The notes: a model not told the origin generated them from the sequence alone. 33,056 nt of DNA from Acidimicrobiia bacterium (GCA_026985095.1 JALSQW010000057.1:1-33056), one strand, 5' to 3'; positions 1-33,056 are shown, counted from the stretch's first letter. Program-made: numbers and translations.

Positions 1-4
1 AACC

Positions 5-117
5 CGAACACGACCCCCTTGACACACACACACACCATCCGCATACTGATCGTAGTGACGGGGACACCCACCGTGTCAGGGGGGATGAGGAAGGAGACGG
101 ACCGACATGATCCGACG
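5..117 (+). repeat. 113-bp promoter block, copy 1
   Basis: This block recurs at 2596-2708 with an offset of 2591 and only two mismatches (60/2651 and 84/2675). It carries the promoter, the leader, the ribosome binding site and the first codons (M-I-R) of the gene behind it. The similarity stops at 117, just inside the coding region, so the same control block drives two different secreted proteins. Confidence 0.95.
19..77 (+). promoter_or_regulatory. Sigma70-type promoter with a dyad in the leader
   Basis: A consensus -35 TTGACA at 19-24 and a -10 CATACT at 42-47 are separated by exactly 17 bases, much of them a CA repeat. The start of transcription should fall near 54. Downstream, GACAC (63-67) and GTGTC (73-77) form an inverted repeat with a 5-base spacer, a possible operator. 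The ribosome site AAGGAG is at 91-96, 10 bases before the ATG at 107. Confidence 0.8.
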
Positions 118-472
118 TACCGTGAGGTCGCTTGGGGTCGTCCTCGTGCTGGCCCTGCTGGTCGGCGTCGCCGTTCCCGCCGGCGCGACCGGTTCGCATT
201 CCAAGAACAAGTCGTTCTCCACCTGCGCGTACACGATCGAGCACTGGAACCAGAGCGGAGCGGTGGCCTCCACAGTTGGGAACAGCAACTGCTACTGGGC
301 CACCGTCCGGCTCCAGTACCGCTTCGGTGGAGACACGCTGTGGACCTCGACGAAGAAGTGGTACCAGGCGGTGTGGGCGTGGGGTCCAAGCACATCGACG
401 ACGCTCAAGAGCCGGCATCAGATCCAGCACTACCCGTCGTACCAGTGGTCATCGACCTGTACCCTGTACTGA
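107..472 (+). CDS. Small secreted aromatic-rich protein, module 1
   Basis: This 121-residue protein has a clear signal peptide: basic MIRRTVR, a hydrophobic core, and a likely cut after A27 (PAGA). The mature part of about 94 residues starts with a Lys/Ser stretch, has three cysteines (about 40, 63 and 118), many Trp and Tyr, and ends in TCTLY. It resembles the products at 1487 and 2698 in layout, with a Lys-containing start, an early Cys and an aromatic end. I recognise no known family. The lipoprotein gene follows after one base, so the two are translationally coupled. A bacteriocin-like or envelope-acting role is possible but only inferred. The start is supported by the SD and by the conserved block around it. 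Confidence 0.8.
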   Translation: MIRRTVRSLGVVLVLALLVGVAVPAGATGSHSKNKSFSTCAYTIEHWNQSGAVASTVGNSNCYWATVRLQYRFGGDTLWTSTKKWYQAVWAWGPSTSTTLKSRHQIQHYPSYQWSSTCTLY

Positions 473-473
473 T

Positions 474-1193
474 ATGACGACGCGACCGGTCGCGCAGCGG
501 CGCTGGATCGTCGGGTTCGCCGCCGTAGCGATCGTGGCCGCGGCGTGTCGGGGACCGGCCCCTACGGCCGGACCGACCGGCGCCGCCACGGTGGACGACC
601 CTCCCGCGGTGAGCACCACGGACCCGACCATCTCGTCGACGGGCCCCGACACCGGAAGCTTCCCGTCGACGACACTGCCGGCGGCGGTGCTGCCCCCACC
701 CGCCGACGGGAAAACCGGAGAAGGCTCCCGGGAGTTGTCCGACTACCAGGCCGCCGTCCTCGCCGACGGGGAGGTCACCTTCGAAGAGTACGAGGCCTCG
801 GTGCTGGCAACCATCGCGTGCCTCCAAGACGCCGGGATCCGCACCACGGGTCCGAAGCCGGCCCACGCCGGACGGATGCTTTCGTGGACGCTGAGCCCGC
901 CGGAGGGCATGGCCGACGAGGAGTTCTTCGCCGCCGAGTCGGCGTGCCTGACCGAGTACCTGTCGGTGGTGGAGACAGCCTGGCTGGAGGCGGCGCGTCC
1001 CGACGAGCAGACCATGGTGGAGTACGCCGCCAAGCTCACCGAGTGTCTCAACGACGCCGGTGCCGAACTCGAAGCCGGCCTCACCGAGATCGAGATCCTC
1101 AAGGTCGTTCTCGGCGGCAACTCCCCCTGGGACATCCCCCGGAGCAGACTGGAACCCTGCCTGACGGCCTACGCGTTCAGCTTCGCTGGCTGA
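474..1193 (+). CDS. Four-cysteine lipoprotein, module 1
   Basis: This 239-residue lipoprotein has a signal peptide with a lipobox ending VAAAC, placing the lipidated Cys at residue 25. A Pro/Thr/Ser-rich tether reaches to about residue 85. The folded part then opens with LADGEVTFEEYE, which resembles the second half of an EF-hand loop, and carries four cysteines (in IACL, SACL, TECL and EPCL). The same four positions and the ADGEVTF motif recur in the lipoprotein at 3126, and the four cysteines recur in the one at 1894, so the three are paralogues, probably with two disulfides each. The ATG follows the upstream stop by one base. The function is unknown; a surface partner or immunity protein for the secreted protein before it is a guess from the pairing. 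Confidence 0.8.
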   Translation: MTTRPVAQRRWIVGFAAVAIVAAACRGPAPTAGPTGAATVDDPPAVSTTDPTISSTGPDTGSFPSTTLPAAVLPPPADGKTGEGSRELSDYQAAVLADGEVTFEEYEASVLATIACLQDAGIRTTGPKPAHAGRMLSWTLSPPEGMADEEFFAAESACLTEYLSVVETAWLEAARPDEQTMVEYAAKLTECLNDAGAELEAGLTEIEILKVVLGGNSPWDIPRSRLEPCLTAYAFSFAG

Positions 1194-1486
1194 GTCCCGC
1201 CCTGACATGCCGCGCTGCGTCCACGGTGGTGGTGCAGGCAGGGCTGAGGATCCTTCCCAATCGGTGGTCGCCGCGTCAGCCTCACGAACAGCTGTGCAGG
1301 CGACCGTGAGGAGCAACGCGGTGATCACCGACAGGATGGACGGCTCGTCGTCGTGGTCGCGGTGGATGCTCGTCTCGATCGTGACGGTGACGGCGTGCAC
1401 CAGCCTTCGCCGTCGTCTTGCGAGCGGCGGTCTTCTTGGCGGCCTCGTCTTGGTGGTGACGGTGACGGCGTGCACCAGCCCGTCTG
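1194..1486 (+). other. Intergenic stretch with decayed sequence
   Basis: No convincing gene lies here. Module 2 should begin with a promoter block like those at 5 and 2596, but none can be found. The stretch holds a 25-bp direct repeat (next entry). Both strands show short lipobox-like translations (VTVTAC on plus, LLLTVAC on minus) without good starts. I read it as eroded or rearranged DNA. Confidence 0.5.
1381..1480. repeat. 25-bp direct repeat, two exact copies
   Basis: Identical 25-base copies at 1381-1405 and 1456-1480 begin GTGACGGTGACGG and end GCACCAGCC, with 50 bases between them. The second copy ends six bases before the GTG start of the module 2 secreted protein and places two TGA codons in that reading frame. 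A slippage or deletion event here may have removed the original 5' end of that gene. Confidence 0.85.
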
Positions 1487-1897
1487 GTGGCCATCCTCGT
1501 GTTCGCCTTCGGCGTGGCCCTTCCCGCGCTCGGGCACGGCACGTCCAAGCAGGCCGACCAGTGTTCCGACTACCTCGGCGGCGAGCATTCCGGTCGCAAC
1601 GGGCGGCATCAGGCCAACGCGTTTCCCTGGGGGGTGGATCCGAAGAATCCCTGTGAGTCGTACCGTGCCCGAGTGATCACCACCAACTGGAACACGGGAG
1701 CGGCGTGGGGATGGTGGAACCACCCGAACACGACGACCTACAGCGGCTGGTACGCGGACTGGCGACGTACGCTCGTCAGAGATCCCGAGGGCCGTCCGTA
1801 CGTCGTGTGCGCCTCCGGTCGCGGCCTCGATCAGGCCTCCAACGGCAGCACCAGAGCCTATGGTTGGGCCTCGAAGTGCCGCTACTACCAAGGGTGA
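1487..1897 (+). CDS. Small secreted aromatic-rich protein, module 2
   Basis: This protein has 136 residues from a GTG start. The hydrophobic core (AILVFAFGVALPALG) is intact, but the usual basic N-terminus is missing at this start. The seven codons just upstream, in frame, read RRAPARL before TGA stops, so the true start seems to have been lost or displaced. The mature part has four cysteines, is rich in Trp, Tyr and Asn, and ends CRYYQG, like its relatives at 107 and 2698. I see no ribosome site and no promoter block. The lipoprotein gene overlaps its stop by four bases (GTGA). It may be poorly expressed or silent; the family function is unknown. Confidence 0.6.
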   Translation: MAILVFAFGVALPALGHGTSKQADQCSDYLGGEHSGRNGRHQANAFPWGVDPKNPCESYRARVITTNWNTGAAWGWWNHPNTTTYSGWYADWRRTLVRDPEGRPYVVCASGRGLDQASNGSTRAYGWASKCRYYQG

Positions 1898-2429
1898 TCC
1901 GCACCCACGGCACCCGCTTCCTGTGGAGAGCCCATCTCCTCGGGCTCGCCGCGGCCGCCGCCGTGATCGTGGCAGCATGTGCGTGGGGTACCGAACCACC
2001 GGTCGGCGACCTGTACGCCCGATACGAACAGGCTGTCTTCGCCACCGTCTCGTGCATGCGGGAACGAGGCATCGACGTCGAAGCCGGCCTCGAGCTCGAC
2101 GGCATCAGCTACGGGTTCACCATCTCGTCGGAGGCACTCCCGGGGGCGAGGATGCGCTGGTGTCGGCCCATGCGGCGATGCGGGAATGCGAGGAGGCGAC
2201 CGGCTTGGCGAAGATGTCCGCCGAGTACGCTCAGGTGACGAACCCGACCGAAGCCGAGTACCGGCACGTCGTGCTCGACTGTGCCGACGAGCTCGGCATC
2301 GCCGTCGATCCGCAGGCCACCACCGACGATCTCTACGCGGCTGCCTACCGAGGAGACGAACCCCGCTACGTCGAGTGCATCTTCACCCGATTCGGCGACA
2401 TCGCCCGCCGCAACCTGCGCCAACGCTGA
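1894..2429 (+). pseudogene. Four-cysteine lipoprotein, module 2, frameshifted
   Basis: The gene starts with GTG overlapping the previous stop. It has a signal peptide with lipobox VIVAAC (lipid Cys at residue 29), then YEQAVFATVSCMRERGI, matching the paralogues at 474 and 3126. The frame breaks in a G run at 2142-2146. Before it the protein reads SSEALPG in one frame; after it GEDALVSAHAAM continues in the -1 frame up to the stop at 2427-2429. The joined product keeps all four family cysteines (SCM, ECE, DCA, ECI). One missing G, a sequencing error, or a real -1 ribosomal shift at C-CCG-GGG (2139-2145) would each explain it. It lacks the long Pro/Thr tether of its relatives. Confidence 0.65.
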
Positions 2430-2559
2430 GCCCCGCATCCAGGGACGGTTCGTGGCCTGTGTCCGGGCTGGCGGGATCGACGCCGTCGACTACCCCGACG
2501 CCTACCGGGCCGCCGACGACGCCCTGCGGCGCCGCTGCTGGAGCGACGCCGCCCGCTGA
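2430..2559 (+). pseudogene. Remnant of a fourth lipoprotein copy (C-terminal end)
   Basis: After the stop at 2429, another frame reads FVACVRAGGIDAVDYPDAYR and then ADDALRRRCW up to a stop at 2557-2559. This aligns with the ends of the lipoproteins, for example LQTCLEANGVEV and LGC of the one at 3126, including both cysteines. It has no start of its own. I take it as the tail of a deleted paralogue. Alternatively it is an extra C-terminal segment of the gene before it, cut off by a second frameshift. Confidence 0.5.
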
Positions 2560-2595
2560 CCGTCCCCCGGGCGGGCATCGGCCCGACCCCGACCG

Positions 2596-2708
2596 CGAAC
2601 ACGACCCCCTTGACACACACACACACCATCCGCATACTGATCGTAGTGACCGGGACACCCACCGTGTCAGGGGGCATGAGGAAGGAGACGGACCGACATG
2701 ATCCGACG
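2596..2708 (+). repeat. 113-bp promoter block, copy 2
   Basis: Second copy of the block at 5-117, with two substitutions. It ends after the first codons of the gene at 2698; from 2709 on the two coding sequences differ. Confidence 0.95.
2610..2668 (+). promoter_or_regulatory. Sigma70-type promoter with a dyad, copy 2
   Basis: TTGACA at 2610-2615, a 17-base spacer and CATACT at 2633-2638. The GACAC/GTGTC inverted repeat lies at 2654-2658 and 2664-2668. The promoter hexamers and the dyad are unchanged from copy 1; a mismatch (2651) lies just outside the dyad. This suggests that both are under selection. Confidence 0.8.
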
Positions 2709-3078
2709 GTTCCGGATCAGGCACCTCGGTGTCACGGGTGCCGCAATCGGCGTCCTCATGCTGGCAACAGCCGTCGCCGCGTTCGCCTACACCAAGTCCA
2801 AGACGTGGACCATCAATGCCTGCACCTTCAAGGGCTCGTATGACTACAACCGTCCGTACTTCGAGGGGGTGAGCTCCAACCTCGACGCCGCGGACTGTCG
2901 GTCGGTCAAGGCGGCGATCAGGTACTGGGAGTCCGGCTACGGATATCGGTACAAGGAGACCGGATGGATGTCCGCCGGAGGGGGCACCTCGACCGACAGC
3001 GCCGCGTTCATCCACTACTCGAGGCACCGGGCTCGACCCTTCCAGTACCCGACGACCCCCTGGAAATACCTGTACTAG
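2698..3078 (+). CDS. Small secreted aromatic-rich protein, module 3
   Basis: This 126-residue protein has a signal peptide MIRRFRIR plus a hydrophobic core, cut probably after A30 (AAFA). The mature part begins YTKSKTWTINAC. It has two cysteines (about 42 and 67), many Tyr, Trp and Arg, and ends PWKYLY. Only the first few residues match the module 1 protein closely, but the pattern (Lys-rich start, Cys, S-x-N then Cys, aromatic C-terminus) is shared. An SD (AAGGAG) stands 10 bases before the ATG inside the duplicated block. A lipoprotein gene follows 47 bases later. The family is unknown to me. Confidence 0.8.
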   Translation: MIRRFRIRHLGVTGAAIGVLMLATAVAAFAYTKSKTWTINACTFKGSYDYNRPYFEGVSSNLDAADCRSVKAAIRYWESGYGYRYKETGWMSAGGGTSTDSAAFIHYSRHRARPFQYPTTPWKYLY

Positions 3079-3125
3079 GCATCGACGGTGCGTACCGTCG
3101 CGGGAGCCGGGATCGAGGTGGATGG

Positions 3126-3803
3126 GTGCAGGTGACCATAAGGGGCGTTGCGATGATGGTTGTGGTCGCCGTGCTGGTCGCCGGGTGCCGAACGGGAGGC
3201 GTCGGTGGAACCGACGGCCGGGGCGCCACGTCGGTGACGGCGGCCGGGAATCTCCCGCCGGCGGAGGGTTCCTCTCCGTCGACGACACCGACCGTCTCCA
3301 CATCGCTCCGACAGGCGACGGCTCCTCGACTCCCCGAGGATCTCCCCGAATACCAGTCAGGGATCCTCGCCGACGGCGAGGTCACCTTCGCCGAGTACGA
3401 GCAGGCGGTGTTGGCGACCGTGGAGTGTCTGCGGGACCGGGGGGTCGAGGTCGTCGGCCCCTACCGGGAATCCGACGCCGGCCGCTACGGAGGGTCGCTG
3501 TTCGTCATCGGCCCCAGGGACCTGTCCCGCTTCTACCTGTGGGACCTTCGCTCCCCGACCCTCGAAGGCATCGAGGAAGCCGAAGCAGCCAACGAGGAAT
3601 GCCGCCGCGAGTACTTCGACTGGGTCGAGATCGTCTATGCCGACTCGAACGAGCCCACCCAAGCCGAATGGGCCGACTGGTACCGGCGACTCCAGACGTG
3701 CCTGGAAGCCAACGGCGTGGAGGTCCCCGCCGACGACCCGACGACCCTCAACCTGCTCGCCACCGAACACCGCACACTCGGCTGCCCCGACGACTCCAAC
3801 TGA
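3126..3803 (+). CDS. Four-cysteine lipoprotein, module 3
   Basis: This lipoprotein has 225 residues. The GTG at 3126 is chosen because GAGGTGG precedes it; GTG 3132 and ATG 3153 are alternatives. The lipobox is LVAGC, with the lipid Cys near residue 21, followed by a Ser/Thr/Pro tether. The folded part has LADGEVTFAEYEQAVLATVE, almost the same as in the lipoprotein at 474, and four cysteines in VECL, EECR, QTCL and LGCP. It is acidic and probably displayed on the outer face of the membrane. As in module 1 it sits directly behind a small secreted protein under the shared promoter, so the pair is likely co-expressed. The role is unknown. Confidence 0.8.
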   Translation: MQVTIRGVAMMVVVAVLVAGCRTGGVGGTDGRGATSVTAAGNLPPAEGSSPSTTPTVSTSLRQATAPRLPEDLPEYQSGILADGEVTFAEYEQAVLATVECLRDRGVEVVGPYRESDAGRYGGSLFVIGPRDLSRFYLWDLRSPTLEGIEEAEAANEECRREYFDWVEIVYADSNEPTQAEWADWYRRLQTCLEANGVEVPADDPTTLNLLATEHRTLGCPDDSN

Positions 3804-4185
3804 GCGCCCCCACCGGCTCCGACCCGCAAAGACCGGCCGACCGTCCCCCACGAGGCACTGCGTCGGGTACTCACGAAGCCTTCCTTCGACCTCAGAGCCT
3901 TCGCGTGAGAGCACCGACACGTCCTTGAGAAGCTCGAACAGCAACGATCCGGGAGGCTCGAGGTCTGGTAGTCACGGCTGACAACGCGGCGGACACGAAC
4001 CCATACTCGACTGTGCCGACGCGCCGCATGTGCAGGGCACGCCCCCCATGCGCTCTGGGTCGACGGGGATTCTCTCGAAGGCCATGCCCGCATGGCACGC
4101 CCACGGCGACGCGACGGGAAGGGATGCCCGCGCGCCCCCTCCCACGGGGATTCGGCGGCCACCGATGGCGCATCGGCGGCACGGC
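3804..4185 (+). other. Gene-free stretch
   Basis: About 380 bases separate the lipoprotein cluster from the acetyltransferase. Translations on both strands are broken or of random Arg/Ser/Pro composition. I see no RNA gene, strong hairpin or repeat here. Confidence 0.5.
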
Positions 4186-4191
4186 TACGTT
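4186..4191 (+). promoter_or_regulatory. -10 box of a leaderless promoter
   Basis: TACGTT lies six bases before the ATG at 4198, and no ribosome site is present. The same TANNNT-N6-8-ATG layout recurs at six other genes of the window. Confidence 0.55.
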
Positions 4192-4197
4192 GAGGCC

Positions 4198-4662
4198 ATG
4201 ACCATCGGAGTCGCCCTGCGTCCGGCCGTCCCGGAGGACCGGGAGTTCCTCTTCGAGTTGCACCGGGCGTCGATGGGCCGCTACGTGGAGGAGCTGTTCG
4301 GCCCCTGGGACGACGCGGTCCAGTGGGGGTTCTTCGACCGTTGGTTCCGGCCCGAGCATACGTTCGTCATCAGCGTCGGAGGCGAAGACGTGGAGGTGCT
4401 CGCCTTCGAGGCGCGGGAGGACGACGTCTACATCACCAGGATCGAGGTCCGTCCCGACCGCCAGGGCCACGGGATCGGTACGGCGGTGCTGCGACGGCTC
4501 CTGGACCAGGCCTACGACGCTGGCAGGACCGTCTCCCTGCACGTCTTCGAGATCACCCCTGCCCGGGAGCTGTATCGGCGCCTCGGCTTCACCACGTCGA
4601 GGGAACCCGACGGTCGACTCTTCATGCGAGCACCTCCGCAGGCCGGACCGTCGCAAGGCTGA
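4198..4662 (+). CDS. GNAT-family N-acetyltransferase
   Basis: This 154-residue single-domain protein is likely to transfer an acetyl group from acetyl-CoA to an amine; the substrate is unknown. It begins with the strand LRPAVPEDREFL typical of GNAT, and the acetyl-CoA loop is at RPDRQGHGIGTAVLRRLL (the Q/R-x-x-G-x-G/A motif). Near the end YRRLGFTTSREPDGRLFMRA matches the usual Y-x-x-x-GF closing motif. The length is normal. The ATG 4198 is preferred because a -10 box precedes it. An in-frame upstream ATG at 4030 would add 56 residues with no family similarity. The gene appears to stand alone. Confidence 0.85.
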   Translation: MTIGVALRPAVPEDREFLFELHRASMGRYVEELFGPWDDAVQWGFFDRWFRPEHTFVISVGGEDVEVLAFEAREDDVYITRIEVRPDRQGHGIGTAVLRRLLDQAYDAGRTVSLHVFEITPARELYRRLGFTTSREPDGRLFMRAPPQAGPSQG

Positions 4663-4837
4663 CGGCCCCCGCCACGGCACCGGTCACCCCGCTGCGATCG
4701 TTCCCCGAGTGGTGCAGGGGAGCCGTCTTCTGTCTCGATGAGGCCGACCTCGGGGTGCCTCGACGCGAGCTACGTCGTGTGCACGCGATGTGCACGCGGG
4801 ACGATGCCGAACCGGCGATCGTCTCCCCCAGACACGC

Positions 4838-4864
4838 GAAACCCCTTGCGCCGCAAGGGGTTTC
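4838..4864 (-). terminator. Hairpin after tRNA-Ile
   Basis: An 11-bp perfect stem (GAAACCCCTTG with CAAGGGGTTTC) closes a 5-base loop and starts a few bases past the 3' end of tRNA-Ile. There is no T run, as is common in actinobacteria. Its core is shared with the hairpin after tRNA-Arg at 30294. Confidence 0.7.
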
Positions 4865-4869
4865 CGGGG

Positions 4870-4944
4870 TGGGCCCACCTGGATTTGAACCAGGGACCTC
4901 ATCCTTATCAGGGATGCGCTCTAACCAGGCTGAGCTATGGGCCC
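4870..4944 (-). tRNA. tRNA-Ile(GAU)
   Basis: A 75-base cloverleaf. The acceptor GGGCCCA pairs with TGGGCCC and the discriminator is A. The T loop reads GGTTCAAATCC, and the anticodon loop CTGATAA gives GAU for isoleucine. CCA is not encoded. Confidence 0.95.
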
Positions 4945-5022
4945 GCGGGAGGCAACGATAGCAAAGTCCCCAGAGCAACCCCGCGGCGGAATGGCCCCGC
5001 GAACGACGACGTTCCACGACAC

Positions 5023-5892
5023 GTGACCGGACCATCGACACCCATCCATCTCCTCGGCATCTCAGGGAGCCTCCGTCGAGGTTCCTACAACACGGCCCTG
5101 CTGCGCGCCATGCGGGACCTCCTCCCCGCCGACGTGACCATGGACATCGCCGACCTGACCACCATCCCCATGTACGACTGGGACCTCGAACAGGCCGACG
5201 GCTTCCCCCCGGCCGTCCACCGGCTCCGCGACCAGGTCGCCGACGCAGACGGGATCGTGTTCGCGACCCCCGAGTACAACTTCTCGGTCACCGGCGCCCT
5301 CAAGAACGCCATCGACTGGCTGTCGAGAGGCCCCGACTCCCCGCTCGACAGGAAACCCGCAGCCATCATCGGCGCCGGCGGCGGCTCTGGGACCGCCCGG
5401 TCCCAAGCGCACCTGCGCCAGATCCTCGGCCACAACCGGCTCCGCGTCGTCGCCACCCCTCAGGTACTCGTGACCCGAGCACGGGAGCGTTTCACCGAAG
5501 GCCGACTCACCGATCCGGACGTCGCCGCGAGCCTCACGGCCATCGCGGCGCACCTCGTCGAGGTCATCGAACGAGAACGGCACGACCCCATGACACAGAT
5601 CGACGGCAGCGTCCTCGTGGTGACGCCACGACGCACCGCCGCCGACCGGATCGCACGGCACCTGGCCGAACGGGGACATCGGACCCTCCTCGTCGACAAC
5701 ACCATGGACGCGGTCGACCGGATCCATGCCCGACGCGTCGCCGGTATCGTCGTCGATCCCGGACTCCCCGCCGCCGGACGAGCGGACCTGCGTTCCGCCG
5801 CGGGGAACATCCCGTTCGTCGAAACCATCGAACCCCACCACATCCTGGAGGCATTCGACACCGCCTTCCGGTCTCCGACCTCCGGCGTCTAG
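5023..5892 (+). CDS. NADPH-dependent FMN reductase fused to a receiver-like domain
   Basis: This protein has 289 residues. Residues 8-185 are an FMN reductase of the flavodoxin fold: GSLRRGSYNTALL (about 15-27) binds FMN phosphate, and TPEYNFSVTGALKNAIDW (82-99) is the family signature. Residues 194-289 are extra: VLVVTPRRTAADRIARHLAE, then GIVVDPGLP. This resembles a response-regulator receiver, with the phospho-acceptor position kept as D245 but the acidic pair replaced by TPRR. GTG 5023 is the best start; the frame stays open upstream through tRNA-Ile, which cannot be coding. The enzyme part should reduce FMN or quinones with NAD(P)H. The role of the tail is unknown. Confidence 0.85.
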   Translation: MTGPSTPIHLLGISGSLRRGSYNTALLRAMRDLLPADVTMDIADLTTIPMYDWDLEQADGFPPAVHRLRDQVADADGIVFATPEYNFSVTGALKNAIDWLSRGPDSPLDRKPAAIIGAGGGSGTARSQAHLRQILGHNRLRVVATPQVLVTRARERFTEGRLTDPDVAASLTAIAAHLVEVIERERHDPMTQIDGSVLVVTPRRTAADRIARHLAERGHRTLLVDNTMDAVDRIHARRVAGIVVDPGLPAAGRADLRSAAGNIPFVETIEPHHILEAFDTAFRSPTSGV

Positions 5893-5929
5893 CATCCCGC
5901 CGCAGTCTCCCAGGAAGGAACGAGATCCC

Positions 5930-6379
5930 GTGGCCAAGACGATCATGTTGCTCCACGTCCTCTTCGCCACCATCTGGCTCGGCGGATCGATCTACACCGA
6001 GAGCCTCCTCGCCGGCGCCAACCGGTCCGGCAGCCCGAAGGAGGCCATGCGCACCCTCTCGTCGGTGGTGCGCACCAACGACCGGCTCTTCGGAGCCGCC
6101 GGCGCCGGAACGGTCGTCTTCGGCTTCTGGCTCGTCATCGTCACCACCTGGGAGTTCGAGATGGGGTGGGTCGCCGGAGGGCTCGTGCTCGCACTCGTCG
6201 CCATCGCGCTCGCCATCGCCTTCGTCAAGCCCAAGGGCCAGGCCTTCAACGACCTCATCGGCGAACGGGGACTCGACGATCCCGAGGTGCTCGCCCTCGG
6301 CAAGCAGCTCCAGATGGCGCTCCACGCACAAACCGGGATCCTGTTCGTCGCCCTCCTGCTGATGGTCTACAAGCCCTGA
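5930..6379 (+). CDS. Integral membrane protein, DUF2269-like
   Basis: This 149-residue protein has four predicted membrane helices, beginning IMLLHVLFATIWLGGSIYTE. The LHV-x5-WLGG pattern is typical of small four-helix proteins of the DUF2269/CopD-like group. The third and fourth helices are joined by a hydrophilic stretch of about 35 residues (near residues 95-130). The start is GTG at 5930, with AGGAAGGA 10 bases upstream. It sits 37 bases behind the FMN reductase and may be co-transcribed. The function of the family is not known to me; a heme- or copper-related redox role is only suggested by the fold and the neighbour. Confidence 0.6.
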   Translation: MAKTIMLLHVLFATIWLGGSIYTESLLAGANRSGSPKEAMRTLSSVVRTNDRLFGAAGAGTVVFGFWLVIVTTWEFEMGWVAGGLVLALVAIALAIAFVKPKGQAFNDLIGERGLDDPEVLALGKQLQMALHAQTGILFVALLLMVYKP

Positions 6380-6409
6380 GAGCCCGGGGCCCCAGCGTGC
6401 GGCGGCCGG

Positions 6410-6415
6410 TACAAT
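6410..6415 (+). promoter_or_regulatory. -10 box for tRNA-Ala
   Basis: TACAAT ends 10 bases before the 5' end of tRNA-Ala. No clear -35 is visible. Confidence 0.55.
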
Positions 6416-6425
6416 CGCCGCAGAC

Positions 6426-6498
6426 GGGGACGTAGCTCAGCTGGCAGAGCGCCTGGTTTGCAACCAGGAGGTCGTCGGTTCGAATCCGATCGTCTCCA
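6426..6498 (+). tRNA. tRNA-Ala(UGC)
   Basis: A 73-base cloverleaf. GGGGACG pairs with CGTCTCC (one G-U pair), with discriminator A. The anticodon loop TTTGCAA gives UGC for alanine, and the T loop GGTTCGAATCC is present. CCA is not encoded. Confidence 0.95.
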
Positions 6499-6523
6499 CG
6501 ACGCGACAGAGGAGGGATCCGCC

Positions 6524-7690
6524 ATGCAGACCGCCGTGATCGTCGACGCCGTGCGTACCCCCCTGGGGAAGCGCAACGGCATGCTCGAAGACTGGCATCC
6601 CGTCGACCTGTCGTCCGAAACGCTGCGCGCCCTCGTCGACCGGACCGGCATCGACCCAGGGCTCATCGACGACGTGATCATGGGATGCGTCTCCCAGGTC
6701 GGCGAACAGACCTTCAACGTCGGTCGGAACGCGGCACTCGCCGCCGGATGGCCCGAGACGGTGCCCGGCGTCACCATCGACCGACAGTGCGGCTCTTCTC
6801 AACAGTCGGTCCACTTCGCCGCCCAGGGGGTCATGGCGGGCGTCTACGACGTCGCCGTCGCCGCCGGGGTCGAATCGATGACCCGCGTCCCGATGGGCAT
6901 CAGCTTCTCCCAAGGTCCAGGCAAGCCCTTCGGTGAGCGGATGCGGGCCCGCTACAACGATGGGCTCGTCCCTCAGGGGATCTCGGCCGAGATGATCGCC
7001 GACAAGTGGGGCATCCCACGCGAGGAGCTCGACGCGTACGCCTACGACTCGCACATGCGGGCCGCCCGCGCCACCGACGAGGGACGCTTCGACCGGGAGA
7101 TCGTGCCCATCGAGGTGAAACTCGACGACGGCACCGTCGAGACCGTCTCCCGCGACGAGGGGATCCGCCCGACCACCACCCCCGAGATCCTCGCCGGCCT
7201 ACGACCGGTCTTCAAGGACGACGGGGTCGTCACCGCGGGGAACTCGTCGCAGATCACCGACGGAGCCGCCGCGCTCCTCATCATGAGCGAGGACAAGGCC
7301 AACGAGTTGGGTCTGAGACCCCGCGCCCGGTTCGTCTCGTTCGCTCTCGCCGGCACCGACCCGGTCCTCATGCTCACCGGCCCGATCCCGGCCACCTTCA
7401 AGGCGCTCGAGCGCGCCGGCCTCACCGTCGACGACATCGACCTGTTCGAGATCAACGAGGCCTTCGCGTCGGTCATCGGCGCCTGGCGACGGGAAACCGG
7501 CGTGCCGTGGGAGAAGGTGAACGTCAACGGCGGCGCCATCGCCCTCGGACACCCCCTCGGAGCCACCGGCGCTCGCCTCATGACCACGCTGCTCAACGAG
7601 CTCGAGCGCTCGGGAGGCCGCTACGGGCTGCAGGCGATCTGCGAAGGTGGCGGCACCGCCAACGCCACCATCATCGAACGGCTCGACTGA
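6524..7690 (+). CDS. Acetyl-CoA acyltransferase (thiolase)
   Basis: This 388-residue thiolase either condenses two acyl-CoA units or cleaves a 3-ketoacyl-CoA. The acyl-accepting cysteine is C89 in DRQCGSSQQSVH. The second half carries NEAFASV, GGAIALGHPLGATGAR (catalytic His) and CEGGGTANATI (second catalytic Cys). The length is normal. A strong SD (GAGGAGGG) stands seven bases before the ATG, and the gene starts only 25 bases after tRNA-Ala. No other beta-oxidation gene is nearby, so degradation versus synthesis cannot be decided. The fadA/phaA names are not separable from sequence alone. Confidence 0.92.
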   Translation: MQTAVIVDAVRTPLGKRNGMLEDWHPVDLSSETLRALVDRTGIDPGLIDDVIMGCVSQVGEQTFNVGRNAALAAGWPETVPGVTIDRQCGSSQQSVHFAAQGVMAGVYDVAVAAGVESMTRVPMGISFSQGPGKPFGERMRARYNDGLVPQGISAEMIADKWGIPREELDAYAYDSHMRAARATDEGRFDREIVPIEVKLDDGTVETVSRDEGIRPTTTPEILAGLRPVFKDDGVVTAGNSSQITDGAAALLIMSEDKANELGLRPRARFVSFALAGTDPVLMLTGPIPATFKALERAGLTVDDIDLFEINEAFASVIGAWRRETGVPWEKVNVNGGAIALGHPLGATGARLMTTLLNELERSGGRYGLQAICEGGGTANATIIERLD

Positions 7691-7695
7691 CCGTC

Positions 7696-7929
7696 GTGGG
7701 GATCCTGCTCGTCGGCATCGCCATCGGAGCCGTCATCTTCCTCGGCACCCTGTGGACGGTCCGGCTCATCGAGCTCGGTCCCCCACCCGAGCCCGACCCC
7801 GACGCCGTTCAGGACGTCGACATCTCCTATCGATGCAGCGTCTGCGGGATGCAACTCACCGTCACCCAAGCCCAAGATGCCGAAGTCGACCCACCCCGCC
7901 ATTGTCGCGAGGAGATGGTCCCGCTCTGA
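7696..7929 (+). CDS. Small membrane-anchored zinc-ribbon protein
   Basis: This 77-residue protein starts with GTG five bases after the thiolase stop and is probably translated by coupling. One N-terminal helix (ILLVGIAIGAVIFLGTLWTV) is followed by a Pro/Asp linker and a small cytoplasmic domain: YRCSVCGMQ, then PPRHCREEM. C-x2-C plus H-C is a likely zinc-binding set, as in rubredoxin-like zinc ribbons. The function is unknown. The short length and the weak start keep confidence moderate, but the metal-site pattern is unlikely by chance. Confidence 0.65.
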   Translation: MGILLVGIAIGAVIFLGTLWTVRLIELGPPPEPDPDAVQDVDISYRCSVCGMQLTVTQAQDAEVDPPRHCREEMVPL

Positions 7930-7946
7930 ACGACACCGATGTAGTT

Positions 7947-7963
7947 CTCCACACCCTGTGGAG
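7947..7963. terminator. Hairpin between converging genes
   Basis: CTCCACA and TGTGGAG form a 7-bp stem around CCC, 17 bases past the stop of the zinc-ribbon gene and ahead of the converging crgA stop. It has no T run; a terminator role is likely but not certain. Confidence 0.45.
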
Positions 7964-8000
7964 GGAACCGGGGACAACTACACGCGTGGAGTTCCACCCG

Positions 8001-8255
8001 TCAGCGGTAGTTCAAGGTCATCGCGAAGCCGATCGCGATCAATCCCAACCCACCGAGCAGATAGGTGTTGGAGGTGCCGCCAGGGAGGAACCCCATGTAG
8101 TTGACGAGGATCATCACGATCCCGACGACCATGAGCCCGAACATCGTCGCCACGTACCACGTCGGTGACGGACCCTTGGTCTGCACAGGATCCGGACGAC
8201 GCTTCGGCGGCGTGGGACGACGCTTCGCCTTCTTGCGGCCTTTGGAGACTGGCAT
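8001..8255 (-). CDS. crgA: Cell division protein CrgA
   Basis: This 84-residue protein begins MPVSKGRKKAKRR, the basic cytoplasmic N-terminus typical of CrgA. Two membrane helices follow (YVATMFGLMVVGIVMILVNY and YLLGGLGLIAIGFAMTL), separated by a short outside loop FLPGGTSN. In actinobacteria CrgA is a septum protein that binds FtsZ, FtsI and other division proteins and modulates Z-ring timing. Its place beside a sortase and the pknB operon is conserved in the phylum. A -10 box (TACCCT) seven bases before the ATG suggests a leaderless transcript, divergent from the sortase gene. Confidence 0.93.
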   Translation of the reverse strand: MPVSKGRKKAKRRPTPPKRRPDPVQTKGPSPTWYVATMFGLMVVGIVMILVNYMGFLPGGTSNTYLLGGLGLIAIGFAMTLNYR

Positions 8256-8262
8256 GGGGGCA

Positions 8263-8268
8263 AGGGTA
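8263..8268 (-). promoter_or_regulatory. -10 box of crgA
   Basis: TACCCT on the minus strand, seven bases before the crgA ATG, with no SD in between. It faces the sortase promoter within an 84-base divergent gap. Confidence 0.5.
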
Positions 8269-8325
8269 GTCCCTCCAACCACGACGACCTTCCCTCTGGG
8301 CCCGTGCGCATCTCCCGTCCGCAGG

Positions 8326-8331
8326 TAGCCT
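8326..8331 (+). promoter_or_regulatory. -10 box of the sortase gene
   Basis: TAGCCT eight bases before the ATG at 8340, with no SD. It is consistent with a leaderless message. Confidence 0.5.
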
Positions 8332-8339
8332 GACGCCCG

Positions 8340-9104
8340 ATGACCGACACGATCGTCGAACCCGACCCGGCACCGGCCGTCGCCCCACGGCCCCGGTCGA
8401 CGCGCATCATCCGCGGCATCGGCTGGGCCAGCCTCATCTCCGGTCTCCTCATCCTCGGGTTCGTCGTTCAGCAGCTCTTCGTCACCACCTGGCTCGCCGA
8501 CCGCAACCAGGAGAACCTCGCGGCCGAAGCCGCCGACTACTTCGACACCGCGCAGATCACCCCCGTGCCCGTCTCCGAGGTCGAGTTCCTCGCCCCCGGC
8601 GCGCCTGCCCTCGTCGACCCCGACGACCCCAACGCTCCGCCCGAACCGGTCCTGCTGGTGGAGGCTCCCCCGGAGAAGGGGAAACCCTTCGCCATCATCC
8701 GGATCCCCAAGATCGAGAAGCTCCGTGACGGCTGGACCGTCGTGGAAGGGGTCTCCGTGCGGGATCTGAAGAACGGCGCCGGCCACATGCCCCACACCCC
8801 CCTGCCCGGCCAGCCGGGCAACGCCGTCATCTCGGGACACCGCACGACCTACGGGGCGCCGTTCTTCGATCTCGACACCCTCGTCCCCGGTGACCGCATC
8901 GAGGTCGAAACCGCCCTTGGCACCCACGTCTACGCCGTCAGGGAAACGATCATCGTCGAACCCACCGACCTGTGGGTCACCGAACCACGCGAAGGCGCAT
9001 GGCTCACCCTCACCACCTGCAACCCCAGGTTCTCGTCCCGGCAACGCCTCATCGTGTTCGCCGAGATGGTCGAGGGCCCCAACATGGCAGCGATCTACCG
9101 ATGA
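8340..9104 (+). CDS. srtE: Class E sortase
   Basis: This 254-residue transpeptidase should attach proteins with a C-terminal sorting signal to the cell wall. The cytoplasmic N-terminus is followed by one membrane anchor (about 28-48) and an Asp/Pro-rich linker. The sortase fold carries H167 (ISGHRTTYG), C227 (TLTTC) and an arginine nearby (R234 or R236). Class E is inferred from the actinobacterial crgA-sortase context and the overall length. No substrate with an LAxTG-type tail is encoded in the window. The next gene overlaps its stop by four bases (ATGA), marking an operon of three genes. Confidence 0.9.
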   Translation: MTDTIVEPDPAPAVAPRPRSTRIIRGIGWASLISGLLILGFVVQQLFVTTWLADRNQENLAAEAADYFDTAQITPVPVSEVEFLAPGAPALVDPDDPNAPPEPVLLVEAPPEKGKPFAIIRIPKIEKLRDGWTVVEGVSVRDLKNGAGHMPHTPLPGQPGNAVISGHRTTYGAPFFDLDTLVPGDRIEVETALGTHVYAVRETIIVEPTDLWVTEPREGAWLTLTTCNPRFSSRQRLIVFAEMVEGPNMAAIYR

Positions 9105-9246
9105 GGTCCCTGTACGACCGACTCCCCGGCCCTCCCGCCGCCAAGGCCCTCCAGATGGGTGTCCTCGTCGTGGCCGCGCTCGTCGTGCTCTTCTTCGTCT
9201 ACGACTGGATCGGCACCAACCTGCTCGACACCGGAGGAACGATCGG

Positions 9247-9250
<4 letters not shown>
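9101..9250 (+). CDS. Small single-helix membrane protein
   Basis: This 49-residue protein sits between the sortase and amidotransferase genes and overlaps both (ATGA at 9101, GTGA at 9247). It has a short basic N-terminus MRSLYDRLPGPPAAK, one helix (ALQMGVLVVAALVVLFFVYDWI) and a brief tail. The two overlaps make translation convincing. Small membrane proteins are common at this spot in actinobacterial sortase loci, but no role is established that I know of. Confidence 0.75.
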
Positions 9251-9806
<556 letters not shown>

Positions 9807-9825
<19 letters not shown>

Positions 9826-10639
9826 GTGCCGTCCGGGCCGCGCTGGATCAGCTCCTCATCCATGAGATCCTCCAACGCCATCGCCACCTCTTCGGTCGGG
9901 AACCCGGTCTCCCGACGGAGATCGTCGAAGGTCCGCGGTTCGTCGACGACCGACCGGACGATGGCGCCGCGAAGCTGGCGAGCCGACCCCTCGAACCGTG
10001 GATGCGGGCGCGCCGGCATGTAGGCGTCGGGTCCCGAGCACCACGACCCGACCGGGCAGTCGCCGCACGCCGGCCGCCTGGGCCGGCAGACCGTCGCCCC
10101 GAAGTCCATCATCGCCTGGTTCCACGCCCCGGCGTCGTCGCCGATGGCGGCCTCGGCGACCGCCCGCAGGGTGGCCCCATCCAGCGGCGTCCCGTACCAG
10201 CGCGACAGCACCCGCCGGAGGTTCGTGTCGATCGCCGGGACCTTCACCCCGAACGCGAACGACGCCACCGCCGCGGCCGTGTACGGGCCGACGCCCGGTA
10301 GCTGCACCAGCCCCTCGGGGGTGGTGGGCCATCCCCGATCGACGATCATCCTGGCGGCGTCCCGAAGGCGCTTCGCCCTGGCGTTGTACCCAAGCCCAGC
10401 CCACAACGCCATCACCTCCGCCAGGTCCGCGTCGGCGAGGGTCTCGATCGTCGGGAAACGAGCCACGAAAGCCCGGTACGGATCGACGACACGACCCGCC
10501 TGGGTCTGCTGGAGCATGAACTCCGACACGAGGATCCGGTACGGGTCGGTCTCGCCCCGCCACGGCAAGGCCCGCAGGTCACTCGCGGCGTACCACTGCA
10601 TGAGCGCCTGATTGCGCTCCGTCTCGACACGGGCCGTCA

Positions 10640-10640
<1 letters not shown>
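9807..10640 (-). CDS. mutY: A/G-specific adenine glycosylase MutY
   Basis: This 277-residue repair enzyme removes adenine mispaired with 8-oxoguanine. The general acid is E40 in SEFMLQQTQ, the HhH motif is LPGVGPYTAAAVASFA, and the catalytic Asp is D138 in AIDTNLRRVL. A 4Fe-4S cluster is bound by C185, C192, C195 and C201 (C-x6-C-x2-C-x5-C). The long NUDIX-like C-terminal domain of E. coli MutY is replaced by about 60 residues that look like a small winged helix. Its ATG overlaps the pknB stop by one base (TGATG), so it appears to be the last gene of the cell-wall operon. Confidence 0.93.
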
Positions 10641-12805
<2,165 letters not shown>

Positions 12806-12851
12806 ATCGGCTCGCGATGCTACCGAGAGTCCGGAAGAAGCAGCCTCGGGC

Positions 12852-14324
12852 TCACCCCGGCAATCCCAGGAACTCCCGGAACAGGTCCGCCGCGATGGGT
12901 GCGGCGACGGACCCTCCGCTGGCGGATTCCCCCGCCACACCACCGGACTCCACCACGACCGCCACCGCGATCTGACGCCGGCCCGGCTCGGGATCCAACG
13001 GCGCGAACCCGATGAACCAGGCGTGCGGGGCGCCGCCGGTCACCTCCGCCGTACCGGTCTTGCCGGCGATCCGCACCCCCGGCACCGCCGCCCGCCTCGC
13101 CGTCCCGGAGATGACGGTCCGCTCCATCAACTCGGCCAGGACCGCGGCCGTGGCCGGGCTCACCGCCCGCCGCCACGGCACCGGCTCGGTTCGCTCCTCC
13201 ACCCGACCATCGGATGTGAACACCGTGTCGACGACGTACGGGACCATGGCGGTCCCATCGTTGGCGACCGCTGCAGCCACCAGCGCCATCTGCATCGGCG
13301 TGGCGACCACGTCCCGCTGCCCGATGGCGTTCTGGGCGGTCGCCGCCGGATCGTCGGAGAAGGACGCCGCCTCCGGGATCCGAGCAGCGACGACCGGCAG
13401 ATCGAAGGGGATCTCCTCGTTGAACCCGAACGCCTCGGCCGTCGTCACCAGCCGCTCCGCCCCGACCTGCATCCCCAGGGCCGCGAACACCGTGTTGCAG
13501 GAACGCACGAACGCGTCGGCGAGCGTCACCTCCGTCCCCTCCCCGCAGCGGCCGCGGTCGAAGTTGCGGATCGTCGCGGTCGAACCCGGGAGCGTCTGTT
13601 CCAACCGATCGGGGAACGACGCCGAGGGGCCCGCCACGCCCGACTCCAAGGCCGCGGCGGTGGTGATCACCTTGAAGGTCGAGCCGGGCGGATAGACCTC
13701 CTCGATGGCCCGGTCCACCAGCGGGCGGTCCGGGTCCTGCTCCAAGGCGACCCCCGCCGAGCCTGCCCCGCGCCCGATGACCGTGTTCGGGTCGAACCCG
13801 GGGCTGGAGACCATCGCCAGCACGGCGCCGGTCGCCGGGTCGAGAGCCACGATGGCGCCCCGTTGATCCCCCAGCGCCTCCGCCGCCGCCGCCTGGAGCT
13901 CGTGTTCGATGGTCAACCGGAGACCCCGCGGGCCGATGTCGCGTCCGAACACCACGTCCAGGACACCAGAGATCGTCGACCCCCGGTTGGAGACCAGATC
14001 GCGGGCCCGTTCCTTCTCGAGGCCCGTCGAGGAAAACAGGACCGACGTGTAGCCCACGACGTGACCGTAGAGGTCCCGGTGCGGGTAGCTGCGACGGAAC
14101 GACCGGGGATCGTCCGGATCCGGTTGCGACACCGCAACGACGGTCCCGTCGGCGGTGACGATCGCGCCACGCTCACGACCCGTGCGGAACGCCGCCAACC
14201 GCACGTTGCGGGGGTCGTCCCGGTACTCGGGTCCCGCCACGGCCTGCGTGTAGGTGGCGACGACGGCCAACACGGCGAAGATCGTCAAGATGCCGTACGC
14301 GAGACGACGGATGGGGTCGTTCAC
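12852..14324 (-). CDS. pbpA: Class B penicillin-binding protein PbpA
   Basis: This 490-residue transpeptidase cross-links peptidoglycan. One N-terminal membrane anchor (about 8-30) is followed by a dimerisation region. The catalytic domain has S215 in PPGSTFK, S275 in RSCNT and K422 in GKTGTAEV, the three active-site motifs. It is shorter than septal FtsI-type proteins, as expected for actinobacterial PbpA. The ATG overlaps the rodA stop by four bases, so the polymerase RodA and this transpeptidase are made together. In mycobacteria PbpA is a phosphorylation target of this kinase system. Confidence 0.95.
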   Translation of the reverse strand: MNDPIRRLAYGILTIFAVLAVVATYTQAVAGPEYRDDPRNVRLAAFRTGRERGAIVTADGTVVAVSQPDPDDPRSFRRSYPHRDLYGHVVGYTSVLFSSTGLEKERARDLVSNRGSTISGVLDVVFGRDIGPRGLRLTIEHELQAAAAEALGDQRGAIVALDPATGAVLAMVSSPGFDPNTVIGRGAGSAGVALEQDPDRPLVDRAIEEVYPPGSTFKVITTAAALESGVAGPSASFPDRLEQTLPGSTATIRNFDRGRCGEGTEVTLADAFVRSCNTVFAALGMQVGAERLVTTAEAFGFNEEIPFDLPVVAARIPEAASFSDDPAATAQNAIGQRDVVATPMQMALVAAAVANDGTAMVPYVVDTVFTSDGRVEERTEPVPWRRAVSPATAAVLAELMERTVISGTARRAAVPGVRIAGKTGTAEVTGGAPHAWFIGFAPLDPEPGRRQIAVAVVVESGGVAGESASGGSVAAPIAADLFREFLGLPG

Positions 14325-15616
14325 GTCCGCTCCTCATGGGAGATCCGAGCCAGCAGCACGACGGTCGTCATCGAAGCCAGCAGCGACGAGCCCCCGTACG
14401 ACAGGAACGGCAACGTGATGCCCGTCACCGGCAGGATCCGGAGCACCCCGGCGAGGATCAGCGCGGTCTGGATCCCCAGCAGCGCCGTCAACCCGGTCGC
14501 CAGGAACTTCCGGAACCGATCGCGGGACCGCAGCGCGATCCCGAACCCGATCGTCACCAGCAGCACGAACGCCGCGATCACCGCGATCGTGCCCGCCAGA
14601 CCCAACTCCTCGCCGATGGCGGCGAAGATGTAGTCGGTGGTCGCGGCCGGAATCGCGTCGGGTCGACCCAACCCGAGACCCGCCCCGGTGAGGCTTCCGC
14701 TACCGAGGGCGAACAGGCCCTGCGCGACCTGATAGCCCGTATCGGTGTAATCGGCGAAGGGATGCAACCATCCCGCCACTCGACGCTGGACGTGCCCGAA
14801 CGACAGGTAGCCGACGACGCCCCCGACGATCACGAGCACGGCGCCGACACCGAGGTACACGGCCCGACCCGTCGCCGCGTACAACATGACGATGAACAGG
14901 GCGAAGATGAGCAGGGAAGCACCCAGGTCACGCTGGTAGATGAGGACCAGGAACGCGGCTCCCGCCGCGATCGCGACCGGAGCGAGGTAGCGGGGCTCGG
15001 GAAGCCGGAGCCTCCCGATCGACCGGTCCACCACCGACATCGCCGGCGCCCGGTCGGCCAGATACGAGGCGAGGAAGATGGCCAGCAGCACCTTGGCGAC
15101 CTCGCCAGGCTGGAAGCTCAACGCCCGATCGAGACCCGGAAGGTTCAGGCGCACCCACAGGCGCGATCCGTTGACGGTGGCGCCGTGCAACGGCCACGAG
15201 GAAGGCAGCAGCGGCAACACGAGGAGCACCACCGCCCCGGCGAGGAACAGGTACCGATAGCGGCGGAGCACCGCGACACCTTCGGAGCGCAGCACGTACG
15301 ACACCCACGCCCCGACGCCGGCGGCCACCAGCAGCGACCAGCGCTGCACGTTCGCCAATCGGGGATCGATCCGGTAGACCTCGATGAAGCCGACTCCCGT
15401 CAGGAACGCGGTCACGGGCAGCAAGAGCGGATCGGCCGACGGCGACCATGTGCGGATCGCCATGTGCAATCCGCCGAACGCAGCGAGGAACGTGATGAGC
15501 GTCAGCGCCACCTGCGCGTCGAGCCATGAACCGCCGGCGAACTCGACGATGGCGACTCCGAGGCCGGCGATGACGGAGGCGGCGACGATCAGCGCCGCCT
15601 CGAGGTTGCGGGTCAT
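14321..15616 (-). CDS. rodA: SEDS glycosyltransferase RodA/FtsW family
   Basis: This 431-residue membrane protein has 10 or more helices. SEDS proteins polymerise lipid II into glycan strands. The family landmarks are visible: FQPGEVAKVLLAIFLASYLA, the loop YQRDLGASLLIF, GYQVAQGLFALGSGSLTGAG and the end ITLPFLSYGGSSLLAS. The start ATG 15616 overlaps the pstP stop (ATGA); an upstream in-frame extension is Arg-rich and overlaps pstP, so I reject it. Its pairing with PbpA identifies it as RodA-type and not the division protein FtsW. Confidence 0.95.
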   Translation of the reverse strand: MTRNLEAALIVAASVIAGLGVAIVEFAGGSWLDAQVALTLITFLAAFGGLHMAIRTWSPSADPLLLPVTAFLTGVGFIEVYRIDPRLANVQRWSLLVAAGVGAWVSYVLRSEGVAVLRRYRYLFLAGAVVLLVLPLLPSSWPLHGATVNGSRLWVRLNLPGLDRALSFQPGEVAKVLLAIFLASYLADRAPAMSVVDRSIGRLRLPEPRYLAPVAIAAGAAFLVLIYQRDLGASLLIFALFIVMLYAATGRAVYLGVGAVLVIVGGVVGYLSFGHVQRRVAGWLHPFADYTDTGYQVAQGLFALGSGSLTGAGLGLGRPDAIPAATTDYIFAAIGEELGLAGTIAVIAAFVLLVTIGFGIALRSRDRFRKFLATGLTALLGIQTALILAGVLRILPVTGITLPFLSYGGSSLLASMTTVVLLARISHEERT

Positions 15617-16332
15617 GGCGTGACGTCGACGACCACGACGCTGACGTTGTCGACCCCGCCGGCGGCGTTGGCGGCCTCGATCAGTCCCCACACGGCGGCT
15701 TCCGGGTCGGGGCTCTCCGCGAGGATGCGACGGATCGTCAACTCCTCGACCATGTCGGTCAGACCGTCGGAGCACATCATCACCCGGTCGCCCGGAACCA
15801 CCTCGAGGTCGATGGCGTCGACCTCCACGGGCCCGAGACCGAGGGACCGTGTCAGCAGATGCCGCTTCGGATGGCTGAACGCCGCGTCTCGCGAGAGGTG
15901 ACCGAGACCGACGAGCTCCTCGACGACGGTGTGGTCGGTGGTGAGCAGCTCGAGGTCGCCATCGCGCAGCAGATACGCACGACTGTCCCCGACGTGTCCG
16001 ATCTCGAGAACGCCGTCCGGCCCGAACCGCCCCAGCGTCATGGTCGTTCCCATGCCGCGGAGCTCCGGGCGGTCCTCACCGGCGGCGAGGACCGCCTCGT
16101 TCGCGTCCCGGACCCTACGGGCCGGGGTCTCGTCGGCTTCGGGCGGCGCTGCGGCCGCCGCCTCCATCGCCACGCGACTGGCCACCTCCCCGGCGACGTG
16201 ACCACCCATCCCGTCGGCGACGCCGACCAGCAGCGGCCCGGGCGAGGCACCTGCGGTCTCCGGGAACACCGTGTCCTCGTTGCCGTCCCTGACCAGCCCC
16301 GTATCGGTTCCGCTCGCCCAGATGTAGTTCAT
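15613..16332 (-). CDS. pstP: PP2C-type Ser/Thr phosphatase PstP
   Basis: This 239-residue metal-dependent phosphatase reverses PknB phosphorylation. Motifs: RDGNEDTVF, VADGMGGHVAGEVAS, GHVGDSRAYLLRDG, CSDGLTDM and GGVDNVSVVVVD, which supply the Asp ligands for two or three Mn/Mg ions. The protein ends right after the catalytic domain. It therefore lacks the membrane helix and outside domain found in the mycobacterial enzyme and should be soluble. It overlaps fhaB upstream and rodA downstream by four bases each. Confidence 0.94.
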   Translation of the reverse strand: MNYIWASGTDTGLVRDGNEDTVFPETAGASPGPLLVGVADGMGGHVAGEVASRVAMEAAAAAPPEADETPARRVRDANEAVLAAGEDRPELRGMGTTMTLGRFGPDGVLEIGHVGDSRAYLLRDGDLELLTTDHTVVEELVGLGHLSRDAAFSHPKRHLLTRSLGLGPVEVDAIDLEVVPGDRVMMCSDGLTDMVEELTIRRILAESPDPEAAVWGLIEAANAAGGVDNVSVVVVDVTP

Positions 16333-16748
16333 CTCACCTCGAGGATCGTCTTGCCGATCTGCACGGTATCCCCTTTCCGGACCGGGGTCGGCGTGTTCCC
16401 GACCCGGCGACCGTTCAGGTAGGTGCCGTTGGTGCTGCCGAGATCAGTGACGACCACGGCGTCGTCCGCCAGTCCCACCCTGGCATGGAACTCGGAAGCG
16501 TACGGATCGTCGATGGGTATGTCGGCTTGCTCGCTCCGGCCGATGACGTGACCCGACGACCGCAGCCGCACCCGCTCACCCTTCCCCTCCCCACCGCGGA
16601 TCAGCACGATCTCGCTGGCTCGACGACCGTACCGCCCTGAACCGACGGGACCCAGGTTGGCGCGCACCGCTCTGGCGATCTGCCACAAGAACAGGTACAG
16701 CAAGACGATGAACAGCACCTTCAGGATGTTGAGGAACAGCACCGGCAT
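16329..16748 (-). CDS. fhaB: FHA-domain protein FhaB
   Basis: This 139-residue protein has an N-terminal membrane helix (LFLNILKVLFIVLLYLFLW), a basic linker and one FHA domain (about 65-139) that binds phosphothreonine: HVIGRSEQADIPIDDPYAS, then FHARV and DLGSTNGTYLNGRRVG. The usual S-S-x-H of the binding loop is here A-S-E-F-H. In mycobacteria the FhaB protein (FipA) links kinase signalling to division. The start ATG shares one base with the fhaA stop (TGATG). Confidence 0.92.
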   Translation of the reverse strand: MPVLFLNILKVLFIVLLYLFLWQIARAVRANLGPVGSGRYGRRASEIVLIRGGEGKGERVRLRSSGHVIGRSEQADIPIDDPYASEFHARVGLADDAVVVTDLGSTNGTYLNGRRVGNTPTPVRKGDTVQIGKTILEVR

Positions 16749-17428
16749 CAGCCGACCGTCCTGAACACGAAGGGGATCCTCGCCAGGACGATCTCGTCGC
16801 CCGGCACGATCTTGACCGGCTCGTCCCCCACTCGACGGCCGTTGTGGAACGTCCCGTTGGCCGAGTCCAGGTCGGTCAGGTGGATCCCATCGGCCTCGCG
16901 GACCACCAGCGCATGATGACGCGAGACCTCGGGGAACGGCACGATGGCGTCCGCATCGAGAGCGCGGCCGATCACGATCCGGTTGTCGCGGAGGGTGACG
17001 ACGGTCCGTCCGTCGTCGGCGATGAGCTGACCCCAGTAGGGGCGATCCCCTGCCTCGGTCCGTCCGACACACTCGACGAGACCCCGCGGCGTGGCGTCGT
17101 CGGCCACGACCTCGACCTGGACCGGGCCACGGGTCCGCCAGCCTCGCTCGGCGGCGATGGCCTCCACGGCGTAGGTCAGCTCTCTGGCGAGCTCGTCGAC
17201 GTCGAGCTCGACGTCCAGATCGGAGCGGTTGATGCGCACCTCGAGCCGGTTGGGGATCTCCGGCCCGCCGTCGCCGGAGGTCTTGAGGAAGTCGACCTGG
17301 CGGATGAGACGGTCGGCGATCTCGACGGGATGCATCCGGCCGCGGAAGACCGCACTCGTCGTGCCGTCGACGAGGCGTTCGAGCCGTCGTTCGAGTTCCC
17401 GAGCCAGCTTCACGAGCTGTCCCTCCAC
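16748..17428 (-). CDS. fhaA: FHA-domain protein FhaA
   Basis: This 226-residue protein is the first gene of the operon. Residues 1-115 are a DUF3662 domain (LERRLERLVDGTTSAVFRG, then HPVEIADRLIRQVD). The FHA domain follows at about 145-226 (RIVIGRALDADAIV, VSRHHALV, DLDSANGTFHNGRRVG). In mycobacteria FhaA binds phosphorylated PknB and the lipid II flippase MviN, restraining wall synthesis. The linker between the two domains is much shorter than in mycobacterial FhaA. The start is GTG; a -10 box lies 24 bases upstream. Confidence 0.93.
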   Translation of the reverse strand: MEGQLVKLARELERRLERLVDGTTSAVFRGRMHPVEIADRLIRQVDFLKTSGDGGPEIPNRLEVRINRSDLDVELDVDELARELTYAVEAIAAERGWRTRGPVQVEVVADDATPRGLVECVGRTEAGDRPYWGQLIADDGRTVVTLRDNRIVIGRALDADAIVPFPEVSRHHALVVREADGIHLTDLDSANGTFHNGRRVGDEPVKIVPGDEIVLARIPFVFRTVG

Positions 17429-17452
17429 AGGTGGCGATAACCGTCCGACCCG

Positions 17453-17458
17453 ATTGTA
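17453..17458 (-). promoter_or_regulatory. -10 box of the fhaA-to-mutY operon
   Basis: TACAAT on the minus strand predicts a leader of about 18 bases. No -35 of the TTGACA type is found at normal spacing. This is the only good promoter before the eight overlapping or nearly touching genes, although pknB may have a weaker one in the 46-base gap (TAGCAT near 12816-12821). Confidence 0.55.
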
Positions 17459-17549
17459 TGAGCTGGCGCAGGATGGAGGTCCCGGGACGGCCCGGGCCGA
17501 CCGCCGCCCCGTTCGCTTACAGACGGTCGTGGTACCCTTCCGGCGCCGC

Positions 17550-17633
<84 letters not shown>

Positions 17634-17636
17634 CCC

Positions 17637-18629
17637 ATGTCGTATGGATCGCTCGCTCCGCGACGTCGCCGCCGACGTCGCTGGATGATGTTCGCCCTCG
17701 TCGTCGTCACCATCGTCGCGGTCGTTGCCCTCGCGCAGCGGTACCGCTCACAGGAGCGCGGGATCACCGAGTACCTCACTGTGGCCGATTCGATCGCCAC
17801 GACCGAGAACGACGCCGCTCGCGATCTCGGCGAGCTGCTCTCGTCGATGCCTCAGATGCAGCGCCCCGAGCTGCTCCGGAGGCTCGATCTGCTGATGACG
17901 ACGACCGGCGCCGCGCGAGACGAGCTGACCGCCATCGACATCCCTCCGGCGACCGCCACCGCCAACGGCTTCCTCACCGCCGCCGTCCGTTCGTGGGCGA
18001 ACGCCGCCGCCGGACTCGGCGATGCCGTCACGACGATCATCGACGACCCGGGAGACACCACCGGGGTGGTGCGCCTGGCCGGCGCCCTCGACCTCTTCCG
18101 GGTCGGCGACGTCGCCTACGCGGGGTTCCTCGAAGCCGTCGGCGAACTCGACGAGGGCCTCGTGCAGTTCGACCTCCCCGAGGTCCGCTTCGTCGATCCG
18201 GGATCACCCTTCGACGCGCAGCTCCTCACGTTGCAGCTCCAGTCGACCTACCGGCTCGGCGAGCATGTGGACGTGTCGGTCACCGCCTCGACGACCCCGG
18301 CGCCGGCGGGAACCGACGGGACGACCCCCGTCCTTCCCTTCGCCGAGACGATCGGCACCCAGGTGGTGGTCGCCAACGTCGGGAACGAACCGACCCCGCC
18401 GATCACCGTCACGTTGACGCTGGTGCCCTCCAGCGACGGCGACGCGGTCACGTTGCAGCAGAGCCTCGCTTCGCTCGACGCAGCCCAAGCAGGTACCGTC
18501 GAGTTCGGCGACATCGCCGTGATCCCGGGCGTCCTCTACGAGCTGACGGCCACCGCCGCCACCGAAGGTGACGTGACCCCCGACGACAACGTGTGGAAGA
18601 TGGTCTTCATCATGAACGAGAACCTATGA
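17637..18629 (+). CDS. Membrane-anchored extracytoplasmic protein of unknown function
   Basis: This 330-residue protein begins MSYGSLAPRRRRRRRWMM with a single membrane helix behind it (FALVVVTIVAVVALA), so the remainder lies outside the cell. A helical region (about 40-170) is followed by a beta-rich part containing VDVSVTAST, TQVVVANVGNEP and ITVTLTLVPSS, which resembles an immunoglobulin-like domain. I do not recognise the family. The ATG is three bases after tRNA-Leu and has no SD. Translation may start at the internal ATGs (17682/17685), but these would remove the basic N-terminus. It is coupled by ATGA to the DUF4446 gene, suggesting a shared function. Confidence 0.7.
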   Translation: MSYGSLAPRRRRRRRWMMFALVVVTIVAVVALAQRYRSQERGITEYLTVADSIATTENDAARDLGELLSSMPQMQRPELLRRLDLLMTTTGAARDELTAIDIPPATATANGFLTAAVRSWANAAAGLGDAVTTIIDDPGDTTGVVRLAGALDLFRVGDVAYAGFLEAVGELDEGLVQFDLPEVRFVDPGSPFDAQLLTLQLQSTYRLGEHVDVSVTASTTPAPAGTDGTTPVLPFAETIGTQVVVANVGNEPTPPITVTLTLVPSSDGDAVTLQQSLASLDAAQAGTVEFGDIAVIPGVLYELTATAATEGDVTPDDNVWKMVFIMNENL

Positions 18630-19072
18630 CCTGGGTGCTGGTGGCCGTCGTCGGCCTGGTCGTGCTCCTCGCCGTGTGGCAGACGATCCAGATCACCGCG
18701 GTGCGGCGCGCCGTCGACGCCGTCCCCAACGACGGCAACGTGGTCGCCACGTTGCGGTCGGTGTCCGACCGGATCGCCCGGCTCGAGGATGCTCAGACCG
18801 AGGCGTTCCACCGTATCGATCTCGTCGAACAGCGTCTCCCGTTCGCCATGAGCCGCGTGGGGGTCGTCGCCTACGACGCTTTCGGCAACATCTCGGGGAA
18901 TCTGTCCCGTTCGATCGCGATGATCTCCGAGCAGGGCGACGGCATCGTCCTGTCGATCCTCGCCGCCCGGGAGGAGATCTTGTTCTTCGCCAAGGAGATC
19001 CGCGCCGGGCGGGGGATGGAGCAGCTCTCCCCCGAGGAGCAGGCCGCCCTCGATCGGGCGCTCGGCCGCTGA
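18626..19072 (+). CDS. DUF4446 family protein
   Basis: This 148-residue protein has one N-terminal helix (WVLVAVVGLVVLLAVWQTI) and a coiled-coil-like stretch (VVATLRSVSDRIARLEDAQ). The conserved DUF4446 core VGVVAYDAFGNISGNLSRSI is followed by LSILAAREEILFFAKEI and LSPEEQAAL near the end. The length fits the family. The function is not established. It overlaps the upstream gene by four bases, so both products probably act together at the membrane. Confidence 0.85.
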   Translation: MTWVLVAVVGLVVLLAVWQTIQITAVRRAVDAVPNDGNVVATLRSVSDRIARLEDAQTEAFHRIDLVEQRLPFAMSRVGVVAYDAFGNISGNLSRSIAMISEQGDGIVLSILAAREEILFFAKEIRAGRGMEQLSPEEQAALDRALGR

Positions 19073-19107
19073 ACCGGTCGCTCCCCACCTCACGGCTCCC
19101 GTCCTCC

Positions 19108-19113
19108 TACCAT
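19108..19113 (+). promoter_or_regulatory. -10 box of serS
   Basis: TACCAT seven bases before the serS ATG, with no SD; a leaderless start is likely. Confidence 0.5.
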
Positions 19114-19120
19114 CCTCGCC

Positions 19121-20374
19121 ATGATCGACGTTGCCATCCTCAGGAACGACCCGGACATGCTCGCCGCCGCCATGCAGCGACGCGGCGTCGAGGTCGACGT
19201 GGCTGCTCTCGCCGAGCTGGACCGACGCCGGAGGAAGATCCGGGCTGCCGCCGAGGAGGTCCGCTCCCAGCAGAAGGAGATCTCGAAGCGCATCCGGGAC
19301 CTCGACGGTGACGAACGCCAGGAGGCGATCGCCAAGGCCGGGGAGATGTCCGAGGAGTACAAGGCCCTGCTGGAGCAGGCGGACGAGCTCGACGCCGAGT
19401 TCATGGCCATCTGGGTGACGCTGCCGAACCTTCCCGACCCGTCGGCGGCCGATGGCCTGACCGAGGACGACAACGTCGAGATCAAACGCTGGGGTGATCC
19501 CCCGGTGTTCGACTTCGGCGCCAAGGATCACGTCGATCTGGGGACCGCCCTCGACGTGATCGACGTCGAACGGGCCGCCAAGGTCTCGGGGAGCCGCTTC
19601 GGGTTCCTCAAGGGCGATCTCGTCCTGGTCGAGTTCGCGCTGGCGCGCTGGGCACTCGATGTGCTCCAACCCCACGGCTTCCGCCCGGTGGTCCCTCCGG
19701 TGCTGGTCCGGGAGCACGCGTTGTTCGGGACCGGCTTCTTCCCCGGGGACCGCGAGCAGGTCTATTCGGTCGACGACGAGGAGCTGTTCCTCGTCGGCAC
19801 CTCCGAGGTGCCGCTGGCGGCGATGCACGGCGACGAGATCCTCGATCCGGAGCGCCTTCCGTTGCGGTACGCCGGCTATTCGACGTGCTTCCGTCGCGAG
19901 GCCGGGACCTATGGGAAGGACACACGCGGCATCTTCCGGGTGCATCAGTTCGACAAGCTCGAGATGTTCTCGTTCGTCCACCCCGACACGTCCCGTGACG
20001 AGCACGACTTCCTCCTGGCCCGGGAGGAAGAACTCGTCCAGGCGCTCGGTCTGCCCTACCGGGTCGTGAACGTCGCCGCCGGGGACCTCGGCGCGTCGGC
20101 GGCCAAGAAGTACGACATCGAAGCCTGGTTCCCTTCCCAGGACCGGTACCGGGAGATCACCTCCACGTCGAACACGACCGATTTCCAGGCCCGACGCTTG
20201 AAGATCCGGTTCCCCGACGGGGCCGGCAACCGGCTCGTGCACACCCTGAACGGCACCGCCATCGCGATGGGCCGCACGATGATCGCCATCGTGGAGAACT
20301 TCCAGAACGCCGATGGTTCGATCACGGTCCCCGAGGTCCTGCGTCCGTACACCGGGTTCGACTCGATCGCATGA
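19121..20374 (+). CDS. serS: Seryl-tRNA synthetase
   Basis: This 417-residue class II synthetase charges tRNA-Ser. The N-terminal helical arm (about 25-100) grips the long variable arm of the tRNA. The catalytic domain shows TSEVPL, motif 2 FRREAGTYGKDTRGIFRVHQ and motif 3 GTAIAMGRTMIAIVE. All four tRNA-Ser genes of the window lie 2-9 kb downstream. The methyltransferase gene starts 28 bases after its stop. Confidence 0.97.
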   Translation: MIDVAILRNDPDMLAAAMQRRGVEVDVAALAELDRRRRKIRAAAEEVRSQQKEISKRIRDLDGDERQEAIAKAGEMSEEYKALLEQADELDAEFMAIWVTLPNLPDPSAADGLTEDDNVEIKRWGDPPVFDFGAKDHVDLGTALDVIDVERAAKVSGSRFGFLKGDLVLVEFALARWALDVLQPHGFRPVVPPVLVREHALFGTGFFPGDREQVYSVDDEELFLVGTSEVPLAAMHGDEILDPERLPLRYAGYSTCFRREAGTYGKDTRGIFRVHQFDKLEMFSFVHPDTSRDEHDFLLAREEELVQALGLPYRVVNVAAGDLGASAAKKYDIEAWFPSQDRYREITSTSNTTDFQARRLKIRFPDGAGNRLVHTLNGTAIAMGRTMIAIVENFQNADGSITVPEVLRPYTGFDSIA

Positions 20375-20402
20375 GCGACCCCGGCGGCCGCAGGTTGGGC
20401 CG

Positions 20403-21029
20403 ATGACCAACGCCGCCGTCTTCTCCGACATCGCCGACCGGTACGACCGGCTCAACCGGATCCTGTCGCTCGGACGGGACCAGGCCTGGCGTCGGATGGT
20501 CGTCGACCGTCTCCCACCGGGCCGACTCCTCGACCTGGGTGCGGGCACGGGAGCCGCCAACCCCATCTTCGAGGACCGCAGCGTCGTCGCCCTCGACCCG
20601 GCCCCCGAGATGCTCGTCCGCAACGACGCTCCGCTGCGGGTCGTCGCCGCCGGCGAGGCGCTGCCGTTCCGGAACGAGACCTTCGACGCGGTGTTCTCGG
20701 CGTACGTGTTCCGCAACCTCGATTCGGTGCCCGACACCGTCGCCGAGATCGCCCGGGTGCTGCGACCGGGGGGACGAGCCGGCATCGTGGATCTCGGGAG
20801 ACCTGCACGGCCGCTGCTGGCTCGTCTGCATCGGGCCGGGACCGCGGTCGTGCTTCCGCTGGCAGGGGCGACCGTGGGCGCCCGCGACGAGTACACGTAC
20901 CTGCATCGGAGTCTCGACAAGCATCCGGAACCGGCCGAGCTGTTCGCCGGTACGGTCCTCCGGCTGGTCGACACGTGGCGGATGGGGCCGATGGGGTTCG
21001 TGTGGGGGGCGGTCCTCGAACCGCGATGA
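20403..21029 (+). CDS. UbiE/MenG-like methyltransferase
   Basis: This 208-residue SAM-dependent methyltransferase begins FSDIADRYDRLNRILSLG, then D-QAWRR, the first UbiE signature. It goes on with LLDLGAGTGAAN (SAM binding), SAYVFRNLDSV, ARVLRPGGR (second signature) and DEYTYLHRSLDKHP. It probably methylates demethylmenaquinone in the last step of menaquinone synthesis. It is somewhat shorter than usual (about 230), and the first motif I acidic segment is compressed (FEDRSVVALD). No other men genes are close, so the exact substrate is unproven. Confidence 0.8.
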   Translation: MTNAAVFSDIADRYDRLNRILSLGRDQAWRRMVVDRLPPGRLLDLGAGTGAANPIFEDRSVVALDPAPEMLVRNDAPLRVVAAGEALPFRNETFDAVFSAYVFRNLDSVPDTVAEIARVLRPGGRAGIVDLGRPARPLLARLHRAGTAVVLPLAGATVGARDEYTYLHRSLDKHPEPAELFAGTVLRLVDTWRMGPMGFVWGAVLEPR

Positions 21030-21066
21030 GCCCGGCCCGCGGGCCGGTGGCCGCGCACCCCGCCGT

Positions 21067-21082
21067 CGAGCGTGATCGCTCG
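21067..21082 (-). terminator. Hairpin at the end of the SRP RNA
   Basis: CGAGCG and CGCTCG form a perfect 6-bp stem around a TGAT/ATCA loop at the expected 3' end of the RNA. It may be the terminator or the last helix. Confidence 0.5.
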
Positions 21083-21323
21083 GCGCTGTCCGAACCGTCG
21101 ACTCCGGTCGGGCTCCCCTCCAGCACCCGGAACCGACCCGCTTAGGGCTGCTTCCTTCCGGACCTGACCCGGTTCACGGCGCTCCGCCGCCGGAGGACCC
21201 GACCATCATCATCGACTGCATCCGGTGCTCGACCCGAACGGTCTCCGCCCTCGGGCGGGGGATTCGGCCCCGCATGAAGAGGGTTTCGGGTTCAGGGCAC
21301 CCCTAGCGCCCCACCTAGCACGG
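21067..21323 (-). ncRNA. ffs: Signal recognition particle RNA, long form with Alu domain
   Basis: Near the middle lies the S-domain tip GGTCAGGTCCGGAAGGAAGC at about 21149-21168, the universally conserved SRP RNA hairpin bound by Ffh. The 5' part opens GTGCTAGGTGGGG and continues GGTGCCCTGAACCCG and GGGGCCGAATCCC. These are the Alu-domain sequences of the Bacillus/Clostridium scRNA, so this is the large form of about 257 bases, not the short 4.5S type. A -10 box at 21331-21336 sets the 5' end near 21323. It guides ribosomes making membrane proteins to the membrane; the Alu domain can slow elongation. Confidence 0.9.
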
Positions 21324-21330
21324 CGACGCG

Positions 21331-21336
21331 ATGGTA
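21331..21336 (-). promoter_or_regulatory. -10 box of the SRP RNA gene
   Basis: TACCAT on the minus strand, seven bases before the predicted 5' end of the SRP RNA, in the short gap behind the esterase stop. Confidence 0.55.
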
Positions 21337-21357
21337 GCGGTCCGGCGGGACTGGCGG

Positions 21358-22311
21358 TCAGGCGACCCGGTCGCGGATCCAGGCATGCATCCGGCTGCGC
21401 GCTTCCACCGCGATGGAGATCGGGAACGCATCGAAGGCGTGCACCCCACCTGGATAGACCGCGAGGTCCACGTCGAGGGCATGCTCGGCCCAGCGGGAGG
21501 CCATGAACAAGGTGTCGTCGAGGAGCGGATCCCAGGTCCCGACGGTGAACAACGCCGGTGGCAGGCTGTCGAGACGCCCGTACAGCGGCGAGACGTCGGG
21601 GTCGCGGAGGTCGGCGGCGGTGCCGCCGAGATAGTGGTCGTTGAACCAGGCCATCGTGTCGGCATCCAGCACGAGGTAGCCGCGGTCCCACAGGAGTTGG
21701 CTGGGTGTGCCCGACAGGTCGTAGGCGCCGTAGACGAGGTTCGCGCCGGCCCATCCGGTGTAGTCGTGGCGGTCTCGCATCCGCAGCATCGTGGTGACCG
21801 CCAGGTGGGCGCCGGCCGACTCGCCGCCGACGAGGAGCTTGTCGGTTCCCCATTCGTCGACGATCCGCTCGACGAGCCACACGGCGGCCGCTTCGCAGTC
21901 GTCGTTGGGTGCCGGATAGGGATGTTCGGGGGCGAGGCGATAGTCGACCGAGACGACCACGACGCCGGCGTCCTTGGCCATCGCCTCGAGGAAGGGGTCC
22001 TGCATGTCGGCGGCGCCGACGGTCCAACCTCCTCCATGGAGGTGCAGGAATACGCCGTCGGCGCGGTCGCCGGCGAAGACCCGGAGCCGCAGCGGGCCGG
22101 CAGGGCCGTCGATGGTGCGATCCTCGGCCATGTCCGAGTACACCGGCGGCGGGAACGCCCCTTCTCCTTTCCGGCGAGCGTCGCGGACCTGCTGTGGCGT
22201 CACCCTGGTGATCGGCGGCATCGCAGACAGGAGCTGAGCGAGCTGCTCGTTGAAGGTCGCGGTCTCACGTGAGACCGCGTCGGGACTGAAGATGGTCGGG
22301 TCGATCTGCAT
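21358..22311 (-). CDS. Alpha/beta-hydrolase (HSL-type esterase)
   Basis: This 317-residue esterase belongs to the hormone-sensitive-lipase group. The oxyanion motif HGGGW is at 92-96, the nucleophile S165 is in GGESAG, the acid is about D261 (GTWDPLLDD) and the base is H291 (GGVHAFD). DYRLAPEHPYPAP is a typical family motif. It has no signal peptide, so it is cytoplasmic; the substrate is unknown. A -10 box (TAGGGT) six bases before the ATG indicates a leaderless message. A 22-bp perfect palindrome lies within codons 11-18. Confidence 0.92.
   Translation of the reverse strand: MQIDPTIFSPDAVSRETATFNEQLAQLLSAMPPITRVTPQQVRDARRKGEGAFPPPVYSDMAEDRTIDGPAGPLRLRVFAGDRADGVFLHLHGGGWTVGAADMQDPFLEAMAKDAGVVVVSVDYRLAPEHPYPAPNDDCEAAAVWLVERIVDEWGTDKLLVGGESAGAHLAVTTMLRMRDRHDYTGWAGANLVYGAYDLSGTPSQLLWDRGYLVLDADTMAWFNDHYLGGTAADLRDPDVSPLYGRLDSLPPALFTVGTWDPLLDDTLFMASRWAEHALDVDLAVYPGGVHAFDAFPISIAVEARSRMHAWIRDRVA
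22258..22279. promoter_or_regulatory. 22-bp perfect palindrome inside the esterase gene
   Basis: The half-site CGCGGTCTCAC (22258-22268) is mirrored exactly in 22269-22279, centred on CACGTG. It lies 33-54 bases past the esterase start. It could be an operator placed just downstream of the leaderless start, or a hairpin in the message. No regulator is identified. Confidence 0.5.
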
Positions 22312-22317
22312 CCAGCG

Positions 22318-22323
22318 ACCCTA
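22318..22323 (-). promoter_or_regulatory. -10 box of the esterase gene
   Basis: TAGGGT on the minus strand, six bases before the ATG at 22311; no SD. Confidence 0.5.
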
Positions 22324-22337
22324 CCGTGCCGAGGCGG

Positions 22338-22422
22338 CGGAGGGGGTGGGATTCGAACCCACGGAGGCTCGCGCCTCAACGGTTTTCAAGACCGTCGCCT
22401 TCGTCCGCTCGGCCACCCCTCC
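22338..22422 (-). tRNA. tRNA-Ser(UGA)
   Basis: An 85-base class II tRNA. GGAGGGG pairs with CCCCTCC, with discriminator G. The anticodon loop CTTGAAA gives UGA for serine, and the T loop GGTTCGAATCC is present. Confidence 0.95.
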
Positions 22423-22448
22423 CGAGGACGCGACCGTTGCCGGCGCGT

Positions 22449-22470
22449 CACCTTCCCGTGCGGGAAGGTG
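22449..22470 (-). terminator. Hairpin after tRNA-Ser(CGA)
   Basis: CACCTTCCCG (22449-22458) and its exact complement CGGGAAGGTG (22461-22470) flank TG, three bases past the 3' end of tRNA-Ser(CGA). It is a strong stem without a T run. Confidence 0.65.
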
Positions 22471-22473
22471 TGG

Positions 22474-22562
22474 CGGAGGGGGTGGGATTTGAACCCACGG
22501 GACCGGTTACCCGGCCCAACGGTTTTCGAGACCGTCACATTCGTCCGCTCTGTCACCCCTCC
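22474..22562 (-). tRNA. tRNA-Ser(CGA)
   Basis: An 89-base class II tRNA. The acceptor is GGAGGGG/CCCCTCC with discriminator G. The anticodon loop CTCGAAA gives CGA for serine, and the T loop GGTTCAAATCC is present. The 3' flank reads CCA, so the tail appears to be encoded. Confidence 0.95.
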
Positions 22563-22594
22563 GGGACCGTCCCCGGGGAGACGGCCGCCGGATT

Positions 22595-23068
22595 CTACCG
22601 GCCGTCGCGTGGTGCGGGTCGGCGTCGGTCTGCGAAGAAGCGGGACAGCAGCTCGCCGGCCTCGTCGGCGCGAACGCCGGCGATGAGCTCGCAGCGGTGG
22701 TTGAGTCGTTCGTCCTGAGGGATGTTGTACAGGCTCCAGGCCCCGCCGGCCTTGAGGTCGGCGGCACCGTAGGCGATGGTCGCGATCCGCGCCCACACCG
22801 CCGCCATCGCGCACATCGGGCACGGCTCCAAGGTCACCACGAGCGTGTGACCGTCGAGGCGCCAATCCCCGATCTCCCGTGATCGCCGGGAGATGACGAG
22901 CATCTCCGCGTGGGCGGTGGCGTCCCCGAGTTCCTGGCGCCGGTTGCGAGCGACCCCGACAACGGACCCGTCGGGCCCGAGCAACGCTGCGCCGACCGGC
23001 ACGTCCCCCGAGGCGCCGGCCGCCCGAGCCTCGTCGAGCGCCAACCCCATGGCGTCGTCGATGTCCAT
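22595..23068 (-). CDS. tadA: tRNA adenosine(34) deaminase TadA
   Basis: This 157-residue enzyme converts A34 of tRNA-Arg(ACG) to inosine so it can read CGU, CGC and CGA. The zinc site and catalytic Glu are H53-A-E55 and P-C83-P-M-C86. The end RFFADRR matches the usual TadA C-terminus. ATG 23068 is preferred, with GGGAG close upstream; an in-frame ATG at 23101 would add 11 residues and overlap the upstream gene. Its substrate tRNA lies at 30213. It follows the glycosylase gene by 16 bases on the same strand. Confidence 0.93.
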   Translation of the reverse strand: MDIDDAMGLALDEARAAGASGDVPVGAALLGPDGSVVGVARNRRQELGDATAHAEMLVISRRSREIGDWRLDGHTLVVTLEPCPMCAMAAVWARIATIAYGAADLKAGGAWSLYNIPQDERLNHRCELIAGVRADEAGELLSRFFADRRRPAPRDGR

Positions 23069-23084
23069 GCCGCTCCCGTCACTT

Positions 23085-23618
23085 CTATGGACGTATGGCA
23101 TCGAGCCACTTGCCGAACTCTCTCCACCAAGCCGCTTTCGACGACTTCGGCGCGAACCGCGATGGGTCGTTGTTGGATCCCGAGCTTGATGGCAGCACGT
23201 ATCCGCGCGCTCCCGCTATCCGAAACGTTGTTGGCCCCAGCGCTGGCTTGGGCTCTCCGAGGTGTTTAGCTACAACTCCCGCGGCCGTCTTCCCGTTGAA
23301 AGCCACGCAAAGAGGCTTGTTCCGATCGATCTTGTCAAGCAAGGCCGGCACGTCATAGTGGCCGCTTCTCAACTCCGAATCCGTTGAAGCCGCAACCGTC
23401 TTGGCGACATCGGTAAGCCCGAAGCCATAAGAGAGGACCTGAGCATCTTGCTCGGGAATCAGAATCCGGTCATTCGTAAGGCCCGCTTCCCACACAAGTT
23501 CCCAGAACTTGTTGCCACGTCCCGAGTAGTAGTGGCCCCTTGCGGCGGAGCGCGCCCCCGCCGCCGTTCCTACGAAAACTACAATCAGACCGGGTGCCAG
23601 GTAGTCCGGAAGCACCAT
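23085..23618 (-). CDS. Mug/TDG-like mismatch-specific DNA glycosylase
   Basis: This 177-residue uracil-DNA glycosylase-fold protein has motif 1 FVGTAAGARSAARGHYYSGR, then GNKFW. This aligns with GINPG...GN-FW of Mug, but the catalytic Asn is replaced (GTAAG at residues 17-21). Later motifs are FGLTDVAKT, CVAFNGKTAA and VLPSSSGSN. It probably removes uracil or other damaged bases, by chemistry that may differ from E. coli Mug. The GC content is clearly below its neighbours (about 58% by hand count of five lines, against about 68%), which suggests transfer. It sits between tRNA-Ser genes. ATG 23618 is chosen; GTG 23621 is the alternative. Confidence 0.8.
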   Translation of the reverse strand: MVLPDYLAPGLIVVFVGTAAGARSAARGHYYSGRGNKFWELVWEAGLTNDRILIPEQDAQVLSYGFGLTDVAKTVAASTDSELRSGHYDVPALLDKIDRNKPLCVAFNGKTAAGVVAKHLGEPKPALGPTTFRIAGARGYVLPSSSGSNNDPSRFAPKSSKAAWWREFGKWLDAIRP

Positions 23619-23773
23619 CACAGATTAGCCGACCGCATCGCGCCTGGCTGCCTCTAGAAGTACTCGGCCGTGACGGTGATGACCGCAGAGGGGGACAAGG
23701 ACACCTAACAAGCCACCAGTCCATGCCGCTCCTCCCCTGATGGTCGTCTCCGGCACCTAGACTCCCGGTGCCC

Positions 23774-23863
23774 GGAGGGGTCGCATAGTCTGGCCTAGTG
23801 CGCACGCCTGGAAAGCGTGTAGGCGGTAACCCCGCCTCGCGGGTTCGAATCCCGCCCCCTCCG
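23774..23863 (+). tRNA. tRNA-Ser(GGA)
   Basis: A 90-base class II tRNA. GGAGGGG pairs with CCCCTCC, with discriminator G, and CCA is encoded at 23864-23866. The anticodon loop CTGGAAA gives GGA for serine. Confidence 0.95.
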
Positions 23864-23891
23864 CCACCACGCTACCGACCGTCGCAGCCTC

Positions 23892-23897
23892 TACGCT
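23892..23897 (+). promoter_or_regulatory. -10 box of the FAD oxidoreductase gene
   Basis: TACGCT six bases before the ATG at 23904, no SD, 29 bases after the tRNA. Confidence 0.5.
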
Positions 23898-23903
23898 GCG
23901 CCC

Positions 23904-25250
23904 ATGGGGACCTCGCCGGAAGTCGTCGTGATCGGCGCCGGCATCTGCGGCATCGCCACCGCCTATCACCTGGCGGTTCGCAGGGGCGTGTCGACGGTGA
24001 CGATCGTCGACCCGCGGCCGCCGATGACGTTGACGTCGGACAAGTCGACCGAGTGCTACCGGAACTGGTGGCCGACGGCCCCGATGATCGAGCTGATGAA
24101 CCGTTCGATCGACCTCCTCGACGCGCTGGCGGCCTCCTCGCCCGACGCCTTCCCCATGACCAGACAGGGGTACCTCTACGTCACCGCCGATGCCCGCCGG
24201 CTGGCCGAGATGCGACGAGCGGCGGAGCGGTCGTCCCGTGACGGGGCCGGCCCGCTTCGTGTCCACCCGGGCGACGATCCGTACACGATGTCCCCCGAGG
24301 CCGGGTCGGAGGTTCCCTCCGGAGCGGATCTCTTCATCGACGGCGACGCCCTCCGGCGGGCCTTCGGGTTCGTCTCGCAGCGGGCCGTCGGAGGGATCCA
24401 CGTTCGCCGAGCCGGATGGTTGGACGCGCAACGGTACGGCACGTGGATGCTGGAGCGGGCGAGAGACGCCGGGGCGCGGCTCGTACGCGACGAGGTCGTG
24501 GCGATCGGCGGGACCCGGCGGGTCCGCAACGCCGAGCTACGCGGTGGCATCTCGCTGCCGTGCGATGTGATCGTCGCCGCCCCCGGACCGCTACTCGCCG
24601 ACGTGGGGCGCCTCGTCGACCTCGCACTGGCGGTCCGTACCGAGACCCACCTGAAGATGGCCTTCCGTGACCACCTCGGCGTGATCCCCCGCGATGCTCC
24701 GATGTGCATCTGGGCCGATCCGCAGCAGATCGCATGGTCCGACGACGAAGCACGCGGCCTCGCCGCCATGGGACGTGACGATCTCGTCGGCGGACTCCCC
24801 GGCGGTTGCCACTTCCGCCCCGAGGGAGGACCGGATTCGAGGTGGGTCCTCGGCCTGTGGGAGTACGGTGCGACGCCGGTGGAGCCGACGTTCCCGATCG
24901 CGGTGGATCCCCTGTACCCCGAGGTGGTGCTACGCGGGTTGTCGTCGATGGTTCCCGGCCTGGCCGCCTACCTGGATCGGCTCCCCGAGCCGGTCGTCGA
25001 CGGCGGCTACTACACGGCGGCACCCGACAACATGCCGCTCGTCGGTCCTGCCGGACCGGACGGCTTCGTCGTCGCTGGAGCCGTCTCCGGGTACGGGATC
25101 ATGGCCTCTGCCGCCGTCGGTGAGCTCGTCGCCCTCCACGTCATGGGCGACGACCTGCCCGCCTACGCCGCGTCGTTCCTCCCGCGGCGCTTCGACGACC
25201 CGGCGTACGTCGCCTCGCTCGCCGACCTGGGCGACACGGGCCAGATCTGA
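23904..25250 (+). CDS. FAD-dependent oxidoreductase, D-amino-acid/sarcosine oxidase type
   Basis: This 448-residue flavoenzyme begins VVVIGAGICGIATAYHLA, the Rossmann GxGxxG that binds FAD. It continues TIVDPRPPMTLTSDKSTE and, near the end, YYTAAPDNMPLVGP and FVVAGAVSGYGIMASAAVGE, the second FAD contact. The order fits the DAO fold (sarcosine, glycine or dimethylglycine oxidase and dehydrogenase relatives). Such enzymes oxidise secondary or tertiary amines; the substrate is not predictable. The following solute-binding lipoprotein is 39 bases away and might feed it, but that is inference. Confidence 0.85.
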   Translation: MGTSPEVVVIGAGICGIATAYHLAVRRGVSTVTIVDPRPPMTLTSDKSTECYRNWWPTAPMIELMNRSIDLLDALAASSPDAFPMTRQGYLYVTADARRLAEMRRAAERSSRDGAGPLRVHPGDDPYTMSPEAGSEVPSGADLFIDGDALRRAFGFVSQRAVGGIHVRRAGWLDAQRYGTWMLERARDAGARLVRDEVVAIGGTRRVRNAELRGGISLPCDVIVAAPGPLLADVGRLVDLALAVRTETHLKMAFRDHLGVIPRDAPMCIWADPQQIAWSDDEARGLAAMGRDDLVGGLPGGCHFRPEGGPDSRWVLGLWEYGATPVEPTFPIAVDPLYPEVVLRGLSSMVPGLAAYLDRLPEPVVDGGYYTAAPDNMPLVGPAGPDGFVVAGAVSGYGIMASAAVGELVALHVMGDDLPAYAASFLPRRFDDPAYVASLADLGDTGQI

Positions 25251-25289
25251 GGCCACTGGTATCGTCGGATCCAGAACCGCGGAGGCATG

Positions 25290-26999
25290 ATGGCGCGCAG
25301 GATCGTTGGCTGGATCGTGGCCGCCTCGCTCGTCGCCGCATCCTGCACGTCGACGTCACCGGCCACGACGACCTCGCCGACCACGCCTTCGACGACGTCG
25401 GCGTCGGCGACGTCGCCGACCACCACGCTCCCTCCCACCGAGTCGGACCATGAGGTCGCGATCGGCGTCGAGCTCCCGATCGGCTCCCTGAACCCCTTCG
25501 CGGCGGATGGGTTCCGTGAGCGCATCGCGGGCAACCTCGTGTGGGCGATCGTCTACGACCTCGATCCCCAGACGTGGGAGAAGATCCCCGACGTCGTGGT
25601 CGACCTGCCGTCTCGCAGCGGCGGGATCACGCGCAACGACGACGGGACGATGACGGTCCGGTACGAGATCGTCGACGGCGCCAGGTGGAGCGACGGGGAG
25701 CCGATCACCGGCGCCGACGTCGCCTTCACCGCCGAGGCGATGCGCGACATGGCCGAGCGAGGCGTCCGCAACGTCGATCCAGTGATGGCGACGCTGCTCG
25801 CGGCGGAGTCCTCGGGACCGGTGGCGTCCCTGACCTTCTCCGAGCCGTCGCTCATCGTCGAGGACGCGCTGTGGGTCGTCCTGCCTGCCCACACGCTCGG
25901 CGATATCGACCAGATCGAGACCACCGAGGCGTCGCTGTGGCCGTCGGGAGGTCCGTTCGTCGTGGACACGTTCGCCCCCGCGGGCGAGAGCCGTTTCGTG
26001 CGCAACGAGGCCTACTGGAAGACGGACGCCGCCGGCGAGCGGTTGCCGTATCTCGACGTCGTGACGATCGCCCCTGCGGGCCGTCTCGCCGACGGTGAGC
26101 CGGCCAGTCCGGTCGCCGACTTCGTCCTCCACCGCTTCGACGTGGTGCCGGTGAGTCCCACCGCCGAGGATGTCCGTCGGGTGGAAGGCGCGGTCGAGCA
26201 AGGCGCGGAGCTCCAGCACGTCCGCACGCCGGTGATCGAGCAGCTCACGTTCAACTTCTCCGACACCCGCCTGGCGGTGAATCCGGATTCGGTGAACGAG
26301 ATCCTCGACTTCCGTCGGGCGATCGCGAGCGCGATCGATCCGCAACGCATCCTCGCCGAGGCCGCCGTTCCGTGGCTCCCCGAGACGCCGGGCCTGCTGG
26401 CCCCCGCCGGCGAATCGGCATGGTCGGTCTACCAGAACGCGTTCACGGTCGTTCCCGACCTGCCCGCAGGCGCCGCGTCGATCGTCACCACCACGGGCAA
26501 CGCCGACGAGCGGCCCCGGATCGTGCAGGCCCTCCGTACGGTGTTCGCCGCCGCAGGCGTGGCCTACGAGTCGCGGCTCGAGGACTCCCAGTCGTTCTTC
26601 CAACAAACGATCGTCGACGGCAGCTACGACATCGGGCTGTGGGCATGGGTCGCCGACGGCTCCTACCGCGGCACGATCGGGCTGATGGAGCTCCTCGACC
26701 CGGCCGCCTCACCACCCGACGGCAACTACGGCAACTGGGGCGCGGCCGGCACCGCGAGCGACGCGACCCGACGCTTCTCGGCGATCGTCGACGAGGCCCG
26801 CACGACGGTCGCGGCCGACCGTTTCGACGAGCTCGTGCGAGAAGCGGAGGCGATCCTGGCCAGGGAGCTGCCACTGATCCCGCTGTTCTCTCGGGGGTCG
26901 GCCGTCGCCGTGTGGCCCGACAGCGTGACCGGCGTGGTCCACAACGGCACCCGTTCCGACTTCACCTGGAACATCGAACGCTGGCGTCGGGCGGAGTGA
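25290..26999 (+). CDS. Peptide-type ABC transporter substrate-binding lipoprotein
   Basis: This 569-residue SBP_bac_5-type protein starts with signal peptide MARRIVGWIVAASLVAASC, which ends at the lipidated Cys (19), and a Thr/Ser/Pro tether follows. The body shows IGVELPIGSLNPFAADG, VRYEIVDGARWSDGEPITGA and DVAFTAEAM, the usual start of oligopeptide and nickel binders. YWKTDAAGERLPYLD and FRRAIASAIDP come later. The second ATG (25290) is four bases after GGAGG; the first (25287) is too close. No permease or ATPase gene is next to it, so it is an orphan here. Confidence 0.88.
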   Translation: MARRIVGWIVAASLVAASCTSTSPATTTSPTTPSTTSASATSPTTTLPPTESDHEVAIGVELPIGSLNPFAADGFRERIAGNLVWAIVYDLDPQTWEKIPDVVVDLPSRSGGITRNDDGTMTVRYEIVDGARWSDGEPITGADVAFTAEAMRDMAERGVRNVDPVMATLLAAESSGPVASLTFSEPSLIVEDALWVVLPAHTLGDIDQIETTEASLWPSGGPFVVDTFAPAGESRFVRNEAYWKTDAAGERLPYLDVVTIAPAGRLADGEPASPVADFVLHRFDVVPVSPTAEDVRRVEGAVEQGAELQHVRTPVIEQLTFNFSDTRLAVNPDSVNEILDFRRAIASAIDPQRILAEAAVPWLPETPGLLAPAGESAWSVYQNAFTVVPDLPAGAASIVTTTGNADERPRIVQALRTVFAAAGVAYESRLEDSQSFFQQTIVDGSYDIGLWAWVADGSYRGTIGLMELLDPAASPPDGNYGNWGAAGTASDATRRFSAIVDEARTTVAADRFDELVREAEAILARELPLIPLFSRGSAVAVWPDSVTGVVHNGTRSDFTWNIERWRRAE

Positions 27000-27002
27000 C
27001 GT

Positions 27003-27413
27003 CTACGGGAGGCCGGAGAACGCCGAGCGGATCTCGGGAGGGATCGGGGTGGGTCGGCGGCTGTCGGCGTCGATGACCACGTACACCTCGTGGCCGCGGG
27101 CGACGACCTCCCCGGTGGTTTCGTTCAGGGTCTCCATGCCGAACACGATGGACGTGCGGCCCAGCTCCTGGACGGTGAGGGTCGTGACCAGCTCGTCGCC
27201 GAGCGTCGCCTCCCCGAGGTAGTCGCATTCGAGGTGGGCCACGACGAACTCATAGCCGCCGTTGTCGGCGGCGAGGAACGACACGCCGGCGGCGGCGAAC
27301 CCATCGGTGAGGACGTCGTCCCAATAGACGAGGTACCGGACGTTGAAGACGTGCCCGTAGGCATCGACGTCCCAGAAGCGGACCTTGCGACGGTACTGGA
27401 CGGGACCGACCAT
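27003..27413 (-). CDS. Hotdog-fold thioesterase (4HBT type)
   Basis: This 136-residue acyl-CoA thioesterase-like protein begins VQYRRKVRFWDVDAYGHVFN and continues RYLVYWDDVL, the YbgC/4HBT signature whose Asp (D-x-x-GH) acts in hydrolysis. The later part holds HLECDYLGEATLGDELVTTL. ATG 27413 is chosen because a -10 box (TACGAT) lies exactly six bases upstream; an open frame further upstream has no similarity. It converges on the substrate-binding gene with no gap and is divergent from the SHOCT gene. Confidence 0.87.
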   Translation of the reverse strand: MVGPVQYRRKVRFWDVDAYGHVFNVRYLVYWDDVLTDGFAAAGVSFLAADNGGYEFVVAHLECDYLGEATLGDELVTTLTVQELGRTSIVFGMETLNETTGEVVARGHEVYVVIDADSRRPTPIPPEIRSAFSGLP

Positions 27414-27419
27414 GGTCCG

Positions 27420-27425
27420 ATCGTA
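27420..27425 (-). promoter_or_regulatory. -10 box of the thioesterase gene
   Basis: TACGAT on the minus strand, six bases before the ATG at 27413. Confidence 0.5.
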
Positions 27426-27454
27426 GACGACCGGCGACAGCGCCCCGAGACCGG

Positions 27455-27473
27455 TACCCTCCTGGGGAGGGTA
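27455..27473 (+). promoter_or_regulatory. Inverted repeat of CsoR-operator type
   Basis: TACCCTCC and GGAGGGTA (8-bp arms) surround TGG. The TACCC...GGGTA outline is that of copper-sensing CsoR operators. The left arm also contains a TACCCT -10-like box that would start transcription about 23 bases before the ATG at 27490. The genes it controls include a copper protein. No csoR gene is in the window. Confidence 0.55.
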
Positions 27474-27489
27474 TGAAAGGAGCATTGGC

Positions 27490-27714
27490 ATGATGTGGGG
27501 ACCGTGGATGGGGTTCGGCGGCCTGTGGATGCTGCTGGTCGTCGTCGGGATCGTGCTGCTGGTCGTCTGGGCCGCCCGCGGCGCATCGGGGGACGCCTCC
27601 GGCGGCTCGACGTCGCCGAACCGCGCCCTCGACATCCTCGACGAGCGGTTCGCCCGCGGCGAGATCGACGAGGAGGAGTACCGCAAGCGCCGCCGCCTCC
27701 TCGAAGGTTCGTGA
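27490..27714 (+). CDS. Small membrane protein with SHOCT domain
   Basis: This 74-residue protein has one N-terminal helix (GLWMLLVVVGIVLLVVWAA), a Gly/Ser linker and a SHOCT motif: LDILDERFARGEIDEEEYRK. SHOCT (short C-terminal domain) is a small helical module of uncertain role, often in oligomeric membrane or DNA-binding proteins. AAAGGAG lies seven bases before the ATG. It is separated by a single base from the cupredoxin gene, so the two form an operon. Confidence 0.88.
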   Translation: MMWGPWMGFGGLWMLLVVVGIVLLVVWAARGASGDASGGSTSPNRALDILDERFARGEIDEEEYRKRRRLLEGS

Positions 27715-27715
27715 C

Positions 27716-28165
27716 ATGCGAGACAAGGGCCTGTTCTGGACGGGGATCGCCCTGGTCCTGATCGGCCTCGCCGGCGGACTGCTGGGCGGTCCGGGATGGG
27801 TCGACGGGACCTGGCCGATGGGTCCGGGTATGCACGCCCGGTGGGACGTGTACCTGGGGGGCTCCTCGACCGACGCGCCGTTGCCCGATGCCAGGACGAT
27901 CGAGGTGCGAGCCACCGAGTTCGGCTTCTCGCCCTCCGAACTGACCGCGACGGTCGGTGAGCCGATCAACATCGAGCTCCGCAACGACGGGAACCTGCTG
28001 CACGACCTCACCATCGACGAGTTCGGCTTCCGGGTCGTCGCCGGGCCGGGCGAGACCCGCACCGCCGGGTTCGTCCCGGATCGGGCGGGCACCTTCACCT
28101 TCACCTGCTCGGTGCCGGGCCACGCCCAAGCCGGGATGGTCGGAACGCTGCGGGTCGCCCCGTGA
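27716..28165 (+). CDS. Membrane-anchored cupredoxin
   Basis: This 149-residue protein has an N-terminal helix (FWTGIALVLIGLAGGLLGG), a Gly/Pro/Met linker and a cupredoxin domain (about 58-149). Type 1 copper ligands are visible: H96 (NLLHDL), C131, H136 and M141 (TCSVPGHAQAGM). It should carry electrons or bind copper on the outside of the membrane. The linker holds W-P-M-G-P-G-M-H, possibly extra copper contacts. Together with the SHOCT protein and the upstream operator it looks like a small copper-responsive unit; the redox partner is unknown. Confidence 0.88.
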   Translation: MRDKGLFWTGIALVLIGLAGGLLGGPGWVDGTWPMGPGMHARWDVYLGGSSTDAPLPDARTIEVRATEFGFSPSELTATVGEPINIELRNDGNLLHDLTIDEFGFRVVAGPGETRTAGFVPDRAGTFTFTCSVPGHAQAGMVGTLRVAP

Positions 28166-28190
28166 CCCATCGGCCCGCCACGAGTCCTGA

Positions 28191-28196
28191 TATCCT
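28191..28196 (+). promoter_or_regulatory. -10 box for tRNA-Ser(GCU)
   Basis: TATCCT ends 10 bases before the 5' end of the tRNA, the same spacing as for tRNA-Ala at 6410. Confidence 0.5.
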
Positions 28197-28206
28197 GCCC
28201 CGACCT

Positions 28207-28298
<92 letters not shown>

Positions 28299-28314
28299 GT
28301 TCAGGGACGCCGCG

Positions 28315-29982
28315 TCACGCTGCGGCCCATGCTGCGACCATCCGCGCCAGGGTCTCGAGCGGGACACCTCCCGAGCCGAGCACCGTGTCATGGAAGCCTC
28401 TGATGTCGAAGCGGTCGCCCATCGCGGCTTCGGCGTCGGCGCGCATCTTCTGGATCTCGAGGCGCCCGATCATGTAGCTGAGGGCCTGGCCGGGCATCGA
28501 CGCGATGTACCGGTCGATCTCCTCGGTGATGGTGTGGAGGGTCATCGGCGAGTTCTCGGCCATGAAGTCGATCGCCTGCTGGCGCGACCAGCCGAGGGCA
28601 TGGACGCCGGTGTCGACGACGAGACGTCCCGCCCGCATGGAGTCGGCCGACAGCATCCCCATCCGGTCGAGGGCGGAACCGTAGAGGCCCATCTCGTCGG
28701 AGAGGCGTTCGGTGTACAGCGCCCATCCTTCGCCGTAGGCCACGACGTGGGCGTGGCGGCGGAAGGCGGGGATCTCGTCGCCGAGCTCCTGCGCGATGGC
28801 GAGTTGGAGGTGATGGCCGGGGATGCCTTCGTGGAAGGCGGTCGCTTCGACCTCATAGGTCCCCCACGATGTCGGGTCGGCGGTGTTCATGAAGAAGATG
28901 CCGGGTCGAGTCCCGTCCTCGGCGGGTGGGAAGTAGAAGGCCTGGGCACCCGACGGGGTCTCCTGGACGAGGCAGTCGGCCTTCGGGAGCCGTCCGAACC
29001 AGTCCCCCATCGCCGCACGGGCCTTCCGGAAGGCCTCCTCGGCGGCGGCGCGAACGCCCTCGCCGGTGGTGTGGTGGAGCGCGGGGTCGTCACGTAGCCG
29101 GGCGAAGATCTCTTGGAGGTCGTCGGTGCCGAGGACCTCCCGGCCGAGTTCGCGGTACTCGCCGGCGAGGCGTTCGATCTGGCGAAGGCCGATCTCGTGG
29201 ATCTCTTCGGCCTGCATGGGCAGGGTCGTGTAGCGGTGGATGGACCGGGCGTAGGCGACCTCTCCGCCCGGCACCCACATGAGCCCCTCCCGTCCGGCTG
29301 GGCGAGCCACCGGCGCCACCTCGTCTCGCAGGACGTCGCGTTGGCGCTCGAGGGCGGGGCGAATGAACTGGGCGACGACGTCGGTGAGGGCCTGGCGCCA
29401 TGCTGCGGTCTGCTCGGCGGTGAACGACGGCGGGACCTGGGTGGCGAGGAGACGATCGTCGGCCACCGGCGACGACAGCCATTCGTCGAGCTGGGCGATG
29501 ACCCCGTCGACGGCGAACGCCGGCGGTACCCGGCCCGAGGCGACACCTTCGCGGTACCGGGCGGTCGTCTGGTCGACCGTGCGCCCGATGGCGCGGTACT
29601 TGGCGACCATGGCGTCTGCGACGTCGGCGTCGGGGACCGACAGCATCGGGGCGATGAGCTTGGCGACCACCGGGAACCCGAAGATGGGGTCGACCGCGAA
29701 CTCGGCGAGACGCGTCTGTTGGAGGTCGGCCTCGGTCTGGGTGTCGAACATGAGGACCTCGCGGGTGAGGGCGTCCTGATGGTCGAGGCCGGAGGGGTCG
29801 ACCTCTTCGGCCCGGCGGTGGAATTCCCGGAGCGTGGCGATGTGGGCGTCCTCGGCTTCGCGGCTGGCCTCTTCGAACCGGTCGGCGAACCGGTAGTCGC
29901 CTCGCATGTGGGCCTGCGTCGGGCTGTACTCGCTGCGATAGTCGAAGTACTCGTCGGCGATCGTGCGGATGTCGTCGGTCAC
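28315..29982 (-). CDS. DUF885 family metallopeptidase-like protein
   Basis: This 555-residue protein belongs to the DUF885 group. It has the family's zinc-site pattern FHEGIPGHHLQLA and a downstream YGEGWALYTERL, which supplies the third ligand Glu. SMPGQALSYMIGRLEIQKMR is also diagnostic. It has no signal peptide, so it is probably cytoplasmic; members are thought to be peptidases, with few characterised. The GTG start at 29982 has GGGGAG upstream. A longer form from an ATG at 30060 lacks similarity. It is transcribed towards tRNA-Ser, with 18 bases between. Confidence 0.88.
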   Translation of the reverse strand: MTDDIRTIADEYFDYRSEYSPTQAHMRGDYRFADRFEEASREAEDAHIATLREFHRRAEEVDPSGLDHQDALTREVLMFDTQTEADLQQTRLAEFAVDPIFGFPVVAKLIAPMLSVPDADVADAMVAKYRAIGRTVDQTTARYREGVASGRVPPAFAVDGVIAQLDEWLSSPVADDRLLATQVPPSFTAEQTAAWRQALTDVVAQFIRPALERQRDVLRDEVAPVARPAGREGLMWVPGGEVAYARSIHRYTTLPMQAEEIHEIGLRQIERLAGEYRELGREVLGTDDLQEIFARLRDDPALHHTTGEGVRAAAEEAFRKARAAMGDWFGRLPKADCLVQETPSGAQAFYFPPAEDGTRPGIFFMNTADPTSWGTYEVEATAFHEGIPGHHLQLAIAQELGDEIPAFRRHAHVVAYGEGWALYTERLSDEMGLYGSALDRMGMLSADSMRAGRLVVDTGVHALGWSRQQAIDFMAENSPMTLHTITEEIDRYIASMPGQALSYMIGRLEIQKMRADAEAAMGDRFDIRGFHDTVLGSGGVPLETLARMVAAWAAA

Positions 29983-30058
29983 GGAATCTCCCCGGTTGGT
30001 CCGGGGAGAGAGCCTATCGCCCTCCTTCGCGGTGCCAACCCACCGGGGTAGGATCGTC

Positions 30059-30121
30059 ATGTCCGCCCGACGCGCACACGCCGGCTGCGGCGACTTCCGG
30101 GACATCGGAGGTCTGGCGTGA
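30059..30121 (+). CDS. Possible 20-residue leader peptide
   Basis: A short frame (MSARRAHAGCGDFRDIGGLA) begins four bases after TAGGAT (30049-30054), close to the leaderless layout seen elsewhere. A hairpin follows at 30133. No gene but a tRNA is downstream, so an attenuation role has no obvious target. It may be chance. Confidence 0.2.
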   Translation: MSARRAHAGCGDFRDIGGLA

Positions 30122-30132
30122 GCGCGGGAAGT

Positions 30133-30154
30133 GTCGACCCCCCCGAGGGTCGAC
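30133..30154 (+). terminator. Hairpin upstream of tRNA-Arg
   Basis: GTCGACCC and GGGTCGAC form a perfect 8-bp stem around CCCCGA. It stands about 60 bases before tRNA-Arg and 12 bases after the short frame at 30059, and could end transcription from the left. Confidence 0.45.
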
Positions 30155-30212
30155 GAGAGGTCGGCCCCCTTTCGGTTGCGGGAAGATCCGCACTACCGTT
30201 GTCCCCGACCAA

Positions 30213-30286
<74 letters not shown>

Positions 30287-30293
30287 CCGCTGA

Positions 30294-30316
30294 AATCCCT
30301 TGTGCCGCAAGGGATT
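30294..30316 (+). terminator. Hairpin after tRNA-Arg
   Basis: A 9-bp stem AATCCCTTG/CAAGGGATT with loop TGCCG. The 17-base core differs by one base from that after tRNA-Ile (4843-4859). Confidence 0.7.
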
Positions 30317-30320
30317 CCGC

Positions 30321-31460
30321 CTATTGGCCGGCCAGCTCGATGACGTCTGGTCCGCGTTTGGTCCGCATTTGGTCCGCGAGCGCTTCGCTGCGCACCTCAT
30401 CGAGCGCTGCGACGAGAGCCTCCATGTCGGATGGGAAGAGGTGCCCGTAGCGGTCCATCGTCACCGAGATCGATGAGTGACCGAGGTGCACCTGGATTGC
30501 CTTGGGGTGTGCCCCTTCGGCGATGAGCAGCGCGGCGCAGGTGTGTCGTAAGTCGTGGATGCGCAGTTCGTCGGGGAGCCCGGCGTCGGCGACGGCCTGG
30601 TACCAGACCTGACGTCGGAAGTTGGAGTTTCGTAGCGGCTTTCCCAGCGGCGAGGTGAAGACCAACGCGTCGGGGTCGTCGTCCACCTCTCGAGCGAGGT
30701 GCTCGGCCAGTAGCTCGCTGAGGAACGCGGGGATGATCACCATCCGCCGGCGGTACGTCTTGGTGGCGCCGAAGTGGAGCTTGCCTCGGGCCTCTGAGAG
30801 CGATTCTGCCACTTCGATACGGGATCGCAGCAGGTCGCATCGTCTGCGACGAACCGCGACGGCCTCGCCCCAGCGAAGGCCCCCGTAGGCGAGCAGATGC
30901 ACCAGTGTGCCGTAGGGCTCCCGAATCGCCGCGGCGAGGCGTTCGACCTCTTCGGCGGAGAGGAACAGCATCTCGGGGTCGGACTGGCGGGCCACCTTCA
31001 CACCGGCCACCGGGTTCACGACGAGATAGCCGGCCTCGACCGCCAGCGTCAGCATGGAGTTGAGCACCTGCCGGGCCTGACGCACCCCCGACGGTCCCAG
31101 CCCGGAGGCTTGCAGGTCGGCGACCCACTCCTCGACGGCCATGCGATCGACGTGACGGAGCTGGTCGCTGCCGAACGCGGGGAGGACGTGGGCGCGGAGA
31201 TTGGACTCGTAACCGGCCAGGGTCTTGGGCTTGAGATGGGCCTTGGTGCGCAGCCACCGTCCGGACCATTCGGCAACGGTGGTCTTCGAGAGCCGAGGGT
31301 CGGTCCACTCACCTCGGATCCGGTCTGCCTCCACCGTGACGGCGAACCGACTTGCGTCGGCCTTTCTGAGGAAGCTCCGGGCCCGTTCCCGTCCCGACGG
31401 ATCCCGGTACCGGACCTGCCAGGGTCGCCGCCTCTCCGGTCGATGTTGGATGTGTGCCAT
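30321..31460 (-). CDS. int: Tyrosine-type site-specific integrase
   Basis: This 379-residue phage/ICE-type recombinase has an N-terminal arm-binding domain ([18 protein letters not shown]) and a SAM-like core-binding domain (about 60-150). The catalytic domain carries Arg in [22 protein letters not shown] (H-x-x-R), [15 protein letters not shown] and the nucleophile Tyr in DRYGH. It lies directly next to tRNA-Arg with its 3' end towards the tRNA, the usual layout at an attL junction. GAGGAGG precedes the ATG. The excisionase gene is 31 bases upstream on the same strand. Confidence 0.95.
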
Positions 31461-31491
31461 GGTTGGACGCCTCCTCGCTCACCTGTCGCCA

Positions 31492-31683
31492 TCAAACCAC
31501 GTCTGCTCGAGCCTTGTTCTCGATCCACTCCTCGACGTCGGCCCACCGGTAGCGGACATGCCGACCGACACGGAACCCCGGCGGTCCCTGCCGGCGGTAG
31601 CGCCACGCATACAGCGTGGCGACCGGCACCCCGAGGTATTCGGCGAGATCCTCCACGGTCAGCAGTCTGTCGCGGTGTTCCAT
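31492..31683 (-). CDS. xis: Excisionase-like helix-turn-helix protein
   Basis: This 63-residue protein of the MerR-like excisionase type reads LLTVEDLAEYLGVPVATLYA, then W-x-RRQGPPGFRVGRHVRYR and WADVEEWIENK. This is the usual DNA-binding domain of small Xis/AlpA proteins in actinobacterial elements. It would bend DNA for excision and may control int. The AGGGTT repeats just upstream are candidate binding sites. Confidence 0.88.
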   Translation of the reverse strand: MEHRDRLLTVEDLAEYLGVPVATLYAWRYRRQGPPGFRVGRHVRYRWADVEEWIENKARADVV

Positions 31684-31699
31684 GTGCCGATTCTCCGCC

Positions 31700-31871
31700 G
31701 GAACCCTCTCATCAGAGTGTCAGGAACCCTCCAACTCGACGCTCATCTCGCCCGAAACCCGCATCGGGGGCCGCGGAATCGGGCGGCCCGGTAACCCTCG
31801 CCCCGCAACGAGTTGGAGGGTTCTCGAAAGGGTTTCCGAAAGGGTTTCTGAAACTCTGGTGAAAGGGTTCG
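31700..31871. repeat. Cluster of AGGGTT repeats with a 15-bp inverted repeat
   Basis: GGAACCCTC at 31700-31708 and 31723-31731 and AACCCTC at 31793 (minus orientation) face GGAGGGTTC at 31815-31823, a tandem exact 12-mer CGAAAGGGTTTC at 31825-31836 and 31837-31848, and GAAAGGGTTCG at 31861-31871. The 15-base segment 31724-31738 is the exact reverse complement of 31809-31823. The layout recalls arm-type recombination sites or origin iterons. The rest of the gene-free stretch up to 32119 shows nothing I can support. Confidence 0.75.
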
Positions 31872-32119
31872 CAACGACACTTGCCCCATGAACCCTGTCC
31901 CGGGGCGGCTGCCCCGTCGCCGGAGTCCCGGGAGACCCGTGATCCGGCGAGAGCGGCCGTCTGTGGACCCTGAGGCTGCCCTGCGGGCTCCGAGGAGACC
32001 ACGAGGACGCTACAGGGCGCCCAGAGCCCATCGGTCGAGCCACAGCCGATGCCGGACAGCCACAGGAACCACAGCGTCGCCAGGAAGACCAGCGACACGA
32101 GTCCGAAGGAGGAGATCCG

Positions 32120-32257
32120 ATGTCAGACACGCCAACCGCAGCGAAACGAGGCCACCGAGCCGCGAACCACGCGCTGCTTCGTCCCCCGCGCGGCCAGCGC
32201 AGAACCCCCTCAACCACTACACGCACGTGCAACACCGTTGCCGATGTCTACATGTAG
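32120..32257 (+). CDS. Possible small basic protein of the element
   Basis: A 45-residue frame (MSDTPTAAKRGHRAANHALL...) with a very good ribosome site, AAGGAGGAGA, six bases before the ATG. It is rich in Arg and Thr with no known motif. Its last codons lie inside the 16-bp palindrome, and the regulator gene follows 15 bases later. It could be a genuine small element protein or a leader for that gene. Confidence 0.4.
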   Translation: MSDTPTAAKRGHRAANHALLRPPRGQRRTPSTTTRTCNTVADVYM

Positions 32258-32260
32258 ACA
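32245..32260. promoter_or_regulatory. 16-bp perfect palindrome, likely operator
   Basis: TGTCTACATGTAGACA is its own reverse complement. It overlaps the stop of the small frame and ends 12 bases before the ATG of an RHH-type regulator, a natural place for self-repression. Confidence 0.6.
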
Positions 32261-32272
32261 CGGGGGATCCTG

Positions 32273-32806
32273 ATGGGCCTCGACCGTGGCGTGCTCGCAC
32301 GGATCGACCGCAGACTGCACGCCAGCCTCGACCAGGATGAGACCTGGCGGATGGTGCGGGTCCCGACCACACCGGCGATGTGGTCGACGTGGAAACGGTA
32401 CTGCGAGACGGCCGGAGTGTCGATGGGCCGCGCCATCGCCATCCTGATCGGCCACGAACTCGCCGGCGTGGTCGACGACGCGGAACCGGCAGGTGCGTCT
32501 GCGCCGGCGATCCGGGCCGGTGAGGAACTGGCGAAGCGGAAAGCGGAGATCGCCCGGCGTGAACAGGAGCTGACGGCGGCGGAAGCTCGTCTGGGTGTCT
32601 GGGAGATGGAGCTGCGACGCCGACAACGAGACGTCGAGGCCCGGCAACGGCGGACCGTCTCACCGACCCTGGCTGGGGGATCCTGGGGTCGGGTGGGACG
32701 CAACGAGCCGTGTCCGTGCGGGTCGGGCCGTAAGTACAAACGCTGCCACGGAGCACCCGCTAGCCAACGTCGAGGTGGGTCCGGGACGGATGGCCTCACG
32801 GGGTGA
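32273..32806 (+). CDS. Ribbon-helix-helix-like protein with coiled coil and SEC-C zinc motif
   Basis: This protein has 177 residues. Residues 25-65 ([20 protein letters not shown], then [14 protein letters not shown]) look like a ribbon-helix-helix DNA-binding unit: a strand with alternating residues, a helix, GVS, a helix. Residues about 85-125 are a charged coiled coil ([20 protein letters not shown]). The end [19 protein letters not shown] is a clear SEC-C motif, which binds zinc through C-x-C and C-H. The combination is unfamiliar to me. It probably acts as a dimeric regulator or DNA-binding factor of the element, with the upstream palindrome as a target. Confidence 0.75.
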
Positions 32807-32888
32807 GGAGGCCTCGGCGGGCAGCGGCGACCAGCCCCTGCGCCCGTCCGTCCACCCCCATCTTGTCCCACAGGCTCCGGAGGTGACG
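32796..32888 (-). pseudogene. Remnant of a LuxR-type regulator (C-terminal end)
   Basis: Thirty codons ending at a TGA (32796-32798) read RRHLRSLWDKMGVDGRAQGL, then [10 protein letters not shown]. This is the recognition helix and last helix of a LuxR/GerE HTH domain. Upstream of it (RQNTGPRHT) the similarity stops and no start is found, so only a fragment remains. Its end overlaps the 3' end of the SEC-C gene. Confidence 0.55.
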
Positions 32889-33013
32889 TCGGGTGTGCCG
32901 TGGCCCCGTATTCTGGCGCTTCGGATCTGAGCGGGGGGGTGGTGATCCACGGGAGGTGACAGGGGCCCTGCCAGTCTGGCGGTGTTCTACGCCGTCCAGA
33001 TGGGAGGACCCCT

Positions 33014-33056
33014 GTGGAGACGAACCCTATCCGCGTCTGTGAGCTGCTGGTTGGAT
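33014..33056 (+). CDS. Start of a possible transposase, cut by the window edge
   Basis: GTG with GGGAGG six bases upstream opens a frame VETNPIRVCELLVG that runs off the window. C-E-L-L-V-G resembles the N-terminal zinc-region start of some ISL3-type transposases, but 14 residues are too few to be sure. The preceding 125 bases (32889-33013) contain no gene; a terminal inverted repeat could lie there. Confidence 0.35.
   Translation, partial: METNPIRVCELLVG

Follow-up and report, generated by a model that had tools for sequence, protein, structure and literature searches.

Tandem modules of a secreted protein and a lipoprotein

The window, by which we mean the whole stretch of DNA analysed (33,056 nucleotides; GCA_026985095.1, JALSQW010000057.1:1-33056), is the entire contig C57 of an Acidimicrobiia bacterium. 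Its start (positions 1-3803) carries three tandem modules, each pairing a gene for a small secreted protein (S) with one for a lipoprotein (LIP) (Table 1). An earlier note, made from the sequence alone, had described such an array, and it is present: modules 1 and 3 are intact S/LIP pairs and module 2 is a cassette decayed in both genes, because LIP2 is frameshifted, S2 lacks both the leader promoter and a charged n-region, and a LIP2 homologue from another genome (L084:3-917) stays in frame across the stretch in which LIP2 is disrupted. The coupling of partners by overlap or short gap is likewise evident, with 1 nt between S1 and LIP1, a GTGA overlap of S2 and LIP2 at 1894-1897, and LIP3 following S3, an alternative later start of LIP3 being possible at 3153. 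Position 1 is a contig end within the repeated leader, and the array may therefore extend leftwards. The decayed stretch ahead of S2 also holds a 37-nt direct repeat (GACGGTGACGGCGTGCACCAGCC, within 1326-1480), and a related stretch lies inverted in contig C16.

Table 1. Features at the start of the window.
Feature	Position	Strand	Remarks
Shared leader copy 1, truncated by contig start	2-117	+	TTGACA-17-CATACT sigma70-like promoter at 19-47
S1, small secreted protein	107-472	+	121 aa; signal peptide MIRRTVRSLGVVLVLALLVGVAVPAGA
LIP1, four-cysteine lipoprotein	474-1193	+	239 aa; lipobox AAAC
S2, degenerate secreted partner	1487-1897	+	lacks upstream leader and charged n-region
LIP2, frameshifted lipoprotein	1894-2429	+	frame switch at ~2110-2160
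LIP-type 3' remnant (..RFVACVRAGGIDAVDYPDAYRAADDALRRRCW..), other type	2425-2559	+	belongs to ~245-bp repeated block
Shared leader copy 2	2592-2708	+	TTGACA-17-CATACT promoter at 2610-2638
S3, small secreted protein	2698-3078	+	126 aa; low-confidence all-beta model; orthologue in G048
LIP3, four-cysteine lipoprotein	3126-3803	+	225 aa; core modelled at confidence >90

The four conserved cysteines and the ADGEVTF-x-EYE motif first noticed in these lipoproteins are real and family-wide: C101, C159, C192 and C220 (LIP3 numbering) are invariant, and ILADGEVTF-x-EYE is kept across the LIP family. The S proteins have two invariant cysteines and a mature length of ~95-100 residues; their start had been called Lys-rich, but the n-region is Arg-rich instead (MIRR), and S2 has none. 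The GC-by-codon-position pattern, together with dN/dS values of 0.1-0.3, supports S and LIP being real genes.

A profile search of the same genome returned 22 LIP matches (~20 LIP copies), several of them clustered on contigs C16 and C69, and the paralogues were collected region by region. In this genome a small, Cys-containing, aromatic-rich secreted protein is encoded directly 5' of nearly every intact LIP; three cassettes (C8, C69c and C16c) combine a broken S with an intact LIP, and the converse is seen in none. The C69 cassette cluster (L025:3358-5509) also includes a gene for a secreted protein of 185 aa, with genes for an ECF sigma factor and a CU044_5270/anti-sigma-like protein after it.

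Recurrence of the pair and the surrounding operon

LIP was surveyed at three taxonomic levels, in 50 genomes from the family, 395 from the class and 396 from the phylum, and its distribution is patchy (26/395 class genomes). S lies directly upstream of 39 of 57 strong LIPs, in many genomes; 32 of these cases were found by a strict automatic rule and seven by eye, two of the seven being S fragments only. Ten of the other 18 LIPs stand behind another LIP and eight have no visible partner. Under the strict rule, an S-like frame occurs at 1/157 other genes and at 6/55 sites downstream of LIPs. Adjacent pairs thus recur well beyond the window, as the earlier note had anticipated (39/57 vs a background of 1/157, with 8/57 LIPs lacking a visible S). 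Two S types used as class-wide queries gave 14 matches, every one at loci of the family; most of the 14 came from the query sets, and the result shows an absence of solitary S, not independent pairing. A pattern scan of named genomes with a narrow alignment gave six loci. An intact S-LIP pair is carried by a Dehalococcoidia MAG, Cellulomonas bogoriensis (L108:3854-5233) has two LIPs in tandem with no visible secreted partner, and LIP3 as a query against plasmids and phages gave no match.

The transporter genes and the five-gene parent operon are located outside the window. In several taxonomic families the order S, LIP, MacA-like adaptor, MacB-like ATPase and FtsX-like permease is conserved and collinear. 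It is found in this genome on C64 (48.9-53 kb) and C25, and also in G071, G083, G087, G186, G373 and others; in G316 and G084 it is visible as far as the ATPase in the stretch examined. An adaptor profile gave 17 matches, spread over 12 of the 296 genomes of the class, each of them a LIP carrier (hypergeometric P ~1e-14), and nearly all of the matches lie at most ~3 kb from a LIP. We conclude that the S-LIP cassette belongs to a five-gene operon, of which the window modules are satellite copies.

The adaptor matches RND_mfp (TIGR01730) under cutoff (E=8e-4) and, in one copy, PG_binding_1 above cutoff. The ATPase is of the MacB/FtsE/LolD type, with PF00005 above cutoff in the C8 copy; for the C64 and C30 copies the best NCBIfam models are LolD, FtsE, L_ocin_972_ABC and MacB, all under their equivalog cutoffs. 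The permease match is weak (PF02687, 20.2 and 21.5 bits vs a cutoff of 25.5). MacB-family transporters also go by the term mechanotransmitter. The composition of the operon would accommodate a surface or cargo system, in which LIP and the transporter fold, anchor or release S, and S itself has a structural or binding role such as adhesion, wall binding or protease inhibition. The peptidoglycan-binding domain of the adaptor and the constant upstream position and co-inheritance of S speak for such a role, and tandem LIPs could serve as alternative anchors, but S, with a Sec signal peptide of its own, can do without an ABC exporter, a structural part would rarely come in more than ten distinct versions per genome, as S does, and a binding role finds no supporting fold match; we consider this explanation improbable.

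Related operons extend further. A more distant LIP relative that is common in the family is encoded with the same set of transporter genes but with no S, and a FAQCMRDHGVDM-type actinobacterial lipoprotein is a distant LIP homologue (hhalign 98.7%). Lipoproteins with FAQCMRDHGVDMEDP-type repeats, also distant LIP relatives, are encoded in operons with adaptor and ATPase at L101:2-5276, L099 and L102, and that at L101 adds a permease and a two-component system.

Shared leader, co-inheritance and selection

The two leader copies in the window are 98% identical, and a promoter scan found 3 sites vs 0.3 expected. The ~111-bp leader stands ahead of cassettes in seven copies (two on C57, one on C69, two on C8 and two on C16), with a partial copy at C30. 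Several cassettes are preceded by a ~245-bp block made up of a 3'-terminal piece of one LIP type, intergenic DNA and the leader; copies of this block are 88-98% identical, with 94-98% for blocks on C16 and C69. This arrangement suggests that cassettes multiply through duplication and recombination at the leader, which would also explain the contig breaks.

TTGACA and CATACT lie 17 bp apart in the window, 19 bp apart on C69 and 13 bp apart in both C8 copies, and a spacer of 15 bp also occurs among the copies. The lengths differ because a variable (CA)n tract sits between the -35 and -10 hexamers (window 19-47 and 2610-2638; L025:127-268; L051:3020-3156 and 7517-7652; L024:2715-2856). A (CA)n tract in this position is the layout of phase-variable promoters, and it is possible that the leader is such a promoter, the differences being among copies within one assembly. 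Folding of the leader RNA gave a stability no greater than that of shuffled sequences. On C8 at ~107-111 kb (L051:3122-6837) the leader precedes a different operon, which seems to share the cassette promoter; its products are a secreted protein of 185 aa, a pair of membrane proteins and an ABC ATPase.

Across 41 pairs, similarity among the S proteins correlates with similarity among their LIPs when the two matrices are compared (Mantel r=0.69, p=0.0002), and close S relatives usually neighbour the closest LIP; the S3 orthologue in G048 (L083:7786-8178) lies beside a LIP matching LIP3. For orthologous types compared between genomes, the identities of S vs LIP are 69 v 58-61%, 60 v 54-55%, 60 v 43-46% and 42 v 34%; in most cases S equals or exceeds LIP in conservation, the reverse holding for a few pairs. 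NG86 estimates of dN/dS are ~0.1-0.3 for S and LIP alike, a sign of purifying selection. The diversifying selection that the earlier note proposed is not borne out by these values, nor by S being usually the better-conserved partner between genomes; its idea of a toxin/immunity-type pairing survives as a cognate partnership, which fits the co-inheritance, and falls as regards diversifying selection. By these comparisons S and LIP are discrete conserved types rather than products of ongoing divergence.

That small lipoproteins and short open reading frames with no relation to each other stand together by chance is hardly credible. Spurious open reading frames are plentiful in high-GC genomes, but the conservation refutes this explanation: the upstream frequency of 39/57 vs 1/157, the recurrence of the gene order across several families and in one further phylum, the Mantel p of 0.0002 and the dN/dS of 0.1-0.3 all stand against it.

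Possible function and known self-protection systems

Neither S nor LIP had a match above cutoff in Pfam, NCBIfam or PADLOC, and profiles of both against PDB sequences gave nothing meaningful; with LIP and E up to 10, only designed or unrelated PDB proteins appeared and no homology to NisI/SpaI was seen. S3 was modelled as an all-beta protein (pLDDT 64), and Foldseek with VIA-align found no significant match for it, the best scores (Z ~7) being to unrelated generic beta sandwiches such as monobodies and arrestins. Formosin D scored Z 6.4 against the S3 model, level with the generic beta sandwiches and so uninterpretable, and the name formosin led in the literature to unrelated compounds only. 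The core of the LIP3 model (confidence >90) consists of helices and two strands and gave no significant match by the same methods (Z 4.4 at most). Sequence searches of S against bacteriocin families were negative; PF09683 (lactococcin 972) matched none of S1-S3 at E up to 10 and nothing elsewhere in the genome, and membership in the lactococcin 972 group was rejected for this genome on that ground. The C8 107-kb operon, whose gene content recalls a lactococcin 972 locus, was also rejected as one, its membrane protein resembling that of the group weakly in a single comparison (E=0.02). The earlier impression that no described family fits is upheld in these databases, and the five-gene S-LIP-transporter system is undescribed.

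Sequence evidence establishes that S and LIP are paired and co-inherited, that the operon is collinear and that, in this genome, cassettes share a promoter leader. As to function, we suggest, with a probability of about one half, that S is a Sec-exported bacteriocin-like protein and that LIP and the transporter protect the producer much as NisI/NisFEG or YknWXYZ do. S would be exported by its Sec signal peptide, fold extracellularly as a small disulfide-bonded beta protein and act on the envelope of neighbouring cells, while the cognate LIP, tethered to the outer face of the membrane, would bind its own S type. With a Sec signal of its own, S does not require the transporter for export, and the adaptor/ABC unit would instead clear S from the producer's membrane, without translocation from the cytosol. 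Additional S-LIP cassettes and LIP-only copies would widen the range of toxin types made or tolerated, one transporter being shared, with labour divided as between NisI and NisFEG, or as in the protection that YknWXYZ gives from SDP. The LIP-only copies, the cassettes with broken S and intact LIP, the patchy spread and the multiple types per genome fit a toxin with self-protection. We count against it the purifying selection on both genes, unlike many toxin-immunity pairs, the failure of S to match any bacteriocin family, the 8/57 LIPs with no visible S, the weak S model (pLDDT 64) and one tandem duplicate in which S is 82% identical and LIP 45%.

Envelope sensing or signalling is a serious rival to the toxin reading, because a two-component system accompanies a related operon and a sigma-factor-like gene adjoins that of a protein with a LIP-like domain. 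S would here be an extracellular ligand or reporter and LIP its receptor, with the MacB-like unit converting binding to a signal or mechanical response, and no killing would be involved. The LIP-like domain in question belongs to a membrane protein encoded directly 3' of the sigma-factor-like gene (L094:1960-3069), a sensor-like arrangement; the two-component system adjoins the related LIP-transporter operon at L101, an ECF sigma gene lies within the C69 cluster, and both S and LIP are under purifying selection. MacB-family transporters are, moreover, known mechanotransmitters (PMC5985334). We nevertheless think a sensing role rather unlikely, as no regulator adjoins the S-containing operons examined, and the repertoire in many copies, with LIP-only copies and pseudogenes among them, and its patchy distribution are more conflict-like.

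If the bacteriocin-like reading is true, Acidimicrobiia and their relatives gain an interference system with a modular repertoire of toxins and self-protection, a large uncharacterised actinobacterial lipoprotein family is placed as transporter partners, and Gram-positive MacAB-like transporters gain a genetically linked native substrate. The substrates of MacAB-like transporters are mostly unknown, and the S-LIP pair makes the question directly testable. More tentatively, and with less confidence than in the reading itself, one may imagine a new actinobacterial bacteriocin-like class, in which matched toxin/lipoprotein-immunity cassettes multiply and decay around one MacAB-like protective transporter and the (CA)n spacing could switch several cassettes on or off.

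Among the systems with which this one can be compared, the actinobacterial LIP-MacAB-like operons of the FAQCMRDHGVDM-type share the order LIP, adaptor, ATPase and permease, but unlike the operon described here they have no S gene, and one (L101) adjoins a two-component system. The lactococcin 972 group has a small exported bacteriocin beside genes for a putative immunity ABC transporter (PMC4055356); a small exported protein with an ABC transporter encoded nearby is common to both, whereas S, with its two invariant cysteines, does not match PF09683, its low-confidence all-beta model shows no clear match to the beta sandwich of 2lgn, and LIP and the adaptor are without counterpart in that group. 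In lantibiotic self-protection by NisI and NisFEG (LanI/LanFEG) a lipoprotein binds the producer's own bacteriocin and an ABC transporter clears the bacteriocin from the membrane (PMC8538875). Here too a lipid-anchored protein with a lipobox is encoded beside an exported partner and an ABC transporter, but S is Sec-exported, ~95-100 residues long when mature and not a modified peptide, LIP has another, cysteine-rich helical fold according to its model, and the transporter has a MacA-like adaptor. In Bacillus, the MacA-like adaptor, ATPase and FtsX/MacB-like permease of YknWXYZ protect against the species' own secreted, disulfide-bonded SDP toxin (PMC4887032). This Gram-positive unit resembles the transporter here in the latter's predicted composition; it has no lipoprotein and its toxin is encoded elsewhere, whereas here S and LIP are part of the operon and multiply as cassettes.
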